Shown here in pieces: positions 1 through 64,000 of a DNA stretch of 64,000 bases. Both the position numbers and the translations under genes were made by a program. The DNA lies in NCBI GenBank assembly GCA_003963305.1, contig RXJR01000031.1, positions 124,001-188,000 of the forward strand, in the 5' to 3' direction. The stretch is from Candidatus Melainabacteria bacterium (GTDB lineage: Bacteria > Cyanobacteriota > Vampirovibrionia > Obscuribacterales > Obscuribacteraceae). The notes beneath the pieces were generated by a model. The model was not told where the DNA came from, did not search any database, and saw only the letters and a program-made list of their open reading frames with translations. Position 1 is the stretch's first letter. Each line of letters opens with the position of its first letter.

Positions 1-1
1 T

Positions 2-1138
2 CGCGGCGCAGTGGACATGCAACGCGAACAATTGCTGGGACTACCGCAACTGAAAATCGAAATCGATCGCAGCAAAATTGCTCGGCTTGGTTTGGATGTT
101 GCAGATGTACAGACGATTATTAGAGCGGCTCTGGCCGGTCAAGCCGTTACCGAAGTAATCGAAGGCACCATGCGCTTTGATGTATTGATTCGCTTCCACG
201 AGGACTACCGTAGCACACCAGAGCAAATCGGAAACATCTTCATCATCGCCCCTACAGGAGCACGTATCAAGCTCTCGCAGATCGCTAACATCCATATGGA
301 CAACGGTTTTGTCACCGTCAACAGAGAGAACGGACAACGCCGTACAGCGGTTCTGGTCAATGTAAGAGGTAGAGACCTGGGCTCATTTGTTGCGGATGCG
401 CAAGAACGAGTTGCCAAGAACGTCAAAATCCCACGTGGCTACAAAGTTGTTTGGAGCGGACAATTCGAGAATCAACAACGTGCCATGGCAAAGCTTTCGC
501 TTGTCGTGCCCTGCGTGCTACTGCTGATTTTCCTGCTGCTTTTCGCATCATTCCGCTCTCTGCGCAATGCCGGACTGATCATGTTGAACGTACCATTCGC
601 GATGATTGGTGGCATCGTTGCGCTTTTTCTATCGCACGAAACGTTATCTGTACCAGCAATTATCGGCTTCATTGCACTGTTTGGCGTAGCGGTGCAAAAC
701 GGGGTCATTTTGATCAGTTACATTATGCAGTTGCAAGAACGGGGCCAGTCATTGGATGATGCCGTTCGTGAAGGTGCTACAGTCAGACTCCGGCCGGTAA
801 TGATGACAGCGCTTGTGGCAGCAGTCGGTCTTATTCCTAAGATTGTCAGCCCGGGAACAGGTGCCGAAGTTCAGCGTCCGCTCGCTCTTGTAGTACTCGG
901 TGGTATCATTTCGGCCACTCTTCTAACCCTGCTGGTACTACCAGCGGTGTACAGACTGATCAATCAAAAAACGAAATTCGGTCCCAAAACCGATGAACCA
1001 TTGGGTCAAGAGGAAGAAGAAATAATCAGAGAAGCAAAAGCAGAACAAACAGAATTAGAAGAAGAAGCAAAAGCAGAAGCAAAACAATCAAATTCAGAAG
1101 AAGAAACAAACTCAGGTCTACCCGCAGCCAAGAACTAA
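2..1138 (+). CDS. Heavy-metal efflux RND transporter, C-terminal part (5' end outside window)
   Basis: Inner-membrane RND pump subunit of the CusA/CzcA (HME-RND) type, which drives metal-ion export with proton influx. The reading frame is open to the left window edge, so only the last ~378 residues are seen (a full protein is about 1000-1050). Visible parts are the end of the second periplasmic loop (the stretch AVDMQREQLLGLPQLKIEID is typical of this family) and the last group of membrane helices, including VALFGVAVQNGV-like and RLRPVMMTALVAAVG-like helices, which are RND signatures. After the final helix comes a long Glu/Lys/Ala-rich cytoplasmic tail (about residues 330-378), unusual for the family. 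Substrate metal cannot be told from this fragment. The bufferin-type operon 2 kb downstream hints at copper, by context only. Confidence 0.9.
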   Translation, partial: RGAVDMQREQLLGLPQLKIEIDRSKIARLGLDVADVQTIIRAALAGQAVTEVIEGTMRFDVLIRFHEDYRSTPEQIGNIFIIAPTGARIKLSQIANIHMDNGFVTVNRENGQRRTAVLVNVRGRDLGSFVADAQERVAKNVKIPRGYKVVWSGQFENQQRAMAKLSLVVPCVLLLIFLLLFASFRSLRNAGLIMLNVPFAMIGGIVALFLSHETLSVPAIIGFIALFGVAVQNGVILISYIMQLQERGQSLDDAVREGATVRLRPVMMTALVAAVGLIPKIVSPGTGAEVQRPLALVVLGGIISATLLTLLVLPAVYRLINQKTKFGPKTDEPLGQEEEEIIREAKAEQTELEEEAKAEAKQSNSEEETNSGLPAAKN

Positions 1139-1166
1139 AAAAGTTCGCAAAAAATCAATCAGACTT

Positions 1167-1196
1167 AAAAGTAGCGGGAAACACCGCAGTACTTTT
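1167..1196. terminator. Hairpin between the RND and regulator genes
   Basis: AAAAGTA-GCGG, loop GAAACA, CCGC-AG-TACTTTT. The A-run/T-run arms would let it act in either direction. It would end the RND transcript before the regulator gene at 1243. There is no long T-run beyond the stem, so efficiency is uncertain. Confidence 0.5.
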
Positions 1197-1242
1197 ATGA
1201 TAAGTTTGTCGTGTCTACGCTCAAATTGACCAGATTGAAACA

Positions 1243-1920
1243 GTGGCAAAAATCCTTTTAGTTGAAGACGACAAAACCGGTGCAGAAATTGTAGTGCACT
1301 GGCTGGAAGCCGAGAGACACAACATCGATCACGTCGAAAACGGAGATGATGGGCTCGAATACCTCCTGATGCGACAGTACGATGTAGTCCTTCTTGACTG
1401 GGATCTTCCAGGCAAATCGGGATTTGACCTGTTGAGAGAATTTCGCTCAAAAGGTCACACGACCCCGGTAATCATGTTGACGGGCAAATCAAATGTGCAA
1501 GATAAAGAAGACGGGCTAGACGGCGGTGCCGATGACTATCTAACCAAGCCATATTCACTGAAAGAATTGTCGGCAAGAATTCGTGCACAGGTTCGCAGAT
1601 CGTCAAATCTCACTTCCAATCAACTGGAATTCAAAGGCATCGTACTGTCGCCAGAGCAGATGCGATTGACCCTCAACGGAAAAGATGTACCTCTGCTTCC
1701 AAAGGAATTTAGCCTCCTCGAGTTTTTCATGCGCAATCCAGATCGCGTCTTCACAGCAGAAGCAGTAATGATGCGAGTCTGGAGCACAGACTCTGAAACT
1801 TCGACAGACGCATTCAGAAGCACACTAAAGCGATTGCGTCAGAAACTCGAAGCAGCTGGCGCTGAAGGTTCCGTCGTTGAAACAGTACACGGCGCAGGAT
1901 ATAGATTCAACTCGAAATAA
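1243..1920 (+). CDS. OmpR/PhoB-family response regulator
   Basis: Cytoplasmic two-component regulator of 225 residues, the usual length. The N-terminal receiver domain has the acidic pocket E8-D9-D10, the phospho-acceptor D52 in VVLLDWDLPG, and the conserved Lys in LTKPY. The C-terminal winged helix (about 125-223) carries the family signatures LLPKEFSLLEFF and VHGAGYRF. Start is GTG (GTGGCAAAAATCC); no strong ribosome-binding site is visible. No histidine kinase lies next to it in the window. Position after the metal pump suggests, without proof, a metal-responsive role. Confidence 0.93.
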   Translation: MAKILLVEDDKTGAEIVVHWLEAERHNIDHVENGDDGLEYLLMRQYDVVLLDWDLPGKSGFDLLREFRSKGHTTPVIMLTGKSNVQDKEDGLDGGADDYLTKPYSLKELSARIRAQVRRSSNLTSNQLEFKGIVLSPEQMRLTLNGKDVPLLPKEFSLLEFFMRNPDRVFTAEAVMMRVWSTDSETSTDAFRSTLKRLRQKLEAAGAEGSVVETVHGAGYRFNSK

Positions 1921-2034
1921 TTAGAGCCATTCGTCGCACGTTACAAAGTCATTTTACAGATGTGACACAGCCATGCCACATCGCTGACATTTCGGCGAAC
2001 CAGCTGATGCGTAAACCTCTTCCCGACGTAACGA

Positions 2035-2610
2035 TCACTTGCTTAATGGTGGCATGATTACTTCATCTAATATGTGAATAACACCATTAGAGCAAGGAAT
2101 ATCTGTCGTGAGAATTAAAGACTTGTCTGCATAAATGTCGTTGCCCTTGGCTGTGATTGAAATGGAGTGACCTTCCATCGTTTTCAGCTTCGGCTCCTTC
2201 CTTAAGTCAACCGTTTTAATCTTGCCTTCCACTACAGTGTATTGAAGAACCTGCTTCAACTTGTTCTTGTTAGCCCACAGCGACATTCTGTCATCGTCTG
2301 GCATTTTGCGAAATGCTTTATCGGTTGGAGCAAAAATCGTGAATGGTCCATTGCCTTTCAACGTATTATCCAGAGAATAGGCTTGGGTATAACCATCTAG
2401 CAATGTCGAAAATTTTGCCACGTCATTGTCTTTCAACGTGTTGATCACATCTTTCTCTTTCCGCTCAAAACCCTCTTTTTCAACAAACTGCTGAGTCTTT
2501 GCGGCCAGTAACTTATGTGCGGGCTTCGCTTGCACCGACTGACACACTGCGTTTATGGCTGAAAGCAAAACTAGAACTGCACTTGCTGCCAAGAGTTTTT
2601 GACTGTACAT
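2035..2610 (-). CDS. Secreted fasciclin (FAS1)-domain protein
   Basis: About 191 residues: a signal peptide (MYSQKLLAASAVLVLLSAINA...) followed by one FAS1 domain. Domain marks are the H1-type motif GPFTIFAPTDKAFRKMP and the H2-type end NGVIHILDEVIMP. FAS1 domains mediate adhesion or cell-surface interactions; the ligand is unknown. The ATG at 2610 is chosen over an upstream in-frame start (2718) because it follows GGGAG and begins a clean signal peptide. Monocistronic, on the opposite strand to its neighbours. Confidence 0.88.
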   Translation of the reverse strand: MYSQKLLAASAVLVLLSAINAVCQSVQAKPAHKLLAAKTQQFVEKEGFERKEKDVINTLKDNDVAKFSTLLDGYTQAYSLDNTLKGNGPFTIFAPTDKAFRKMPDDDRMSLWANKNKLKQVLQYTVVEGKIKTVDLRKEPKLKTMEGHSISITAKGNDIYADKSLILTTDIPCSNGVIHILDEVIMPPLSK

Positions 2611-3105
2611 TTGAGCGCTCCCTTTGATCCCCTGCGGGTTGCTTTGCCGACACTCTGGACCAGAATAGGCCGGCCGGACCCAAAGCGTATACCGAAGAAC
2701 ACCTCCACGTCCAGCCAATTGTCCGGCTGCCAGTACAGAGTTAAGGAAAAATCGTCAGACGGCTCAGATGAATCGGCAGACGGCTCGGGTGAATCGGCAG
2801 ACGGCTCGGGTGAATCGGCAGACTGCTCAGATGAATCGGTGCAGCGTTCAGGAAAAATCTTTCAATCGGATAATAAATGACGGCAATTCCATATACGCAC
2901 TCAGTTTTCAGTCGTGAAAAGAAAAGAAAATGCCACTATATACAGTATCGAAAAGGCGTTTCACGCTTGCGCAAAAGCTAATTACCTGTTTTAAGGAATA
3001 AAAAGGTGACTTCAGCCATTCATATTGACATTTGGAGATTTCATGAACAGCTGTTTCACGACGTGGTATATCAATCGTCAACTGTCCACACTTTGGGGGT
3101 GTTAA
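2611..3105. other. 495-bp intergenic region before the bufferin-type operon
   Basis: Holds the divergent start regions of the fasciclin gene and the peptide gene at 3106, plus a four-copy 21-bp tandem repeat (2758-2841). A TTGACA box lies at 3025-3030 but no good -10 is found at normal spacing, so I do not call a promoter. The open frame through the repeat has no credible start or coding character. Confidence 0.5.
2758..2841. repeat. Tandem repeat, 4 x 21 bp
   Basis: Four consecutive units of the form GACGGCTCGGGTGAATCGGCA (2758, 2779, 2800, 2821). The two central units are identical; the outer two vary at a few bases. No spacers, so not a CRISPR. Confidence 0.9.
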
Positions 3106-3435
3106 ATGGAACGAAATTCCAAACCAGACTTGACAGCTTTGCTGACAGCGCTCAGCATCACTTCAGGTGTAGTGGTATCCGGTCTTCCAGCTCTGGCAGA
3201 AAAATCAGAGGCTAAGACAGAAACAAAAACTGAAACAAAGACAGAAAAGAAATCTTCTGCTACCGATGAAAAGAAGATCGAAGAGAAGAAGAAATCTGTC
3301 ACTAAAAACCGTGACGTATCAGGTCGCGGCTGCAACTACCCTTGCGGCTGCCACTACGGCGGTAAGTCGATGAAGGGCAGTGGCAAAATGCCTGCTGCAG
3401 AATCAAAGACTGAGACCAAAACGGAAACCAAGTAA
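3106..3435 (+). CDS. Candidate bufferin-like RiPP precursor (secreted Cys-containing peptide)
   Basis: 109 residues. A Sec signal peptide (residues 1-31, ending LPALA before Glu) is followed by a Lys/Glu/Thr-rich stretch with TETK repeats (32-70), then a short core with three cysteines, C76, C80 and C82, in GRGCNYPCGCHYGG, and a second Lys/Thr/Glu tail. It starts 8 nt after GGGGGTG, a good ribosome-binding site. It lies 38 nt upstream of a DUF692-DUF2063 fusion gene. In known bufferin and HvfA systems a signal-peptide-bearing Cys peptide precedes DUF692 (MNIO) and DUF2063 genes, and Cys residues are oxidised to heterocycles that bind copper. The core here does not match the EGKCG or DUF2282 core types I know, so this would be a new precursor type. 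Assignment as substrate is inference from context. Confidence 0.65.
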   Translation: MERNSKPDLTALLTALSITSGVVVSGLPALAEKSEAKTETKTETKTEKKSSATDEKKIEEKKKSVTKNRDVSGRGCNYPCGCHYGGKSMKGSGKMPAAESKTETKTETK

Positions 3436-3473
3436 GAGAAAGAGCCAGCGCAAAACGGTCACAACTTCGAGCT

Positions 3474-5327
3474 ATGACTGCCAACTTTTCTGCATTGAAG
3501 AAAACGTTTCCTACGATAGGCGTAGGACTTGGTCTTCGCTCGGAAGTTGCTCAGAAGACACTCGAATCAACCGACCGCATTGACTGGCTCGAGATCATCT
3601 CAGAACAATATATGAATGCCGGAGGCGCCAGTAGAGAATTACTCGAACGCGCCTCCGGCGTTTATAAAATCATTCCTCACGGTGTCAATTTGTCGATTGG
3701 CAGCACCGATGACATTAATTCAGATTACCAAAAGACACTAAAATCGCTCATAGACAAACTCAATCCGCCCTGGTGGAGTGATCATCTCTGTTTCACCAGT
3801 CATGGTGGCACATACATGAACGAGCTCCTGCCGCTTCCATTCAATAAAGAAACAGCAAGATATGTAGCGGAACGCGGGCGCATTATACAAGAGTATATGG
3901 AGCGCCCTTTTCTGTTCGAAAACATTACTTATTACATGCGCATACCAGGCAGCACCATGACGGAAGCGCAGTTCCTGTCTGAAGTTCTGGAGCTTTCAGA
4001 CTGCGGCTTGCTGCTGGATATCAATAATGTTCACGTCAACTCACTGAATCACGGTTTTGATCCGATCGAATTTTTAGAGCAGATTCCCCTCGATCGAACA
4101 GTGCAGTTACACATAGCCGGGCATATCCATGCACCTGAATTCGACGCTTATGTCGACACACACGGCGCCCCCATTATCGGTCCCGTTTATAAACTGCTGA
4201 AATACGTTATGGAAAGAACAGACGTAAAGGCAATTCTGCTCGAGCGTGATCAGAACTTCCCGGACGACTTCAATGAAATCCTCTCGGAACTGGACGAAAT
4301 TAGAGCTATAGCCGGAAGCGGTATCCAACCTGCTCCAAGCGAGTTAGCAGCAAAGGGAAACCAGCAATCGCAGCTCAAAAAATACTCAATCACAATTCAC
4401 TCTCTGGTGAATGATAAACCAGCGCCGCCAGACAGTCTTGCCCGCGTCGAAAAGGTAATGCAACAACTCTGGATGGATCCTGACAAATCCGATCGCTTGG
4501 CCCAGGGAATGATAGACACTATTTCAAGTGAAATAGCCAATGAAATTGACACCAGCAGACTGCCCATCTATGTTAACGTCATCCACAGTTCTTATCTGAA
4601 CTCAATGACGAAAGCGTACCCATCGTGCGCAGCGATTCTCAAACCGACCTGGAAAAATATCGTTGCTGAGTACATTCAACAGTACCCTCCTCGCAGCCAT
4701 GACATGCTGTTGCTGGGCGATGCATTTCCGCAGTTCGTCGCCGACCGGCTTTTCACTCGGTATCGAAAAGCGTTTCCGTTTCTGCTCGAATTAGCAAAAT
4801 ACGAGCGCATCGAAACACAAGCTATTCACCACAAAGGTGTGATAGAAACTGCACCGCGTTGCTCTCTAGACACGCCGGAAAATTACATAAAATACAAACC
4901 TATACTTAATGCCACTCTGACCCTGCGGGAGTATGAATTTCCTGTACATCAAATTGATGAAAGACTTCGGCATTCAAAGCGAATTCCTCGTAACGTCAAG
5001 AAGTCCAAAACATACCTGCTCACATATCAAAATGCGCACAATCACCTGGTTCAGGACTTCGAAATTGACCAACATGCCGCTGCATTGATCGAACGGATGA
5101 CAGCAACTGATTCTTCATACGCCGAATTAGCTCAATTCGCATGCACTATGTTTCCGCCGGAGAATCCGTATGCCGCTGTGCAGTATTTTGCAGAGTTCAT
5201 CCAGGACATGCACCTGAACGGCGTATTTACTGGCGATAAACTTGCGGAAGTTAGTGATGAAGCCTGTGCGCAAGCCAACACAGACGTTAGGGATCCAGCG
5301 ACAGAACGCCCCACGGTCAAAGCTTGA
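3474..5327 (+). CDS. MNIO (DUF692, BufB-like) enzyme fused to DUF2063 (BufC-like) partner
   Basis: 617 residues, cytoplasmic. Residues ~14-290 are a DUF692 TIM barrel (multinuclear non-haem iron oxidative enzyme). Expected metal-site residues are visible: H69 in IPHGVNLS, H104 in SDHL, E149 in FENITYY, D182 in LLLDINNVHVN, H213 and H217 in HIAGH, D228 and H230 in DTHG, and E257. Residues ~310-600 match DUF2063: a central RLPIYVNV...AYPSCAAIL segment, then the PPRSHDMLLLGDAFPQFV motif and LLELAKYER. These two proteins are normally separate genes (bufB and bufC); here they form one chain. No strong ribosome-binding site precedes the ATG, so translation may be coupled to the peptide gene 38 nt upstream. 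Likely role: peptide recognition plus oxidative cysteine modification. Confidence 0.88.
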   Translation: MTANFSALKKTFPTIGVGLGLRSEVAQKTLESTDRIDWLEIISEQYMNAGGASRELLERASGVYKIIPHGVNLSIGSTDDINSDYQKTLKSLIDKLNPPWWSDHLCFTSHGGTYMNELLPLPFNKETARYVAERGRIIQEYMERPFLFENITYYMRIPGSTMTEAQFLSEVLELSDCGLLLDINNVHVNSLNHGFDPIEFLEQIPLDRTVQLHIAGHIHAPEFDAYVDTHGAPIIGPVYKLLKYVMERTDVKAILLERDQNFPDDFNEILSELDEIRAIAGSGIQPAPSELAAKGNQQSQLKKYSITIHSLVNDKPAPPDSLARVEKVMQQLWMDPDKSDRLAQGMIDTISSEIANEIDTSRLPIYVNVIHSSYLNSMTKAYPSCAAILKPTWKNIVAEYIQQYPPRSHDMLLLGDAFPQFVADRLFTRYRKAFPFLLELAKYERIETQAIHHKGVIETAPRCSLDTPENYIKYKPILNATLTLREYEFPVHQIDERLRHSKRIPRNVKKSKTYLLTYQNAHNHLVQDFEIDQHAAALIERMTATDSSYAELAQFACTMFPPENPYAAVQYFAEFIQDMHLNGVFTGDKLAEVSDEACAQANTDVRDPATERPTVKA

Positions 5328-6787
5328 TGTTTTCTCAGCGCTCCAACTTACTTTTGTCGATAGCAGGCATCATACTTTTGATGGGACCCGCCACCACCAC
5401 TGCGAGGGCAATCGATACACCTGAAAATCAGCACCACGAGCAAAAGAAACAAACGAGCAACGAACAGTCCGCCACAACCACAAGCGAAGGTCCTGCCGTA
5501 ACTGCCGAAATCGAGGTCGGACCATTCGATCTGAAGCAGAAATACCGCTCAATGGAAGGTCCTTATGTTCGGGTTCCTTTGAAAATTGCGGACATCCTGG
5601 CAGAGAAAAATGTCAGCATTCCGGAATCTTACGTCAAAATACCCGGAGCCGCACAGGCTGGGCCGGGCATGACTGGTAGTGCCGATGGGGCCTCGATGCA
5701 GCCGGGACGGCTGCGCTCCATGAGTAACGACGGGGCCATTAGTGCCGACGGGGCCGGCAATGCAGCCAATCAAAAACGAGAATTACTCTGGCTCAAGTCA
5801 GTAAAAATAGACATGCTGGACGAAAATGACAAACCACTGCCAGATGCTGCTTTTTTCTGCCATGCGACTATCGATGTCGATCTGGACTTTCGCAATCAAG
5901 TATTTCCGGCAAGCGAGCATCCAGGCAATATGCGACACATTGTCCTAACTCAAGGACAAACCCAATTCGCATTTCCAAACGGATTTGCGCTGCCCGTCGC
6001 CAGTGATGAAAGCTGGAATTTCGTATTTCAGACGATAAACCGCACCAGCGATGTACCTCGCAAGGTCAAAGGACGTTGCCTGCTCACATTCGTTAAAGAC
6101 AGCGAGCTTGTCTATCCGATCAAAGCACTCTTCTGGTACTACCCTGTAATCAACGTTGTAATTGACAGAAACTCAGCCGAGCGCATCAAAGCCGAGCGAA
6201 AGTCATGCCCGGACTGTAGTGCTATCTCAGAGGGCGTACCGGCACCATCTAGCATGCGAAACATGATCTTCACAGACAAACTCGGTCGCAGCCAGATTGG
6301 GCACTGGGTGGTACCGCCGGGAGTGCACACCTACGCCAGCCCTATCAACACAATCGGGTCAATGTCAACGGCGAAATTTGCTGCAGCCGATACCGACATT
6401 CATCTTGTACTTACACACGTTCATCCTTTCTGTGAAAAGTGTGTCTTGATTCAGCACGACAAAGGTCAGACCAAAGAGATTGTCACTGTAAAAGCAAAGA
6501 CAGACGAAAAGAACTTGCAACTAACTGAGATTGATACAATCAGCTCCGTACCTGGAATTCCACTTGAAGCAGGCAAGAGCTACGAACTGCAGGCAACATA
6601 CAACAACACTTCAAGCAAGCCGCAAGATTCAATGGCAGGAATGGCACTGTACTGCTCAGACAACAAGTTTGTGCGCCCTGACTGGGCTCTGGCGGGCAAC
6701 ATGAATGAAGCATATTGCGGCACCAGCTACGAGCAGAAGTCACGAAAGAAAGCTCACAGTAAAGCTTTTGGGATGAGACCCAATTGA
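5327..6787 (+). CDS. Secreted protein with copper-monooxygenase (PHM/SURNod19-like) C-terminal domain
   Basis: About 486 residues with an N-terminal signal peptide (LLLSIAGIILLMGPATTTARA). The ATG at 5327 overlaps the stop of the MNIO gene (TGATG), showing translational coupling. The C-terminal domain has WVVPPGVHTY, then H364-V-H366, and later YNNTSSKPQDSM-AGMALYC with M436. In peptidylglycine monooxygenase the CuM site is His-x-His followed by a Met 72 residues after the first His (H242, H244, M314 in the rat enzyme); the spacing here from H364 to M436 is also 72. C369 and C372 (HPFCEKC) add further possible ligands. The N-terminal half (FFCHATIDVDLDF...) is a beta-rich domain I cannot name. 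A copper-linked extracytoplasmic role in the operon is inferred. Confidence 0.6.
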   Translation: MFSQRSNLLLSIAGIILLMGPATTTARAIDTPENQHHEQKKQTSNEQSATTTSEGPAVTAEIEVGPFDLKQKYRSMEGPYVRVPLKIADILAEKNVSIPESYVKIPGAAQAGPGMTGSADGASMQPGRLRSMSNDGAISADGAGNAANQKRELLWLKSVKIDMLDENDKPLPDAAFFCHATIDVDLDFRNQVFPASEHPGNMRHIVLTQGQTQFAFPNGFALPVASDESWNFVFQTINRTSDVPRKVKGRCLLTFVKDSELVYPIKALFWYYPVINVVIDRNSAERIKAERKSCPDCSAISEGVPAPSSMRNMIFTDKLGRSQIGHWVVPPGVHTYASPINTIGSMSTAKFAAADTDIHLVLTHVHPFCEKCVLIQHDKGQTKEIVTVKAKTDEKNLQLTEIDTISSVPGIPLEAGKSYELQATYNNTSSKPQDSMAGMALYCSDNKFVRPDWALAGNMNEAYCGTSYEQKSRKKAHSKAFGMRPN

Positions 6788-9432
6788 TAACCGAAAAACG
6801 ATAGTCTGTTGATGCCCAGGTACGACTGAGCATGAAAACCGTGACCGGCATTCATTTCAACATTCAAGAGCACGGGGGCATCGCTCTGCTGAAGCTCTTG
6901 CAACGTGGCTGCGAATTTATAACTATGAGCCGGACTGACTCGATCGTCGTGGCTGCCGGTGTTGATCAGAACAGCAGGATATTTTCGCTTTCTCAAATTA
7001 TGCAAAGGCGAGTAGGCTCGCAATATTTCAAAAAACTTCTTTGTAGAGGCAGTGCCGTATTCGAGCTCAAAATGTCTCTCGGTGCCAAACTTGTGAAAGC
7101 GCAGCATGTCCAAAAGTCCACATCCAATCTCTACCGCACCAAACAGGTCAGGTCGTTGAGTCAGAGCCGCTCCAGTCAGTAAGCCACCATTGCTGAATCC
7201 TGAAATTCCCAAACGATCGGGCCGGGTATATTTCCGACGAATCAATGCCTGCGCAACAGCGATGAAATCATCAAATGTATGCTGCTTGCTTTCACGCGTT
7301 CCGGCCTTACGCCAATCGGCGCCCAGACCTGCGTCGCCCCGAAGAATAGCTTCGACGCAAACGCCGCCAAGGTCCATCCAAACAAGATCATAATTGTCGC
7401 AGGACGGGTCGACATCGCGATCGAAACCACCATAACCGGTCATGATTGTTGGATTGGCGCCATTCAATTTCAACCCTTTTTTATAGCGCACAAAGAACGG
7501 AATTCTGCTTCCGTCGCGGCTGCGCGCATACAATTTTTCGGTGACGAACTGCGATGTGTCCAGCATCGACTGATACGCAGACTTAGTAGTAAATTTACCC
7601 GTCTCAAAATTCAATTCATAAGTTGTCGTCGGTATTGTGTACCCTTCAACAAGCATTCGAATGTTTGGATAATCCATATAATAAATTTCATTCACAGAAG
7701 TGCCAACGGGAAGCTTGATGGCTGCCAGTTTCGTGTTTTTAACCGTATTCCATCTCTGAATAATTTCGCATTCGTCCGTAGCGTAGACGCAGACCAAATA
7801 TTCGCCCCACTTAAACGCTCGCTTGAGTAAATGCGGCTGTTCCTCGAGCGCTTGACGAAAGCGTGGAAGGCGATTCGATTTTGCACTTTCTTCTACTTCT
7901 CGAATAGAAAGGGAAACGATACGAAACAAGGGAGCATTTTTATCAGTGATAAAGAACACCCGATCATCTTTCTGCCCGATAAAATAGAATCCCTTAGACT
8001 GCTCTTTCAAAACATTTAAACGCCTGGATCTGACATTTTGAATTTTGATCAAGAATATAGAATGCCGAGTCTTTTTGGTACCATAAGTAGTGACCATCAG
8101 ATATTTATGATTTCCGATTATACTGATCGATGCGTACACGTCCGGCTCGTCGAATTTATAGATGACCTTGTCTTCAGCCTGACTGGTATGCAATTTGTGA
8201 TAGCGAATTTGACACCGATCATCACCTCGATCAAAAGCAGCGTAGTAAAAGCCGGTGCTGTTTTTGTCCCAGGTCAGCATTCTTGCATGAACATTCTTGA
8301 TCACGCCCCTGACCCGTTTGCCGGTATCCATATTTTTCACATAGATTGTCTGCCAATCAGACCCGTTGGTCATAACGAAGTACGCGATGTACTTGCCGTC
8401 TCGGCTGACAAAACTGTTACCGAGCCTGCAATTTTTAGACCAATCCTCAGAGCTCAAAACAAGTTGTGAAAATTGCCCTGGTCTTTCACTGCGGAACAAC
8501 TTTGTCGCTGGTTTGTCTGAGCTGAAGTAATACGGTCCAACTTTGTAGATCACTTTCAAAGTCTTCGCCGAGAACATCTTATGAACACGCTTTAGGACTT
8601 CTCCACGTCCGGGAATCGCCTCGAGATAGGAGTTCGAATACCGATTCTGAACTGCAATCCACTGCTTAACTTCATCTGCGTGCACCTCCTCCAACCAGCG
8701 ATAAGGATCACTGATCATTGCTCCGAAATGCTTTTCACTAACCACTTCTTTCCTTGTTTCCGGAAAAACGGTTTGGTTCAGCAAGTGGCTAACATTTTTA
8801 TTGGCACGTCGAAGTAACCTGCGAAGCATTTTCTTATGTGAAGGATCTTTCGCCTCGACGCTAAGGAGATGCATCAGCTTTTCGACTAATCCAGAAACCG
8901 CAGCAAGTGGAACATTCTTACTCTGTCGAACCGATTTTTCAAAGGCGTCAAAAGCTGCATCAAAGTCTTTCGTCTTCCAATAACAATAACCAACTTGCGC
9001 GTGCATTCGCTGTGGCCATTCAGAGTCCGTAAAAGCATTTGCTTCAGTCCACTCAATTGCCTTATTCAAGACACGCGCCGCTCTTTTGAACTGATTTCGA
9101 GCCTGCAACGACATGGCACGCCACCACATACAGTTCAATACCTCTGACTTTTTCAAGTCATCGTAAATGCGACCTGCTTGAAGTAAGTAAGGCTCACAAG
9201 CAGCAAACTTCTCACACATGAAAAGAGAGATCCCGAGCAGCCAATAAGCGTATGCCGCTCCTTCATCCATTTTTCCAAGCTTCGCGATATGGCTTTTATT
9301 GGAAAGCAATATCTTTGCCGCATTCTTATAATCTCCAGCTTTATAAAACTTGTATGCAGCACTATTGACTTCAAAACAATTGAAGTCAGCTTTTCTTTTA
9401 CTTCTTGCTCTGGCGCCGCTGGCTCGTCTCAT
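6754..9432 (-). CDS. Prolyl oligopeptidase family (S9A) serine peptidase with N-terminal TPR region
   Basis: 892 residues. Residues ~18-220 are helical TPR-like repeats; the rest is a complete S9A peptidase: DPYRWLEE at the start of the family region, a beta-propeller, then the alpha/beta-hydrolase domain with nucleophile Ser in GISGFSNGGLL, Asp in NTGSHDDRVSP and His in MNAGHGFH. Family members cleave short peptides after proline. No signal peptide is seen, so a cytoplasmic place is likely. A TPR fusion to POP is unusual; typical POPs are about 700 residues. The gene overlaps the 3' end of the copper-domain gene by 34 bp in convergent arrangement. Confidence 0.9.
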   Translation of the reverse strand: MRRASGARARSKRKADFNCFEVNSAAYKFYKAGDYKNAAKILLSNKSHIAKLGKMDEGAAYAYWLLGISLFMCEKFAACEPYLLQAGRIYDDLKKSEVLNCMWWRAMSLQARNQFKRAARVLNKAIEWTEANAFTDSEWPQRMHAQVGYCYWKTKDFDAAFDAFEKSVRQSKNVPLAAVSGLVEKLMHLLSVEAKDPSHKKMLRRLLRRANKNVSHLLNQTVFPETRKEVVSEKHFGAMISDPYRWLEEVHADEVKQWIAVQNRYSNSYLEAIPGRGEVLKRVHKMFSAKTLKVIYKVGPYYFSSDKPATKLFRSERPGQFSQLVLSSEDWSKNCRLGNSFVSRDGKYIAYFVMTNGSDWQTIYVKNMDTGKRVRGVIKNVHARMLTWDKNSTGFYYAAFDRGDDRCQIRYHKLHTSQAEDKVIYKFDEPDVYASISIIGNHKYLMVTTYGTKKTRHSIFLIKIQNVRSRRLNVLKEQSKGFYFIGQKDDRVFFITDKNAPLFRIVSLSIREVEESAKSNRLPRFRQALEEQPHLLKRAFKWGEYLVCVYATDECEIIQRWNTVKNTKLAAIKLPVGTSVNEIYYMDYPNIRMLVEGYTIPTTTYELNFETGKFTTKSAYQSMLDTSQFVTEKLYARSRDGSRIPFFVRYKKGLKLNGANPTIMTGYGGFDRDVDPSCDNYDLVWMDLGGVCVEAILRGDAGLGADWRKAGTRESKQHTFDDFIAVAQALIRRKYTRPDRLGISGFSNGGLLTGAALTQRPDLFGAVEIGCGLLDMLRFHKFGTERHFELEYGTASTKKFFEILRAYSPLHNLRKRKYPAVLINTGSHDDRVSPAHSYKFAATLQELQQSDAPVLLNVEMNAGHGFHAQSYLGINRLSFFGYQLGLIPKALL

Positions 9433-9462
9433 TTACAGGGTTTTGACGCAAAAGGCTAAACC

Positions 9463-11190
9463 TCAAGCACCAAATAAGCTGGGTCTCTCAGGTAAAGTAT
9501 ATCTTGAATGAATAAAGTTATTAATTGCGTTGCGACTCTCTGCTGCGCTCACGTCACTATGAGCAAGAGAGTCGGCAAGATCGGCAAGTTCTTGATCTTT
9601 AATCACCTCTTGAAACCATTTTGCATAATGTCCAAGGTGCAAGTGGTGCAACCAGGTATCGTCATCGACACCATCGGCGATGCGAACGAAAATTCGCAAG
9701 TTGCTTGCCTGCAAATTAAGACGAAAATCTGGACCGGTGAAAAAGAAGCTGCGATGGTATCCGACGTCTCCCTGTGCATATTTGCGTACATGGCGGCGAT
9801 GCTCGTGCAAAGTCGGCAGCAGGCGTAACTTGCGCGCCTGGCGAGGCGAAGATCGCAACCAGAGAAGCACTTCATCGACATCGAGATCAACCCTGTCAAT
9901 TGGTGGCACCTTCAGTTTCTGCGCTCTGGTGAAATCGTTAATGACATCATGCGCATCTCGACCGGTGGCAATTACCGTGTCAATATTCTTCAAAACATCA
10001 GTAGATAATTCCGTAGGATGCACGGTAACAAGAAGCAGACCAGGAAAGTCTCTCGGCATGGCCTGGCTGGCATGTTTCCAGTCAGGATAAAGCATGTGAT
10101 GTGCTTCCTCAACGACAAACCAGTGGGGACGCCCGGTCGAAAGGCGCAGATCTTGCACGGCATTGAGCAGGCGCACGAAATATGCCGGGCGTTCAGCAAA
10201 AGCTAACCCAACCAGGTTCACAGTCACTCTGTTATCAGGATTTTTCAGAGCCAACACAACATGATCGACATCCGGCGCATGGGTATTGCTCCCCAGCGTG
10301 ACAGCCCCGGGGAATCCATCAAAATCTGCTTCGGGATCCACAACACAGTATTGATATCGATCTGCACCGAGACGCTCAAGAAGTCCACACGTCAGACGCG
10401 ACTTGCCGCTGCGCGATGGACCGGCAATGAGAACCCGGCTGTTATAAGCGTCAATTGAAACAGGCCCCTGCTCAGACGACCCAATTTGCAAACGGTCGCG
10501 ATGCATTTCTAATCGCAGCTTTTGCAAGTCATTATTGACCAGCTCATCGATAAGATCACAAAATCCTTCAGCTTCGGGACGTTTCAAGACCCAGTCGGCG
10601 TCTTGTTTGACAAGCGACGTGGCATTCGCAACCGCGACAGAGCACTTACAATAGGATAGAAATATATGATCGTTCTCGCCGTTCCCAACTCCCACAACGT
10701 TGTGAGGAGAAATTCCAAGACCCTCCAGGGCGGCTTGCAGACCTGAGGCTTTGTTTACGCCAGGCGGGAGCACGAGCACGGCATTGCGGTTGAAGCTGAG
10801 CTGTAGATCAAGTCCCATCTTCCGAATCACGCCCAAAACCGCACTTTCATGCGGAGACCAGGTCGAAACGATTGCCTTTCCTGCACCGACGTGGGCGACA
10901 CCTCTTTTCTTCAACCTGGTAACGAATCCAGCCGGAGCGGGATCACACAACAAGCGGCTGTTACCGGTATTTGGGTCGTACAGAACGGCGCCATTTTCCA
11001 GGACGATGCTGTCAAAGGCATCCAACTCTTGGCAGGATTCAGTCAACTGCTCGAGTGTGCGACCGGTCACTAAAATCACCTTTCGGCCGGATGCACGCAC
11101 CTGCCGGAGCCTGCCAAAAGCCTCAGGGTCCGGCTGATTGTTGGATGTTAATGTGCCGTCGTAATCGCAAGCCAAAGCGAGGTAACGCAT
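9463..11190 (-). CDS. HAD-IIB phosphatase fused to a P-loop ATPase domain
   Basis: 575 residues in one frame. Residues 1-~215 form a Cof/SPP-like HAD hydrolase: D9 and D11 in ACDYDGTL, T42 in VTGRT, K147, and GNGEND (169-174). Residues ~245-480 form an ATPase of the HerA/VirB4/DUF87 kind: Walker A GPSRSGKS (257-264), CVVDPEADF, and Walker B VVEEAHHML. The C-terminal ~100 residues (HHLHLGHYAKWFQEVIKD...) resemble a small helical regulatory domain. The HAD part normally acts on sugar phosphates, so pairing with a DNA-translocase-like ATPase is odd. It starts ATG at 11190. Function unknown; the two domain calls are firm. Confidence 0.82.
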   Translation of the reverse strand: MRYLALACDYDGTLTSNNQPDPEAFGRLRQVRASGRKVILVTGRTLEQLTESCQELDAFDSIVLENGAVLYDPNTGNSRLLCDPAPAGFVTRLKKRGVAHVGAGKAIVSTWSPHESAVLGVIRKMGLDLQLSFNRNAVLVLPPGVNKASGLQAALEGLGISPHNVVGVGNGENDHIFLSYCKCSVAVANATSLVKQDADWVLKRPEAEGFCDLIDELVNNDLQKLRLEMHRDRLQIGSSEQGPVSIDAYNSRVLIAGPSRSGKSRLTCGLLERLGADRYQYCVVDPEADFDGFPGAVTLGSNTHAPDVDHVVLALKNPDNRVTVNLVGLAFAERPAYFVRLLNAVQDLRLSTGRPHWFVVEEAHHMLYPDWKHASQAMPRDFPGLLLVTVHPTELSTDVLKNIDTVIATGRDAHDVINDFTRAQKLKVPPIDRVDLDVDEVLLWLRSSPRQARKLRLLPTLHEHRRHVRKYAQGDVGYHRSFFFTGPDFRLNLQASNLRIFVRIADGVDDDTWLHHLHLGHYAKWFQEVIKDQELADLADSLAHSDVSAAESRNAINNFIHSRYTLPERPSLFGA

Positions 11191-11285
11191 ACCAGAACGA
11201 GAACTCCCGACTCTTTGTGACTGCAGCTATTCTAGAGCAAATCATTGATTAGCTACAATGGCTGTAAGCAATAAAGAGAGATGCA

Positions 11286-11957
11286 ATGCGGACAGAGGTA
11301 GTATCAGATGTAGTGCTGGAAGATGGCACTCGCGTGATTACAAAAGCCAACATGACCATCGTGATCATTTCGCCCGATGGAAAGAAAGAAATTCGCAAAC
11401 CCGATGAGGGAGTTGTGCAGATGCTGCCGGATGGGACACGCATTTACAGCGCCCCTGATGGAACCATCAGTGAAACGCGTCCCAAGAACCTGCGCCCGCT
11501 CAACGTAATCAGCACTTCGGCTGACGAAAACGCACAACTACTGTCTAACTTCGCGCACACTCCTTTCATACTTGACGATGTTAGATATCAGTCGGTCGAG
11601 GGCTTTTATGTTGGTCTTAAATATTCAAATCAGGATGAACGACGGAAGATGAACAAACTGTTTGGCGCAGAAGCGAAAAGAGCCGGTAAGGCAGCCAAAC
11701 CGACCGAAACCGAATACGGTGGCACCACGATCAAATTGGGAAGCACCGAGCACCACGCACTGATTAAGCGAGCCATCAAAGCAAAGATTGAACAAAACCA
11801 GGAGGTGCTGAAAGCTTTACTCGACAGTTACCCCAGGGAACTAGTTCACCTGACGGGACGACCAGACCCTCCAAACACAAACTTTCCATCTTCCGTGTTT
11901 GTGCGAATACTGACCGAGCTGCGCGATGAGTTCATGAGCAGGCAAAAGCAGGCGTGA
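11286..11957 (+). CDS. NADAR (YbiA/RibX-like) domain protein with N-terminal beta-repeat segment
   Basis: 223 residues. Residues ~75-215 match the NADAR family: LLSNFAHTPFILDDVRYQSVEG, later HALIKRAIKAKIEQN and LLDSYPRELVH. Characterised relatives hydrolyse N-glycosidic bonds of riboflavin intermediates or ADP-ribosylated nucleotides. Residues ~8-65 are a ladder of short strands with DGTRV/DGKKE/DGTRI/DGTIS turns, like the T-complex-10/CPAP C-terminal beta repeat; this pairing is uncommon. The start at 11286 follows AAGAGAG at proper distance. A possible -10 (TACAAT, 11254-11259) lies upstream without a clear -35. Confidence 0.72.
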   Translation: MRTEVVSDVVLEDGTRVITKANMTIVIISPDGKKEIRKPDEGVVQMLPDGTRIYSAPDGTISETRPKNLRPLNVISTSADENAQLLSNFAHTPFILDDVRYQSVEGFYVGLKYSNQDERRKMNKLFGAEAKRAGKAAKPTETEYGGTTIKLGSTEHHALIKRAIKAKIEQNQEVLKALLDSYPRELVHLTGRPDPPNTNFPSSVFVRILTELRDEFMSRQKQA

Positions 11958-12047
11958 GCCCGGCCGCACCTCCGGACCATCAATTTAATCTTTCCACAGG
12001 AGTGGCCTTGAACCGGTCTATCCCCCGGTAATTACGAGGTTTCGAAC

Positions 12048-12077
12048 TTGACAAGAAGTTAATATTTGCCCTATATT
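12048..12077 (+). promoter_or_regulatory. Sigma70-type promoter of the lysozyme-like gene
   Basis: TTGACA at 12048-12053, an 18-bp spacer, then TATATT at 12072-12077. The consensus -35 and near-consensus -10 stand about 50 bp before the ATG at 12127. Confidence 0.7.
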
Positions 12078-12126
12078 TGGGGTGCCCACGTCATAGTCGT
12101 ACACCCATGGGGCCCAGACCACAAGT

Positions 12127-13368
12127 ATGTCGAAATCATCCGGACCAGCCGAAGAACACATCCCACTTGCACCGATAGGCGACCTGAGCACCGCTCATAC
12201 ACCAGTCGGCGACCAGCAGGTTTTCTCTGGACAGAATCATCCATATGCTGCAATTCCGCTGGGAGACACATCGGCTTTAGTCGTTCCACCGTCCGGAGAC
12301 GGGCAGCGCGAAGTGCCGGTGCCACGGCTGACAGTGGCATCAGGACCAAGACCTGAGATTCCAGCGCCGATCGAGAGCGCTATATCACGCGGCTCGACAA
12401 TCAGGTTCAGTTCACCAGGCGAAAACGCCGAGGCTCACCGGGAACCAGACTACTTCTTTACGCCCGAGGGTCAGATGGTGCCGAATCCAAAGGCGACACC
12501 GAGCCCCGATGGCAGCATCAATATTGAGATACAGAATACCAACCAGGCAGCCAACAAGAGCCTGCGCGATGCGATCACGCACGAAACGGAAATGCAGAAG
12601 CAGGCAGCTCAAGACATGATTCGCCTGTTCCAAAAAGCACACCCTGGTGAGCCAGTGCCGTCATGGATGACAGACCTGGTCAACGCCAAGCCAAACTTAC
12701 CTGACTTTGTTCCGTTCCCACCAGCAGCCAACCAGCCACCTGCACCGCCGCCTGAAAACGGCTTCGTACCGAGAGGCGTGAGTGGTTCGTCGGGTGGTCC
12801 CGGCGGCGGTGGCGGCAGCGGAGACGGCGGAGCCGGCGGTTTTGCCGGAAACGGCGGATTCGACAGCAGCGGTATGTTCCGAGGCAACGGCGGCGCTGGT
12901 GACGGCTCGATCTCGACTGGCGAAACAGGCAAACCAATTGGACCAGGCGAAACAGTCCAGGCAAAGCAACTTTATGATTACTTCGTTGAGCACGGATTCA
13001 CTCCCGCGCAAGCCTCAGGCATTCTGGGCAACATTCAGACGGAATCCAGTTTCAAAACCAGTGCTTATAACGCAGGTGAAGGCGCAATCGGGCTCTGTCA
13101 GTGGGAAGGCGGTCGAAGAACCGACCTGGAAAACTTTGCCCGCGAGCAGGGTAAACCGGTGACTGACTGGCACGTACAAGCAGATTTCATCATGCATGAA
13201 TTGAACGGCAAAGAAAGCAGAGCTATGGCTGCCATCAAATCTGCCACCACACCGCAAGAAGCTGCAGTGGCGTTCCAGTCGAAGTACGAACGCAGTGCCG
13301 CCCTCGGGGATCGTGCAGCGAATGCCGGCAATATCTATCAGCAGTTCGCAAAATCGAGCATGGCTTAG
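12127..13368 (+). CDS. Protein with C-terminal phage-tail-type lysozyme domain
   Basis: 413 residues. The first ~200 are Pro-rich and unstructured; ~205-275 is a Gly/Ser-rich linker (GGPGGGGGSGDGGAGG); ~280-410 is a Phage_lysozyme2-type domain (LYDYFVEHGFTPAQASGILGNIQTESSF..., with IGLCQWEGGRR and FQSKYERS). The Glu in NIQTESSF is the likely catalytic acid. It would cleave peptidoglycan. No signal peptide is seen, so export, if any, is by another route. No phage genes surround it. The stop abuts the stop of the next gene on the other strand with no gap. Confidence 0.8.
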   Translation: MSKSSGPAEEHIPLAPIGDLSTAHTPVGDQQVFSGQNHPYAAIPLGDTSALVVPPSGDGQREVPVPRLTVASGPRPEIPAPIESAISRGSTIRFSSPGENAEAHREPDYFFTPEGQMVPNPKATPSPDGSINIEIQNTNQAANKSLRDAITHETEMQKQAAQDMIRLFQKAHPGEPVPSWMTDLVNAKPNLPDFVPFPPAANQPPAPPPENGFVPRGVSGSSGGPGGGGGSGDGGAGGFAGNGGFDSSGMFRGNGGAGDGSISTGETGKPIGPGETVQAKQLYDYFVEHGFTPAQASGILGNIQTESSFKTSAYNAGEGAIGLCQWEGGRRTDLENFAREQGKPVTDWHVQADFIMHELNGKESRAMAAIKSATTPQEAAVAFQSKYERSAALGDRAANAGNIYQQFAKSSMA

Positions 13369-15864
13369 CTAGTAATAGCAAACAGCCTTCCTGGTCCACT
13401 TGTTGCCGGGATAACTCGCGTGCAGAGCCATGTAAGCCTTTCGGGAATATTCGCTGCCGACATCCGATGCTGTCGTCCACTTCGGCAATTTGACGATGCG
13501 ATACAACATCTCCGGCACATCCGGGTCAGAAGGGTGCGATTTCGCCCAATCAAGAACAATTTGACCGTAGTATCGAGACGGATTGTTTTTGAAGATTTGA
13601 GTTCGCTCGCTTGTTGCCTGTTTCTTTTCAGCAGCAGTGAGTCGGCTCGCCAAACCATTCTCGCCATATGACTTAATTCGTTCACTCATTGACGCACAAC
13701 CGTTGAAGCATACGGTCTCGTAGTCAGACCACATTTCTTCCTCAGTCTTCTGTCTTTTGACCACCGGAAACGGCACCCAGTAGTTACCGTTGTACCAGTC
13801 GAATTCATCAAGACGCTCACCATGCCGTTGCAAACCGCCCTGAATGTAAGGCGTCATGCCGTAGAATTTCAGCACCGCACAAGCGCCAGCAAATTGTTTG
13901 GCTGGACCCTCAGGTGCAGTTTTGTATTTTGCAATCGCGTTCTTCAGAACGGGATTAGACGCTGCCACTGCATCTGATATCTTCATCGCCATATCATCCC
14001 GGTTCAACAACTGGGCGCGTGTCCATGTTGCTCGCAAAACAATTGCTCTGAACGCCGCCGGTACGGAAGCATTCTGCGAGAAAGACATCCACGTAGAAAG
14101 TGGTGCATTTCGACTGATATCATCGGCAACTTCCGCGTCGAAAGCGGGGGTTTCTGTAACATACGTTTTGCTGTTTTCAATCTTCAAGAATTTTGGCGAA
14201 ACGAGATCGGTTAGAGATTGAAGAACCTCGGGCGTTTCCTGTACTGCGAATTTCAAATAATCCGCTGTTGTTTCACTAGCCGCAGCCATTTGCATCGCAA
14301 ACAAATTGCGGGAAGATGGTGGCAGACTTTTGTCGCTCAGCAGAGGCAAAATCATATTTCGAGCTTCACTCTTCTTGCCAGTAGCGATGAGCGCATCGGC
14401 AAGATAGAATCTGCATGTGGAATAAGCGGGCGATGCGGCTGAAACATTTTGCGCCGCAGCATAAAGATCGTCAGTACCATGATTTCGAAGACTATTGGTG
14501 GTAACAGCGGCGACAAGCCATGGAGTGCTGCGCGTCTTTCGCCACATTTGCAGCGCATGGGACGCATTCTTCTGAGCGGTCGCTTTCATCCTTGCCTTCG
14601 CTTGCGGAGAATCATCAAAATTATCGTCAGCGAACATGCTGCTCTGGATAGTCAGCACCCAATCAGCCAGATCACTTGCGGCAGCAAGCTCTTCCGTTGC
14701 TTTTGACTGCTGGGCGGAAGAACTATCAGCAGAAGAACTCGTGGAAGAACTCGCGGAAGAATTAGTTGAGGAACTGTTCACAGAAGAATTGGCAGAACCT
14801 GCAACAGAACCGTCGCCACCGATCATAGATATTGGTGCAGAGGTATCTGGGTGCAACGGATTACCGTCAAGCAAGAAAGTCAAATCACCAACATCTCCGC
14901 CGAATCGTTGATCACCACCTGCTAGCACGACAGATGAAAGCATTTTGACCGCAGCCGCGGAATCCATATTCATATAGTTGATCGGACGCAACAGATCTAA
15001 TATATTCTCTCGCGAAGAAACCTTATCGGCTTTGCCCGCAGCACTTTGCAAAAGATTCGCGACTGCATTGTTTTCATCCTTTTGCACGTTTCTTACCTGT
15101 GCCGCCTTGATCCGTAGAACCATATACGATGCCAGGTCTTTCAGCGGCGAACCGAAACGACCTGCAACTTTCTCGAAAGCCGCAAGAGCATTCCCATAAT
15201 TCGACAGGTAAAAATTAGCAGCGCCAATCTGGTAATTTCGATAATCTTGCAGCTCTGGATCGGCAGAGCCGGGCAACGGCGCAGGCACGACAACTTCTTG
15301 ATTTTTCTGCGCGCTTAAGCCATACACGCCATCTTGAGCATTGACCCAGGCACGAACCTGCGGGCTCAAGGGTTTATACTTCTGCATCAAACTCGCCAGT
15401 GTTCGTCTGGCTTGCGACATTGATGCGTCACCGATCGCATATTTCTCCCAAAACTGCGACATCTTCCATGCGAGATCCATGTTTTTCTTGTTGGAAGCTC
15501 CGATCGCTTTCGAACGCATCGTAAGATAAGCATCTCGCTCGTCAATCAACCCCATGCTGCTAAATGAAGAACCGTTTTTGATGCGAGAGTGCCATAGACT
15601 GACGACACTCTCCTGCTCTGCCGCAGAAAGTGGTTTGAGATTCAAATAACGGTATGCCACCACCAGATATGATTTCGCCCAGCCAGCTTGCACGACGCCT
15701 ATATTTCCCCTGGCGAAAAGAGGCAAGGGAAGGTCAGGATGGTTGCCGTTGACCAGAATGCTGTAAGCGAGGTCAGGCGCGCACGCTTTTGCCGGCGGCA
15801 CTGGATTGACGATAAAAGATACGGCCAATAATGCGGCGAACAGACCCCGCGTCTTTGTAATCAT
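13369..15864 (-). CDS. Large secreted protein of unknown function, partner of DUF3142 protein
   Basis: About 831 residues. A signal peptide (LFAALLAVSFIVNPVPPAKA) ends just before Cys in ACAPD, so a lipoprotein is possible. The body is helical and repeat-like, in the manner of TPR/bacterial scaffold proteins. A Ser-rich linker with SSS/SSAS repeats sits near residues 370-400 (about 14705-14805). The ATG at 15864 is preferred to 15912: it follows AGAGG and overlaps the upstream stop as ATGA, so the two genes are translationally coupled. I do not recognise the family. Confidence 0.75.
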   Translation of the reverse strand: MITKTRGLFAALLAVSFIVNPVPPAKACAPDLAYSILVNGNHPDLPLPLFARGNIGVVQAGWAKSYLVVAYRYLNLKPLSAAEQESVVSLWHSRIKNGSSFSSMGLIDERDAYLTMRSKAIGASNKKNMDLAWKMSQFWEKYAIGDASMSQARRTLASLMQKYKPLSPQVRAWVNAQDGVYGLSAQKNQEVVVPAPLPGSADPELQDYRNYQIGAANFYLSNYGNALAAFEKVAGRFGSPLKDLASYMVLRIKAAQVRNVQKDENNAVANLLQSAAGKADKVSSRENILDLLRPINYMNMDSAAAVKMLSSVVLAGGDQRFGGDVGDLTFLLDGNPLHPDTSAPISMIGGDGSVAGSANSSVNSSSTNSSASSSTSSSADSSSAQQSKATEELAAASDLADWVLTIQSSMFADDNFDDSPQAKARMKATAQKNASHALQMWRKTRSTPWLVAAVTTNSLRNHGTDDLYAAAQNVSAASPAYSTCRFYLADALIATGKKSEARNMILPLLSDKSLPPSSRNLFAMQMAAASETTADYLKFAVQETPEVLQSLTDLVSPKFLKIENSKTYVTETPAFDAEVADDISRNAPLSTWMSFSQNASVPAAFRAIVLRATWTRAQLLNRDDMAMKISDAVAASNPVLKNAIAKYKTAPEGPAKQFAGACAVLKFYGMTPYIQGGLQRHGERLDEFDWYNGNYWVPFPVVKRQKTEEEMWSDYETVCFNGCASMSERIKSYGENGLASRLTAAEKKQATSERTQIFKNNPSRYYGQIVLDWAKSHPSDPDVPEMLYRIVKLPKWTTASDVGSEYSRKAYMALHASYPGNKWTRKAVCYY

Positions 15865-16793
15865 TTTTGAAAAGCCTCTTTTGCAATTGCATCGAATCGA
15901 TCGCGATTCCATGGACGAGAATTGAATATGTAGACCTTGTCGAACTGGTTCTGAAGATGCGCAGCAAACAATGCCTTGTTAGTAAGACTCTCGTTTGCCG
16001 AAATTCCCAGCGATACCTGTGCATTTGTGCCTGAGTCCAATCTTTGAGATTGCACACGTTGCAGAATATTTTTTCGGTCCGCCCCGATACTGAACATCAT
16101 GGCTATGACCTCGTCTGCATCGCCATCCTGAAGCCATTTATCCGATAGCAACCAGGAACCCAGCGCCGTTATTGAAATTCTTCTCTCAGGCGGCAGTTCC
16201 TGCCGAAGCTTCTTCAAGATGGTTCTGTAGAACGGACGTTCGTCTGCCAACGCATCAAAATCAATCTGCACCGTATCCGACGATGGAAGACTTTTGATTG
16301 CCTTAACAATAGACTTTGCGATGTAATCAGCCGCAGCAAATTCTGGAGGACGTGCATCTGAGGTCGACACCGAGCCTGGTAATCCTTCACCTCTCAACGT
16401 TTCGATTCTAAATACCGGAACAGAATGGACGCCCGCCGGTAATTTCAACTTCTGAGTGCGCGGGCGAAATTCAGTGCTGGCTCCACGCACATAAATCATT
16501 CCAGCAAAGTACGATACACCGACCTTTGACGGGTCGATGAACGACAGATCTTCGTCGCGTTCCCAAGCCCACAGATTGACGGACGGGACGTGAGTGGTGG
16601 CGGACACAGCCGGCGCAAAAATGTGATGCAGACCTGCCACCTTTCCTGCCAGCATAACTCCCGGCAAGAACAGCGAAAAAATGAGAGTCGCATAAAATGG
16701 CGAAACGAACTTTCGCTCGGCGCCAGCAGCCCTTGCTCCTGATTTCCTCGCAGCTGAAATTCTGTTTGTTGCACTAGCACCGGATGTGTTCAA
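15861..16793 (-). CDS. DUF3142 family protein
   Basis: 310 residues. One N-terminal membrane segment (~30-52: FYATLIFSLFLPGVMLAGKV) anchors or exports it. The remainder matches DUF3142: NLWAWERDEDLSFIDPSKVGVSYFA, FRPRTQKLKLP, VFRIE, QIDFDA..ERPFYR, SITALGSWLLSDKWL and a DADEVIAMMFSIGAD segment. The pattern looks like a TIM barrel related to glycosidases with an acidic pair at DFDA, but no activity is established. First gene of a two-gene operon with the gene ending at 13369. Confidence 0.8.
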   Translation of the reverse strand: MNTSGASATNRISAARKSGARAAGAERKFVSPFYATLIFSLFLPGVMLAGKVAGLHHIFAPAVSATTHVPSVNLWAWERDEDLSFIDPSKVGVSYFAGMIYVRGASTEFRPRTQKLKLPAGVHSVPVFRIETLRGEGLPGSVSTSDARPPEFAAADYIAKSIVKAIKSLPSSDTVQIDFDALADERPFYRTILKKLRQELPPERRISITALGSWLLSDKWLQDGDADEVIAMMFSIGADRKNILQRVQSQRLDSGTNAQVSLGISANESLTNKALFAAHLQNQFDKVYIFNSRPWNRDRFDAIAKEAFQK

Positions 16794-16877
16794 AGCTACC
16801 CACCATTTCTATAGCTTGAGGCGCGATTACGCCTTCAATTTCTACTTAATTGGTAATAGCTGAAAATTAGGACCAAT

Positions 16878-16901
16878 AGCAACACCTGGCAAAGTGTTGC
16901 T
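16878..16901 (-). terminator. Hairpin downstream of the molybdopterin oxidoreductase gene
   Basis: Perfect 8-bp stem AGCAACAC/GTGTTGCT with an 8-nt loop, 60 nt after the stop of the minus-strand gene. No clear T-run follows. Confidence 0.4.
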
Positions 16902-16961
16902 CAAAACCGAAAACGTAGAAATAGCTGGACATTCCGAGATTACAGAAAGTCCATTGCGATG

Positions 16962-18122
16962 TTAAATCGGCATTCTATATCCGTAAAATTCATGATCCTC
17001 GTTATAGCCGCCCTGCCCGCTGCCTATCGAATTAAAATCAGCCACAAACTCGATTGAGCGAATCCACTTGACCTGCTTGAATCCAATTTCGTTTTCACAG
17101 CGTAATCTCACAGGAGCACCATGCAATAAGGGCAACTTCTTGCCATTCATCTCATAGGCAAGAATAGTAAGCTGGTGCCTCATATTCGCAATGCTGTGCA
17201 CGTCATAATACGTGCCCCCTTCGCCACCTTCGCCAAAAGAATAGAAAACAGCAAAGCGGGCATGCGGCAGCGGTTTGACAATGTCCATTATGCTGGTCAT
17301 AGGAACTCCGCCCCATCTGGCAATGCCTGACCAGCCTTGAATACAAAAGTGTTCAGTCGTTTGTTCCTGTTTCGGTAGAGAGAGCAGTTCTTCATACGAG
17401 AAATCATGTGTATTTTCGACCAATCCGCCGACGCTCAAACTGTAGTTGACGAAATTAGCCTCATACAATTCCTGAAACTCTTTCGATGTGGGAACAAGGC
17501 GCTGCCACTGATGGCTCGCGAACAACAGACCATAGAATATGACCCCGTTCAGTAGCCAGGCGAAATCGCAACTGAAATGCCACCAGCGAGCCAGACCGAT
17601 AGAATGTCTAATGCCAGGGATACCCAACCATTTTGGTATCGTTACCGCGTCGTCCTTCGCTGTCCACAAAACATCCCTGGGCACCTCACGCTGAAATCGA
17701 AACCATTCAGTGCCAGGCGTACAATCTTTGTTCCAATAGAGGCGCGGATGGTCTGCCAAAATCTGAATCCCAGAGCGAATTATAAACATCATCAGGAAGA
17801 GATTGAGAACGTGCTGAACACGCAACCAGACCGGGAACCCAGAATAATAGACAGTAGTAGACGATTGCCCGGGATATCTGGCGATAAAGTCACTCACCAC
17901 GGGCAGTGCGCGCAGTTCATGCGCCGCGCCTGCACTAATAACCAGGATTGTCACAGAGATAGGAATTAGCCACAGCACATTGAACCAGCGTTTGCCGATG
18001 CGAAGCTGCGGCGTGACACCATTTCGCGGAGGCGCCCAATATTGCGGCATGACAGAATCATGTGCCCTGGCTATTTGTCCAGCCAATGGGTCGGGCTCAG
18101 TATGTGAAAACTCAGCTGTCAT
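16962..18122 (-). CDS. Membrane-anchored molybdopterin-dependent oxidoreductase (MsrP/sulfite-oxidase-like) fused to cytochrome-b-type helices
   Basis: About 386 residues. The N-terminal half has four membrane segments (VLWLIPISVTILVISAG; HVLNLFLMMFIIRSGIQIL; a helix near WWHFSCDFAWLLNGVIFYG) with His residues able to bind haem. The C-terminal half is an oxidoreductase molybdopterin-binding domain: HFCIQGWSGIARWGGVP, with Cys as the molybdenum ligand, YYDVHSIA, and LLHGAPVRLRCENEIGFKQVKWI. Such proteins pass electrons from membrane quinols to a periplasmic or cytoplasmic Mo site. The ATG at 18122 (AGGG just before it) is chosen; a TTG at 18173 is an alternative. Confidence 0.82.
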   Translation of the reverse strand: MTAEFSHTEPDPLAGQIARAHDSVMPQYWAPPRNGVTPQLRIGKRWFNVLWLIPISVTILVISAGAAHELRALPVVSDFIARYPGQSSTTVYYSGFPVWLRVQHVLNLFLMMFIIRSGIQILADHPRLYWNKDCTPGTEWFRFQREVPRDVLWTAKDDAVTIPKWLGIPGIRHSIGLARWWHFSCDFAWLLNGVIFYGLLFASHQWQRLVPTSKEFQELYEANFVNYSLSVGGLVENTHDFSYEELLSLPKQEQTTEHFCIQGWSGIARWGGVPMTSIMDIVKPLPHARFAVFYSFGEGGEGGTYYDVHSIANMRHQLTILAYEMNGKKLPLLHGAPVRLRCENEIGFKQVKWIRSIEFVADFNSIGSGQGGYNEDHEFYGYRMPI

Positions 18123-18300
18123 AGCCCTACGGATTTCAAGGTGCGTCACTATCTTAGCGCCAGTTACCTTCAAATTCTTGCAAAGTTAATGCGATAGCCA
18201 AGCAGAAAAAATTGACCATAAAACAAGACAACCGGTGAGATACTGTTTCAATGCCCGAGTTTCGAGATCACCGTCAATTCTTCAGAGGAGCCTGCAGGTT

Positions 18301-20604
18301 GTGAAGCACTGGATTACCGCGCTATCTATATTGATTGCCACTCAACAAACATTGCCTGCGGCGCACGCGATTGAGGTTCATGAAACAAAAGTGCCTTCTG
18401 CAAACAGTCAAGGAATGAAGAAAAAAGTCGATGAGCTCATGAGCCAGATGACTTTGGAAGAAAAAATCGGTCAGATGAATCTCCTGTCGATCGGAGTAGA
18501 TGTGACCGGTCCTGTTGTCAGTAAAGATGTGGATGCAAAAATCAAGAGTGGACTCGTGGGAGGTGTTTTCAACACCATCACACCATCGGCCGTGCGCAAG
18601 TTGCAAGAGATGGCCGTCAACAACTCCAGACTGAAAATTCCGCTGCTATTTGGATACGACGTAATTCATGGTCATCGCACTATTTTCCCTATTAACCTCG
18701 GCATGTCCTGTTCCTGGGAACCTGAACTCGTGGAACGCACAGCCAGTGCCGCCGCGCGCGAAGCAGCAGCTGACGGATTGAACTGGGTCTTTGCCCCAAT
18801 GGTTGATATCGCTCGAGACCCTCGTTGGGGGCGTGTCTCAGAAGGCTCAGGAGAAGATCCATATCTGGGCGGACAGATGGCAAAAGCAACTGTGCGGGGA
18901 TATCAAGGAAAGAATTACGACAATGCAGATACCGTTCTGGCATGCGTAAAACATTACGCCCTTTATGGTGCAGCTGAAGCCGGGCGCGATTACAACACCG
19001 TAGACATGAGCCTTGTGCGCATGTACAACGAATACTTACCGCCGTACAAGGCAGCTGTCGAGGCTGGGGTCGATTCGGTGATGACCTCGTTCAACGAAAT
19101 CAACGGCGTTCCGGCAACTGCAAACAAGTGGCTGGTCACCGATGTTTTGCGCAAACAGTGGGGTTTCAAGGGACTGATCGCCACAGACTACACCGCAGTC
19201 AGTGAGATGATCGAACATGGCGTAGGAGACGAAGCGAAAGTCTCAGAACTGGCGATTAATGCCGGAATCGACATGGACATGGTCAGTGAGCTTTTCATCA
19301 AACACGGAACAGCTCTCGTCAAATCTGGAAAAGTCTCCGAAGCACAAGTCGATGCAGCTTGTCGCCGAGTGCTGGAAGCCAAATACAAACTTGGTCTGTT
19401 CCATGACCCTTACCGCTATATCAGCGAAGAGCGAAACAAAAAAGAAATGCTCAGTGAAGACAAGCTTAAACTTGCAAAAGAAGCAGCCATAAAGAGCATG
19501 GTCCTTCTGAAAAATTCGAGCAAAACCCTACCGCTGAGCGCATCTCAGAAAGTAGCGTTTGTCGGTCCTCTCGTCAAAGACCAACGAAACTTGCTCGGGT
19601 CATGGAGCGGCTTTGGTGATTGGAACAAAGCCACCAGCATCTGGCAAGCACTCGACACCAAATTTGGTGCGGACAAATTCCTCTACGCAAAAGGCTGCAA
19701 TATACTGGACGATGAAGTCCTGATCTCCAGACTCAACCACGATGGTGCCTTGCTCAAAAAAGATGAGCGCTCGCCGCAAGAACTGATCGACGAAGCCGTC
19801 TCAACGGCAAAGAAGGCTGACGTGGTGGTTGCAGTGCTGGGTGAACCATTCATATTTAGCGGTGAAGCCGCCAGCAGAAGCATGATCGGTCTGCCGGAAA
19901 ACCAGGTCGCCCTGTTGAAAGCATTGAAGGCGACAGGCAAACCGATCGCACTCGTCCTGATGAACGGCAGACCACTAACGCTGCCATGGGAAAACGCGAA
20001 CATGGATGCCATTTTAGAGAGCTGGTATGGCGGCACCAAATCTGGTGACGCGATTGTTGACACGCTATTTGGTGACGCGAATCCGTCAGGCAAATTATCA
20101 ATCACGTTCCCTATAAACGTGGGACAGATCCCGATCTACTACAACGCAAAAAACACCGGGCGCCCATACGCGCCAAACGAAAAATATCGATCGCAGTATC
20201 TCGACATACCTAATCAGCCACTGTATCCATTCGGCTACGGTCTCAGCTATACAACTTTCGATTACACCGAGCCGCAACTGAGCCGCACCTCGATTACTCC
20301 CGCCGAAACCATCACTGTCTCAACAAAGGTAAAAAATACGGGTGATCGCCCAGGAGTTGAAACAGTCCAGTTCTACATCAGGGATCTGGTTGGATCGATT
20401 ACTCGTCCGGTCAAAGAACTCAAACACTATCAAAAGGTAGAACTAAAGCCAGGTGAAGAGAGAACAGTCGAATACAAACTGACTGTTGATGATCTGAAAT
20501 TCTACAATTCTGATTTGAATTATGTCGCCGAACCAGGAGAATTCGAAGTCTACTGCGGCACTGACAGCAACAATTTGAAGAAAGCGAAGTTCACTCTGCA
20601 CTAA
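18301..20604 (+). CDS. bglX: Secreted beta-glucosidase, glycoside hydrolase family 3
   Basis: 767 residues. Signal peptide (KHWITALSILIATQQTLPAAHA), GH3 N-terminal barrel with KHYALYGAAEAGRDYN and the nucleophile Asp in GLIATDYTAV, GH3 C-terminal domain (KSMVLLKNSSKTLPL...VLGEPFIFSGEAASR), and a fibronectin-III-like end (NTGDRPGVETVQFYIRD). It releases glucose from beta-linked oligosaccharides in the periplasm. GTG at 18301 is chosen over a GTG at 18235: AGAGGAG lies 10 nt before it and the signal peptide is then of normal length. Confidence 0.9.
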   Translation: MKHWITALSILIATQQTLPAAHAIEVHETKVPSANSQGMKKKVDELMSQMTLEEKIGQMNLLSIGVDVTGPVVSKDVDAKIKSGLVGGVFNTITPSAVRKLQEMAVNNSRLKIPLLFGYDVIHGHRTIFPINLGMSCSWEPELVERTASAAAREAAADGLNWVFAPMVDIARDPRWGRVSEGSGEDPYLGGQMAKATVRGYQGKNYDNADTVLACVKHYALYGAAEAGRDYNTVDMSLVRMYNEYLPPYKAAVEAGVDSVMTSFNEINGVPATANKWLVTDVLRKQWGFKGLIATDYTAVSEMIEHGVGDEAKVSELAINAGIDMDMVSELFIKHGTALVKSGKVSEAQVDAACRRVLEAKYKLGLFHDPYRYISEERNKKEMLSEDKLKLAKEAAIKSMVLLKNSSKTLPLSASQKVAFVGPLVKDQRNLLGSWSGFGDWNKATSIWQALDTKFGADKFLYAKGCNILDDEVLISRLNHDGALLKKDERSPQELIDEAVSTAKKADVVVAVLGEPFIFSGEAASRSMIGLPENQVALLKALKATGKPIALVLMNGRPLTLPWENANMDAILESWYGGTKSGDAIVDTLFGDANPSGKLSITFPINVGQIPIYYNAKNTGRPYAPNEKYRSQYLDIPNQPLYPFGYGLSYTTFDYTEPQLSRTSITPAETITVSTKVKNTGDRPGVETVQFYIRDLVGSITRPVKELKHYQKVELKPGEERTVEYKLTVDDLKFYNSDLNYVAEPGEFEVYCGTDSNNLKKAKFTLH

Positions 20605-21012
20605 CACTCGGCACTAACAACCGACTGAAACCAGTCGTCTTTGCAACTAAAATACCGCCCAAATTTAATCTTTTCTCGGCTCAAAATGTCGCTGATAAAC
20701 CTGCTTGTCAGGGGAATTTTCGATATTCTCTGCCATTTAAGGCTGTTCAATCTGATGCCTTGTATTTCCAAATTTGATTACCTATCGCAACTTCTTTTGT
20801 CCGTTGTTGCGAATACATTGCAGACTCCATGCAGTCTTGTTATTGCGAATCACTCGCACACCGCAATTTCACCTGTTATTGCGAACCACTCGCACAATTC
20901 ATCGTGGAATGCATCGCATCGAACACTGCAGCACTGTTGCAAAACCGGCAAGGGCATAGCTTTTGCATGACACATCAATTTCCAGGACAGTCGAGTCAAT
21001 TGCGAATGACGT
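20605..21012. other. Intergenic region with short repeats, no gene seen
   Basis: Between the GH3 gene and the bacterioferritin terminator. It contains a weak hairpin just after the GH3 stop (CGACTG-AAAC-CAGTCG then TCTTTG, 20622-20643) that may end that transcript, and a two-copy 23-bp repeat. Open frames here lack start signals and coding character. Confidence 0.5.
20838..20896. repeat. Two-copy direct repeat
   Basis: A 23-bp unit (TGTTATTGCGAA-Y-CACTCGCACA) at 20838-20860 and 20874-20896, one base different, 36 bp apart. A partial relative (TTGTTGCGAAT) precedes it. Confidence 0.75.
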
Positions 21013-21044
21013 AAAACAAAACGCCCAGCTTTTGGCCGAGCGTC
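21013..21044 (-). terminator. Intrinsic terminator of the bacterioferritin gene
   Basis: On the minus strand: a 9-bp stem, ACGCTCGGC/GCTGGGCGT, with CAAAA loop and two G-T pairs, followed by TTTGTTTT. It lies 40 nt after the stop at 21085. Confidence 0.8.
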
Positions 21045-21084
21045 TTCCGTTTCAATCGAATTAGAACTGAGTTTTACTCAATAC

Positions 21085-21540
21085 CTATTCATGGAATGGC
21101 TGAATATCGCCAGGTTTACGCAGCATCTTATTAACTTCGTCGAGATGCAACTCCTCGCCCATAATCATCTCTCGTGCATATTCTTCGAGCAATACAGACT
21201 TGCCTTCACTGGCTTTCAACAGTTCGTAATAAGCAGTGATAGCGGCACTCTCGTGCTCGAGGCTTTCACGCAATATATCACCCACATCATGCTTTTCAGT
21301 TTCGAGGAGAGGTCCGATTTTAAGCGAAGGATGACCGCCCATTAGCGTCACCAGTTCACCTGCTTTGTAAGCGTGTTGCAGGCTCTCGTTGGCGTTATCC
21401 TTGAGCCAGCTCACGATTGGAATGCGGTTATATCCATAAATCATAAGAGAATAATGGGTATAGCGAACAACTCCTGCCAACTCGAGTTCCATAATCTTAT
21501 TGAGAATTTGTATCGCTACTTTTTTATCCGAATCATTCAT
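21085..21540 (-). CDS. bfr: Bacterioferritin-family iron-storage protein
   Basis: 151 residues, close to the usual ~158. Four-helix ferritin-like protein: Glu in IMELELAGVVRYTHY, Glu/His in NESLQHAYKAGE, Glu in EHESAAITAYYELL, and EELHLDEV supply the diiron ferroxidase ligands; GGHPSL is a typical family turn. It would oxidise and store iron in the cytoplasm. ATG at 21540 follows AGAGGA; an upstream in-frame start at 21618 adds a Cys-rich extension that is not family-like. Monocistronic with its own terminator. Confidence 0.87.
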   Translation of the reverse strand: MNDSDKKVAIQILNKIMELELAGVVRYTHYSLMIYGYNRIPIVSWLKDNANESLQHAYKAGELVTLMGGHPSLKIGPLLETEKHDVGDILRESLEHESAAITAYYELLKASEGKSVLLEEYAREMIMGEELHLDEVNKMLRKPGDIQPFHE

Positions 21541-21798
21541 TACATCAATTCCTCTGCAAGTCGTGCACGTGATTTCATTCAAGTGTACCCCATAGATAAG
21601 TGCCTGTGCGCATCTCAAGGAATGGAGATCATTCCAATCGTTGAGCTATCTCAGCCTGGTTAAATCTATAACTTCCGATTCAAAGAATAGAGCCGACACC
21701 AAATATGGTGCACAAATACAGTACCGATGGTGCGTAAAGAGGCAAAAGAAAACAGTGCAAAAATGATTCAAAAGAACGTCAAAGTTTTTCGTGACAAA

Positions 21799-22566
21799 CT
21801 ATTCGTCGTCAAAATTCTGGTCTCGCATACGTGCGAAGGTCTCAGTAAACGCTGCAGCCACGACACCTGTCGGCATCGCTATCAAACCGATACCAGCGAT
21901 CGCAGTCAGTCCACAGCAAATTTTACCGAGCAGTGTGCGCGGGTACACATCACCGTAACCTACTGTTGTTAAAGTCTCTACGCCCCACCAGAGAGCGCGA
22001 GGAATGCTTCCGAAAGCCTCCGGTTGAGCGACACCTTCCACCTCATACATGACCGCCGAGGCAAACAGCAGCACCGTAAACACAATTCCCAGACTGAGCA
22101 GCAACTCAGATTTGCGAGAAAGAATCACCTCTGCAAATTCGGTCATAGCTCGGGAATATCTGCTGAACTTAGCAAGCGAAATCATTCTGAATAAGCGAGC
22201 CACGCGAACAAGGAAGAAATTATTACTGAAAGCAACAAAGAAAAATGGCACGATTGAAAGCAAATCAATCACCGCCATTGGTGTCACCATGTATTTAATA
22301 CGTCCGATCACGCCTGAGTAACGTGGATCGCATCCAATCACCCAGAGTCGCACAAAATATTCGATTATGAACACGCTTGCAAATAGTGTGTCCAGCAACA
22401 CAAACATGTGCCGATTCGGGCCGGCAATCGTTGGTTCCGTCTCGAGGACAACTACAATGCTGCAAGAAATAATCAACCCGGAGAGAAACGCATTAAGGGG
22501 CGACATCGATCGCGGTGGCGCAGGTGGATAGAACTTCGCGTATAAAGTGTTTTGGATTCCGCTCAT
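21799..22566 (-). CDS. Voltage-gated potassium-type ion channel
   Basis: About 255 residues, six membrane segments. An S4-like helix with regularly spaced Arg (VRVARLFRMISLAKFSRYSR) precedes S5, the pore helix, and the selectivity filter TTVGYGD, which indicates K+ selectivity; S6 is GLTAIAGIGLIAMPTGVVAAAF. Single-gene unit. The ATG at 22566 is chosen over a TTG two codons upstream; no strong ribosome-binding site is present. Confidence 0.9.
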   Translation of the reverse strand: MSGIQNTLYAKFYPPAPPRSMSPLNAFLSGLIISCSIVVVLETEPTIAGPNRHMFVLLDTLFASVFIIEYFVRLWVIGCDPRYSGVIGRIKYMVTPMAVIDLLSIVPFFFVAFSNNFFLVRVARLFRMISLAKFSRYSRAMTEFAEVILSRKSELLLSLGIVFTVLLFASAVMYEVEGVAQPEAFGSIPRALWWGVETLTTVGYGDVYPRTLLGKICCGLTAIAGIGLIAMPTGVVAAAFTETFARMRDQNFDDE

Positions 22567-22754
22567 GTGCAATTCGAATCTGGGACCGACTCTACAGTAC
22601 CCCCTTGTCTACATCCATCCTCTGCCACCCCACAGCTCACACAAGAGCAGAGCATGGAGTCCCTAAATTTCCGGCAAAATCAGCCACAGATTGTACCGGT
22701 TGGCGAATTTGGGTATATGATCGTCATTAACTCCCTTTTTTGGGGTTATTTACT

Positions 22755-23606
22755 ATGGCCGAAACGGTTCCGACGACAATTGATTTACTGTCTGAATGCT
22801 TCTCTCTCGAGGCTGAGCACCTTGCCGTGCTCAATTTAGCTTGCCTCGACGCCAACATGGAGCCAGGCGAGTATATGTTCAGGCAGGGCAAGCTGAACCC
22901 GCAAATCGTTCGCGGCGCAGTGTTTTGCCAGATGTATATGCACGAAAAGTTGCTCACTAGATCAGTCGCACTCAAAGCGGTCAAAACGCTCAGCGAGAAA
23001 GATATCCCCATCGAAGAAGCCCTGACTCTTGTCGGCTGGGACCATGCTTATCACGAGAATATAAGGCAATTGCGAGACTTACTGCTCGCCTCCTCGCTGA
23101 TTAGCGCCAGGGACAACTCACAGGCCCTGGCCACCTGCGTGCCCTACCAACTTCCGTACCTCTCAGCCCTCGTTCAGCGCAATGTCGTGACGATGGAGAC
23201 TGCTGACTACCTGCTCTCAATGCAAGAGAAAGTCCTGCTCAGTGAAGTGTCATTCGAGGAAGCTGTCGATTTATTGAGTCGCTGCAAAAAGCCAGACGGA
23301 AAAGTGGCCAACCCTGAAGCGTTGCGCAAGCCTGTCACTCGAGAAATCGAGACATTCAAAGGAAGCCGTCTGGGTGAATTGCTTGTTGCTTCGACTATGA
23401 TTACGCCGCTCCAGCTGATTTCTGCTGTCGAGGAAGGTCGTCGCCGCGGCAAATTGACGGGCGAAGTGCTGGTCAGCCAGGGCTCGCTCACAGAGGGAGA
23501 TTTAAAACGTGTTTTGAATGCGCAAGGACGCATCGAGAACGGTAGCTTGTCCTTTGCCGAAGCGATCGGCAAGCTGGATCCCAAGCGCGCATTGCCACCA
23601 CCCTAA
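22755..23606 (+). CDS. Protein with GspE/MshE N-terminal-like repeats
   Basis: 283 residues, no signal peptide or membrane segment. The C-terminal part (LGELLVASTMITPLQLISAV..GKLTGEVLVSQGSLTEGDLKRVL) resembles the MshEN-type fold (LGELLV..GLIT..QL..AL) found at the N-terminus of type II secretion/pilus ATPases, sometimes a c-di-GMP sensor. Two earlier segments show a weaker form of it. No ATPase domain follows. GGGG stands upstream of the ATG at 22755. A weak promoter candidate (TTGTAC, 17 bp, TATATG) lies at 22691-22719. Probably an operon with the next gene, 16 nt downstream. Confidence 0.65.
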   Translation: MAETVPTTIDLLSECFSLEAEHLAVLNLACLDANMEPGEYMFRQGKLNPQIVRGAVFCQMYMHEKLLTRSVALKAVKTLSEKDIPIEEALTLVGWDHAYHENIRQLRDLLLASSLISARDNSQALATCVPYQLPYLSALVQRNVVTMETADYLLSMQEKVLLSEVSFEEAVDLLSRCKKPDGKVANPEALRKPVTREIETFKGSRLGELLVASTMITPLQLISAVEEGRRRGKLTGEVLVSQGSLTEGDLKRVLNAQGRIENGSLSFAEAIGKLDPKRALPPP

Positions 23607-23622
23607 ATTGTGAGTCTGATAA

Positions 23623-25143
23623 ATGGTTGACGTTCAACAAGAAAGGATGCAAATATTCGAGGAAAAACTCCAGAAAAAGGAGTATTCCGAGTGCATCGAA
23701 ACGGCTACTAAATTATTAGACAGCCTGAAAACCATGGACCAGATGGAAGCGGCAAAGATAAAAATCGCTTGCTACCTGGCTATCGGCGACGCTTATTTGG
23801 GACTGAAACAATTCCAGGACGCGGTCAACTATTTCGACAAGGCTCGGAAGCTCTCTGAAGACAAATACGGACTTCTTTCTGACGAGGCGATGATACCGAT
23901 ATTCCGCCTTGAGAAAGCGCTGAAGGCATGGACATCACTTGAAGGCGGCGGTGACGCGAAGAATATTCTGCTCACGTCGGTGCTCCTGACCGCTCAGAGT
24001 TCGGAAGCAGCATCGAAGATTGAGCCTGGCAAACACGCACGCACATTGCAGGGGCTGTGGGCAGTCGCGCTGGACAAACAGATCATGCGCGAATCGAATC
24101 CGTTCGTTGTTCTCTATCAAACGGTCGTTCAGAAACTGACAAGTTCAAGATTGGAAGAATTTCTAGCCCGCACATCAATCGTGGTGTCATCGACGGGGCT
24201 CTTCGGCATGCTCGTCTACGGGGTGTTCTGGTGGCTGACCCACCCGTATCCGGTTGAGCAATACAAGATACCGCACGGCGACTTTCGCACATTAAACGCG
24301 CAGCATTGCAAGGCGAAAGGGCAGAAGTGGCCCTTCAAGACTTTTGACAGTAACGCAACTCTGTCATGGTCACAGGACGGAAACGGCGAAATTTCCGGTA
24401 CCGATATTGCGGATCGCACAAAGCTGCCCGTTGCAGTCTATGACGGAACTCCTGGTTCTCTGGCTACCGTTTTCATTGTCACTTACTCCGCCAACAATCT
24501 GCTTCTGCGCTGGAATGGCTACGCAATGCAAGACCAGTATGCCACCACATATTTTGACGCAACCGAGCCGGAAAACGCCGTTGCAAGCAAGATGTACTCG
24601 CTCAGAAGTAACACGCAAGACTTCTTCAAGAGACATGGAAGATATCCCGGACCAAACGAGCGCGGGGATCTGTCATACACGAATCCATTCACCAAACGCG
24701 GTGAAGGAATCAGATGTTTCGCAGCGAAAGAGAATGTCGGCGACCTCGCCGCTGCATGCAAAGCGCAAGGGATAAACCCTCACGCAGGCATGATCGTTTG
24801 CTTCACGTCAGGTCCCAGACGCTACCTGATTGGTGGTTTTGACCGAGCTAAAAACCCGATACAGACGGGAGCGCCCAACGGCTTCATCAATATTGTGCCG
24901 AATCAAAAATCAGTGTCCGAGGAATTGACCGACAAGATTCGCGGAATGATTGTCTTTGAAAAGCCAATCGATCAGCTAATCTTTCTGATCTGCGCCCATA
25001 CAGCCTTTACGGGCATCTTGTTCGTACTCGTTCTGGGAGCGGTTGGACCGGCGCTATTCCTTGCTACACGAAACTGGAAGACCGCAACCCGGTCTAAGAA
25101 ACCGCCGGCTAGAACTGTGCCGATGGAAACTTCTAAGAAATAG
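23623..25143 (+). CDS. TPR protein with two membrane segments
   Basis: 506 residues. N-terminal TPRs (~10-100: AYLGLKQFQDAVNYFDKARKL), a membrane helix near 185-207 (SIVVSSTGLFGMLVYGVFWWL), an extracytoplasmic domain of ~250 residues with TRY-like beta pattern (GDFRTLNAQHCKAKGQKWPFKTFDS...) and a second helix near 455-480 (FLICAHTAFTGILFVLVLGAVG). Function unknown. Cotranscription with the MshEN-like gene (16-nt gap) suggests a joint envelope role. Confidence 0.75.
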   Translation: MVDVQQERMQIFEEKLQKKEYSECIETATKLLDSLKTMDQMEAAKIKIACYLAIGDAYLGLKQFQDAVNYFDKARKLSEDKYGLLSDEAMIPIFRLEKALKAWTSLEGGGDAKNILLTSVLLTAQSSEAASKIEPGKHARTLQGLWAVALDKQIMRESNPFVVLYQTVVQKLTSSRLEEFLARTSIVVSSTGLFGMLVYGVFWWLTHPYPVEQYKIPHGDFRTLNAQHCKAKGQKWPFKTFDSNATLSWSQDGNGEISGTDIADRTKLPVAVYDGTPGSLATVFIVTYSANNLLLRWNGYAMQDQYATTYFDATEPENAVASKMYSLRSNTQDFFKRHGRYPGPNERGDLSYTNPFTKRGEGIRCFAAKENVGDLAAACKAQGINPHAGMIVCFTSGPRRYLIGGFDRAKNPIQTGAPNGFINIVPNQKSVSEELTDKIRGMIVFEKPIDQLIFLICAHTAFTGILFVLVLGAVGPALFLATRNWKTATRSKKPPARTVPMETSKK

Positions 25144-25175
25144 GCAGTGCCGGCACCCCCGGGGACGTGTGTGTG

Positions 25176-25304
25176 CCATGGCACCCGGGACGGGCGCGGC
25201 TCCATGGCACCCGGGACGGGGGCGGCTCCATGGCACCCGGGACGGGCGCGCTCCATGGCACCCGGGACGGGCGCGCTCCATGGCGCATTCGGGACGGAGG
25301 CGTT
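25176..25304. repeat. GC-rich tandem repeat with palindromic cores, family also at 43.2 kb
   Basis: Five units of 25-27 bp starting at 25176, 25202, 25228, 25253 and 25278. Each begins CCATGG and contains CACCCGGGACGGG. CCATGG and CCCGGG are themselves palindromes. The unit end GCGCTCCATGG with GGGACGG also occurs, inverted, in the array at 43163-43308. Much higher GC than its surroundings. Confidence 0.85.
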
Positions 25305-25444
25305 TTATGCGCGCCGAAATTTTTATTTGATTTAGACACACTTATCTCACAAATGATGCTTAGAGTCTTAGTAACGGTTACATCCCCAATGCCGTTAGCC
25401 CCGCCAAATACCCGATTCTACTTCCTAGAGGATGCATCATATCT

Positions 25445-26980
25445 ATGGGTCTTGAAACAAGCGATGCGGCGCCGCAAACACCACAACCAGTTCAAACACC
25501 GGGAACTCTAAATTTTCTGTCGATTAGAGCAGCGAGCCTAGAAACAAATGGGCGAAAATTAGCGCCACTCGGCAGCAACGGCGAAAGCGGAGAACCGGCC
25601 AGAGGCAGCGAAAACAGAGAGACTGCTAGAACCACTGAACATAACGGCCGCAAAAGCGGCGAACAATTTCAAGTTAGTAGCAAATCGAACTTCGCCGGCT
25701 TACCAGAAATCAAAAATGAGAATCGCAGCCTCGATCTGAGCGCACCAATTTATCCTTCCGAAACTAAACCAGAAACTACGCGTCTCAATCGCTCCAGATC
25801 TACTAGCGACACGGCCGAGCCTCCTAAAAACAAATATGAAATCGCAGTGGCGGAGCAGTTATCGCAACTGGCTAGCGAAGCAGCTTTCACACCTTTCACG
25901 CAGGCCGCATTGAACAGAGATGCAGATAGATTTCCACCTGTAAGAAATGCACAGGATGGCACCACGACTTACACCATAGAACAGATCGGCATCACAGATA
26001 GAGACCTTGCACCAGGAGCAACAAGCGCAGAGCACTTCAAAAGACTGGTAAACATAACCGTTCCCGACAACGCAACTTCGCTGAAAGAGTGCAAGTTCGA
26101 TTACAAAGATAGACAACCAATTGATGCCAAACAATTCGAGGCGCTGGTCGACCATGCGCAAAAACGTCAATCAGACTTGTCTGACAAATCGGCAATCAAC
26201 GCCAGATTGACTGATCCCAAAGACGTATCATTCTACACGCACGGTATCCGAACAGGAGCCGAAGATGCTGATTTCATGGCACTAGCCTTGCAATTGACGA
26301 ACGGACACTCAGTAGTCAACGTAGATTGGAAGTCTACTGCAGTTCGGGACGAAACATATGGACTGCAAGCAGCCTATGACATAAATAGACGCGGTGCAGC
26401 AGAATCATATCCGAAATTCGAGAAGGTTTTGGACCAGGCAATCAGCCACATCGGAGCAGATCAGACAGACATGATTGCCTTCAGCCATGGTGCCATGTTC
26501 GACACAAAATACTTGCAACACCGAAAAGAAACCAATGCAACATTGATAGACGAGGTCATACTGGCACATCCAGACGTAAAATGTTCAGCCATGGCACCGA
26601 CTGACGCTACAGGAAAAGTAGCTGACGCAGACCGACTCTACGCAAGCGTCGCCCGACACGCATATGTGATTGGCGCCACGAACGACCTGGCTATGAGTGG
26701 TGCGGCATGGAGCGACAGCGAAAGCGCACCAAAGGGTTCCAGCTTCAAGGAAAAATGGGCGTTCCAAAACAAACAACTGGAAATCCACGCGCGCCTGGGA
26801 AACGGTGGCGAGATCAGCCGCCGATTAGTTGCCGGTCACGGTGGCACGTACGTGATGGAAACCACGCCACAAGATAAGAAAGACAGTCTCAATCACTTCG
26901 TCAATATGGCCAAAATCAATTCGCTGATGAACAAGCGAGAAGCGGAATTGAAACTATCAAGCCTGGAAAGATCTAAATAG
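25445..26980 (+). CDS. DUF900-like alpha/beta-hydrolase protein with long disordered N-terminus
   Basis: 511 residues. Residues 1-~130 are low-complexity and polar. The C-terminal part has the alpha/beta-hydrolase pattern of DUF900: VSFYTHGIRTGAEDADFMALALQL, VNVDWKS, AAYDINRRGAAESYPKFEKVL, the nucleophile-elbow-like DMIAFSHGAMF (Ser-His-Gly), and an Asp in ILAHPDVKC. A candidate final His lies in VAGHGGTYV. Substrate unknown; no signal peptide. Its stop is 8 bp from the stop of the convergent neighbour. Confidence 0.7.
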   Translation: MGLETSDAAPQTPQPVQTPGTLNFLSIRAASLETNGRKLAPLGSNGESGEPARGSENRETARTTEHNGRKSGEQFQVSSKSNFAGLPEIKNENRSLDLSAPIYPSETKPETTRLNRSRSTSDTAEPPKNKYEIAVAEQLSQLASEAAFTPFTQAALNRDADRFPPVRNAQDGTTTYTIEQIGITDRDLAPGATSAEHFKRLVNITVPDNATSLKECKFDYKDRQPIDAKQFEALVDHAQKRQSDLSDKSAINARLTDPKDVSFYTHGIRTGAEDADFMALALQLTNGHSVVNVDWKSTAVRDETYGLQAAYDINRRGAAESYPKFEKVLDQAISHIGADQTDMIAFSHGAMFDTKYLQHRKETNATLIDEVILAHPDVKCSAMAPTDATGKVADADRLYASVARHAYVIGATNDLAMSGAAWSDSESAPKGSSFKEKWAFQNKQLEIHARLGNGGEISRRLVAGHGGTYVMETTPQDKKDSLNHFVNMAKINSLMNKREAELKLSSLERSK

Positions 26981-26988
26981 ACTCAAAA

Positions 26989-28158
26989 TCAATTTAAGCG
27001 CTGTATCTTGATATTGGGAGAGTTTTTGAATCCATTGCGAATCAGCTGGGTTGTCTGATCATCATTCAATTCTGGTACTAACTCACCAGATGCATTTTTG
27101 GACTGTTTCAATCCAGCTCTAATCAACTGCATTGTGTGCTCGTTGTCCATGCCTGGAACAAAGTCAGGAAGCATTTTTTGCACACCATTGAGCGACTGCA
27201 ATACAGCTAGCGGAATCAACGCTCCGATCACCGTTACAACAAAACTAATGAAACCAACAAGGAAAGGGTTTTTGGCTTCGCGCCATCGGCATACTACAAA
27301 TATCAAATTTCCAAATGGCAAGCAGAGAGTCACGAGTCCCCAAAGCACTGAAACACGGAAGGATGCAATCAAGAGAAGAATTGCCGAAACAAAACAACCA
27401 GACAAACCGAACCCTAAGATTGTCAATCCGAGCGTTATCTCTGAAATTTCCTGAGGGAAAACACTTGCAATGGCATTGAATGGATCAAGGGCAACATCCG
27501 TGGAGTTTTTTCCTTTGAAATCATGATCGGTAAAAACCCACTCGCCGCCTGCCTTCGTCGCATTGCAACTAATCAACAAATCGACTGAAGGATCGGTTGC
27601 TTTATAAACGAGGTGCGTAACGCCACCCTCCTCGCTTTCTGAAACAAGCATTATGGGCATCCGAAAATACTTCAATGCCACCTTTTGAAGAGCAGCAATT
27701 AGTTTTGCGCCGCGCGGATTATCAGGCGTCGCGCGCATGCGCAAAAACATCTGCGCATACATTTCGCGGTTCGCCGCATAAGCCTGCTGCGCAGTTTGTT
27801 CTGACTTTCCCGTTTCAGTCCCAGACTTTTCATTTCCAGTCGCAGACTTCCCCGTTCCAGTATGAGCTTTTCCCGATCCGGTCCCAGCTTTTCCCGTTGC
27901 GGTCCCAGCTTTTCCCGTTGCGGTCTCAATCTTTATCACGCCTCGACCAGACTTCGAGGTTCCACTACCATGAGACTTTCCGGGTTTAGTCTCAGACTTT
28001 CCAGTCGCAGTTTCAGGATTTCTAGCCAGTTTCTTGTTGCTATTGGTGCCTGCAGTACTTTTCAACTCGGCAGAATGCGAGCCGTCCTGCTGAAGAAAAT
28101 TGTCTGCCAGACCGCAAGGAGAGCAGAGCAGCATCAGGCAAAATGTATACACGAGCAA
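26989..28158 (-). CDS. Membrane protein with Thr-Gly-Lys repeat region
   Basis: About 389 residues, unknown family. A hydrophobic N-terminus (CLMLLCSPCGLA) looks like a signal peptide. Residues ~40-120 are low-complexity with repeated TGKS/TGKA/SGTGKA units, mirrored in DNA as tandem 18-21 bp repeats near 27800-27935. Two or three membrane helices follow (LTILGFGLSGCFVSAILLLIASF; VLWGLVTLCLPFGNLIFVV; FLVGFISFVVTVIGALIPLAV). The annotated start is TTG; GTG at 28152 is equally possible and neither has a clear ribosome-binding site. Confidence 0.6.
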   Translation of the reverse strand: MLVYTFCLMLLCSPCGLADNFLQQDGSHSAELKSTAGTNSNKKLARNPETATGKSETKPGKSHGSGTSKSGRGVIKIETATGKAGTATGKAGTGSGKAHTGTGKSATGNEKSGTETGKSEQTAQQAYAANREMYAQMFLRMRATPDNPRGAKLIAALQKVALKYFRMPIMLVSESEEGGVTHLVYKATDPSVDLLISCNATKAGGEWVFTDHDFKGKNSTDVALDPFNAIASVFPQEISEITLGLTILGFGLSGCFVSAILLLIASFRVSVLWGLVTLCLPFGNLIFVVCRWREAKNPFLVGFISFVVTVIGALIPLAVLQSLNGVQKMLPDFVPGMDNEHTMQLIRAGLKQSKNASGELVPELNDDQTTQLIRNGFKNSPNIKIQRLN

Positions 28159-28253
28159 ACGCGCAGACGCAGAAGCGGCATCGACAAAACGCGAATTTAG
28201 CGAGTGCTTCCTATTCGTTGATTCTGGTGATGGGGTCGACCCGCAATAAATGA

Positions 28254-29519
28254 TTATTTCTGAACCTTGTAAGTTTGCTCAAACGATGTTGCTGAAATAA
28301 TCGCATAATCTGAGCCCGGTGTGTTGGTTGCGCTATTAAAATCATAGTTTGCCAACCAATCGCCGGGTTTACCTTCCATAGAACCCCACTTAGTCTGAAT
28401 TGTAATTGGCTCAGTCAGTTTGACAACGTGCACTGGTGGTGCATCAACCCTCGTCGGCGCAACGAATTCAGTCTTAGTGGCGAGAGTTTCAGGGTCTACG
28501 TTGTATGTTTTCGCCACTTTCACATCAGTCGAAATCGGCCACTGATTCACCTGACCGCGCTCGATTACAGGCTGACCATTGGCGTCGAGACGCTGTGCCA
28601 CCCAATGCCCCTGCTGCACGGTTTCGCCGGCAGGATTCTCCAGTGTTGGCACAAGTTCACCAGCGGGATCGGTAACCTTTCGGAATTTCACTTCATATAA
28701 TTGCTTGCCAGCCGGAACAACATCAGCGTCATTGAAAACAGACTGCGACTTTGCCACCGACTCTTCCACAGTCATTGCAGGCTTCGACTCCAGGGGTTTA
28801 GCAGACTCAGGCTGAGCATGTGAACTAGATTGTTCGAAGGATCTTTTTGCATTCTCCCAACGAGTCTTCAAATCATCTTCAAAGTAACTCGTGGCTGCCA
28901 GTGTAGCACCAAATGCGGTGTACTTTCCGATCTTCTCGAGATCTCTGAAGCCGGGTTTCTGCCAGTAGAGGAAGTCAGTCATAGCTGCATCAGTGGCGCC
29001 GCCAGCAAATCCACCTTCAGCACCAGCTTCGACACGTCCTAACAATGAATTACCGAATTTCGGTGCAGCATAGGCAGTGACCGCACCCATTGCACCAAAG
29101 ACACCAAAACCTATACCAACATCGCGCGTTTTGTTGAGGAAATAATTTCCATTCTCACTCGTTGGCATAAGAGCTTGATAGGCAGCGCCTGTGGCACCGG
29201 CACGCAACCACACCGGAGCCGTCGACTCAGCACCGAAGAACTTGGGTGCCGCTGAACCGAGAACTTTCTGCAATACAGCGAAATCAAAAACGGCACCGGC
29301 GAATTTTCCGGCGCTTGTAGCTAATGAATCATCCGTAGGTTTGCTAACAATCTCAAGATGTGGGAGATGACCAGGAGTCACATGATCGATAAACTGACTG
29401 ACGCCATCGATTGGAACTTGAATAGCGCCGTAGGCTGCTCCGTGAAGAAACTCCTCTACGCCATTAAGAAAACCGCCTTCATGCTTGGATTGAGCTGATT
29501 CTAAGTTCGCTTTCGACAT
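28254..29519 (-). CDS. Lineage-specific protein with glycine-rich membrane-like region
   Basis: 421 residues, no recognised family. Residues ~70-200 are rich in Gly and Ala (GKFAGAVFDFAVLQ, GATGAAYQALMP, VGIGFGVFGAMGAVTAYAAP), as in glycine-zipper proteins, and may insert in or lie on membranes. The C-terminal ~170 residues contain KQLYEVKFRKVTDPAGELV and a PGDWLANYDF segment in a beta-rich domain. ATG follows GGAGAATTACTAA, a good site. The divergent gene at 29739 is on the opposite strand. Confidence 0.65.
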   Translation of the reverse strand: MSKANLESAQSKHEGGFLNGVEEFLHGAAYGAIQVPIDGVSQFIDHVTPGHLPHLEIVSKPTDDSLATSAGKFAGAVFDFAVLQKVLGSAAPKFFGAESTAPVWLRAGATGAAYQALMPTSENGNYFLNKTRDVGIGFGVFGAMGAVTAYAAPKFGNSLLGRVEAGAEGGFAGGATDAAMTDFLYWQKPGFRDLEKIGKYTAFGATLAATSYFEDDLKTRWENAKRSFEQSSSHAQPESAKPLESKPAMTVEESVAKSQSVFNDADVVPAGKQLYEVKFRKVTDPAGELVPTLENPAGETVQQGHWVAQRLDANGQPVIERGQVNQWPISTDVKVAKTYNVDPETLATKTEFVAPTRVDAPPVHVVKLTEPITIQTKWGSMEGKPGDWLANYDFNSATNTPGSDYAIISATSFEQTYKVQK

Positions 29520-29738
29520 TTAGTAATTCTCCAAAGCACCCATGACTGACTGCGGTCTACCCTTGCGGAAGTAGCCGGTGTTTGTTATGAGGTTCGCCGA
29601 GTAAACAGGTATATGCAGTAAGGAAAGAATTCGGACAGCAGAAACATTAAATCGCCGAATTGCCAACCGCGTGCCAAAACTTTCTGGGATTCTATGGTCA
29701 CAGAGAGCACCGACCCCAACCAAATCGGAAGGCGAACA

Positions 29739-30212
29739 ATGACCAGAGAAACAGCCGATCGCTTGGACAATAAAGCCTTCCAACATTCCGACGTTAGCGC
29801 CAAACTGAGTGTTTCAGCGGAAGATATGCAAGCATTTTTCAAGACCGAGCGGTCATCCTATTCAAATCAATCAAAACCAGCGCAATTTCTCGACATGGGT
29901 ACAGCCGACAACCTTTACGGCTCGTGCGGCACAGCCAGCCCAGTCAGCGAACGCAGCTCGCACACTGAGAGCAAACATCATAAGGCTGAGCATAAGGCTG
30001 ATCCTCGCACCGGCGTCAAAGACTTCGAGAATTGGGCCAAGCAACACGAAGGGCAAGAAGACTATTTCTGGCATTCACCACAGAAACACGATATGGATCC
30101 TGGATTTGATCAAGTGAATAACGAAAATGGAGAAGTATTTGATCCCGACTTCCATATAAACTATCCCAAGAGACAGATTCTGACTCCAAAGGAAGCAGAA
30201 AAATACTACTAG
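29739..30212 (+). CDS. Small hydrophilic protein of unknown function
   Basis: About 157 residues, acidic/His-rich middle (SSHTESKHHKAEHKADPRTG), no signal peptide, no membrane segment. GGAAGG lies 6 nt before the ATG at 29739; an ATG at 29694 is an alternative. Codon usage and composition resemble neighbours, but I know no family. Confidence 0.55.
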   Translation: MTRETADRLDNKAFQHSDVSAKLSVSAEDMQAFFKTERSSYSNQSKPAQFLDMGTADNLYGSCGTASPVSERSSHTESKHHKAEHKADPRTGVKDFENWAKQHEGQEDYFWHSPQKHDMDPGFDQVNNENGEVFDPDFHINYPKRQILTPKEAEKYY

Positions 30213-30250
30213 TTATTCCGAACGATTATGCGTCAGGCGTAAGCTCAGGA

Positions 30251-30330
30251 ATCAAGTCTATAGCTCTAAAATCAAAGCTATAGCACTGGGATCAAGTCTA
30301 TAGCTCTGGAATCAAGCCTGTAATTTTAGA
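30251..30330. repeat. Tandem repeat, 4 x 20 bp, running into a coding 3' end
   Basis: Units at 30251, 30271, 30291 and 30311, each close to ATCAAGTCTATAGCTCTGGA. The last unit contains the stop codon and last codons of the minus-strand antiporter gene (ends 30312), so the array extends outwards from that gene's 3' end. Confidence 0.85.
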
Positions 30331-32915
30331 ATTGCCACCGCGCACGGTGCATTTCTCAAAACGAAATTGATTGTGTGCCCGAGAAATAATCCCTTGCCCA
30401 TTTTTGGTTCGGCACCGAGAACTATCAAATCGGCATCCTGTTGTTGTGCTGACATGATGATAGCTTGAGCAGCATGAGCAGCAGATTGAACAAGAATGGC
30501 GTTAAACTCCACGTTCAGTGCATTCGCCAGTTCCTTCAAAGAACCTTCAATGTCCTCAGTGATATTGCGTTGAATTTTTTCCCCACTCTTTGTCTCTTCA
30601 CTGTACAGATCTTCCAGTTCAGACTCGGCAATGCTCAAAATGGTAACTTTGGCGCCCAGTGAGCTGGCCAATGAAATTCCGAACTCACCAGCGCTGACAG
30701 ACAGTTCTGAACCACTGACCGGTACGACCACCTTTTTGATCTCTCTGTCACCACTTTGATCAGGATCATAGACAACCAGAACTCTAGTGCTCGTATTCAA
30801 AATGACGTTATCGACAAGTGGACCGAACACATGCTCGGCACCAGCAAGGGGCTTATCGGTAGCCATTACCAGCAAGTCATAGCCCAGGTTTGCTTCATCA
30901 ACAATGACCGAAGTTGGATCGTCAGATTTGACGGTGCGCTTTTCCAGACCCACTAGTTTCGTATCGATGGATTTCGCAATGCTGGCAAACGGTTTTTCAT
31001 CACCCGCTGCATCAGGCGGTTTTACCCAGAGCACCACTGTCTCGATAACCTGTCGTTTGCCTATGCTATCCAGTAATTTCCCGATGAACCGATTTCGAGC
31101 TTTTCCGGAAGTGGGCCACAGCACACGCCTGATACTGCTTAAAACGGTACGGGCGCGACGCTCTTCTTTCGCCAGTCGAATCTGCTCCTCCTCGGTGACC
31201 TTAACTTTACCGAGAGACCACTTCATCAACGGCGGTGCCACAGCCGTCGAGAATAGCGACACAAAGATGACGATCGCCAGCATATCCAGACTAATGATAT
31301 GCAGCGAATATCCGAGCATCGCCAGAATCAACCCCATAGAACCTTTGGCATTCGCACCAACACCGATAGCGAGCGATTCCCACGCACCAATTTTGGAGAG
31401 TTTGCCCGCAGCGTAACAACCGATCAATTTGCTTGCCATTGAAGTTGCACAGAGGAACAAAGTGATAGCGGCCAGTTTGGGGTGCAACAACGAGCCCAGA
31501 TTGACGTTCAATCCAGAGGCAGCGAAAAATATCGGAGCGAAAAACCCCATCGTCACAATCTCGAGCGGACGCACCACTTTGTGATTGATTACCGGCGCTT
31601 GCGACAAGATAACGCCTACAGCAAAAGCCCCGAGCACAATGTGAATGCCCAGTGCTTGAGTGGTGGCAGCACCCAAAAGCAACATAACGATCATCGCTGT
31701 AATCAGTCCGTCGCTCGTGGAGACTTTATCATTGACCCAACGAAGCAGCCGGAAAAACATAAAGCGCCCAAAATAGACGATCGAAACAAATCCAATCGTT
31801 CCGATAATTGCCGTCAGCAACGGATTACCGCCACCTCCCGAGGCACTCTTTGTATCGGATAAAACAGCAATTACTGCAAGCAATAAGCAACAAAGCAAAT
31901 CATGCGAAAGCGAAGCAGCGAGAACTAATTGCCCGACATCGCGCTTGAGCAGCTTCATGTCCATCAAAATTTTCGCTACTACCGGCACCGAAGAGACGGC
32001 GAAGACGGTGCCGAGGAAAACTGCAAAAGCCAATCCTGCTGACGGGTCGCCTCGCAAATCAGCCGGCAGAATTACGGAAATTCCCGCACCCACAACCAGA
32101 GGCAGAAACAAACCAATCAATGCTAAATAGAGTGCCGGTTTTCCGAGACGCTTGAGCATCGACGTGTCGGTTTCCATGCCCGTCAACATCAACAGGAAGG
32201 AGACGCCAATCCAGGAAACAGCTTCTATCAATTTAGATTGAGAGCTATCCTGCGGAAATAGTTGGATCGATAGGTCAGGAAAAAAGTTGCCGAAAAATGT
32301 CTGGCCTAAAACCAACCCCGCAAGAATCTGCCCGATAATGGCTGGCTGACCAAGGCGAACCATCAACTCCCCGAACAGCAATGATGCTAAAAGCAGCACA
32401 CCAATTTCAAGAAATAACAAGAGCACTGCGTGCTCATTCAGCGTTTTGCTTTCATGAGCTTTAGGAGTCGCAGATGGAGGAGCCGTCCGTTTCATCTCCT
32501 CCATTCTTCTCTGAAGCGCTTCCGCCCATTCAATGGCAACCTTATCAGCGGGTTTGCCAAAAACAGCACTGTCTTCAGCAGTGACACCGCATATGGGGAC
32601 GTTGCCCAACATTAGTACTGGCACGCCATCAAGTGCTTTTCGTACACTCAATTGACTGGGGTCATAATCTGTCGTCGCGGCAATCGTCTGTAAGTGCGAA
32701 GTAATGCTCTGAGCCCGGTCTACTGCTGACATCACAGGCGTATTGGTAACAGTAAAAACCTTCTCTGGTCCAAGGTACACGTCGCAGTATTCAACTTGCC
32801 TCCAGGCACTGGCGCTGACCGGGAACATCAAGAAGGCGACTATTAATAATGCGAATTGTTTAAGCTTACAAATGATCTTGACGTCCTGTATATATTCTCG
32901 AGCGCCACGGCGCAT
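30312..32915 (-). CDS. CPA2-family cation/proton antiporter with C-terminal USP domains and an N-terminal periplasmic domain
   Basis: About 867 residues. A signal/TM segment (QFALLIVAFLMFPVSASA) is followed by ~110 extracytoplasmic residues (VYLGPEKVFTV...DRAQSITSHL..., VPVLMLGNVPICGVTAEDSAVFG), resembling the periplasmic domain before some cyanobacterial MscS channels. Next comes a 12-helix Na+/H+ exchanger domain (LLFLEIGVLLLASLLFGEL, GQPAIIGQILAGLVLGQ, SLSHDLLCCLLL), then two universal-stress-protein-like repeats (RVLVVYDPDQ...; KKVVVPVSGSELS...DLIVLGAEPKMGKG). The start is uncertain: 33026 is the longest possible, but it leaves no promoter room for the divergent gene at 33052, so 32915 is preferred. 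Likely exports Na+ or K+ in exchange for protons. Confidence 0.85.
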   Translation of the reverse strand: MRRGAREYIQDVKIICKLKQFALLIVAFLMFPVSASAWRQVEYCDVYLGPEKVFTVTNTPVMSAVDRAQSITSHLQTIAATTDYDPSQLSVRKALDGVPVLMLGNVPICGVTAEDSAVFGKPADKVAIEWAEALQRRMEEMKRTAPPSATPKAHESKTLNEHAVLLLFLEIGVLLLASLLFGELMVRLGQPAIIGQILAGLVLGQTFFGNFFPDLSIQLFPQDSSQSKLIEAVSWIGVSFLLMLTGMETDTSMLKRLGKPALYLALIGLFLPLVVGAGISVILPADLRGDPSAGLAFAVFLGTVFAVSSVPVVAKILMDMKLLKRDVGQLVLAASLSHDLLCCLLLAVIAVLSDTKSASGGGGNPLLTAIIGTIGFVSIVYFGRFMFFRLLRWVNDKVSTSDGLITAMIVMLLLGAATTQALGIHIVLGAFAVGVILSQAPVINHKVVRPLEIVTMGFFAPIFFAASGLNVNLGSLLHPKLAAITLFLCATSMASKLIGCYAAGKLSKIGAWESLAIGVGANAKGSMGLILAMLGYSLHIISLDMLAIVIFVSLFSTAVAPPLMKWSLGKVKVTEEEQIRLAKEERRARTVLSSIRRVLWPTSGKARNRFIGKLLDSIGKRQVIETVVLWVKPPDAAGDEKPFASIAKSIDTKLVGLEKRTVKSDDPTSVIVDEANLGYDLLVMATDKPLAGAEHVFGPLVDNVILNTSTRVLVVYDPDQSGDREIKKVVVPVSGSELSVSAGEFGISLASSLGAKVTILSIAESELEDLYSEETKSGEKIQRNITEDIEGSLKELANALNVEFNAILVQSAAHAAQAIIMSAQQQDADLIVLGAEPKMGKGLFLGHTINFVLRNAPCAVAILKLQA

Positions 32916-33051
32916 GGATGGCGCATTCAAGCTTTTGAATTCGACGGAGAATTTAAGCTGGCGAACCCAAGTATTGCACATTTCAGGCGTCGATCGCAGC
33001 CGTAGATTATACTGAATTCGGCACACATGGCTAATTCCAAAAGAGATCCAA

Positions 33052-35319
33052 ATGAAAATAAAAAGAGTTCCTGCAGCACTGTTTTCGGGTTGTGCGCTGT
33101 GCGCTTTAATGACGGCGCCAATGGCTCAAATTGCTTCTGCTAATGACTTGATTGCCCAGGCCGGTTCAACGTCTTCGACGCAAACTCCTTCATTTCTCAA
33201 ACAAGCCGGTCAGATGCTTCTGGACAATGCGCAGAAGCGTGTCATCAACAACTTAAACCAGAATTTGCAGAATCAGCAAAATCCTAAGACTCAACCGCAA
33301 TATCCAACTCAACCGGATTCGCAATATTCGAGTCAGACGGATTCGCAATATTCCAATCAGACAAATTCACAGTATCCAAGCCAAACAAATCCATATCTTC
33401 AACCCAACCCAAGTCAAATCAATTCGCCATATCCGAACCAGACAGGCGGTCAATACCCGTACGGAACCAATCAACCAAGCTCAATACAGCAGAATGGGCA
33501 ATATCCTTATGGGTCGCAATATCCAGCACAACCGAACGCCCCGCTCACAGGTGCCGCCTCTGTATCAGGTGGTGGAACTGCAGCAGGCACTAATCTGTCT
33601 ACAGGTAGCAATCCGACCACAGCTCCGCAGCGCAAAGTCTCTGCACCCTGTCGTTCGTGGCTACCTCCTGATCAGACACCAGTTGCATGTCTGTTATGTA
33701 TCCACGGTCTTGGATTGCAAAGCAATTCATACGAATTTTTTGGCAAGGAACAATCCCGACGCGGTCTGGCCGTCTACGCAATCGACGTGCGAGGCTTCGG
33801 CTCCTGGATGAACGCAAAAGGCAAAACGAAAGTCAATTTCGATGAGTGCCTCGACGATATAAAAACAACACTCGAATCAATTCATGCTGCCAATCCCGGC
33901 AAGCCAGTTTATTTACTGGGCGAATCAATGGGCGGCGCGATCGCGTTGAGAGCGGCATCTCTTTACCCCCAGCTTGTTGATGGCTTGATTTCATCGGTTC
34001 CAGCAGGTGAACGCTTCAACCAGGGAAAAACGAGCATGAAAGTCTTCCTGAATCTGCTCACTGGCTTTAACGTCGCCAACGTTGGCAACGATCTTGTCAA
34101 TCAAGCAACGCAGAATCAAAAGTTGAAAAGTCAGTGGCAAGATGACCCGCTGGCTCGATTGAATTTGAGCCCGCAAGAGCTGATTCAATTCCAGGACTTC
34201 ATGAACTTCAATCATGATGCAGCTAAAAAAGTCACCGACATGCCGGTGCTGTTTGTCCAGGGCACTGGCGATCAACTCGTGAAGCCGGAAGGAACATGGG
34301 AATTGTTCAATGATGTTGCAGCTAAAGACAAATCGTTCTTCGCTGTGCCCGGTGAGCATCTGATTTTTGAAGAAGCACAAACCCAGGACCCCGGACCACG
34401 TGATCAAAATTTCCGAGTCATATCGTCGTGGTTGACGGCCAAAGTTGGCAGGCGTGTTCGCCGCGGACCGATGGATGGCATCGGGGCTCCTGGAGGACCC
34501 GGTGGTGGTTACGGTGGCGGTTATGGTGGTCCAGCAGGATTTGGCAGTCGCGCTCCCATCAATCTCGCAGGATTGGAGGGACCGGCACAAATGCTCGATA
34601 ACAGGCAATATACCAATGCCATCAACGCACTTGAACAAATTCGCGCACAAAAACCTACGGACCCGAACGTTCTGGCTCTTCTCGGCAAGGCATATTTCCA
34701 GAGCGGTGCTCCTGAAAAAGCTGGACCTTTGTTCAGGCAGGCAATGCGAATTCGCCGAGCCGGTGGCGATCAGGCGCAGGCATTCAACTCATATTTGCTC
34801 AACATCGGAGGACAGGGCATTGGTGCAGCGGGCGGTTATGCCGGTGCGGGTGGTGCAGCAGGCGGATATTCGGGCGGGGGTGGTGCCGCAAGCAACTACA
34901 CTGCGGTCGGTTCCGGCGCTGCGCCGGCTTCGACTCCAACGACACCAGCCCAGTCAACGAGCCCGTTCGACAAGCTTAGCAGTCTGTTCGGACTTAACAC
35001 TACAGGCAGTGCCTCACAGATCTTCGCACCAGCCAGTAAAGCGAAAGTCTATGCATTTTATGCAAATTGGGCAGACCAGTGCAAAGGCATGAACGATGCT
35101 ATGGCGCAACTCGCCAACACCTATGGTGACCGGGTCGAAATAAATCGCGTCAACATCGAAGATTCAGCCAACGATGCGCTTGCCGATAAGTTTAAAGTCG
35201 GACCAATTCCAACGGTTGTATTCGTCTCTCCGACCGGTAAAGTCGGACAGACAATTATCGGTGAATCGACCTTCAACAATTACGCACGAGCCCTCGACTC
35301 GGTAACTAAACTCCAGTAA
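33052..35319 (+). CDS. Secreted fusion: alpha/beta-hydrolase, TPR, thioredoxin-like domain
   Basis: 755 residues. Signal peptide (FSGCALCALMTAPMAQIASA), a Gln/Asn/Pro/Tyr-rich linker with SQYPSQT repeats (~70-165), a monoacylglycerol-lipase-like hydrolase (CIHGLGLQSNSYEFFGKE; nucleophile Ser in LLGESMGGAIAL; Asp in QGTGDQLVKPEG; His in PGEHLIFEE), a Gly-rich linker, a TPR unit (~515-575), a second Gly-rich linker, and a thioredoxin fold (AFYANWADQCKGMNDAM..., cis-Pro in GPIPTVVFV). The thioredoxin site has one Cys (ADQCK), not CXXC, so it cannot be a standard disulfide reductase. Such a domain chain is unusual. Confidence 0.8.
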   Translation: MKIKRVPAALFSGCALCALMTAPMAQIASANDLIAQAGSTSSTQTPSFLKQAGQMLLDNAQKRVINNLNQNLQNQQNPKTQPQYPTQPDSQYSSQTDSQYSNQTNSQYPSQTNPYLQPNPSQINSPYPNQTGGQYPYGTNQPSSIQQNGQYPYGSQYPAQPNAPLTGAASVSGGGTAAGTNLSTGSNPTTAPQRKVSAPCRSWLPPDQTPVACLLCIHGLGLQSNSYEFFGKEQSRRGLAVYAIDVRGFGSWMNAKGKTKVNFDECLDDIKTTLESIHAANPGKPVYLLGESMGGAIALRAASLYPQLVDGLISSVPAGERFNQGKTSMKVFLNLLTGFNVANVGNDLVNQATQNQKLKSQWQDDPLARLNLSPQELIQFQDFMNFNHDAAKKVTDMPVLFVQGTGDQLVKPEGTWELFNDVAAKDKSFFAVPGEHLIFEEAQTQDPGPRDQNFRVISSWLTAKVGRRVRRGPMDGIGAPGGPGGGYGGGYGGPAGFGSRAPINLAGLEGPAQMLDNRQYTNAINALEQIRAQKPTDPNVLALLGKAYFQSGAPEKAGPLFRQAMRIRRAGGDQAQAFNSYLLNIGGQGIGAAGGYAGAGGAAGGYSGGGGAASNYTAVGSGAAPASTPTTPAQSTSPFDKLSSLFGLNTTGSASQIFAPASKAKVYAFYANWADQCKGMNDAMAQLANTYGDRVEINRVNIEDSANDALADKFKVGPIPTVVFVSPTGKVGQTIIGESTFNNYARALDSVTKLQ

Positions 35320-35341
35320 AAATTCCGGTAAAAGTACTGAG

Positions 35342-35370
35342 AGATCTTTGGCGTTTACGTCAAAGGTCTC
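35342..35370. terminator. Hairpin with the degenerate operator in its loop
   Basis: Ten-pair stem AGATCTTTG.../...CAAAGGTCT (with one G-T) around the loop GCGTTTACGT, just after the hydrolase-fusion stop. No T-run. It may be a terminator, or only reflect the palindrome at 35349-35362. Confidence 0.35.
35349..35362. promoter_or_regulatory. Operator-like palindrome, one mismatch
   Basis: TGGCGTTTACGTCA. Differs at one base from TGACG-N4-CGTCA. Ends 80 nt before the Sel1 gene at 35443. A TGACG half-site follows 9 nt later. Same TTTA centre as the site by its paralog at 57.9 kb. Confidence 0.6.
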
Positions 35371-35442
35371 TTGACGTAAATGCAGCTCCGACTTGCTCAT
35401 GCATCAACGATGCTAAAAGGGTAACTGACGGAGGAACTTGAA

Positions 35443-36561
35443 ATGCCGACAAAAGCACTGACTGACACGAATCAAAAAACCAGAGAAGTACAAACAGAAA
35501 AAACAACCAGGTCAACGAAAGCAAACAAAACAGCAAAGTCGATGAGATCAGCAAAGTCGATGAGATCAGCAAAATCGATCGAATCAGAAAAGACAACCCA
35601 ATCAAAATCAAGCAGTCGAAGCGCAACAAGCTCGCGAACGAAAGCACCAGTTTCGATACCAATCAAAACTGAGGCGTTGCGAAAAGAGACGATTGCGAAA
35701 GCGATCGAAGAGCGGGACCCCGCAACACAATTTCAAGTAGCTCTCATGTACCTTGATCCGTCACTGGATCAAATAAACTACTCGAAAGCGGCAGTCTGGT
35801 TCATGAAGGCAGCGCATAGCGGTCATAATGCAGCTCAGTATAACCTCGGCTTACTGTATATGTCCGGCAAGGGCGTAGCACGCGATTTCCGCAAAGCTCA
35901 CGAGTATTTTTCACTGGCAGCGGCGGGAAATTTTGCGGAAGCGCAAAACAATCTGGGCTTCTTATATGAGCGCGGACTGGGTGTTGACTGCGACCAGCGT
36001 CAGGCATTTACCTGGTACGAATTATCTGCAAACAATGGATTAGCAAAGGCTCAATACAACGTTGCATCTATGTATAAGGTAGGCGTTGGCGTAGACGCCG
36101 ACGAACAGCGAGCCTTCAAATGGTTCCGCAAAGCAGCAGAGCAAGGGCACAGAATGTCCAAATACAATCTTGCCTGCGCCTATGCAGATGGTGTCGGGAC
36201 CATGGCAGACCCTATAGAAGCAGAAAAGTGGTTTATTTCCTTCGGCAAGGAGTCGGATCTCAACTTCCAGATCGAACTGGGTCTGAGATTTTATGCCGGT
36301 CGAGGTGTCAATAAAGACTACGATAAAGCAGCCAAATGGCTGTGCAAAGCAGCCAAGCAAGGCTCCTCAAGAGCCTTGTACAATCTGGGCATGCTCTACT
36401 TCTGCGGTGGTGCACTTCAATTGAACAAGAAAAGTGCACTGCGGCTGGTGCGCATGGCTGCAGAACGCGGCTATCCAAAGGCAAAAGCGTTTCTAAAACG
36501 CTATGAAAATGGCAAGCCGAGTGAAATAGACCACGGCAATCCAATCTTCGACGTGGACTAA
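35443..36561 (+). CDS. Sel1-repeat protein
   Basis: 372 residues. N-terminal ~65 residues are low-complexity Lys/Ser/Thr (repeated SAKSMR). Residues ~75-360 are about seven Sel1 repeats (for example AAQYNLGLLYMSGKGVARDF, AEAQNNLGFLYERGLGVD). Sel1 proteins are protein-interaction scaffolds. GGAGG lies 8 nt before ATG. No signal peptide. It is a close paralog of the gene at 56880-57851 over nearly the whole repeat region (shared FQIELGLRFYAG and KQGSSRALYNL blocks), and both carry an operator with TTTA centre upstream. Confidence 0.9.
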   Translation: MPTKALTDTNQKTREVQTEKTTRSTKANKTAKSMRSAKSMRSAKSIESEKTTQSKSSSRSATSSRTKAPVSIPIKTEALRKETIAKAIEERDPATQFQVALMYLDPSLDQINYSKAAVWFMKAAHSGHNAAQYNLGLLYMSGKGVARDFRKAHEYFSLAAAGNFAEAQNNLGFLYERGLGVDCDQRQAFTWYELSANNGLAKAQYNVASMYKVGVGVDADEQRAFKWFRKAAEQGHRMSKYNLACAYADGVGTMADPIEAEKWFISFGKESDLNFQIELGLRFYAGRGVNKDYDKAAKWLCKAAKQGSSRALYNLGMLYFCGGALQLNKKSALRLVRMAAERGYPKAKAFLKRYENGKPSEIDHGNPIFDVD

Positions 36562-36581
36562 TTTAGGCTCACGCCTAAATT
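36560..36581. terminator. Hairpin between convergent Sel1 and TPR genes
   Basis: Perfect 9-bp stem AATTTAGGC/GCCTAAATT with TCAC loop, overlapping the Sel1 stop codon. It could serve both converging genes. T-run is short. Confidence 0.5.
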
Positions 36582-36615
36582 AATCCACCGGAAGTGTATC
36601 AGGACTTAATCCGTT

Positions 36616-38601
36616 CTAGAACGCGTCTTTCAGACTGCCACCAAGATCGCTTAGACCAGTGCCAACCTTCTTGCCTATGTTGCCGATCGGCTGAAATAGC
36701 GCTGATATCTTCGAAGTCGATTGCCCGTTGTCAAGCTTATAGGCGGTCTCCTGACAAGCAGTGGCGCGTTTGCTGATTCTTTCGCGTTCCTTTGCCGGCA
36801 AATTCGGTTCAAGCGTCAGATAGGCCTTGTAATGGAGATTGGCTTCGCGCAAGGAAGCAGAATCCTTTTTGCCGTACTTTTCCAGTACTTCTGCAAGACC
36901 AAGATGCGCATCAGCCAGTCTTGGATTCGCATAGGCGGCAGCACGGTAGTTGTCAATCGCACTGGCGAGTTGTGCTCGTTTGGCCAGATCATTTGCCAGC
37001 GTCAACGATTGCTTTGCCTTGTCTCGTGCCGATCCAACATTTGCTAAGCCACGCTGTGCTCGGGCGTTGTTATCCGGTCCGGGGAAACCGCCTGCCTTCT
37101 TGTAGGCAGCAGTAGCGCTGTCCAAGTCGTGAATCAACAAAGACATATCTGCAACAGCAAAAGCATCATCGGCATTTTGACAGTCAGCAATCACAGTATT
37201 CATCGCCTGACTGGCGTCATTGAACTTAAACTGAGCCTGGCAAGCCTGCGCATAAGCGATGCGCTCGGGATCATTGCTCGGTACTCCAACTGCAGATAGA
37301 TCTACAGTTTGACCTGATAGAGCGCGCAACTTGCAATCAGCGAGTCGCAGCTGCAAATTGTTTGGATTCAATTTTATTGCTTGCTGCAACATGCGCTCAG
37401 CAGCTTCGAAGTTGTTCGAAACAAAAAATGCACCCGAAGCTTCCTTCTGAGATTTGAGCATGAGAGCAGTGGTCATGCCATTAACAGCAGAAACGTCTCC
37501 AGGAGCGTAGCTGAGCACAGTGTTGTACTCCTTCAACGCATCGTCGAGCTTATCGCTGCGCAAGAGCACATCGGCTAATTTACGATGCAGATCAATATTG
37601 TCTGGTTGCACCACCAAACCAGATCGCAATTGGGCCGCCGCGAATTCCAGATCACCGCGACCATTGTAGATGTCTGCGAGCCGAATGTATGCGTCGGCGT
37701 ATTCAGGCTTGATAGCTATGCAAGCGTTATATTCTTTGATCGCCGCAACAGAATTGCCTTGCAAACGATAGACATCTCCCATTACGAGATGAGCCGGCGC
37801 GCTATTTTTATTCAGCGAGAGCGCAGTATTCAGTTCATCGTGTGCAGCATCTAGCTGTCCAATTTTGACCAGAGCTTTTCCCAGCGCGTAGTGAGCGGCA
37901 CCGTTACTGGAACGGAGTTTGATTGCTTCTTTGAAATCTGCAATCGCACTTGAGGTATCGCCTTGATCAAGTGAAATCAACCCGCGATTTACGAAGGCAA
38001 CACCATATTTTGGTTCGGCAGCAATTGACTTTGCGAAACTTGCTTTTGCCTGGGCGGTATTACCCTGCGCTTTTGCGATCAGTCCCTGCACCAGCAAACC
38101 TTCCGGCATATTCGGATCGGAACGCAACGCCAGTTCAACTTCGGATTGTGCGCGTGTAAGCAGCGCGGCACGTTGATTGATAATGGTCATCGATGAAGAT
38201 TGCAAACGGTTCAGAGTAACGAACGCTATACCGACATGGGCAAGTGGATTCTGCGCGTCGATGGCGATCGCTTTGTTGAACTGCTGCTCAGCGCCATCCA
38301 ATTTGAACTGCAAAGCAAGGGCAAAACCAAGTCCGCACATCGCATTTGTATCTTTGGAATTCTGATTGAGCGCCGTTCGAAACGCATCGGTGGCTTTGGC
38401 GTAGTCACCACTCATCAAAGCAGCTTCGCCTTCTTTAACCCCGGCGCTGACGCTGCCTTTAAAGATCTGGTTTTCAGTGAAAGCTGGTTGCACCGTTGGC
38501 GTCACAGCGCCTTTGGCCAAGACCGCAAGTGGTCCAGCCATGATTGATATCGTGACCGCGGTGGCTGCAGCTAACTGTCGGTGAAAGAATTTTGTGTTCA
38601 C
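36616..38601 (-). CDS. Secreted TPR protein (about 14 repeats)
   Basis: 661 residues. Signal peptide (LAAATAVTISIMAGPLAVLAKG) then TPR units from ~55 to the end (GEAALMSGDYAKATDAFRTAL, GLGFALALQFKLDGAEQQFNKAI, NRGLISLDQGDTSSAIADFKEAI ...), closing with a Gly-rich helix (IGKKVGTGLSDLGG). A periplasmic scaffold. Start is GTG after AGAGGAAG. Confidence 0.88.
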   Translation of the reverse strand: MNTKFFHRQLAAATAVTISIMAGPLAVLAKGAVTPTVQPAFTENQIFKGSVSAGVKEGEAALMSGDYAKATDAFRTALNQNSKDTNAMCGLGFALALQFKLDGAEQQFNKAIAIDAQNPLAHVGIAFVTLNRLQSSSMTIINQRAALLTRAQSEVELALRSDPNMPEGLLVQGLIAKAQGNTAQAKASFAKSIAAEPKYGVAFVNRGLISLDQGDTSSAIADFKEAIKLRSSNGAAHYALGKALVKIGQLDAAHDELNTALSLNKNSAPAHLVMGDVYRLQGNSVAAIKEYNACIAIKPEYADAYIRLADIYNGRGDLEFAAAQLRSGLVVQPDNIDLHRKLADVLLRSDKLDDALKEYNTVLSYAPGDVSAVNGMTTALMLKSQKEASGAFFVSNNFEAAERMLQQAIKLNPNNLQLRLADCKLRALSGQTVDLSAVGVPSNDPERIAYAQACQAQFKFNDASQAMNTVIADCQNADDAFAVADMSLLIHDLDSATAAYKKAGGFPGPDNNARAQRGLANVGSARDKAKQSLTLANDLAKRAQLASAIDNYRAAAYANPRLADAHLGLAEVLEKYGKKDSASLREANLHYKAYLTLEPNLPAKERERISKRATACQETAYKLDNGQSTSKISALFQPIGNIGKKVGTGLSDLGGSLKDAF

Positions 38602-38867
38602 TTTAACTTCCTCTTAAACCAGTGATTGGACTTTCTAATCAGTCTTGAAACCAACTATGCAAAAGTGATATAGCCGCAGGCATATCGAAAAGATATCCAA
38701 ACGCGGACAAATCAATATTTGCAATCCCCGAGACCGGGGTGCCTCATCAATTTAGCATGTACCTGTCGAGCTTTCCCTTCATTACTCTCATGAAGCTTTC
38801 TCCGCGCTTATCCAGCAGAACCAGTGCCTCCAAAAGAGGCGCACAGTTGATGCTCAGAAAACCGAAG

Positions 38868-39632
38868 TTAATAGGCTTGCAATTTCGACGGCAACGATTT
38901 ATCTGGAAGATTCAACGTCTGCACCAGCCCGATGCGTTGCAGAGCCTGAAGCACGAGCCAGGACACATCGATTTCATGAGCAGCGAAGCCGCTGCGTGCA
39001 GAACCAGGAAAGGCATGATGGTTGTTGTGCCAGCCTTCTCCCAGAGTCAAAAAAGCTATCCACGGAACGTTGACGCTATTGTCTGACGTCTCGAAATTTC
39101 GATATCCATATTTAGGAATATGCGACACAAGATTGAGAATCAACGGCATCTGTTGCGCGGCTATACCAGCGAAAACGCTCGCCAACGCTATCCTCGAATC
39201 GACTAAGAAAAATAGAGAGATGCGCAGTAGAACACAAATGACAACGCATAAGAAATAGCCGCGGTAGAGATGCCCATCCTGATCAAGAAAGCGGTACAGA
39301 GGATCTTTCAAGAGGTCAGGGGTGAGCGCAGCCGGCGAAGTCTCATTCGTGTATCTAAACTTCAACATCCAGCCGGCGTATTGATAGAACCATACGGCGG
39401 ATGGACCATGAGGATCTGCTGCCGTGTCGGGATGTTTGTGATGAGCGCGATGAATTACCGCCCACGTAATTGGCGACCCTTCCATCGCCAGGTACCCGGC
39501 AAGCACGAAAAAGTATTCAACCACTTTGCTGCATTTAAAAGATCGATGCGACAGAAAACGGTGATAACCAACCGTGACACCGAGCATGTGAACTGTGTAC
39601 AGCAAAACAAAGGCGACTATAAATTCAATCAT
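38868..39632 (-). CDS. Membrane fatty-acid desaturase (acyl-CoA delta-9 type)
   Basis: 254 residues. The three diiron His boxes are intact: HRFLSH, HRAHHKH, and HNNHHAFPGSARSG. Hydrophobic pairs flank them. Inserts a double bond into acyl chains using O2 at the membrane. Somewhat shorter than typical (~300) but complete. Last gene of a five-gene operon: its start overlaps the previous stop by 4 bp (ATGA). In this context it may act on a product of the operon's ketosynthase and not on bulk lipids. Confidence 0.9.
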   Translation of the reverse strand: MIEFIVAFVLLYTVHMLGVTVGYHRFLSHRSFKCSKVVEYFFVLAGYLAMEGSPITWAVIHRAHHKHPDTAADPHGPSAVWFYQYAGWMLKFRYTNETSPAALTPDLLKDPLYRFLDQDGHLYRGYFLCVVICVLLRISLFFLVDSRIALASVFAGIAAQQMPLILNLVSHIPKYGYRNFETSDNSVNVPWIAFLTLGEGWHNNHHAFPGSARSGFAAHEIDVSWLVLQALQRIGLVQTLNLPDKSLPSKLQAY

Positions 39633-40489
39633 ACTGGCACTTTCTGCTTTAGTTTTGACTGAGCGTCACGCAATTGCAGCAGGTACTCATGCAAGTGTTC
39701 CGTAAACAGTCCATGCAGTACAAAGCGTTGCGAAAGGTGCAGTGGTCCCACCAGAAACATCGGATAAGTATTTCCAGCCAGGGCGGCGATCTCAGCATGC
39801 CCTGTGATGCGCGCCGCACGGATTGCAAGCGATTGATCGAATTGCAATGAATTGATAGATCGCTCATATTCAGAAGCCTTCAAGAGAACACAAAACAAAG
39901 CTTTGAATAATTCGTGAGCAGTTTCGAAGTCGACTACCTGTGCAAATTTCCGCTTGTTTACATCGAACGGAAAGTCAATATCGCGCATCAAAGAAAAGTC
40001 CAGTTTCTCCAACGGCACCGGCCAATCCTCCTCGGCTACGCTACCGAGGTCATGCAATGAATTGAATAGAACAATGTCGTGATCGATGAAAGTCTGTTTC
40101 ATGAAATCATCGATCTGGCAGGGATAAAGATCTGCAGGTGGAGTTTTGCAGTTCTTACTATTGGCAATGACGAAATTGATGATGTTGGATTCCGTCCAGA
40201 AGTGACGCAAGATAATGTAGTTAGCTTCTGGCGTTACAACATTTTTCATAAACCAACAAATGGTCGCCTGCAATGCGTGATGCGCTGAAAACTGAATCGG
40301 AAAGAGCCGCTTCAAAAAATATGCAGTGCACAGAGTGATAGTCGCGCCTAACCGGCAAACATGCATAACCGTCAGGCGTAACGGATGCTTCAAATTCACG
40401 AGCCAGCAACGAGCCGCTTCTTTGTCCATGGGCAGGCTATCATCGATTGCCAGAACATCGAACAATGATGGGTCGGCGCGATTATACAT
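39629..40489 (-). CDS. Unknown protein in the ketosynthase operon
   Basis: 286 residues, family not recognised. Hydrophobic stretches near 38-62 (LTVMHVCRLGATITLCTAYFL) and 72-90; His/Glu/Asp-rich motifs (FSAHHALQATICWFMKNVVTPEANYIILRHFWTE is split here only by context; LFNSLHDLG; FETAHELFKALF; HLHEYLLQL). The HH...E...H pattern could bind metal, but this is a guess. It overlaps the oxidase gene upstream by 8 bp and the desaturase downstream by 4 bp, so it must work in the same pathway. Confidence 0.7.
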   Translation of the reverse strand: MYNRADPSLFDVLAIDDSLPMDKEAARCWLVNLKHPLRLTVMHVCRLGATITLCTAYFLKRLFPIQFSAHHALQATICWFMKNVVTPEANYIILRHFWTESNIINFVIANSKNCKTPPADLYPCQIDDFMKQTFIDHDIVLFNSLHDLGSVAEEDWPVPLEKLDFSLMRDIDFPFDVNKRKFAQVVDFETAHELFKALFCVLLKASEYERSINSLQFDQSLAIRAARITGHAEIAALAGNTYPMFLVGPLHLSQRFVLHGLFTEHLHEYLLQLRDAQSKLKQKVPV

Positions 40490-41171
40490 TGTCTAATTCC
40501 TCTAACTGCATCGCATAAAGTCGGCTGACCACCTTGGCGGTCTTCACTATTTTATCGGATGCAGTTTCAGCATGTTGGTCGAGCAAGGCATAAAGTTTCT
40601 CGATGTGAGACTCGTCGTTTGCACCGTGATAGCTGAGAAACTTAGTCTTAGAAGGTTCGATGCAGAGCAAATCCTGAATGCGACCCGCCCACTTGTTAGC
40701 CATTTTCTCGCCCAAGCCCTCGATGATAAACATGGCACCCAGAAGATCGAGCGGATTCGGCTGGCTGGCCTGATTGAGAAGGTACGCGGCAAGCGCCTCC
40801 GTTCCGATGTTTCTAGGTGCACTGCGGATGGTATCGCGGTCTCCACCACAGGCAACATAGTCATTCTCGATCAATTCGTAATCACGGTGCTCCTCCAGGG
40901 CGTGGCGGATCACGACAGAACGAACCTCCGCGTACTCCGATGTGAAGCTGGACGCTGCCCGCGTAATCCAACGCGCACCTTCAACAACTTGCGGGCGCAA
41001 ATTACGCAGCAGAGTCATATAGTCTTCGTCAGAAAATGTTCCCTGCTCAAGACGTCGAATGATGGGAACGCGATTGAGCTGCCGCTCAAATTGCAGCCAG
41101 ACCGCCAGCAAATCACGTAAAGTCAACTGACCTGCCAGGCTGAGCGTCGTAGACTTATCTGCGGTAATCAT
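40482..41171 (-). CDS. Haem-oxygenase-like diiron oxidase (TenA/PqqC-fold)
   Basis: 229 residues, all-helical. Motifs fit the HDO superfamily (UndA, SznF, CADD type): Glu near RRLEQGTFS, E/H in VVEGARW, ALEEHRDYE (E-x-x-H), and NDESHIEKLYALL (E-x-x-H). Such enzymes use a diiron or iron centre and O2 to cleave or oxidise fatty acids or amino acids; UndA makes terminal alkenes from fatty acids. Start overlaps the ketosynthase stop by 4 bp (ATGA). Confidence 0.75.
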   Translation of the reverse strand: MITADKSTTLSLAGQLTLRDLLAVWLQFERQLNRVPIIRRLEQGTFSDEDYMTLLRNLRPQVVEGARWITRAASSFTSEYAEVRSVVIRHALEEHRDYELIENDYVACGGDRDTIRSAPRNIGTEALAAYLLNQASQPNPLDLLGAMFIIEGLGEKMANKWAGRIQDLLCIEPSKTKFLSYHGANDESHIEKLYALLDQHAETASDKIVKTAKVVSRLYAMQLEELDNV

Positions 41172-42403
41172 TGTTTGCCTCCGACGACTGTGAGTTTCAT
41201 GTATGCAGTTGTAAATCTACCGCTCTCGGGGATCGTACAAAAAAGCGTCTGACCCTCTTTCAATTCACCGCTCTGATAAAGCTCATCCAGCATAATGAAA
41301 ATTGAAGCGCAACCGGTATTACCTTTGGTGTACAGGTTCGTGAACCACTTCTCTTCAGGCACCATGCAACCGGATCGAGTCAGCAAATCAACGATTTTGC
41401 CTCGAAAAGTATGCGAAGAGTAGTGGCAAACGAAATAGTCGATTTCCTCGGGCTTGACCTTACCTTGCTTGATCAATCGCAAGAATCCTTCCACACCTAC
41501 TTTGACGATATTGTCCAGAATGCGAAGATTCTGTCTCAATAGAAGCGCACCGGAACGCTCCGCATCAGCGTAGGTTTCATAGTCTTGCCATGAGCGCTCG
41601 CGCAACAACGTTGCAGAGTTTGTCTTTCGTGCCGACTGCTGCAATTCACTCAGTTTCTCCAGTGACGGCGCCGCAGCAGATGCAGGTGAATAGTGCCCAG
41701 CCGACCATTGGCTTTGATCGGCGGTGCCGCAGGACATACATAGATCGAAATCTGACGCATATGACATCACCTCAATCCAATCGATGCGCAAACTGATTCC
41801 ACGAGGACGCGGCTTAGATTCAACCAGAAGTGCACCCGCACCGTCACTGAGCATCCAGCGTAAGAATTCCGCCTCCAGATCTAATGCTTCATGCTTGGCT
41901 GCTTCATATCTGCTCTTCTTCAGCAATCGAGAAGCAAGCTCAGAAGCGCACACAAGTGCCGTCTGCTTCTCACCCAGTTTCACTTGATTTGCTGCCGCCT
42001 TAAGCGCCATCACACCACTGCTGCATACGCCGTGAGTGCTGACTATTTCGCAGGCAGGAATATCCAACTCGGCTTGAACCATGCTTGCCAGGCCTGGCAA
42101 GGGTAGGTCACCTTGCGTCGAACCAACTGCGAGCAAATCAATATCATCACTGTCTGCAAAGGCATTATTCAAACAATGCAATGCAGCTTGAGCGGCGAGT
42201 TCGCTGCACTGATAGGTGCTTTGTTGATTATGATTCAATGCGTAGTGCCGGGTTTTAATGCCGTTTGCACGCAGAATTTTCTGTTTCAGTCTCGACGGTT
42301 TTCCATTCACCAGTCCGAGAATCGACTCTATTTCATCGTTGCAAATCGGAGGTCCCGGTAGAAAACTGCCAGAACTAGTTATAAACGCTTGTTGAGTGCT
42401 CAT
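41168..42403 (-). CDS. KAS III-type beta-ketoacyl synthase
   Basis: 411 residues, longer than FabH (~320). Thiolase-fold enzyme with catalytic Cys in VSTHGVCSSGVMAL, His in FVCHYSSHTF, and Asn in YTKGNTGCAS. It joins an acyl starter to malonyl-ACP or condenses two acyl-thioesters (OleA/FabH-like). An insert near 170-270 (KHEALDLEAEFLRW...WSAGHYSPASA) sets it apart from FabH. It starts directly after the preceding stop (TAA ATG). No acyl carrier protein gene lies in this operon. Confidence 0.85.
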   Translation of the reverse strand: MSTQQAFITSSGSFLPGPPICNDEIESILGLVNGKPSRLKQKILRANGIKTRHYALNHNQQSTYQCSELAAQAALHCLNNAFADSDDIDLLAVGSTQGDLPLPGLASMVQAELDIPACEIVSTHGVCSSGVMALKAAANQVKLGEKQTALVCASELASRLLKKSRYEAAKHEALDLEAEFLRWMLSDGAGALLVESKPRPRGISLRIDWIEVMSYASDFDLCMSCGTADQSQWSAGHYSPASAAAPSLEKLSELQQSARKTNSATLLRERSWQDYETYADAERSGALLLRQNLRILDNIVKVGVEGFLRLIKQGKVKPEEIDYFVCHYSSHTFRGKIVDLLTRSGCMVPEEKWFTNLYTKGNTGCASIFIMLDELYQSGELKEGQTLFCTIPESGRFTTAYMKLTVVGGKQ

Positions 42404-42994
42404 TTATGTAATCCCCTTAGAATCAGGATTGATTGAATGCCGGTGACGCCAACAACGAATGAATTCCTCTAAAAACGGCAATACATCAGCGAATAGCATC
42501 AGTGCGACGTAGCCGCAAACGTACCAGAAATCCAGAGGTTTCTCTCTCAAAGTGAGAGTCATCTGACCGTTCCAGTTGAGTGTGATCAAATCTACAAATG
42601 CATTCCAGTTGATGCAAATAATCAAAGCTACAATCACAAACGGCAAGACTTCGAGAAAGCTGTGTACATGAGTTTCCATAATCGAGATCTCACGCTTGTT
42701 TAGCGCGTATTTCACGTCGTGATGTGCGACCCACTCGTGAAACACCAGCACCGCAAACATGAGCAGAAGCAGCAAGACGTTGATTGTGAAAAACAAACCG
42801 AGGAAAACTGGAATTCCGATTTGTATTCCCATAACAGCGTGATAGACAGATTCTTTCATGCCGGTCGTCAACTCGATTTTAGACTTCCGGTGGCAGTAAT
42901 AGTCAGCAAAACCCATAACGAGCCAGAGCGGCAGGCAAACATACAAGATCATGTTGAATAACAACCGGTCAGTTGTAATGCTGCGAATATCCAT
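42404..42994 (-). CDS. His-rich integral membrane protein (possible fatty-acid hydroxylase-like)
   Basis: 196 residues, five or so membrane helices. Conserved-looking polar motifs: DYYCHRKSKIELTTG, FHEWVAHHDVKYA, and ETHVHSFLEVLPF. The H, HxxxHH and HxH groups recall membrane diiron hydroxylases/desaturases, but boxes are not canonical, so this is a weak suggestion. ATG at 42994 follows CAGGAG; longer upstream starts (to 43222) cross the 43.2 kb repeat array and look non-coding. First gene of the operon. Confidence 0.7.
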   Translation of the reverse strand: MDIRSITTDRLLFNMILYVCLPLWLVMGFADYYCHRKSKIELTTGMKESVYHAVMGIQIGIPVFLGLFFTINVLLLLLMFAVLVFHEWVAHHDVKYALNKREISIMETHVHSFLEVLPFVIVALIICINWNAFVDLITLNWNGQMTLTLREKPLDFWYVCGYVALMLFADVLPFLEEFIRCWRHRHSINPDSKGIT

Positions 42995-43162
42995 TTCGAC
43001 TCCTGCTTCCCGACAAATAAATGATGTCAAGGAAGCTGTATGCCCGAGCGGGAAAAACAACAGTTCACTCAGTGATCGGGTTATTGTAAAGCAATTGCAA
43101 GAACAACGGTGATGGACAAATCCAACAAAACACTTTACATTTGCCATCGCAGGCACACTCAA

Positions 43163-43308
43163 ATGGAGCGCATCAGTCCGAAGGCAATCGCACTTCATGG
43201 AGCGCATCCGTCCCGGATGCACCTGAATTGCTCAAATAGAGCGCATCCTTCCGAAGGCAACCGTACTCCATGGAGCGCATCCGTCCCGGATGCCCTAAGA
43301 CGTCAAAT
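43163..43308. repeat. 73-bp direct repeat, two copies, related to the 25.2 kb array
   Basis: Copies start at 43163 and 43236. Each has a first part (GAGCGCATC..TCCGAAGGCAA) and a second part (CATGGAGCGCATCCGTCCCGG). The second part is the inverse of the GGGACGG..GCGCTCCATGG core at 25176-25304. Lies between the starts of two divergent genes. Confidence 0.8.
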
Positions 43309-43318
43309 CGAGGTCAAT

Positions 43319-43798
43319 GTGAGCAGTTTTTTCCAGGAAGAAGACCCAACACCGCCAAACCCACGTTCTTATGAAGCATTCGGTCCAAAGCCCGAGAGCC
43401 TGGCAGAGATTGCAGAGAAGGCGAAACTCGATCATGGCGAAAACAGTTTCGAATATGCTTCTGCTCTCGTCAAATTGGGAGATGCGCACATGGTTCAAGG
43501 TCGCCTCGCCAATCCACGCGCGCAAGAGTGCTATGAGACGGCGCTGCAAATTGTGCAAAAAACCGACAACAGCCTGGCCGAAACAGCATTTGTGCTCGAC
43601 AAATTAGCAACAGTCAAGCACTCTTCAGGTGATACCGCGGGTGCTGCTACCGATTTGAAATCAGCGATGGAGTTATGGCAACTACTCGAGGCCGAAGCAA
43701 GGTTCGTTACAGATACTTATATATCCAGACGCGCCGAAGATCTGGAACGAATGGAAAAGGTAGTAGCTTTTGAAAACATTCGCCCGCCTGAGTTGTGA
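43319..43798 (+). CDS. Short TPR-like protein
   Basis: About 160 residues, no signal peptide. Helical repeats ~25-130 (EYASALVKLGDAHMVQGR..AQECYETALQIV). GTG at 43319 is chosen since GAGG stands just upstream; the open frame continues back to 43109 but that part is translated repeat. Function unknown. Confidence 0.65.
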   Translation: MSSFFQEEDPTPPNPRSYEAFGPKPESLAEIAEKAKLDHGENSFEYASALVKLGDAHMVQGRLANPRAQECYETALQIVQKTDNSLAETAFVLDKLATVKHSSGDTAGAATDLKSAMELWQLLEAEARFVTDTYISRRAEDLERMEKVVAFENIRPPEL

Positions 43799-43954
43799 AC
43801 CGTAACGCCGCCACAAATTAATCACTCAGCAAAAACTCAAATCAGAGAATTAATTCCGCCTTCGCGCAGCCTTAACCTTGCCTTAGTCAATAGCTGCGAC
43901 AGTACGCTTGTCGTTAACAACAAGACAATTTACTTCTCTTTTGAGGAATGACAA

Positions 43955-44155
43955 ATGTACGGAAACCTGAACGATATCATCGAAGTAGAATCCTGGAACA
44001 CATCAGGTAGCAGCACCCAATATTGGCTTCGAAAAGAGGAACTCAAACTGTTGATGCAACGCATACAATCGATTGCAGAGCAACGAGCCGAAACGAACGC
44101 CAATTCGCAATTACGTTGCGCGGAGCATGAAAAGCTAAACTACCCGATTCGATAG
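43955..44155 (+). CDS. Small protein, unknown function
   Basis: 66 residues: MYGNLNDIIEVESWNTS... with a Lys/Glu/Arg-rich helix (RKEELKLLMQRIQSIAEQRAE). GAGG lies 9-10 nt before the ATG, the best evidence that it is real. No signal peptide, no known family. Confidence 0.5.
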   Translation: MYGNLNDIIEVESWNTSGSSTQYWLRKEELKLLMQRIQSIAEQRAETNANSQLRCAEHEKLNYPIR

Positions 44156-44228
44156 ACTCTGCACTCGACAGAGAACCTGCAACAGTAAATCGACAGGGCT
44201 GCTGCATCCAATCCACAGGGTTGCAAAT

Positions 44229-45089
44229 TCAACTGACAGGGCGCAGTTTAGCTCCAGCACTTGCCTGCAAAACTTTCAAAGCATTTGTAGTTTGCTGCAC
44301 ACCATCATCATCGTGAGCCTGTTGATAGAGATAGTTCGCCTTCTGGTACTCAGCGATTGCGTTGGCTTTGTTTCCCATTCTTTCATAACACTGCGCCAGC
44401 ATCAAATGCGCATCAGCAAAGCGCGGCTCCTTCCCAACAACGATGGTCAAGTCCGGAACGGCCTTTGCGTACTGTTGCGACGCATAATAGGTGACCGCTC
44501 GCTGCCATCTTGGATCTAGACTGTCTGGGTCTAAGCGCAAAGCAGCATCGCAGTCAGCAAGAGCTCCCTGGATATCATGCATCAAGCGCTTAACCGCGGC
44601 TCGTCCGGAATATGCAGACACCGCCGAATCTCCAGTGCTGCGCAAAGCAAGAGAATTGTTGAAATCAGCGAGCGCACCAGGAAAGTTGTTTAAACTGGCA
44701 TGACAATAACCAATGTTTGTCAGCGAGTCCGGCTGAAGAGGAGCGATTCGCAACATTGAATAATCGGCGATGGCATTCAAGTAATCTCCAACAGCGCGAC
44801 GCGCATCAGCCCGATCCAAAAGAGCCTGCACGTTCTGCGGATCTTTATCAATAGCCTGAGTGAAATAGTTGATCGCGGTTGTGTAATTGCCTTGCTGATA
44901 TGCCCTGTAACCCAGATCGTCGAGATCCTGAGTGCCCGCACTAGCGAAATCTCTTCCGCGCTCGCCTCTCGACAGACGTTTACACTCACCTCGGATGCTG
45001 CCGTCATTGGCTGCATAGACTGGTGCGCTGAGAGCCATCAGGCTTCCTATCATCAGCACGCTCAAACTCAAAGCTTTCAAATTCTGCAT
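44229..45089 (-). CDS. Secreted TPR protein
   Basis: 286 residues. Signal peptide (LKALSLSVLMIGSLMALSAPVYA). Six TPR units (~55-270: GYRAYQQGNYTTAINYFTQAI, DRADARRAVGDYLNAIADYS ...). Starts at ATG 45089 (AAGGGA upstream); a TTG at 45137 preceded by GGGAGGG is a rival start but buries the signal peptide. It follows the metalloprotease gene by ~50 nt and is probably cotranscribed with it. Confidence 0.85.
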   Translation of the reverse strand: MQNLKALSLSVLMIGSLMALSAPVYAANDGSIRGECKRLSRGERGRDFASAGTQDLDDLGYRAYQQGNYTTAINYFTQAIDKDPQNVQALLDRADARRAVGDYLNAIADYSMLRIAPLQPDSLTNIGYCHASLNNFPGALADFNNSLALRSTGDSAVSAYSGRAAVKRLMHDIQGALADCDAALRLDPDSLDPRWQRAVTYYASQQYAKAVPDLTIVVGKEPRFADAHLMLAQCYERMGNKANAIAEYQKANYLYQQAHDDDGVQQTTNALKVLQASAGAKLRPVS

Positions 45090-45139
45090 TACCGTTAATC
45101 CCTTGAAGTCGAATAAATCTACTTGTGCGGCGTTCAAAA

Positions 45140-46642
45140 TCAGTGCCCTCCCGATAAGCTGGTAGGACCGGGATATTGCTTCTGAATGGCTACCTTGTCT
45201 CCGGGCGATAAAACATCATTTTCATCAGCATAGGCGGGGCTCGCCTTGCCGGTTTTCAGCAAAAACGGGGTCTGCGCGTACTGCATAATTGACGTTGTAT
45301 CTAGAGGTCCCAGGGCCAGGGCATCCGTATCTTCATAGGTTGCGATTTGCGAATAGCTCATCTGCGGGCTCCAACCTTGCGTAGAGACGAAATAAGTAAG
45401 CAGCCCCGGCTGGCGACCAGCTGAATCTGCCATGTAAGTGCCGCTGTTGTCTTTCGTCGGTACGTAGCCATAGTCGTCTTGCCATCTAATCTCAGTCATG
45501 CCACCAGCAAAAGGATGCTGATGTTCATGCAAGAAACCGAGTGCGTGACCAAACTCGTGCAGAATTGTACCGGTGTAGAATCTGCCCAACCGCTGCCAAT
45601 CAGTAGGGTCCAGGTTCATTGATTTCTGGTTCGGAGGCACAACAGAGACACTCTGCTGACCAATGACAGACCAGTATCCATCCTGCCCAAAGCCAATGCG
45701 GATATCCGCACTGTATTTAGTATCACTGGGGCTCCACTTTCTAAATTGTCCTGTAGCCGGATCTTTGAAATCGAATTTGATATTTCCGTATTTCGACCAT
45801 TCAGGAGCGGTGTCGGCGATCTTCTGACAAAGCGCAGGATCACCACCATTGAACGCAACCGTGATTGTTTTTCCTACAGGCCACTTAGCTGACGGCGCAA
45901 AAAGTGCTCTTCCGTTTTCAACTTTTGGTGATGCTTTATACATCGCCGCGAGATTCTCGACAATCATTGGAGGCGGAGGAACAACATCCCGTCCCGGCAG
46001 TCCACCCGGGTTGGGATTTACGAGGTTAGCAAAATAGGCGCAGGTCTTTGCTCGATCCGGATTGCTTGCAGCGTTCAATCGCGCTGCGGTCATGTACTCG
46101 TTGTAAGCATTCTTTCGATCGCCCAGGAAGCGATAAGTTTCAGCCAGGTGTTCATGAGCAGATGTATTGTCGGGATTCACACTGAGCACGAACTTCAAAT
46201 CATCACGAGCATCACCAAATTTATTGATATCAAAATTCGCTATGCTGCGCACCCATCGCACCTGCACATTGTCGGAATCAGCGAAAACCCCATAGTTAGC
46301 GTCAACAAATGCACTGTTGTAGTCGCCTCTGTCGATACTTATCGCAGCACGTCCAGCACGAGCCTCTGGGTCACCGGGATTTTGAGCGATTGCTTGACTA
46401 AAGTCTTGCCAGGAGCCCTTAAAATCACCAGACTGCAGTCGCTTCCATCCACTTGCAGCTAACGCGCTAATGGTGGAACGACTCTTCGATGGTGCGGATA
46501 ACAACGTTTTGGTGACATCGGTCTTCAGATCGGCGTTGAACGCATCATACGCTGAAACTGGAAGCGTTCCGCACACCACGGCCAAAACCGCTTGCAAGAC
46601 GATGAATGATTTTTTCCCATAGCGATGCTTTTTTGCCTGCAT
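45140..46642 (-). CDS. Secreted TPR protein with astacin-like zinc metalloprotease domain
   Basis: 500 residues. Signal peptide ends VCGTLPVSA. TPR units ~60-190, then a peptidase domain with the zinc site TILHEFGHALGFLHEH (HExxHxxGxxHE, M12A/matrixin clan) and a downstream SIMQYAQTPF Met-turn. All three zinc His and the catalytic Glu are present. ATG follows GCAGGAG. TPRs before the protease probably bind partners or substrate. Extracytoplasmic proteolysis is expected. Confidence 0.9.
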   Translation of the reverse strand: MQAKKHRYGKKSFIVLQAVLAVVCGTLPVSAYDAFNADLKTDVTKTLLSAPSKSRSTISALAASGWKRLQSGDFKGSWQDFSQAIAQNPGDPEARAGRAAISIDRGDYNSAFVDANYGVFADSDNVQVRWVRSIANFDINKFGDARDDLKFVLSVNPDNTSAHEHLAETYRFLGDRKNAYNEYMTAARLNAASNPDRAKTCAYFANLVNPNPGGLPGRDVVPPPPMIVENLAAMYKASPKVENGRALFAPSAKWPVGKTITVAFNGGDPALCQKIADTAPEWSKYGNIKFDFKDPATGQFRKWSPSDTKYSADIRIGFGQDGYWSVIGQQSVSVVPPNQKSMNLDPTDWQRLGRFYTGTILHEFGHALGFLHEHQHPFAGGMTEIRWQDDYGYVPTKDNSGTYMADSAGRQPGLLTYFVSTQGWSPQMSYSQIATYEDTDALALGPLDTTSIMQYAQTPFLLKTGKASPAYADENDVLSPGDKVAIQKQYPGPTSLSGGH

Positions 46643-46954
46643 TGTTGCTCCTGCTATCTGGACGGCGACGACGAGGGATCCCTATTTATAGAATTGGAGC
46701 ATCATACCAACTCTACAAGCCCCGATGTTTTAAATGCGCCAAGACGCTCACCAGTGCCACAGAATCGAATTTATGAAATAGCAAAGCGCGGAGCCAACCG
46801 ACCGCACAAACAGGTTGTCATACGGCCGATTGACGAAAACGTCAAATCGAGTCTGACGTTCTCCTTCTAAAAGGCGAGCGCCCGGAAAACTATTCTAAAG
46901 ACATCGGTTGACGACACACCGCCAACAAATTCTCACCCACTGGAGGACGCAATC
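46643..46954. other. Intergenic region with operator and leader
   Basis: Separates divergent genes. Besides the operator at 46831-46844, a -10-like TATTCT is at 46891-46896. Nothing else found. Confidence 0.5.
46831..46844. promoter_or_regulatory. Operator palindrome TGACG-N4-CGTCA
   Basis: TGACGAAAACGTCA, perfect. A third half-site TGACG starts 9 nt on (46854). Ends 110 nt before the small membrane-protein gene at 46955 and lies 188 nt from the protease gene on the other strand. Confidence 0.8.
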
Positions 46955-47212
46955 ATGTTTTCGAATTATCTGGTAAGACTCTACACAGCAGTTGCTTTAG
47001 CGGCTTACTTCTGCTTTCTGATCTTGAATCCGTTCATGAACGATCACGGCAATAATCACGAATTCGTCATTGCATTCTTCACTACCACTGGACTGCTGGC
47101 AACGGTGCTGATTCTCGTTGCCAAACACGATAGAGTCGGCGCACAACTCATACCAGTCGATTTCTGGCCAGGTCGCAATGGAATTTTGACAACAGTAAGG
47201 TTGGCAGCTTGA
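46955..47212 (+). CDS. Small membrane protein, two helices
   Basis: 85 residues: helices ~6-26 (LVRLYTAVALAAYFCFLIL) and ~36-56 (FVIAFFTTTGLLATVLILVA), polar tail. GGAGG precedes ATG. Unknown function. Its leader resembles that of the next small gene (47417), operator included, and it has its own strong terminator. Confidence 0.75.
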   Translation: MFSNYLVRLYTAVALAAYFCFLILNPFMNDHGNNHEFVIAFFTTTGLLATVLILVAKHDRVGAQLIPVDFWPGRNGILTTVRLAA

Positions 47213-47245
47213 GCTTCGCCCACAAGTTTGAACACAGAACCAGGA

Positions 47246-47280
47246 TGAGCCTCTCGAGAATTCGAGAGGCTCACATCCTT
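47246..47280 (+). terminator. Hairpin after the first small membrane-protein gene
   Basis: Perfect 12-bp stem TGAGCCTCTCGA/TCGAGAGGCTCA, loop GAAT, then CATCCTTTC. 33 nt after the stop. Confidence 0.75.
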
Positions 47281-47298
47281 TCAGCCCTTTCAAGCAAT

Positions 47299-47312
47299 TG
47301 ACGAAAACCGCA
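47299..47312. promoter_or_regulatory. Degenerate operator
   Basis: TGACGAAAACCGCA: left half perfect, right half two mismatches. TGGCG follows 9 nt on. 104 nt before the gene at 47417. A TATCCT box starts 46 nt after it, the same spacing as TATTCT after the 46831 site. Confidence 0.55.
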
Positions 47313-47416
47313 AGTCGACTCTGGCGTTCTCATTATTCGAACAAATGCAACCAGAAACTATCCTGAAAGAGTCGGTTGAATGACCGGAACAACGAATCGA
47401 ACGGAGGAACAGCATC

Positions 47417-47689
47417 ATGTTACTTATATGGAGTGGAGTCGGTCTTTTGATACCAGCAATCGCTGTCATATGCAGCTTCGGAACAGCCATGGTACTGGGG
47501 CACTCGGTACCAGACAATGCAATCAATTTCATCTCAGCTCTCACCACCGCAATAGTCTTAGCAGCAGCAGGACTCGAATTACGAAGACGAGAAATTCGTC
47601 GCCATCTGTACTGGATTCCAATGGAATATTGGGCAATCGGAGCAGGCATTTTCGCCATGACATGCATACCGAAGTTTTTCAGCGCCTGA
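47417..47689 (+). CDS. Small membrane protein, three hydrophobic segments
   Basis: 90 residues: helices ~2-20, ~37-55 and ~70-85 (WAIGAGIFAMTCI), with an RRREIRRH basic loop between. GGAGG lies 9 nt before ATG. Unknown family. It belongs with the 46955 gene by its leader and operator, though the proteins differ. Confidence 0.7.
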   Translation: MLLIWSGVGLLIPAIAVICSFGTAMVLGHSVPDNAINFISALTTAIVLAAAGLELRRREIRRHLYWIPMEYWAIGAGIFAMTCIPKFFSA

Positions 47690-48031
47690 GTTCCAGCGTC
47701 CATGAACAAACAAAAAACGAGGATAGGTAAGAGAAAGGGCAAACAGAAACAGAAAAGATAAGGAAAGAGAAATAAACAAGATAACGAGAGAAGGAGAAAA
47801 AAAGAAAAGAAGAAAAGGAGAAGAAGAGAAGAGAAAAACAACAAAGGAATCCCGGCATCAAAGGAAACCAATTAGTAGATGAAGCGAAAACAGTAAAGGA
47901 GGAACTAAACAAACAACTGATAAAAAGCACAAAGAAGGTTCGATTGCCAGGTCGAACCTTCTTTTCGTTTTAGCTAAGATTCACGCTAATGATTGCAGCT
48001 GATACATTTTGCGCAGAACGAAACTAGCTGC
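47690..48031. other. Polypurine tract and bidirectional terminator
   Basis: From 47705 to ~47850 the + strand is almost wholly A and G. Open frames across it (Phe/Ser/Leu-rich on the other strand) are artefacts of composition. A ribosome-binding-like AAGGAGGAAC at ~47896 has no start codon after it. Confidence 0.55.
47932..47971. terminator. Strong bidirectional terminator
   Basis: Perfect 12-bp stem AAGAAGGTTCGA/TCGAACCTTCTT, 8-nt loop, followed by TTCGTTTT. Works for the + strand small gene and, read the other way, for the minus-strand TPR gene ending at 48032. Confidence 0.8.
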
Positions 48032-48907
48032 TCAGGACGAAACTCGCTTCAATGCGTTACGCGCGAATTCAGCATTAGCTGTGTCATTCGCAGCAGTAAA
48101 AGCATCGACCGCTTTCTGGTATTGCTCGGCTGCAGCTGGCTTTCTGTTGGTGTGCTCATAGACGTATCCAAGTAGCCAGTAACCATCTCCACTCTTTGGA
48201 TCAAGTTTGATTGCTTGCTGTGCATCAGGCTCGGCGACTGAATACATTGAGAGATAGGTCAACGTATTTCCCCTGAAGAAATGAGAAAAGAACCAGCCGC
48301 CGCCGCTAATGTCGTTCGCAACACACAGATCAGGCAAAGCCTCAGCAAAATTGTTCGCAAGGAAGCGTACATAACCTCTGAAATACCAGATAACGGGATC
48401 GCTACAGTCTGAAGCCAGCGCCTTGGTGAGGTCTTCGGTTGCCGCCTGCATGTCTTGAGGCGAACCAAAAATATGAATCGCAGCTCTAGTCTTAAGAGCC
48501 TGCGCGTAAGTAGGGCAAAGACTCAAAGCCTTATTTTCATCAGCCAGAGCTTCTGGGAATTTATTGAGCATGTAATAGAACGAACCGCGATAGGCATATG
48601 CAATGGCACTATTTGGATACTTCGTAATCGCTTTTGTGGCAACTTCCACCGCAGCCTGATTATCACCTGCATTGGATTTGGCAATAGCTTCAGTGACAAG
48701 CGGAATGGCAGGATCATCGTCTCGAACAGCGGGTTTATGGAGAGTTAAGCGTTTGGAGTGCAAAACCCCGGTCCCAGCAACATACGCTGGTGATTGATGT
48801 GCTGAAATTTCAGCGCGTGCAGGATTCACCAGAGCGACTGTGTTGGATAGCACAGAGGCCAGTGCAAAACCAATTAGCACAATCCCAGAACGCTTCATCG
48901 TAGACAT
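48032..48907 (-). CDS. Secreted TPR protein
   Basis: 291 residues. Signal peptide (IVLIGFALASVLSNTVALVNPARA), then TPR units (~65-285; for example AYRGSFYYMLNKFPEALADENKAL, YWLLGYVYEHTNRKPAAAEQYQKA). ATG at 48907 follows GGAGG; longer starts lack such a site. No operator in front of it. Confidence 0.87.
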   Translation of the reverse strand: MSTMKRSGIVLIGFALASVLSNTVALVNPARAEISAHQSPAYVAGTGVLHSKRLTLHKPAVRDDDPAIPLVTEAIAKSNAGDNQAAVEVATKAITKYPNSAIAYAYRGSFYYMLNKFPEALADENKALSLCPTYAQALKTRAAIHIFGSPQDMQAATEDLTKALASDCSDPVIWYFRGYVRFLANNFAEALPDLCVANDISGGGWFFSHFFRGNTLTYLSMYSVAEPDAQQAIKLDPKSGDGYWLLGYVYEHTNRKPAAAEQYQKAVDAFTAANDTANAEFARNALKRVSS

Positions 48908-49115
48908 CCCAAATCCTCCAGACGACTTTGAACCATTCAACGTTTAGCACAACTCTTCAATCTTTGTGTCAAATACCAGCAGTCTATTTTTGGCTGGAAC
49001 TACACTACAGGAGAAAGAAACACAATAATACAACGATGTCTTAAACAAATATCCAATTCAACGACCAAAGGAAACAAAGAGGGAATTGAAATCATAGAGG
49101 ACATTGAAACGATAA

Positions 49116-49138
49116 TGCCTGGTCTTTAAGACCAGGCA
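49116..49138 (-). terminator. Hairpin downstream of TPR gene
   Basis: Perfect 10-bp stem TGCCTGGTCT/AGACCAGGCA with a very short loop, 28 nt past the stop of the minus-strand gene. No T-run. Confidence 0.5.
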
Positions 49139-49165
49139 CTCCGTCGCTCTTATGCTTCGCGCTTC

Positions 49166-50299
49166 TCAAACCTTTTGCACCAGATCAGTAATCGTCTTCG
49201 TTAGCTGCTCAGTTTCTTGCTTGCTCTGGGTTTTTGCCACGACCTGAGCTTGCTTGTAGTCAGCATTGGCGTCATCCATATTGCCGAGTGCTTCATAAGT
49301 TCGACCTCGTGAGTTGTATAACTCAGGATCACTCGGGTCGATAGCCAGAGCTCGCGTGAAATCTTCCTGCGCCAGCTTATAGGAAGCCGTTTGCATGTAA
49401 TAATTGCCACGTTGTTTATAAGCGTCCGCAAGTAATGGCGCCACTTCAATCGCCTTGTTGTAATCTGCCAGCGCTGCTTCTTTGGAGCCCATCTCAGCTT
49501 CTACAGATGCCTTTGCTATGAGCGTGGCAGCGCTAGCACTGTTTATGCTCAGTGCCGCATCGAAATCTTTGAGCGCGGTCTCAAAGTCCTTTTGATAAGC
49601 AGCATAGCGACCATTCTCTTGATACTGCTTTCCGAGTGAAAAATTGACAAAGTCGCATCCAACTTGATCGCCGTCGGCGAGAAGCAAGGACTTCGCTTCA
49701 CTGAGATCATTTATTGCATCGGCACGTCGTCCGACTTCCCCGTTGCAGATACCGCGCTCATAATACGCGAGCGCATTGCGAGGGTCACTCTCGATAACTT
49801 TAGTAGCTTCCGAAATGCCTGATGCGAAGTCCCTCGTATACATAAGGATTCCAATCAGTGCAAGACGCGCAGATGTAAGATTAGAATCGATAGTGAGAGC
49901 CTTGTTTAAGTCAATACGCGCTTCCGAATAATCTGATGTTGCCAGACGCACTCTTCCACGCCCGTAATAAGCCATGGCATTTTTGGAATTCACCTGGAGC
50001 GCTTTGTCATACTCGTCGAGCGCACCAGTGAAGTCGCCATCACTTAGTTTCATGTCCCCGCTCTTTCTGTATGTTTCATCAAGCGTTTCAGTTTTGGATA
50101 ATTCTTTCTTCTGTGGTTGTTTATATAGTTGATTCGACTCAGCAGCAGGAATCCGCTGCACGGGGCTGCTCCACATATCGCTATTAGCAGGTACGTCGCC
50201 GCTTTCCGACGGGAGTGCGCTCGATGATAACGCGGTAGAAATCCCAATCGTTATCGCCAAAATCAAACCGTTGATGCGTTTCAAATTAGTTCTGTTCAT
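49166..50299 (-). CDS. Secreted TPR protein
   Basis: 377 residues. Signal peptide (INGLILAITIGISTALSSSALP), Pro/Gln linker, then eight or so TPR units (~80-360), for example SGDMKLSDGDFTGALDEYDK and QRGNYYMQTASYKLAQEDFT. ATG after GAGGAAG. Resembles the 44229 and 48032 genes in plan. No operator is seen upstream. Confidence 0.87.
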   Translation of the reverse strand: MNRTNLKRINGLILAITIGISTALSSSALPSESGDVPANSDMWSSPVQRIPAAESNQLYKQPQKKELSKTETLDETYRKSGDMKLSDGDFTGALDEYDKALQVNSKNAMAYYGRGRVRLATSDYSEARIDLNKALTIDSNLTSARLALIGILMYTRDFASGISEATKVIESDPRNALAYYERGICNGEVGRRADAINDLSEAKSLLLADGDQVGCDFVNFSLGKQYQENGRYAAYQKDFETALKDFDAALSINSASAATLIAKASVEAEMGSKEAALADYNKAIEVAPLLADAYKQRGNYYMQTASYKLAQEDFTRALAIDPSDPELYNSRGRTYEALGNMDDANADYKQAQVVAKTQSKQETEQLTKTITDLVQKV

Positions 50300-50503
50300 A
50301 AAGCTTCCTCAATTTAACGGGTTATAACTAGACCTTGATGGCTTACACATCTATCATCGCAAGCACCGTATTCAGTGCACATGATGTAAACACCAAAGAA
50401 CATTGATAATAAAGTCACCATCCACATAACCACATCACAAGACTTTTCCAACGAAAAGCCGGCGATGCACTGAGCACCGCCGGCAATTCGCCTATCTCAC
50501 CCG

Positions 50504-52423
50504 TCATTGAATCCGCGAAAGATCAGCTAACACCTGCGCACGACCTGGAGCCTCAGAGACAAACAACTTCGTCGCTTGTGAGAACAGATCACGAGCCATG
50601 TCTTTCTGATTGTTGGCTATCATGTGATTACCAATCTGATCGAGTACGACCCAGGCTACGGAGTTATTAGCATCGTAATCCAGTGCATTTAATGCATAGC
50701 CTGCCGCAACGAAGGTATTACCGGTTTTATCCGTCGCATTTGCAAGATTCGCCCAGGTTGTAGCGTCTCCATTATTGAGCTTGAGTGAAGCATTGAAGTT
50801 GTTGATTGCGGTATCGTACTCACCTAATCCATAATTAGCGCAACCCAACCAGTTGTAGCTGGAAGCCGAGGCATTCATTCCGACAAGCTTGGTGAAAGTA
50901 TCCTTCGCTGCGGAATAATTCTTAGATTCGAATTGGCTCCGGCCAAGCATGAGAACGTGGTCAGCGTTGTTCGGTTCCAATTTAACTAGCTTTTGATATT
51001 CGGCGACTGCGTCCGTGTACTTACCTGCATTGAACAGGGCAGCGCCAAGCGCATCAACAACACTTACATCATCATATCCATGAGCAATTGCCTTGCGATA
51101 CATATCAGCTGCTTCTGAATACTTCTTAAGGGCCGACGAACTCAAGTAATCAGCCAGATCATCGGCGCGGAAACCACTGTCAGGTTGCAATGCTAGAGAC
51201 TTTCTCAAAGCAGCTTCAGCATCGCCAGTCTTGCTTTCATCCTTCATTAGGTTGGCTAATTCCCAATAATTACTAGCATCATCCGGTGAAATTTTGATTG
51301 CCTTGCGAATCAGTTCTTCGGCTTTATCATTATCTTTCGCATAAACACGATAAAAGAGGGCTGCATTCGCATCTACGCGCCCGTTGTTTCCGTCCATGCT
51401 GAGCGCTTGCTGCATCATATCCTTTCCTTTCGAAAGGTCACCGCCTGCAGCTACGGCAAGAGCCATTGTAGATGTGACAAGCGCGTCGCCACGTCTGAGG
51501 TCAATAGCCTTCTGTGCAGACTTAGCCGCATCTTCTGACTGACCAGCCCACAGTTGAGCATAGGACAAAAGACGATAAACATCTGCGTCATTGTCGCTAA
51601 TCATGACAGCGTCGTTCAATGTCTTAATTGCCTTGCTCCATTCGCGAGTATCCATCTCATAGATTGTTGCAAGCTTCTTATAGGCATTTAGATCATTAGG
51701 TGACTGCTGAATCGCCTTTTCATATTCCAAAATTGCGTCGCTGGTCTTACCTTGCTTACCTAGCTGGTCTGCGTGATTCGTAGTCAAAGCTCCGGTGACA
51801 AATGTGACGACGTCCGTGTTAGCAGGAAGCATTTTGCCAATTCCAAACGTGCTTCCAGCAATTATTCCTGCGACCAGGGTTGCAATTATTCCGCCAGTAA
51901 AAATTCTCCGATTGTTTTCAACAACCTTTTTGACCGAATGAAGCTGAACAACATTTTTAAGAGGATTTTCCTGAGAATTGGTTCCGGTATTTTGATTTGT
52001 TGCGGGTGCTTCGATTGATGATTGAACGGTGTTCATATTTTCTGTCGAGACCTTCACACTTTTGATCCTTTTTGCAACACGAACCTTTTTCTGCGGAGCC
52101 ATTTTTACTTTGGCAACAGGCTCAACCTTCGCCTTAGCAATCGAATCTACACGTGTAATGGTGTCAACACTTTTAATACCGTCTCTTCTTGCAATGCTAT
52201 CGAGACTGGCGATGCTTTCCACACCGGCAATGCCCTGTTCGTGAATGCAATCGCCTTCACCAGTACAATCGGCCATGTCGTGCATCATCAACGGAACCTT
52301 TCCAGCCCGATGCCGAACGGTGAACCGAGACGATTTAACAGCTGCTTTTCCTTTGACGCCATTTTTTGCATTTTCGGTGGAAACCCGAGCATCCTTAGTT
52401 CCTTTACCTTTATGAGTGTTCAT
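50504..52423 (-). CDS. Membrane-anchored TPR protein
   Basis: 639 residues. A basic N-terminal region (~1-180) has low-complexity VDSIAR/SIAKAKVEPV repeats and no signal peptide. A single membrane helix (~183-205: IFTGGIIATLVAGIIAGSTFGIG) follows, then ~12 TPRs outside the membrane (KTSDAILEYEKAIQQSPNDLN ...). Type II topology is likely. ATG at 52423 follows AAGGAGA. Operator 110 nt upstream. Confidence 0.88.
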   Translation of the reverse strand: MNTHKGKGTKDARVSTENAKNGVKGKAAVKSSRFTVRHRAGKVPLMMHDMADCTGEGDCIHEQGIAGVESIASLDSIARRDGIKSVDTITRVDSIAKAKVEPVAKVKMAPQKKVRVAKRIKSVKVSTENMNTVQSSIEAPATNQNTGTNSQENPLKNVVQLHSVKKVVENNRRIFTGGIIATLVAGIIAGSTFGIGKMLPANTDVVTFVTGALTTNHADQLGKQGKTSDAILEYEKAIQQSPNDLNAYKKLATIYEMDTREWSKAIKTLNDAVMISDNDADVYRLLSYAQLWAGQSEDAAKSAQKAIDLRRGDALVTSTMALAVAAGGDLSKGKDMMQQALSMDGNNGRVDANAALFYRVYAKDNDKAEELIRKAIKISPDDASNYWELANLMKDESKTGDAEAALRKSLALQPDSGFRADDLADYLSSSALKKYSEAADMYRKAIAHGYDDVSVVDALGAALFNAGKYTDAVAEYQKLVKLEPNNADHVLMLGRSQFESKNYSAAKDTFTKLVGMNASASSYNWLGCANYGLGEYDTAINNFNASLKLNNGDATTWANLANATDKTGNTFVAAGYALNALDYDANNSVAWVVLDQIGNHMIANNQKDMARDLFSQATKLFVSEAPGRAQVLADLSRIQ

Positions 52424-52533
52424 AAGAAATCTCCTTCTATTTGGGTCAGTGAGCACGTTGTGGCTCTTGGGTGATGTCTCTATTACATCGAAACGCTAGC
52501 TCTGTGCCTCTGACAGGAACCGCACAAGGCTAT

Positions 52534-52547
52534 TGACGAAAACGTCA
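52534..52547. promoter_or_regulatory. Operator palindrome TGACG-N4-CGTCA
   Basis: TGACGAAAACGTCA, perfect. 110 nt before the TPR gene starting at 52423 (minus strand). No clear third half-site at this copy. Confidence 0.8.
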
Positions 52548-52590
52548 AAACTCACTTTCAGAGAGCGCATTTTGGCCTGACCAGAGCAAA

Positions 52591-52612
52591 ACCCCTCGCG
52601 TAAACGAGGGGT
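52591..52612 (-). terminator. Terminator of TPR paralog 1
   Basis: Stem ACCCCTCG/CGAGGGGT with 6-nt loop, followed on the minus strand by TTTTGCTC. Same stem sequence as the terminators at 53519 and 54560. Confidence 0.8.
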
Positions 52613-52655
52613 CTCTTGCTCTCTCCAAAAACTGATTAGACAAATGCCGCGATTG

Positions 52656-53369
52656 TTATGCAGTCTGCTGATATTGGGCAAGTTCATCAGCTACAGCCTT
52701 AGCGCGCTCACTGTCGTTGGCAGCGACGAATAGCTTCTCGGCTTGTTCGTAATCTGCAATCGCCTGAGTTCGCTGACCCAGCTTGGCTTCACAATATGCC
52801 CGGTCGAAGTAAGCTTCGGCGTTGTTTGGATTGTTAGAGATCTGGACGTTGAAGTTATCGACCAAACCAGCCCAATCGCCCAGGTCGGCCTTGAGCGCAA
52901 TGCTGTTCTTCATAGCGCCTTCGTTGGTTGGATCGATGGCGATCACTTGATCGAATTCCTTAGCAGCAGCACGCCAGTCATTCATCAATTTCAATACGCT
53001 AGCTTTTGCTAGATGAGCATCGATGTACTTAGGTGCTATCGAAATTGCCTGGTCGAGAGACACCATAATTTTGTTGAAATCCATGTAATCGGCGTATTGA
53101 ATCCAGGATTTGCAAAGATAAGCAGTAGCGTTCTTTGGATTAGCGCTGATAGCCTGTTCCACAGCTTCGTAGGCACCTTTGATATCTCCAGCATCCAAAA
53201 GTTTGTCGATTGCATTTATCAATTGCGTGTCATTCATCTGTACTCCTGACTCAGCAACAACTTGTGTTGAGGCGCCCTGGTCGGCAGCAAAGACAGGTAC
53301 AACAGTTGTGGAAGCGGCGGAAAGAACGAGCAGTGCCGACATAATTTGGGCTTGAAATTTCTTGTTCAT
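52656..53369 (-). CDS. Secreted TPR protein, tandem paralog 1
   Basis: 237 residues: signal peptide (QIMSALLVLSAASTTVVPVFA), four TPR-like units (~48-225). First residues MNKKFQAQIM match those of paralogs 2 and 3 (MNTKLQSQIL, MNTKLQSRIL). All three coding regions are exactly 714 bp, pointing to duplication. ATG at 53369 follows GGAG. Own operator and terminator. Confidence 0.88.
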   Translation of the reverse strand: MNKKFQAQIMSALLVLSAASTTVVPVFAADQGASTQVVAESGVQMNDTQLINAIDKLLDAGDIKGAYEAVEQAISANPKNATAYLCKSWIQYADYMDFNKIMVSLDQAISIAPKYIDAHLAKASVLKLMNDWRAAAKEFDQVIAIDPTNEGAMKNSIALKADLGDWAGLVDNFNVQISNNPNNAEAYFDRAYCEAKLGQRTQAIADYEQAEKLFVAANDSERAKAVADELAQYQQTA

Positions 53370-53458
53370 GATTTTTGTTCTCCAAAATGATTGAGTTAGT
53401 ATGTGGAGCGCTTCGGCATCCACAACATCATTCTCGTTTTTGGAACCAGGAAACTGAA

Positions 53459-53472
53459 TGACGTTTACGTCA
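53459..53472. promoter_or_regulatory. Operator palindrome TGACG-N4-CGTCA
   Basis: TGACGTTTACGTCA, perfect. 89 nt before the gene starting at 53369 (minus). TGACT, a near half-site, 9 nt on the + strand side. Confidence 0.82.
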
Positions 53473-53518
53473 AAAGCCTACTGACTGATTCGCCAATGCC
53501 AACAAAACGCCTACGCAC

Positions 53519-53546
53519 AAAACCCCTCGCATTGGCGAGGGGTTTT
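53519..53546 (-). terminator. Terminator of TPR paralog 2
   Basis: Perfect 12-bp stem AAAACCCCTCGC/GCGAGGGGTTTT, ATTG loop on the + strand. T-run is part of the stem. Confidence 0.85.
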
Positions 53547-53607
53547 GAATTTGAGCAGTACTCGAGCCTGGGTTTCGACTTTTCGGGATCAACCTCTGGC
53601 GTATGAA

Positions 53608-54321
53608 TTACGCCTGCTCAAGCTTTTTGATCATTTCAGCGGTGGTCTTAGCATCCTCCTGCTGATTGTCAGCGATAAACAGTGACTCGGCTTTCTTTAA
53701 GTCATTAATAGCCTCAGAGATTTGTCCAAGCCTGTACTCAGCGAACGCTCTGGCGTAATAAAAAGTTCCATCGACCTTGTTGTTAGCAATGTAGAAATTC
53801 AAAAGAGAAACAGCGCCGGACCAATTCTTCATGGCAAACTTAATCTTGAGACTTTCATTGACGGCATCGATATTGTGATTATCCATGGCGATACATGTGT
53901 CGAAATCTCTGCCGGCTTTCTGCAGTTCATTCATGTCCTCATAAACCAGCCCACGCAGATAAATTGCATCGACATTATCTGGCGTATTCGAAAGAGCTAG
54001 ATTGATCTGAGCGAGAACTGCCTCTGATTTCGCGTGAGACTTGTACATGACGAAGGCTTTCATTGCCTGAACAGTTCCATTCTTCGGATCTGCTTGTAAC
54101 GCTTGGTCAACAGCATTCATCGCTTCCTGTATTTTGCCTGCGTTTGCCAGAGACTTGACGATTTTCCACAAGCTATCAGTTTTTACGGCCGTGTTCGCAA
54201 AGGTCGTTGAAACCGACATCGCGCCGGATTGCGAACTAGCATAAGCAGGTTGCAGAGATGTAAGAGTCGAAGCAAAAACAAGTACAGAAGCCAAGATTTG
54301 GGATTGAAGTTTGGTATTCAT
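53608..54321 (-). CDS. Secreted TPR protein, tandem paralog 2
   Basis: 237 residues; signal peptide (QILASVLVFASTLTSLQPAYA), TPR-like units (~50-225), e.g. LSNTPDNVDAIYLRGLVYED. Closest to paralog 3, sharing blocks such as YLRGLVYEDMN/YLRGLVFEDMN and ALNNH/AMDNH. ATG follows AAGGAT. Operator 73 nt upstream. Confidence 0.88.
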   Translation of the reverse strand: MNTKLQSQILASVLVFASTLTSLQPAYASSQSGAMSVSTTFANTAVKTDSLWKIVKSLANAGKIQEAMNAVDQALQADPKNGTVQAMKAFVMYKSHAKSEAVLAQINLALSNTPDNVDAIYLRGLVYEDMNELQKAGRDFDTCIAMDNHNIDAVNESLKIKFAMKNWSGAVSLLNFYIANNKVDGTFYYARAFAEYRLGQISEAINDLKKAESLFIADNQQEDAKTTAEMIKKLEQA

Positions 54322-54394
54322 GGTGTAAATCCTTTTGGTGAGAGAGGTTCAGTGCCGATATTTCTATTTTGGTTCTCCAGGCTAAAAACCTGAA

Positions 54395-54408
54395 TGACGA
54401 AAACGTCA
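54395..54408. promoter_or_regulatory. Operator palindrome TGACG-N4-CGTCA
   Basis: TGACGAAAACGTCA, perfect; 73 nt before the gene starting at 54321 (minus). The usual third half-site is missing: a 15-bp repeat array begins right at its edge. Confidence 0.82.
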
Positions 54409-54538
54409 AACCGAAGCCCGCAAAAACCGAAGCCCGCAAAACCGAAGCCCCCAAAACCGAAGCCCCCAAAACCGAAGCCCCCAAAACCGAAGCCCCCAAA
54501 ACCGAAGCCCCCAAAACCGAAGCCCCCAAAACCGAACA
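54409..54538. repeat. 15-bp tandem repeat, about 9 copies
   Basis: Unit AAAACCGAAGCCCCC, first copies slightly variant (CCCGC). Starts at the edge of the operator at 54395-54408 and ends before the terminator of paralog 3. Translates as KTEAP or FGFGG repeats, but no start signal supports coding. Confidence 0.9.
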
Positions 54539-54559
54539 CCGAAACGACCACAAACCGAA

Positions 54560-54583
54560 GACCCCTCGTAAGAACGAGGGGTC
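54560..54583 (-). terminator. Terminator of TPR paralog 3
   Basis: Perfect 10-bp stem GACCCCTCGT/ACGAGGGGTC, AAGA loop. Same core as at 52591 and 53519. Confidence 0.8.
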
Positions 54584-54608
54584 ATTCAGCTCTCTCCCAA
54601 AGTTTTGA

Positions 54609-55322
54609 CTAGACAGCTTGAAGTTGCTGAAGGATCTGAGCGACAGCTTGAGCATCTTTCGTATCATTGGCAGCAACAAACATCGTTTGCGCCTGCTTGA
54701 AATCAGCGATCGCTGCTGATGTCTGACCGAGTTGAAATTCTGCGTATGCGCGGGCGAAGTATGCCATGCCATCAACCTGATTGTTGGCGAATTCAATACT
54801 CAAAACCGAGAGCATTCCGTTCCAATCTTTAAGCGCACACTTGACGCTCAGACTCTCGTTGATTGCATCGAGATCGTGATTGTTGAGAGCAATGCAGGCG
54901 TCGAAATCTGCGCCGGCACTCTGCAAATCATTCATGTCTTCGAAGACCAATCCACGCAGGTAGAGCGCATCACTGTAGTCTGCCTTCAGTGCAATAGCCT
55001 TGTTCAATTGCGTCAGAATCGATTTGCAGTCAGCCTTACTGCTGTACATAACGAAAGCCTTCATAACATAAGGAACTGGGCTGTTTGGTTCAGTGTCAAC
55101 TGCTTGATTGGCAATCTTGAGTGCCTCTTCTCCGTTGCCAGCCTTGAGCAAGGCGTAGATTTGATTCCAGACAGTGTTGTAGTCTACAGAGCTTGATGCC
55201 GGTGTTGCGTAAACGGTCTTAGACACGTTGTTTGAAGCCGCAAATGATGGTTGAAGAGAAACTGAAGTTGAAGCGAGCATAAGTACTGCAGCCAAGATAC
55301 GGGATTGAAGTTTAGTGTTCAT
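54609..55322 (-). CDS. Secreted TPR protein, tandem paralog 3
   Basis: 237 residues. Signal peptide (RILAAVLMLASTSVSLQPSFA), TPR-like units (~55-225), e.g. NQIYALLKAGNGEEALKIAN. Start at ATG 55322 after AAGGAA; the frame is open further upstream (to 55463) through the operator, which is not coding. Ends QILQQLQAV. Operator 96 nt upstream. Confidence 0.88.
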   Translation of the reverse strand: MNTKLQSRILAAVLMLASTSVSLQPSFAASNNVSKTVYATPASSSVDYNTVWNQIYALLKAGNGEEALKIANQAVDTEPNSPVPYVMKAFVMYSSKADCKSILTQLNKAIALKADYSDALYLRGLVFEDMNDLQSAGADFDACIALNNHDLDAINESLSVKCALKDWNGMLSVLSIEFANNQVDGMAYFARAYAEFQLGQTSAAIADFKQAQTMFVAANDTKDAQAVAQILQQLQAV

Positions 55323-55418
55323 GATGTTTATTCCTTTTGTAGAGAGTGAAATATTGGTGTTTTGTGGAGCACCTCGCATCCACATCTTCATTCTCGTTTT
55401 TGACAGGCAAAACCAGAA

Positions 55419-55432
55419 TGACGAAAACGTCA
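55419..55432. promoter_or_regulatory. Operator palindrome TGACG-N4-CGTCA
   Basis: TGACGAAAACGTCA, perfect; 96 nt before the gene starting at 55322 (minus). TGACA half-site 9 nt on the + strand side. In the gene direction the next bases closely match those after the 53459 site, including a shared AAAAACGAGAATGA. Confidence 0.82.
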
Positions 55433-55466
55433 AAACCGAGTTGACAGATTCGCCATCGAGCAAAAA

Positions 55467-55490
55467 AGAGCATCACGTTGGTGATGCTCT
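55467..55490 (-). terminator. Terminator of the small secreted protein gene
   Basis: Perfect 10-bp stem AGAGCATCAC/GTGATGCTCT with GTTG loop; on the minus strand followed by TTTTTTG. Confidence 0.85.
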
Positions 55491-55536
55491 CTTAGCTTTC
55501 AGGTGGCTCTACGCTAGTAGGGCTATTGCATTACGC

Positions 55537-55989
55537 CTAGGCTGATGGTGCGGCGTAAACGATTTCACCGGTCTGAACATCGGCTGCGTATGACCAGTTC
55601 AGTGAATCGCCGTTGTCGAATTCAACTTTGCAGTACATACTGGTATTGCCGTAGGCGGTCCAGGTGGCATAGCTCCACGGTGATATGGTGCCTACATAGG
55701 TACCGTCTTCGTAGACATCCATGTACCAACCGGTCTTATTGTAGACGCGAAAAGCGCCCCAGCCGCTGGCTCTTGATTTCGATGGATTCGCTTTAGGCTT
55801 TTCCTTCGAGTTCGTTTTCTTTCCTACTTTGATGTGTGAATCTTTGCCGGAAACCTTTTCAGATTTAACGGCCGGTAATTCTCTCACTTTATATTTTGTG
55901 TCACTGGCTTCATCAGCAGCATTGACATTTGGCACCATTATCGCGAAAACCGCAAACATCGCCAGCATAAGTTTGAATAGTCTTTCCAT
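55537..55989 (-). CDS. Small secreted beta-rich protein
   Basis: 150 residues. Signal peptide (LMLAMFAVFAIMVPNVNA), a Lys/Ser-rich linker (~45-75), then a ~70-residue aromatic-rich domain (AFRVYNKTGWYMDVYEDGTYVG...WSYATWTAYGNTSMYCKVEF) with beta pattern. No family recognised; the YNKTGWYMDVYEDG pattern suggests a carbohydrate- or wall-binding beta sandwich, unproven. ATG at 55989 follows AGAGG. Confidence 0.75.
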   Translation of the reverse strand: MERLFKLMLAMFAVFAIMVPNVNAADEASDTKYKVRELPAVKSEKVSGKDSHIKVGKKTNSKEKPKANPSKSRASGWGAFRVYNKTGWYMDVYEDGTYVGTISPWSYATWTAYGNTSMYCKVEFDNGDSLNWSYAADVQTGEIVYAAPSA

Positions 55990-56054
55990 CTTCACCTCTT
56001 TCTTATTGACGAACTCTCTGGAGTCCGAATTCTATACCAACACAACACGCCCCA

Positions 56055-56750
56055 TCAAGCATTTGCGGTTTTCATCAAGTTCAGCAGTTGCTTCACGGGA
56101 ATTGCAAAATTTAGACTCTGACCGGCAGGTATCGTATATTCGACAATGCCGATTACGTTGCCCTGCCCATCCAGAACTGGACCACCACTGTTTCCATGCG
56201 ATATTGCAGCCGTAATCTGCAAGTCTCCATTGGTTCGAATGGCGCTGAGAACGCCCTGTGAGAATACACCCTCCAGACCAAGCGGGCTGCCTGCAACGAA
56301 AATAGTTTCGCCTATCTTTTGTTGCAATGGATCGATATCAAGCGGTTTCGCCTTCGTCCCCGGAACATAAAGAATGACCAGGTCATTGACAGGATCGCTG
56401 GCAACAACTTTGACAATGCGATACTGCTTGGAATCATTGGCAAACTTGGCGTAGCCTGCACCCATTCCCTTAATGACGTGATAATTTGTTGCTACCATAT
56501 CTGGTGCAATGAAAAAGCCTGAGCCTGTTACGGCATTACGTCCGTCCGGATCGCTGAGAATCAACTTAACTGTCGATTCCATAACGTGTTGAGCCACAGC
56601 CTCCGCAGGCAAATCAGCGCCAGTCGTCGTAACGATGTTTCCCGACAACGCAGCGTGAGCAGGCTCTCCACTCAGTTGAGCACCGAATCCAAGTAACAGT
56701 GCGGCTTGCAATAGTACTGTAGCAGCCACTTTTCTTTTTCGAAACTTCAT
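56055..56750 (-). CDS. Secreted trypsin-like serine protease (HtrA-type, no PDZ)
   Basis: 231 residues. Signal peptide (VLLQAALLLGFGAQLSGEPAHA), then a chymotrypsin-fold domain: His in ATNYHVIKG, Asp in ASDPVNDLVIL, Ser in SHGNSGGPVLDGQG. All three are intact. No PDZ domain, unlike DegP/DegQ. Probably acts on damaged or specific envelope proteins. CAAGGAGTGAAGTT before ATG is a good site. The next gene upstream (56880) is on the same strand but 129 bp of repeat lies between. Confidence 0.9.
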   Translation of the reverse strand: MKFRKRKVAATVLLQAALLLGFGAQLSGEPAHAALSGNIVTTTGADLPAEAVAQHVMESTVKLILSDPDGRNAVTGSGFFIAPDMVATNYHVIKGMGAGYAKFANDSKQYRIVKVVASDPVNDLVILYVPGTKAKPLDIDPLQQKIGETIFVAGSPLGLEGVFSQGVLSAIRTNGDLQITAAISHGNSGGPVLDGQGNVIGIVEYTIPAGQSLNFAIPVKQLLNLMKTANA

Positions 56751-56794
56751 AACTTCACTCCTTGTGAAAAAATATAGAGGTAACTGGGGTTAGT

Positions 56795-56910
56795 TGTCCG
56801 ATTCAATCGATTCGTGAATGATCGGCGATTGTGTGTCCAATCAATCAATTCCTGATTGATCGGCAATTGTTTGTCCGACTCAATCAAATTCGTGATTGAT
56901 CGGCGATTGC
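56795..56910. repeat. Tandem repeat, 3 x ~39 bp, running into a coding 3' end
   Basis: Units start at 56795, 56834 and 56872; each is TGTCCRAYTCAATCRATT followed by CSTGATTGATCGGCGATTGT-like sequence. The third unit is the 3' end of the Sel1 gene (stop at 56880), so the array looks like outward duplication of that gene's end. Confidence 0.85.
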
Positions 56911-57851
56911 TTCTCTGCAGAACGCAAAAAGGCTTGTGCCTTCGGATAGCCGCGCTCTGCAGCCAGCCGTACCAAACGCACAGCAGTTTTCTTGTTGATA
57001 CGCATCGCCTTTCCAGAAAAATGCAGCATCGCCAGGTTATAGAGAGCGCGAGAAGAACCTTGTTTAGCCGCTCGACAGAGCCAGAAAGCAGCCTTGTCGT
57101 AATCTTTTGGCACGCCGTTACCAGCGTAGAACCTGAGACCGAGCTCAATTTGGAAATTGGCATCGCCTTCTTTTGCAATCTGCTCAAACCAACGTTCGGC
57201 TTGGTATGGATTGGCAGCTACACCGACACCATTGGCAAAAGCAAAGGCTACGTTGTATTGAGCTTTACGATGCCCTTGCTGCGCGGCTTTGTGAAACCAA
57301 TAGAACGCTTGTTCAGAATCTGGAGCGACACCTTGACCAATGCAATACATTGATCCGACATTGAATTGCGCCTTCGGCAATCCATTTACTGCAGCAGTCT
57401 CGAACCAGTAAAAAGCTTTCTGAGGATCAGGATCAACCCCTACTCCACGCTCATACATAACGCCCAGGTTATTCTGAGCCTCACTGACGCCACTTTGCGC
57501 CGCCAGCGTGAACCAGTAAAGAGCAGAGCCTAAATCCTTCTTGACTCCTTTCCCCGACATATATAGAAGTCCCAAATTGTATTGAGCCTGGGCGTTTCCG
57601 TTGCGAGCAGCTTTGTGAAACCAGGTTGCCGCTTTGGCATGATTGGGTTTGATCAAAGATGGATTCAAATATAAAAGACCGGCTTGAAATTGAATGTTGT
57701 CATCTTTCTCCGCCAGGGCGCGCAAGATAGTTCGCCGACGCAGCGCGTCAGGCTTGCCGGAAAACAACTTACTCTTGCAGCGTGGCAGATTGCCGACCAG
57801 TTTCGTTTCAGGATCTAAGTGGTCGTTTCCGACCAGGGTTTGCGTAGACAT
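56880..57851 (-). CDS. Sel1-repeat protein
   Basis: 323 residues, no signal peptide. About seven Sel1 repeats (~50-310: AQAQYNLGLLYMSGKGVKKD, EAQNNLGVMYERGVGVDPD ...). Close paralog of the 35443 gene. ATG at 57851 follows GGAGG. Shares the operator at 57936-57949 with the divergent Sel1 gene at 58055. The C-terminal SPINHEFD is encoded by a repeat unit. Confidence 0.9.
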   Translation of the reverse strand: MSTQTLVGNDHLDPETKLVGNLPRCKSKLFSGKPDALRRRTILRALAEKDDNIQFQAGLLYLNPSLIKPNHAKAATWFHKAARNGNAQAQYNLGLLYMSGKGVKKDLGSALYWFTLAAQSGVSEAQNNLGVMYERGVGVDPDPQKAFYWFETAAVNGLPKAQFNVGSMYCIGQGVAPDSEQAFYWFHKAAQQGHRKAQYNVAFAFANGVGVAANPYQAERWFEQIAKEGDANFQIELGLRFYAGNGVPKDYDKAAFWLCRAAKQGSSRALYNLAMLHFSGKAMRINKKTAVRLVRLAAERGYPKAQAFLRSAEKQSPINHEFD

Positions 57852-57935
57852 AATCAAGTCCTCCAAAAGGTATTTCCTCTTTCAGATTCGCTGACAGCGG
57901 AGTTTCGCAGCACGGCAGAATCGTCAGAGATCAAT

Positions 57936-57949
57936 TGACGTTTACGTCA
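57936..57949. promoter_or_regulatory. Operator palindrome TGACG-N4-CGTCA between divergent Sel1 genes
   Basis: TGACGTTTACGTCA, perfect. 84 nt from the start at 57851 and 105 nt from the start at 58055. TGGTG on one side and TGACG (in CTCTGACGATT, read on the minus strand) on the other stand at similar distances, so this site is nearly symmetric, fitting control of both genes. Confidence 0.82.
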
Positions 57950-58054
57950 AGGAGCTTCTGGTGAATATCTGGTCGCCACCGCTCATAGTGCAATTCAAAA
58001 TAGAAATGCCCGCACGTACGTAAACGTTTGGAAACAACACAGGAGGTTCAGATT

Positions 58055-58960
58055 ATGTTTCGATCGAACGGAGGCATGAGAGCAAAAGAACAGCAGATGC
58101 GAAAGACACTGAGCGCGACGCGAATATCAGCGCTTAAGCACCACATCCTGGAGAAAGCACTCACTAGCAGCGACCCCGCCATGCACTATCAAGCAGGGCT
58201 ACTCTACGTAACACCGGAATCAAAAAACTACGAAAAAGCGACAATCTGGTTCAGCCAGGCAGCAAAAGGAGGCGATCCGCATGCACAACTGTATCTGGCA
58301 CAAATACAGATAGCCACAGGAGATGCAACGGCACACAAGCAAGCGCACGAGCTGCTTCTGCAGGCGGCTGCGCAGGGGTTGGCAGAAGCTGAAAACGATC
58401 TGGGTGTCATGTATGAGTTAGGAGTCGGCGTCGAGCGAAACCTGAAGGAAGCATTTCAATGGTATCAGCGCGCAGCCAGCAACGGCATTGCACAATCACA
58501 ATACAATCTGGCGCTCATGTATTTGGACGTTGACTATCCAATACATGACATTTTCCTCGGCATCTATTGGCTGAGAGTTGCAGCCAACCAGGGTCACAAC
58601 AAGTCGTTACGAACCCTCGCACAAATGTACGAACGCGGAGATAACGTCGTTCAAGACGTATTGAAATCGGAAAGACTGTATATCGCCGCTGCAAAGAACG
58701 CCGATGCCTACGAGAAATTGCAACTAGCGATTCGCTACTGTCGCGGCAGCGGTGTTCCCTTAGATCGTCGCAAAGCCGCGAAATGGCTTGAAAGTGCCGC
58801 CAATCAAGGCGACGGACAAATTAGCGATCTGGCCATGCTTTGTTTACTCGAAAACAGAAACAAGGGCAAACTGAAACCAATTCGATCGACCAACAAGCCC
58901 GCGGCTAAGGTTCGCCATTCTGCGAGTCCAGTTCAGAACAGGAGCAAGTACTATGTTTGA
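58055..58960 (+). CDS. Sel1-repeat protein
   Basis: 301 residues, no signal peptide. Repeats ~50-270 (AEAENDLGVMYELGVGVERN, SQYNLALMYLDVDYP, LQLAIRYCRGSGVPLD), with a basic C-terminal tail. More diverged than the other two Sel1 proteins. AGGAGG lies 8 nt before ATG. Its transcript would run into the three-hairpin element at 59021-59210. Confidence 0.9.
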   Translation: MFRSNGGMRAKEQQMRKTLSATRISALKHHILEKALTSSDPAMHYQAGLLYVTPESKNYEKATIWFSQAAKGGDPHAQLYLAQIQIATGDATAHKQAHELLLQAAAQGLAEAENDLGVMYELGVGVERNLKEAFQWYQRAASNGIAQSQYNLALMYLDVDYPIHDIFLGIYWLRVAANQGHNKSLRTLAQMYERGDNVVQDVLKSERLYIAAAKNADAYEKLQLAIRYCRGSGVPLDRRKAAKWLESAANQGDGQISDLAMLCLLENRNKGKLKPIRSTNKPAAKVRHSASPVQNRSKYYV

Positions 58961-59020
58961 CTCAGACTCTAATCAATCGTTCGCGATTCGAGCGCCACCT
59001 GTGGCACGCTGCATTACGGT

Positions 59021-59210
59021 GCAGATGTCGTATCCTCCTCAACGTACGACATGCTCATCGTAAAATGGCACTGAGACGGTGTCGCATCCTCCTCAACGTG
59101 CGATCTCAGTCAAGTGCTCAATTGGAACTCTAAAAGACACCACATTCTCCTCAACGTGTGGTGTCTTTTAACAACAAAAAGCGCGGTCGAGAAGACTGCG
59201 CTTTTTTGTT
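59021..59210 (+). ncRNA. Three-hairpin array with shared anti-Shine-Dalgarno-like loops, plus terminator
   Basis: Hairpin 1 (59021-59054): stem TGTCGTA/TACGACA extended by GCA/TGC. Hairpin 2 (59070-59110): stem TCGCA/TGCGA, then ACTGAGA/TCTCAGT with a bulge. Hairpin 3 (59132-59169): 13-bp AAAAGACACCACA/TGTGGTGTCTTTT. The loops are each 12 nt: TCCTCCTCAACG, TCCTCCTCAACG, TTCTCCTCAACG. Stems differ, loops are kept. A terminator with T-run on the + strand follows. CCTCCTC is complementary to AGGAGG ribosome-binding sites. Could be a separate small RNA or the 3' UTR of the Sel1 gene. On the minus strand the loops read GAGGAGGA, which would instead suit CsrA-type binding. Confidence 0.65.
59176..59210. 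terminator. Bidirectional intrinsic terminator
   Basis: 13-bp stem AAAAAGCGCGGTC/GACTGCGCTTTTT with one G-T pair, loop GAGAA, then TTGTTTGTGTTT on the + strand. Ends the hairpin array and, read the other way, the regulator gene stopping at 59235. Confidence 0.88.
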
Positions 59211-59234
59211 TGTGTTTGATTCGCGTATAGAATT

Positions 59235-60023
59235 CTAGCGCAAATCTAATTTGATACCAGAATCTTTTCCAATTTTTGCTAACTTTTCACTCCATTTTTT
59301 CAAATCGGCTTCAGTCAAAATACCTCGTTGCGTGGCCAACCAGACGGCACGACAGCGCGGGCTCAAAACTCCAGCATCTTCGTGGTCCTTCGCCGGAATG
59401 GCAAATTTTGAATATAGAGACCGCAGTCTCGCCTGGACGGCGCGCTCGGTAACGTGCAAAACTTTCCCGGCGGTTGTGTCGGTATAACCCAATGCAATGC
59501 AAACCAGAGCTTCGAATTCACCTTCACTCAAAGAGTGCTCCTGCTTGCTCATGCGACTGACAACACGAGCGACCTCGGGATCAATCCAGCAATCGCCGGC
59601 AAGAACACCAGCTACAGCCTTTTGCAAATACATACCGGCGTTATCTTTAAGCAGGTAGCCATATGCCCCCGTCTCTGGTGTCACTTTGTACAGGCGCTTA
59701 ACGAACGCTTCTTCGCTGTGATTCGAAACAATAATGATGGAAGCCTGCGGATTGTTTTTCCAAATCTGCTCGGCAGCATGAATGCCGTCTTCGGTTTCCT
59801 TTCTGAACTCAATATCAAGAAAGATCAGCGTCGGCTTTTCGGCGGAAGCCCGCGCAATAGCCTCTGCGGCCATCTCAACTACCGTTATGCGCTGAATATT
59901 GGGAAAAAGTTTCTCGATTTCCTCTTTTAACCACTGACGCCAAAATTCTTTATCATCGGCAATCAAAACAGTCAGTTCTCTCAAGCTGAGCGCAACTGTT
60001 TCAGATGTGGGCGCAAGATCCAT
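59235..60023 (-). CDS. NarL/FixJ-family response regulator
   Basis: 262 residues. Receiver domain ~17-140 with DD pair (IADDKEFW), phospho-acceptor D70 in LIFLDIEF, and Lys in YLLKDN. LuxR-type helix-turn-helix ~160-215 (LSEGEFEALVCIALGYTDTTAGKVLHVTERAVQARLRSLYSKF). A C-terminal extension of ~45 residues (GVLSPRCRAVWLATQRGILT...) is unusual. Divergent from the sensor kinase gene at 60176, with one operator between them: a likely cognate pair. Candidate regulator of the TGACG-N4-CGTCA sites. Confidence 0.9.
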   Translation of the reverse strand: MDLAPTSETVALSLRELTVLIADDKEFWRQWLKEEIEKLFPNIQRITVVEMAAEAIARASAEKPTLIFLDIEFRKETEDGIHAAEQIWKNNPQASIIIVSNHSEEAFVKRLYKVTPETGAYGYLLKDNAGMYLQKAVAGVLAGDCWIDPEVARVVSRMSKQEHSLSEGEFEALVCIALGYTDTTAGKVLHVTERAVQARLRSLYSKFAIPAKDHEDAGVLSPRCRAVWLATQRGILTEADLKKWSEKLAKIGKDSGIKLDLR

Positions 60024-60090
60024 AACAATTTCTCCATTTTAATTCCATAACTATAAGGCAATCATCGAACAAATTTCTGAAAGCTGTCTA

Positions 60091-60104
60091 TGACGAAAAC
60101 GTCA
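60091..60104. promoter_or_regulatory. Operator palindrome TGACG-N4-CGTCA between regulator and kinase
   Basis: TGACGAAAACGTCA, perfect. 67 nt from the regulator start (60023), 71 nt from the kinase start (60176). A TGGCG half-site lies 10 nt on the kinase side. Suggests autoregulation. Confidence 0.85.
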
Positions 60105-60125
60105 AACGCCACTCTGGCGCTCCAG

Positions 60126-60134
60126 TGCTATTAT
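60126..60134 (+). promoter_or_regulatory. Extended -10 element of the kinase gene
   Basis: TG-C-TATTAT, 24 nt after the operator. With a normal spacer the -35 would touch the operator edge, as for activators that contact RNA polymerase at -35. The predicted start site is about 60141, before the chosen ATG at 60176. Confidence 0.5.
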
Positions 60135-60175
60135 GGACCTGCACTGAAACCGCAACCGAGCCAACAGCACGCGGC

Positions 60176-62023
60176 ATGCTCACGAATCATCCAATACTAC
60201 GAGGTGTTCTCAAGGCCCTCCCCATGATTTTGATTGTGAGCCTGGCTTGCACGCTGGCGCACAAGATCGGCGCCCTGAATGGGCTGGCCGACCCGGCCAT
60301 CGACGCCTTCTCTCGCCTGCGTCCTATCGCCCCCGAACATGTATTCGTCGTCGCTATAGATGAATCTGATTTTGAAGACAAAAACTTATTCAACTGGAAA
60401 CTATCGCCGGAAGCATTGCAAAAGGTAATCTCCGCTATTGCAGATGCTCATCCGCGCCAGATTGTAGTCGATCTCGATACATCCAAAGAAGAATTCAAAT
60501 CCTTGCTCAATTTCAAAACAGACGTACCAATCGTCTGGGCTGCCGTGCCTGCAAAAGGTCCAGGCGATCAAGAACAAGAGCAAACACTCTATGCCCTGGG
60601 CACACCGATCGAGAAGATAAACCCAAAGGTAGCTTTGGGCGTAGCCGCACTTCGAGAAGATCCCGACGGAGTGGTGCGGCATTACTTGAGACGATTGTAC
60701 AGCCGCTCAGGTCGCACTCATCGCGAACTCGACAGCCTGCCGTGGGCTGCTTTAAAAGCCACCGGCGCTCCCATGCGCAGCCCCGACGCAAACGAAATAA
60801 TGCTGCGTTTCATCAAGCGCTCTCGTCCCGTGCACTCGGTAAAAATGAATGCTGAATATGAGCGCGAGAATCTGAACTTTGCTTCTGTTCCTACCATAGA
60901 TGCCGAGATGAACTGTAATTCAGTGCTGAAATTACACGATACGGAAGATTGGAAATCATTTTTCAATGGTGGTGATGCAAAAATCGTTGTTCTGGGGGGC
61001 ACATATCACGCGCCCACAGACACGTACATAACGCCGCTCGGGAGGTTGCCCGGGGTTCTTATCAATGCCTCGATCATTGAAACTGAAATGCAGCAGGTGG
61101 GTTTGGTCCCCTCCAGCGAAACTTTCCTATTCCTTATAGAGGTAATGGTAGGAATTCTTCTGGCATTTATAAATACAAAATTTTCAAGCATCGACAGCAA
61201 AGTGCCTCTGGCGAGCACGATACTGTTGCTGGTGCTGCTGGGTGCGACAAGCTGGGCATCTTTCACCTCATTTTCTATGTGGTTTGATTTCATCCCTGTG
61301 GTGCTGGCTATACAGGGATACTTCATCTACGAGCATATGCGCGAGTTTCGACGGCGCACAATGGAACTCTTGAATGCAGAGAAGAAATTAGTGCGTGCAG
61401 TCGATGTAGGCACCGAGCGCGAGCGGCGAAGAATTGCAGAAGAGTTGCACGATGATACCAGTTCACTTTTCAGACAAGCATCGATGTCCATCTCAAGAGT
61501 ATTGCAAGATCAGGCAGGTGCCGAAAAGCACGTCAAGCAAGCAGTCGAGTTGCTGACGGAGGCGCAAAGAAATGTCAGAGAGATAACTCAGGATCTGTAT
61601 CCGGCGCAATTTGAAAAGTTCACCATGATCGAAAATATGGAACGCCTCGTTAAGCGGGCCGAGGTAGCGAAGTTAGAAGCGGAATTGAATGATGAGTCAG
61701 ATGGACGCATAAATGATTTGAAAGAGACGAACAGACTGGCTGTCTACCGGATTACGCAAGAAGCGCTTACAAACATCATCAAACATTCGAAAGCAACTAA
61801 CGTAAAACTGACTTTGAAGAAACAAGACGCGAACCTGACCTTGACTATTTCAGATGACGGTCAGGGACTGGGAGCCGGTCGAGAAGATTCACGCGGGCTG
61901 GAAACAATGAGAAGCCGAGCTACGCTTATCGGCGGAGAAATTCAGTGGAAGTCTCCATCAACTATTTTCGAAGGCAAAGGAACGGATGTCGTGTTGACCA
62001 TACCGGCGAATTCCTTCAACTGA
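60176..62023 (+). CDS. CHASE2-domain sensor histidine kinase (HisKA_3 type)
   Basis: 615 residues. One N-terminal membrane helix (LKALPMILIVSLACTLAHKIG), a CHASE2 extracytoplasmic sensor (~40-300: AIDAFSRLRPIAPEHVFVVAIDES ... GTYHAPTDTYITPLGRLPGVLINASIIE), three further helices (~320-395), then a HisKA_3 dimerisation domain with H425 in ERRRIAEELHDD, and a HATPase domain (N box QEALTNIIKHSKA, G box ISDDGQGLG). This kinase class pairs with NarL-type regulators, matching the divergent gene. ATG 60176 is chosen because the upstream GTG (60125) overlaps the -10 box. Confidence 0.9.
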   Translation: MLTNHPILRGVLKALPMILIVSLACTLAHKIGALNGLADPAIDAFSRLRPIAPEHVFVVAIDESDFEDKNLFNWKLSPEALQKVISAIADAHPRQIVVDLDTSKEEFKSLLNFKTDVPIVWAAVPAKGPGDQEQEQTLYALGTPIEKINPKVALGVAALREDPDGVVRHYLRRLYSRSGRTHRELDSLPWAALKATGAPMRSPDANEIMLRFIKRSRPVHSVKMNAEYERENLNFASVPTIDAEMNCNSVLKLHDTEDWKSFFNGGDAKIVVLGGTYHAPTDTYITPLGRLPGVLINASIIETEMQQVGLVPSSETFLFLIEVMVGILLAFINTKFSSIDSKVPLASTILLLVLLGATSWASFTSFSMWFDFIPVVLAIQGYFIYEHMREFRRRTMELLNAEKKLVRAVDVGTERERRRIAEELHDDTSSLFRQASMSISRVLQDQAGAEKHVKQAVELLTEAQRNVREITQDLYPAQFEKFTMIENMERLVKRAEVAKLEAELNDESDGRINDLKETNRLAVYRITQEALTNIIKHSKATNVKLTLKKQDANLTLTISDDGQGLGAGREDSRGLETMRSRATLIGGEIQWKSPSTIFEGKGTDVVLTIPANSFN

Positions 62024-62079
62024 CGCAGCTCTATCTTGAATTAACATCCGATCGCCGCTTCATGAATCGCATCGGTCAA

Positions 62080-63024
62080 CTATTTCTTTCTGTTTGGTAT
62101 TGAGATTTTTGGATAATCAGAGCCGGGTGCTTTAGTCTGCGCCAAAAGGAAAGCTCGTACTAAATCAGTTCGAGTGCTCGCCTTGCTATCGCTCCAGGCT
62201 TCAATCTTCTTCAGCAAGATTTGCAGGTTGGCTTTGTGCACCTCGTAATTAGCAGCCGTCGCGACTTCTACGATTGCAACGCCCAGAGCTGACCAATCAA
62301 CATTCGAAGCGGAAGGACCAGCAAGAATCTTGAACGTGAAAAGACCTGGACTGACAGACCGAACTTTTGTCGCCGTCAAAGGATCAGCAATTGCTGAAGC
62401 ACCACTTTTTTCCAGTTTGAACTTTACTGAACTGGCGTCAACTTCTTTGCCATCAACGAACTCAGTCAGTGACACTTGATACTTTCCATCCGGCAGCCTG
62501 GCCATGACATCACCAAAATCAAAATTTGCAGACGCAGATGAACCAGCCCCCGCCGGCAGACAGACAACAGCGTCAGTAAGCGCGACAGAACCATTAACAT
62601 CCCTGCTCGCGGGAAAGATCCAGCCGCCATAGTTAGAAATAAACGGCAGAAATTGAGACCACCAATCATCGACCTGTTCAACTTCATTCAGCAGAAATGG
62701 CTCGCCGATTTTATGATTTCCGGGACAGACCGCCGTCGTATTATTGACGCACACAACCGTCAAGGAGCCCTCTTTACTGACACGAACGGGACGCTCATTC
62801 TCATAAACTGAGACCCCTCTGCGTTTGACGGGGCGCTTCTGTTTAGGGCTCTCAAGCACCCAGTCACCGCTATACGCAGCTACAAGCCCAACTCGCTTGC
62901 CCACCTGTGGCAGATTCGACTTGACCGAGGCAAAGGGAGCGGAAAATGTCGGAAGACCAGGCAGCGCTTGCAATGTAGTAATTGAAAGCGTAGCTGCCAG
63001 TAAAAGAGTTCTAGCCCGGTTCAT
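62080..63024 (-). CDS. Secreted protein of unknown function
   Basis: About 314 residues. Signal peptide (ARTLLLAATLSITTLQALPGLPTFSAP). Beta-rich body: GVSVYENERPVRVSKEGSLTVV (a FecR-like pattern), VCVNNTTAVCPGNHKIGEPF with two Cys, WWSQFLPFI, then a C-terminal helix (YEVHKANLQILLKKIEAW). ATG 63024 gives a normal signal peptide; ATG 63096 would add 24 residues. Convergent with the kinase gene. No family name assigned. Confidence 0.65.
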   Translation of the reverse strand: MNRARTLLLAATLSITTLQALPGLPTFSAPFASVKSNLPQVGKRVGLVAAYSGDWVLESPKQKRPVKRRGVSVYENERPVRVSKEGSLTVVCVNNTTAVCPGNHKIGEPFLLNEVEQVDDWWSQFLPFISNYGGWIFPASRDVNGSVALTDAVVCLPAGAGSSASANFDFGDVMARLPDGKYQVSLTEFVDGKEVDASSVKFKLEKSGASAIADPLTATKVRSVSPGLFTFKILAGPSASNVDWSALGVAIVEVATAANYEVHKANLQILLKKIEAWSDSKASTRTDLVRAFLLAQTKAPGSDYPKISIPNRKK

Positions 63025-63446
63025 AAAAATCAAACGAAAAAGTCTCGCAATATTTAGAAACGAAAGAAATCCGCGACCACTTGATTTACGTTGCATCCAA
63101 ACAGAGTTTCCGCATCGTACAGAAATTCTATCCCACTGGCGAAAACATGCTCACCCGCAAGCGCTTGACAAAACCCTCAAAATGCCGCTAGTTGTCGCTC
63201 TTGACCACAATCGAAATTGACACCGAGAATATTAACTGGTGCAAGAACAGATTTTAAGATCTTTCCGATTCGAAGTGATATTGTGGACTTCCAGATTTTT
63301 TCCGGAACGGTGTCCCCGGTATCCAAGCGCCAAATTTCTTGCCCGTATAAAATTTGAATTCATTGGAGTCAAGTTTTTTTCGGCGCAATTGTCACTATTT
63401 TTGATCTAGCCGTCACGTCGATCAGAGATCCTGTTTGGAGTAATAA
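63025..63446. other. Divergent intergenic region, no gene seen
   Basis: Start regions of the secreted protein gene (minus) and the caspase gene (plus). AT-rich from 63340. I found no operator, repeat or clear promoter. Confidence 0.4.
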
Positions 63447-64000
63447 ATGAATTCAGGTAAGTACCAGTCAGTCAAGAAACGCACACTCGCTTCAGTAGCA
63501 GCAGGGGCGCTCTTTCTGCTCTCAAATACTTTTCCACTCGCTGCACAGAGCGACGACTCTTCGTCAACGGGATCTGGTGCAGCGAATTCAGCCGCATCAA
63601 CAGCCGCGAAAAGCGCAGGTGGCAACTATGCACTGCTGATTGCGATTGATGACTACATTTCACCGAATATCAATAAACTGAATGGCTGCAACAAAGACAT
63701 TCATGACATAACCGAAGTGCTGGCAAAGAACGGCTGGCCAAAAGATGCAGAGCACATCAAAGTCCTGTCTAATCATGACGCAACCAAACAGGCAATCATC
63801 GACAACTTCAGAACGCAGCTCGTCGAAAATGCCAAAAAGCATCCCGATGCATTCTTCTACTTCCAGTACAGCGGTCACGGCTCTAGATGGAAAGACGCAA
63901 CCAACGGTGATGAAGATGGATTTGACGAAACAATCGTGCCGGCAGACTCACGAACGCCTGACCATTACGACTTGATCGATAAAGAGATCGCCCCCCTGAT
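63447..64000 (+). CDS. Secreted caspase-fold protease (orthocaspase-like), 3' end outside window
   Basis: 184 residues are visible. Signal peptide (RTLASVAAGALFLLSNTFPLAAQ), Ser/Ala-rich linker (~35-58), then a peptidase C14 domain: YALLIAIDDYISPNINKLNGC, NKDIHDITEVLAKNGWP, and catalytic H144 in FYFQYSGHGS. The Asp-rich DGDEDGFDETIVP-like segment (NGDEDGFDETI) fits Ca-dependent orthocaspases. The catalytic Cys should lie just past the window end. GGAG precedes ATG. Confidence 0.88.
   Translation, partial: MNSGKYQSVKKRTLASVAAGALFLLSNTFPLAAQSDDSSSTGSGAANSAASTAAKSAGGNYALLIAIDDYISPNINKLNGCNKDIHDITEVLAKNGWPKDAEHIKVLSNHDATKQAIIDNFRTQLVENAKKHPDAFFYFQYSGHGSRWKDATNGDEDGFDETIVPADSRTPDHYDLIDKEIAPL

Follow-up and report, generated by a model that had tools for sequence, protein, structure and literature searches.

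Organization of the locus

The window analysed here, a stretch of 64,000 nucleotides, comes from an uncultured, non-photosynthetic relative of cyanobacteria (Candidatus Obscuribacterales). An ORF check found three open reading frames on the plus strand at the positions given in a preliminary description: a precursor peptide of 109 aa (3106 to 3435), an enzyme of 617 aa joining an MNIO to its PME1 partner (3474 to 5327) and a secreted protein of 486 aa with a predicted PHM/DBH (type II copper monooxygenase) fold (5327 to 6787). The precursor gene is located 38 nt upstream of the fusion gene, while the fusion gene and the third gene share a TGATG stop-start overlap (5325 to 5329, plus strand). 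Because the stop codon TGA (5325-5327) overlaps an ATG (5327-5329), ATG 5327 is the most likely start codon of the third protein, in preference to TTG 5324 of the mechanical ORF. The overlap agrees with the translational coupling of a secreted protein that had been described for this position.

About 1-3 kb upstream of the operon, on the same strand, we found a heavy-metal efflux RND gene of the CusA/CzcA family, of which the window contains the C-terminal part (11 to 1138; TIGR00914, 1131 bits for a cut-off of 701) but not the start, and an adjoining gene for an OmpR/PhoB-type response regulator (1243 to 1920). We count this neighborhood in favour of a role in copper handling. Sequences resembling promoters or terminators matched no better than expected by chance, and the lack of a demonstrated metal-responsive promoter or regulator counts against that role.

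Leader and core of the precursor peptide

The precursor is composed of a signal-peptide-like leader, a K/E/T-rich spacer, a core with three Cys and a charged tail. The leader MERNSKPDLTALLTALSITSGVVVSGLPALA (3106 to 3198, plus strand) is a probable Sec signal peptide in which a hydrophobic stretch and an AxA-type site (LPALA followed by E) can be read by eye. The putative modified core GRGCNYPCGCHYGG (3322 to 3363, plus strand) contains all of the peptide's Cys, which number exactly three (C76, C80 and C82).

We compared the leader with that of another precursor in the same genome, which stands beside a separate, unfused MNIO/DUF2063 pair in a canonical operon, and obtained a score of 65 that was reached by none of 2000 shuffles (21.8 +/- 4.3). 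Only the leader was shuffled because whole-peptide tblastn, which gave E values down to 6e-9 without composition correction, scored partly on the K/E/T-rich tails. Related leaders are present at L050, the locus of a canonical precursor in the same genome, and at L034, L008 and L054. On sequence grounds, the leader belongs to the precursor lineage of the canonical operons of the same genome and order, a relationship that the preliminary description had missed.

The motif (Y)PCGCHYG was found in the window only among 386 genomes of the phylum, and a plasmid search revealed no relative of the peptide. One CxxPCGCH match, in genome G013, proved to be unrelated sequence where the ORFs nearby, among them a minus-strand frame of 337 aa, are unlike any precursor. 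The peptide has no DUF2282 match, its sequence lacks EGKCG and the core (CNYPCGCHYGG) is devoid of a Lys-Cys or Cys-Lys dyad. The C-x3-C-x-C spacing is unlike that of 6/12-Cys or CxxxxC precursors, which we set apart by eye from their descriptions. The initial view that the core resembles no named precursor family is upheld, but known precursors are not confined to the DUF2282 and EGKCG types as had been stated: Buf_6/12Cys, CxxxxC and adjamnio-3 precursors have been described, as have unclassified Cys peptides with signal peptides, which run into hundreds (PMC12452194). Conservation of the peptide beside the fusion gene, on which the first reading had been made to depend, is divided: the leader recurs in conserved form next to related MNIOs, whereas the core does not.

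Since the leader is homologous to that of a canonical precursor, yet the core is found in no other searched genome, we consider the operon, from its sequence, to belong to the MNIO + PME1 (bufferin/captophorin) RiPP kind as a divergent member. A single assembly is the sole source of the core, which counts against the functional reading we favour below.

The fused MNIO-PME1 enzyme

The MNIO domain (DUF692/PF05114; aa 16-279, 3519 to 4310; 305.9 bits, cut-off 25) is followed in the same plus-strand frame by a partner half containing a DUF2063 domain (PF09836; aa 347-422, 4512 to 4739; 39.4 for a cut-off of 27.2) and an NGO1945_C (PF22106)/RRE-type domain (aa 481-580, 4914 to 5213; 37.7 for a cut-off of 27). 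Along with the ORFs and the leader homology, these Pfam matches bear out the description of the locus as an MNIO RiPP operon in which a Cys precursor of probable Sec type accompanies an MNIO-DUF2063 enzyme made as a single chain. Both known folds are present in the structure model (pLDDT 87.2, pTM 0.85), with the N half matching TglH (8hi7_B, Z 32.1) and 3bww (Z 27.5), the latter being the closest solved sequence to the enzyme (3BWW), and the C half (aa 363-590) matching NGO1945 (3dee, Z 16.2). All nine candidate metal ligands (HHEDNHDHE) and the catalytic D259 are kept in the MNIO half, and 57 further MNIO proteins from the order have the same residues. The enzyme scores below the NCBIfam equivalog cut-offs for HvfB (NF003818, 258.5 for 360), HvfC (NF050145, 85.5 for 142) and BufB (NF050167, 273.6 bits for 310); the shortfalls for HvfB and BufB count against our main reading.

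The two domains indeed lie in one frame, but this architecture is not new. One of 216 DUF2063 proteins was recorded with an N-terminal DUF692 in 2009 (PMC2954202), and we found fusions of the same domain order in several Obscuribacterales genomes (L037, L039, L044, L048 and L084). The latter differ from the window in their neighboring precursors, which carry other Cys repeats (e.g. ETPSTRCK, FKCAFLIK), and we saw none of them next to a PHM-fold gene. All fusions bar L048 may share one origin (p-AU 0.25); with L048 separate from the others, fusions arose at least twice. Partner proteins were trimmed before modelling, full-length ones having aligned their N-termini onto the MNIO half. A genome-contig scan with the fused protein as query gave no relatives. 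Apparent full-length fusions in six genomes (G003, G014, G007, G012, G036 and G037) were rejected, as stops separate the two genes.

In G003 (L035/L006), the MNIO and partner genes are in the same frame, separated by just one TAG. It is conceivable that the fusion in the window is an assembly error that deleted such a stop codon between adjacent genes: one wrong base would do, and the window species is represented by one assembly. However, the junction of 60-70 aa, at about 4311-4511, is continuous and free of stops, and the other genomes of the order with the same fused arrangement make an error most unlikely.

The fusion had also been taken to remove doubt that the two domains work together. 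No such doubt existed, because cooperation was already established by the MNIO-PME1 heterodimer FonBC, demonstrated by native MS (PMC13097082), and by the MNIO-partner complexes TglHI and MbnBC in the PDB.

In FonB, an Arg contacts Glu1 of the EGKCG repeats (PMC13097082). The equivalent of this Arg16 is Arg in the canonical operons of the order, which have EGSCK-like cores, and Ser23 in the window enzyme, whose core has no Glu. One alternative to our reading is that the same machinery yields a different product, either a core modification other than 5-thiooxazole or a peptide serving another metal or stress. MNIOs are known for several reactions, and for some bufferin operons there is a link to gold or mercury (PMC12452194), while Ser23 departs from the canonical enzymes of the order and the core is without the Lys-Cys/Cys-Lys dyad. 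Nevertheless, 5-thiooxazole on Cys is the product of all characterised MNIO-PME1 pairs (PMC13097082), and neither the catalytic Asp nor any metal ligand has been lost here, so that we regard a different product as rather unlikely.

The third gene encodes a predicted PHM-fold protein

The top PDB folds for the third protein are all PHM/DBH (Z 16.8 for 4zel_A and 16.5 for 6ala_A, with the next other fold at 8.3), and Foldseek matches it to the same two-domain fold at 1.6e-7. We conclude from these structural predictions that the protein has a PHM/DBH fold, a feature absent from the preliminary description. As in PHM and dopamine beta-hydroxylase, an H-x-H motif and a Met form a CuM-like triad, H364 (6416-6418), H366 (6422-6424) and M436 (6632-6634), which is invariant in 17 relatives. 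We take the CuM ligands of PHM to be H242/H244 and M314; the spacing of 72 residues between H364 and M436 equals that between H242 and M314, and the aligned end points (449/327) share the offset of 122. Unlike PHM and DBH, to which its sequence identity is about 10 %, the window protein has a degraded CuH-like site with C178-H179 where PHM has H107-H108 (assigned by spacing), and a near-invariant third His (alignment column 244) is replaced by Pro. No Pfam copper monooxygenase family matches the window protein or six relatives at E up to 1, and searches of NCBIfam and PHROGs gave nothing useful. A PHM-like profile run against PDB sequences returned only isopentenyl-diphosphate isomerase (E 0.007), a chance match.

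Conserved relatives of the third gene form a family whose members are often fused to cyclophilin domains. Elsewhere none of them was seen beside an MNIO gene, the relatives being located far from such genes, and any tie of the PHM-fold protein to the peptide therefore hinges on one operon; this and the degraded CuH-like site count against our main reading. We found no report in the literature linking MNIO operons to a PHM-type protein.

Alternatively, the PHM-fold protein may tailor the exported peptide further, as a second enzyme that hydroxylates, for example, a Gly alpha-carbon in the GG-rich core. The strict TGATG coupling, the fold with its oxygen-activating CuM triad kept and the richness of the core in Gly are all consistent with such a role. 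PHM catalysis, however, also needs CuH (three His), here reduced to Cys-His with the third His lost; the last residue of the peptide is not Gly; and the distance of the relatives from MNIO genes, together with their frequent cyclophilin fusions, points to another general role for the family. We consider a second tailoring step quite unlikely.

Age and dispensability of the operon

The operon is absent at the syntenic place in congener G001 and decayed in congener G002, where all that is left is a scrap of the third gene. The operon is thus dispensable, a further point against our main reading, and the third gene predates the window species because its scrap persists in G002. Absence or decay in both congeners, the unique core, the long MNIO branch (0.62-0.75 in the tree) and the lost CuH-like His would also fit a decaying relic that is non-functional in the window species, with core and fusion diverging under relaxed selection. 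Yet all three genes stay open throughout the 3.7 kb, with a clean TGATG overlap, a full set of MNIO ligands and a conserved leader, and we find a relic very unlikely.

Relation to known systems and proposed function

The operon resembles the captophorins, or Buf_EGKCG-oxazolins (HvfABC, FonABC), in having a Sec-type Cys precursor directly upstream of MNIO and PME1 (DUF2063 + RRE-type) and in its MNIO active site, and the close precursors of its own genome bear EGSCK-like repeats. It differs from them in the fusion, in a three-Cys core lacking EGKCG/EGSCK repeats, in Ser for Arg16, in the absence of DoxX and in the additional PHM-fold gene. With the bufferins Buf1 (DUF2282) and Buf2 (Buf_6/12Cys) it shares the combination of MNIO, PME1 and secreted Cys precursor, but the Cys number three rather than 4 or 6/12. 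The type of kit and the DUF692-DUF2063 fusion were known already, while the peptide core and the PHM-fold gene within the operon are new.

Taken together, we think it fairly likely that this operon of the MNIO + PME1 RiPP kind, with its fused maturase, exported Cys peptide and CuM-keeping PHM-fold protein, serves periplasmic copper handling. By analogy with characterised relatives, the C-terminal half of the enzyme would bind the precursor through its Sec-type leader, and the MNIO half of the same chain would oxidise at least one core Cys, most likely to 5-thiooxazole. FonBC rejects Pro adjacent to the site and Pro79 directly precedes C80, which makes C76 (G-C-N) and C82 (G-C-H) the better candidates. 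The peptide would then be exported and bind Cu(I), as characterised MNIO-PME1 products bind copper (PMC13097082), and the exported PHM-fold protein, keeping one CuM-like site, may share this copper with it within one compartment. A more specific proposal, that the modified peptide loads, protects or is oxidised by this dedicated copper protein, is tentative and in our view rather improbable.

A natural one-chain MNIO-PME1 enzyme would be a handy reagent, with the 1:1 stoichiometry otherwise reached by co-expression built in, and a good structural target together with its precursor. Through the coupled PHM-fold protein, a connection of copper-binding RiPPs with a copper oxygenase fold becomes open to test; if true, the loading proposal would be the first link of MNIO metallophores to PHM-type copper proteins. 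MNIO operons are present in 48 of 53 genomes of Candidatus Obscuribacterales, an order rich in them and holding several core types outside the named families. A canonical-type leader joined to a replaced core fits the MNIO-PME1 rule that the leader is conserved for recognition while the core is evolvable, and under the same rule the substrate-contact Arg changes along with the loss of Glu from the core.

Operon organization

All three reading frames proposed in the preliminary description are present as described: a 109 aa peptide (3106-3435) with cysteines at 76, 80 and 82, a 617 aa enzyme (3474-5327) and a third protein, all on the forward strand. Peptide stop and enzyme start are 38 nt apart. 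The third frame as mechanically listed begins with TTG at 5324; an ATG at 5327-5329 overlaps the enzyme stop (TGATG), making 5327 the likely start of the third protein (5327-6787). The fasciclin gene to the left (2035-2718) points away, and the convergent TPR/prolyl oligopeptidase gene to the right (6754-9432) overlaps the third frame at its end. The three genes thus make up a single short operon-like unit. Outside it, 1-3 kb upstream, are a response regulator and an efflux gene of the CusA/CzcA family (1131 bits against a cut-off of 701), which are compatible with metal stress. The interval between operon and fasciclin gene contains a 21-bp tandem repeat (AATCGGCAGACGGCTCAGATG) in four copies (2750-2839). 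The window (G000:C31:124001-188000) belongs to a 7.48 Mb genome in 44 contigs.

The fused enzyme

The enzyme joins an MNIO domain (PF05114, aa 16-279) to DUF2063 (PF09836, aa 347-422) and NGO1945_C (PF22106, aa 481-580), each above the Pfam cut-off. It is related to the NCBIfam equivalogs BufB (273.6 vs 310 bits required), HvfB (258.5 vs 360) and HvfC (85.5 vs 142) and scores below each threshold. The AlphaFold model (28 input sequences; pLDDT 87.2, pTM 0.85) matches TglH (8hi7_B, Z 32.1) and 3bww (Z 27.5) in its N-terminal half and NGO1945 (3dee, Z 16.2) at aa 363-590. Nine candidate metal ligands, picked from motifs conserved with 3BWW (H69, H104, E149, D182, N185, H213, D228, H230 and E257), are identical in 58/58 aligned MNIO proteins. 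D259 is the counterpart of the proposed catalytic Asp, FonB D249.

MNIO operons are common in the order, with a match in 48 of 53 genomes. Most have separate MNIO and partner genes; single-chain forms occur in several genomes (loci L037, L039, L044, L048 and L084, plus longer ones with a methyltransferase). Six further apparent fusions from translated searches were rejected because stops separate the two genes. The fusion is thus real in this assembly but is not the first: in addition to the forms in the order, an N-terminal DUF692 domain was recorded in 2009 in 1 of 216 DUF2063 proteins (PMC2954202), and the architecture is already known. Nor does it remove doubt about the partnership of the two domains, as had been proposed. 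FonBC, a stable heterodimer, had already shown direct MNIO-PME1 partnership (PMC13097082); the fusion is in line with this known biology and does not settle it.

The MNIO-domain tree requires the fused state to change four or five times, with at least two changes forced by well-supported branches. The test does not reject a single origin of all fusions other than L048 (p-AU 0.25). The branch of the window enzyme is long and has no supported sister.

The peptide

Canonical precursors of the order are of two types, the first exemplified by MQKTQLAAALVAVLGL...KGKEGSCKGKEGSCK and the second with MQRLSKTELTALLTVLGLSS-like leaders and EMACGKGACGADEKG-like cores. The window leader is a member of the second lineage: it scores 65 against the L050 peptide of its own genome, compared to 21.8 +/- 4.3 for shuffles (0/2000 as high), and its scores with L034 and L008 likewise lie above every shuffle. 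Its score with the MQKTQL type does not.

The core, in contrast, is a different one and to date unique, known from one assembly. It is absent among the weak matches of a protein search of the 53 genomes of the order (one match being the L034 precursor), and across 386 genomes of the phylum the DNA pattern encoding YPCGCHYG has a single occurrence, that of the window. A search of the order for CxxPCGCH gave one further match, which is unrelated. The core is unlike the named precursor families, as had been proposed. Known precursors are more varied than the preliminary description assumed: PMC12452194 reports hundreds of Cys peptides with signal peptides that are unclassified.

In FonB, Arg15 and Arg16 touch the Glu at position 1 of EGKCG (PMC13097082). 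Canonical enzymes of the order almost all have LGLRR(E/D). The window enzyme has LGLRSE and its core lacks Glu, and enzymes of operons with long signal-less Cys repeats have LRG, LRS, LRT or LRN; exceptions occur in the divergent L040/L048 pair. Among sequences related by descent, this pattern is only suggestive of covariation between the contact Arg and the core Glu.

The third protein

Pfam has no family for the third protein. The folds matched by its model (pLDDT 75.9, core blocks >90) are those of PHM and dopamine beta-hydroxylase, at 1.6e-7 in Foldseek and with Z scores of 16.8 and 16.5; PNGase, the best of the other folds, reaches 8.3. Alignment with 17 relatives gives 51 invariant columns. 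PHM binds CuM through H242, H244 and M314 and CuH through H107, H108 and H172. Mapped by spacing, the CuM ligands correspond to H364, H366 and M436. All three are invariant in the family; their 72-residue spacing is that of PHM, and their offset of 122 is also that of the aligned ends. For CuH, spacing points to C178, H179 and column 244, where a His that is nearly invariant is replaced by Pro in the window protein. With the CuM-like ligands kept and the CuH-like site reading C178/H179/Pro, the protein is more probably a mononuclear copper protein than a PHM with full activity.

Relatives are present in 12 of the 53 genomes of the order; a few MAGs of Myxococcales, Gammaproteobacteria and Verrucomicrobia have more distant ones. 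No MNIO gene lies beside them in the flanks read. Several relatives carry cyclophilin domains. In about two thirds of the family a (Y/F)CG(I/V/T) motif directly follows the PHM-fold domain (L056, L062, L064, L066-L069, L071, L072, L092, L102 and window 5327-6787), followed in several members by one or two cyclophilin domains.

History of the locus

The congener G001 keeps the RND, response regulator, fasciclin, prolyl oligopeptidase and HAD-like genes, with no trace of the operon. In G002 the HAD-like gene, the response regulator and part of the oligopeptidase gene's TPR region remain. Between them, at the syntenic place (L143:10044-10172, G002:C159), 43 aa of the third gene survive at 72% identity (105 bp at 77%), so at least this gene was present here in an ancestor shared with G002 and has been lost or broken twice since. 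The peptide and enzyme genes presumably have the same history.

Other MNIO loci

Single proteins of 807-850 aa have a SAM methyltransferase at the C-terminus in addition to MNIO and a DUF2063-like part, assigned by Pfam in L038:5276-8856, L041 (G001:C14) and L085 (G071:C18) and by length and similarity in L042 (G002:C104), L043 (G030:C60) and L086 (G067:C8). Upstream of most are long signal-peptide-less Cys-repeat proteins, e.g. LPSDLVKCVAMLPHEELLP and LCVAKMPQPGDPP. As a RiPP type they may be more novel than the window operon. Precursors made up of ETPSTRCKVEIPGNKCK-like or PPEQRCKGRPPVERCN-like repeats, cut by contig ends, precede fused MNIO genes at L037 (G013:C55) and L044 (G030:C15).

At L052:4547-6252 (G000:C5) and L088, an MNIO without DUF2063 adjoins a TIGR04222-like membrane protein whose tail reads GCGGGCGGCGG; in L052 the two frames overlap. 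A divergent 390-aa MNIO at L053:4954-7152 (G000:C4) lies downstream of a secreted protein of 337 aa with GGCGHVVWWVVDVKEQVGYDCGMG at its end; this protein may be a protein-sized substrate. L040 and L048 form a deep sub-branch in which LEWD replaces LERD near the catalytic Asp and the Cys precursors are small (KKCSGKSGCSGK; ESCKGKDGCG). At L009, L014, L016 and L017 the MNIO frames are extended at the N-terminus by about 100 residues of K/A/P/R-rich repeats. This extension is probably the region of the upstream EGSCK precursor in another frame, so start sites at these loci need care.

Proposed pathway

On the observed anatomy, homology, folds and ligands we read the operon as a bufferin/captophorin-like pathway, whose chemistry, export and copper we infer. 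The C-terminal half of the enzyme would recognize the leader and the MNIO half would oxidize Cys. FonBC is intolerant of Pro at every core position (PMC13097082), and C80 directly follows Pro; C76 and C82 are thus the predicted modification sites. Sec would export the peptide, which would bind Cu(I) outside the cytoplasm, and the PHM-fold copper protein would be translated from the same message as peptide and enzyme. As far as the collections searched show, the core and the PHM-fold partner are new, with core and operon coming from one assembly. In a modest reading the PHM-fold protein may share copper with the peptide; in a bolder one, it may tailor it.

Follow-up and report, generated by a model that had tools for sequence, protein, structure and literature searches.

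What is made by five overlapping genes that combine a ketosynthase with an oxidase and a desaturase? This question is raised by a locus within a stretch of 64,000 nucleotides (the window) of contig RXJR01000031.1, part of a 7.48 Mb Candidatus Melainabacteria genome that is most closely related, among named genomes, to MAGs of Candidatus Obscuribacterales/Melainabacteria. Five head-to-tail genes occupy the minus strand from 42994 to 38868, each with an ATG start, and encode a membrane protein (MP), a ketosynthase (KS), a haem-oxygenase-like oxidase (HDO), a DUF6999 protein and a desaturase (Table 1). The TAA of MP is followed by the ATG of KS without a gap (0 bp), and KS/HDO, HDO/DUF6999 and DUF6999/desaturase overlap by 4, 8 and 4 bp, respectively. 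These coordinates and junctions are exactly those of the original prediction, which had described an overlapping operon. Purine-rich runs lie upstream of several starts, and promoter-like and terminator-like consensus sites were no more frequent than in shuffled sequences. The original prediction also stated that no known pathway contains this set of genes, and our literature search found no described one.

Table 1. The five genes of the operon, in order of transcription, with window coordinates and the basis of each assignment.
Feature	Position	Strand	Basis
MP, 196-aa membrane protein, first gene	42404..42994	-	no Pfam/NCBIfam family; conservation, hydropathy, AF2 model
KS, StlD/DarB-type ketosynthase (by sequence), 411 aa	41168..42403	-	family scores, triad C127/H327/N362, E155, R182
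HDO, haem-oxygenase-like oxidase, 229 aa	40482..41171	-	PF14518; candidate ligands
DUF6999 protein, helical, 286 aa	39629..40489	-	PF22523; conserved residues
Membrane fatty acid desaturase, 254 aa	38868..39632	-	PF00487; three His boxes

The arrangement is found well beyond the window. Querying GTDB species genomes with DUF6999 gave 52 loci which, together with one Pseudoalteromonas plasmid, make up 53 cassette loci: six from Obscuribacterales-like MAGs (L003-L006, L008 and L051, with L005 filed under Actinobacteria), two from Myxococcales MAGs, 44 Poseidoniales or 'Euryarchaeota' loci and the plasmid. In tblastn searches with the window's proteins, HDO was present in 53/53, KS in 52/53 and MP in 51/53 loci, and those with missing KS or MP (L035, L050) start at a contig end within the cassette. 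The order MP-KS-HDO-DUF6999 on a single strand is constant in the 53 loci. A cassette unique to the window's genome is thereby ruled out, and since the identical order recurs across phyla as distant as Obscuribacterales, Myxococcota, Pseudoalteromonas and Poseidoniales archaea, the five-gene arrangement is not due to chance. Among the window's genome and its relatives, DUF6999 occurs in 8 of 99 genomes, one of them with a 47-residue fragment only; the viral contigs searched contained no match. The cassette, with KS, HDO and DUF6999 as its core, is thus widespread and, apparently, undescribed, and our literature search found no paper naming DUF6999.

The KS indicates the closest chemical precedent. 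It scores 395 bits with the model PRK06816 versus 107 with the FabH-like PRK09352 and 67 with PRK09258, and its best solved relative is StlD (5gk0, E 1e-81). The Cys-His-Asn triad C127/H327/N362 is present in 33/33 cassette and fused KSs (the latter are described below). The StlD-type arginine R182 is found in 23/23 cassette, 10/10 fused and 3/3 DarB-like enzymes and in 0/8 FabH-like ones, whereas E155, also present in 33/33 cassette and fused KSs, is not diagnostic since 4/8 FabH-like enzymes have Glu as well. R182 and E155 are presumably the counterparts of StlD R190 and E154, a position derived assuming a 20-residue tag. The phylogeny called for by the original prediction separates cassette and DarB-like KSs (from Streptomyces and from Bacteroides and Prevotella plasmids) from FabH-like enzymes at 100/100, in a tree with several long branches and poorly resolved inner relations in which the cassette KSs do not demonstrably form a group of their own. 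Judged by sequence, the KS belongs to the StlD/DarB type, a family forming cyclohexanediones and resorcinols, and not to FabH or OleA; scores, tree and the StlD-type Arg rule out both a FabH-like housekeeping KS and OleA. In eight Poseidoniales cassette genomes, it is the sole match per genome to the StlD/DarB model. Still, the window KS remains under the NCBIfam cut-offs (395 vs 450 bits for PRK06816, 337 vs 550 for DarB), as do six further cassette KSs (372-430 and 327-377 bits), so that substrates may differ.

An unusual acyl-derived product, as originally proposed, is retained as the likely output of the cassette. The alkene or OleA-like beta-lactone chemistry suggested with it is not the closest precedent, because an StlD/DarB-type KS points to a cyclohexanedione or resorcinol. 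The long-chain olefin pathway OleABCD is alike in using a thiolase-superfamily KS able to join two acyl chains, but of the KS III models scanned StlD/DarB is by far the nearest to the cassette KS, and neither the cassette genes nor the neighbours that loci share include a candidate for oleB, oleC or oleD.

The second enzyme belongs to PF14518 (38.9 bits vs a cut-off of 28.9), as predicted from the window alone, and thereby resembles UndA and other HDOs such as CADD, BesC and SznF. Haem-oxygenase-like diiron oxidases use a ligand set of three His and three carboxylates. E94, E151, H182, D186 and H189 are invariant and represent five of the six expected ligands; they align with the residues expected to bind metal in a CADD-like protein, and also with 3dde, an HDO-like protein of solved structure. 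The oxidase thus keeps most of the expected ligands, whose absence would have contradicted the original prediction. Unlike in UndA and the other HDOs, the first-helix His is missing from its aligned position, where the alignment gives a gap or D97; its neighbours H90 and H95 are invariant (26/26 and 10/10). These alignments suggest that the sixth ligand could be H95 or H90, or D97 in its place, and that the metal site is possibly of a variant type.

A further difference from known HDOs is the fusion to KS in myxobacteria. DUF6999 matches were obtained in 22/195 Myxococcota genomes (20/22 cover most of the profile), and 15 stretches were fetched from these 22 matches. At 10 of the 15 loci, KS and HDO form a single protein, 624-726 aa long if the most distant start is used, with a complete KS domain and, after it, an almost complete HDO domain; in one of these proteins Pfam detects both domains. 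MP was not detected at the fused loci. Among the remaining stretches, L200 has separate MP, KS and HDO genes and an inverted DUF6999, L202 has a KS and no detected HDO, L203 lies at a contig end and its HDO is diverged, L198 has DUF6999 alone with no KS or HDO nearby, and L209 a weak DUF6999 match only. Given the fusion, the HDO is the natural next enzyme after the KS, and its substrate is most likely what the KS makes.

Among known systems, the DarA/DarB pathways (flexirubin and arcuflavin dialkylresorcinols) and the StlD stilbene pathways resemble the cassette in KS family, triad, StlD-type Arg and the acyl origin of their products. According to a passage in PMC5515871, DarB makes 4-carboxy-2,5-dialkylcyclohexane-1,3-diones and StlD a dialkylcyclohexane-1,3-dione. 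Unlike DarA/DarB, the cassette contains an HDO, DUF6999 and MP, its KS scores under the DarB cut-off, and family assignment revealed no DarA-type aromatase among the five genes, beyond which the loci have no gene in common across phyla. By analogy, and with rather less than even confidence, we favour a conserved lipid-biosynthesis cassette in which a DarB-type KS acts together with an HDO in the place of DarA and with further membrane oxidases. In this route, whose reactions and product class we infer throughout, the KS would condense two acyl thioesters from ordinary or PUFA-type fatty acid machinery to yield, by the DarB precedent, the 4-carboxylated dialkylcyclohexanedione. With O2 and iron, the HDO would then take the C4 carboxyl group and the C5 hydrogen off this beta-keto acid, and tautomerisation would give a 2,5-dialkylresorcinol, the HDO standing in for the DarA aromatase. 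We prefer this reading since loss of CO2 from C4 and of hydrogen from C5 is formally the reaction of UndA, described in section 7 of PMC13108848 as oxidative decarboxylation of a fatty acid to an alkene and CO2. DUF6999 could catalyse a further, probably metal-dependent step or hold the lipid, and MP, the desaturases and, in some myxobacteria, a fatty acid hydroxylase would set chain unsaturation or hydroxylation. Counting against this reading are the helix-1 His of the HDO being off its aligned place, the KS scores below the cut-offs, the lack of a nearby KS or HDO in L198, of a detected HDO in L202 and of a detected MP at the fused loci, and the many cassettes without a desaturase.

A bolder version appears somewhat unlikely to us: two-chain lipids of an aromatic or quinone-like type would arise by a hitherto undescribed, O2-dependent route shared by bacteria and Marine Group II archaea, with a KS-coupled diiron HDO replacing DarA, and DUF6999 and MP as new metalloenzyme families that finish the molecule. 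If true, either version would tie two families without an assigned function to one pathway, add a new class of HDO substrates passed directly from a ketosynthase, and imply an unknown lipid in surface-ocean Marine Group II archaea.

Two of the five products had been listed as unknowns; one is clearly DUF6999 (PF22523, 283 bits vs a cut-off of 27), and the other, MP, continues to have no Pfam or NCBIfam match. In a 49-row alignment of DUF6999, 21 Asp/Glu/His/Cys positions are at least 97% conserved; conserved residues include E88, H96, E100, H137, D138, E189-x2-H192, H259 and E264, and the AF2 model (pLDDT 84) is all-helical. MP has D31, C34, H35, E41, E48, H52, H86, H91, D93, E107, H109 and H111 invariant over 44 rows. 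It shows hydropathy peaks and an AF2 model (pLDDT 89) of five long helices, in which the conserved His/Asp/Glu sit where helices 1 and 3 end and helices 2 and 4 begin; judged from these helix limits, they would lie on a single membrane face. We infer that both proteins are metalloenzymes. Foldseek searches of the PDB with the two models returned nothing at E<=0.001, with HDOs and ferritins appearing for DUF6999 at E>4 only. The best VIA Z was 4.4 for DUF6999 (rmsd 6.2, 170 aligned) and 7.9 for MP (rmsd 2.7, 121 aligned), a range common for helical bundles, and the PDB sequence-profile search gave no hits for DUF6999 and two chance-level hits for MP. Profile comparison gave no signal of distant kinship between DUF6999 and HDO (E 0.21 over 9 columns), and MP showed none with the myxobacterial fatty acid hydroxylase. 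CylC-type dimetal halogenases, treated in a passage of PMC8406957, are a possible lead for DUF6999. The many invariant His/Asp/Glu residues would allow more oxidations, and HDO chemistry is highly varied (PMC13108848, section 4). The KS could accordingly form a cyclohexanedione or an alpha-pyrone that HDO and DUF6999 hydroxylate or cleave, so that a quinone, a tropone or a lipid with an opened ring results and decarboxylative aromatisation plays no part; we regard this as rather unlikely.

The fifth gene product is a membrane desaturase, as first proposed (PF00487, 68.3 vs 29.7 bits), whose translation contains the His boxes HRFLSH, HRAHH and HNNHH. A desaturase lies directly 3' of DUF6999 in 31/44 Poseidoniales loci, or 31/40 of those with at least 200 bases downstream (L048 was scored via its overlapping segment). 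Among the six Obscuribacterales-like loci, L008 alone has one downstream; it is upstream in the Myxococcales locus L009, and none was found in L002, L007 and the other five Obscuribacterales-like loci. In myxobacteria, it adjoins the KS-HDO gene or DUF6999 at 6 of 15 loci (L195, L197, L199, L201, L206 and L208), with a weak match in L200, and L197, L199 and L208 have a PF04116 fatty acid hydroxylase adjoining the cassette (Pfam was run on L197 and L199). In a tree that leaves out six fetched desaturases and matches lacking a locus, the desaturase of the window clusters with those of Obscuribacterales (99/96), and the Poseidoniales cassette desaturases are of two further kinds (99/99 and 86/85). 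Cassette desaturases thus fall into at least three separate clades and have been recruited repeatedly, which strongly suggests that the pathway has a use for unsaturated chains.

The acyl chains themselves need not be carried by an operon-encoded protein. The original prediction noted that an acyl carrier protein (ACP) is lacking, which holds for the operon and not for the genome, where ACP domains are present, one of them in a PfaA-like synthase. As 10/11 cassette genomes searched have ACP domains, located in archaea, where present, in open frames of 1071-3045 aa, none is required in the operon. Synthases of the PfaA type, which make PUFAs or secondary lipids, occur in the same genomes as the cassette and could supply its chains, although they are encoded away from it and are also common in cassette-free genomes. 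They are found in 33/35 archaeal cassette genomes versus 113/208 others (Fisher p 1.5e-6, uncorrected for kinship and completeness). In the window's family, 41/50 genomes have a strong match, and at E<1e-100 the proportions are 7/7 with the cassette and 34/43 without, which is no clear enrichment. A PfaA-like synthase is therefore a possible acyl source.

The archaeal association and the recruited desaturases, together with HDO family membership and the UndA precedent, would also fit a hydrocarbon pathway, in which chains lengthened or joined by the KS receive double bonds from the desaturase, and the HDO, like UndA, forms a terminal alkene by decarboxylating the (poly)unsaturated fatty acid that results. 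UndA turns a free medium-chain fatty acid into a 1-alkene. However, it works without a KS, the cassette KS is DarB-like rather than OleA-like, and the fusion suggests that the HDO substrate is the KS product and not a free fatty acid. In addition, the PfaA link ignores phylogeny, and most genomes of the window's family match anyway. We consider this pathway unlikely.

The proposed lipid-biosynthesis cassette also agrees with the co-occurrence of its genes. In 243 genomes from the class of a Poseidoniales member, DUF6999 occurs in 35 and a strong KS match in 36, namely these 35 and one KS fragment; the remaining KS matches have E-values of 1.8e-10 or weaker. KS and HDO are present in 30/30 Poseidoniales loci fetched from this survey. 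That the genes are merely co-regulated in a housekeeping lipid-remodelling or stress operon is very improbable given this co-presence, the KS-HDO fusion and a gene order kept between domains of life, even though lipids are commonly tuned by desaturases and fatty acid hydroxylases and a Pfam/NCBIfam scan of the five proteins detected no regulator, transporter or ACP. Caulobacter vibrioides, included as a control genome, matches both PF22523 and PF14518.

The genome that contains the window encodes, on another contig, a two-subunit PfaA-like synthase, a possible source of acyl chains for the cassette. One of its subunits has the domain order ER-KS-AT-ACP-KR-DH, in which the ACP domain is taken from a separate ACP-domain search, and the other reads KS-AT-DH-PPTase. 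The first subunit scores 1217.7 bits, where 1010.1 bits suffice for assignment to PfaA. A B12/radical SAM gene adjoins the synthase locus.

A PfaA-like synthase is also present in 146 of 243 genomes from the Poseidoniales class of marine archaea. In these archaea it is one polypeptide with the order KS-AT-ACPx4-KR-DH. At the example locus, one adjoining gene encodes a phosphopantetheinyl transferase and another an enoyl-reductase-like SDR. The locus may represent an archaeal synthase of type I for fatty acids or PUFAs.

Coordinates of the synthase loci and of features near the cassette
Feature	Location	Strand	Remark
Two-subunit PfaA-like synthase	L119:2803-16835 (G000:C13)		window's own genome
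Archaeal PfaA-like synthase, example with neighbours	L120:3597-12722	minus	single protein, ~3000 aa
Tandem repeat	window:43158-43293		two 63-nt copies, 90% identical; shortly upstream of cassette
TPR protein with astacin-like zinc protease region	window:45140-46642		

The copies of the tandem repeat carry the palindromic end GCATCCGTCCCGGATGC, which has no further exact occurrence in the 64-kb window outside the repeat.

DarB-like ketosynthase genes stand alone on Bacteroides and Prevotella plasmids (L124, L125), each directly preceded 5' by a regulator gene (helix-turn-helix or TetR); neither neighbourhood includes an annotated DarA, the aromatase partner of DarB. On a Streptomyces plasmid (L123), the DarB-like ketosynthase is clustered with a 321-aa protein without known family, ACPs, an FAD monooxygenase, FabF and a P450.
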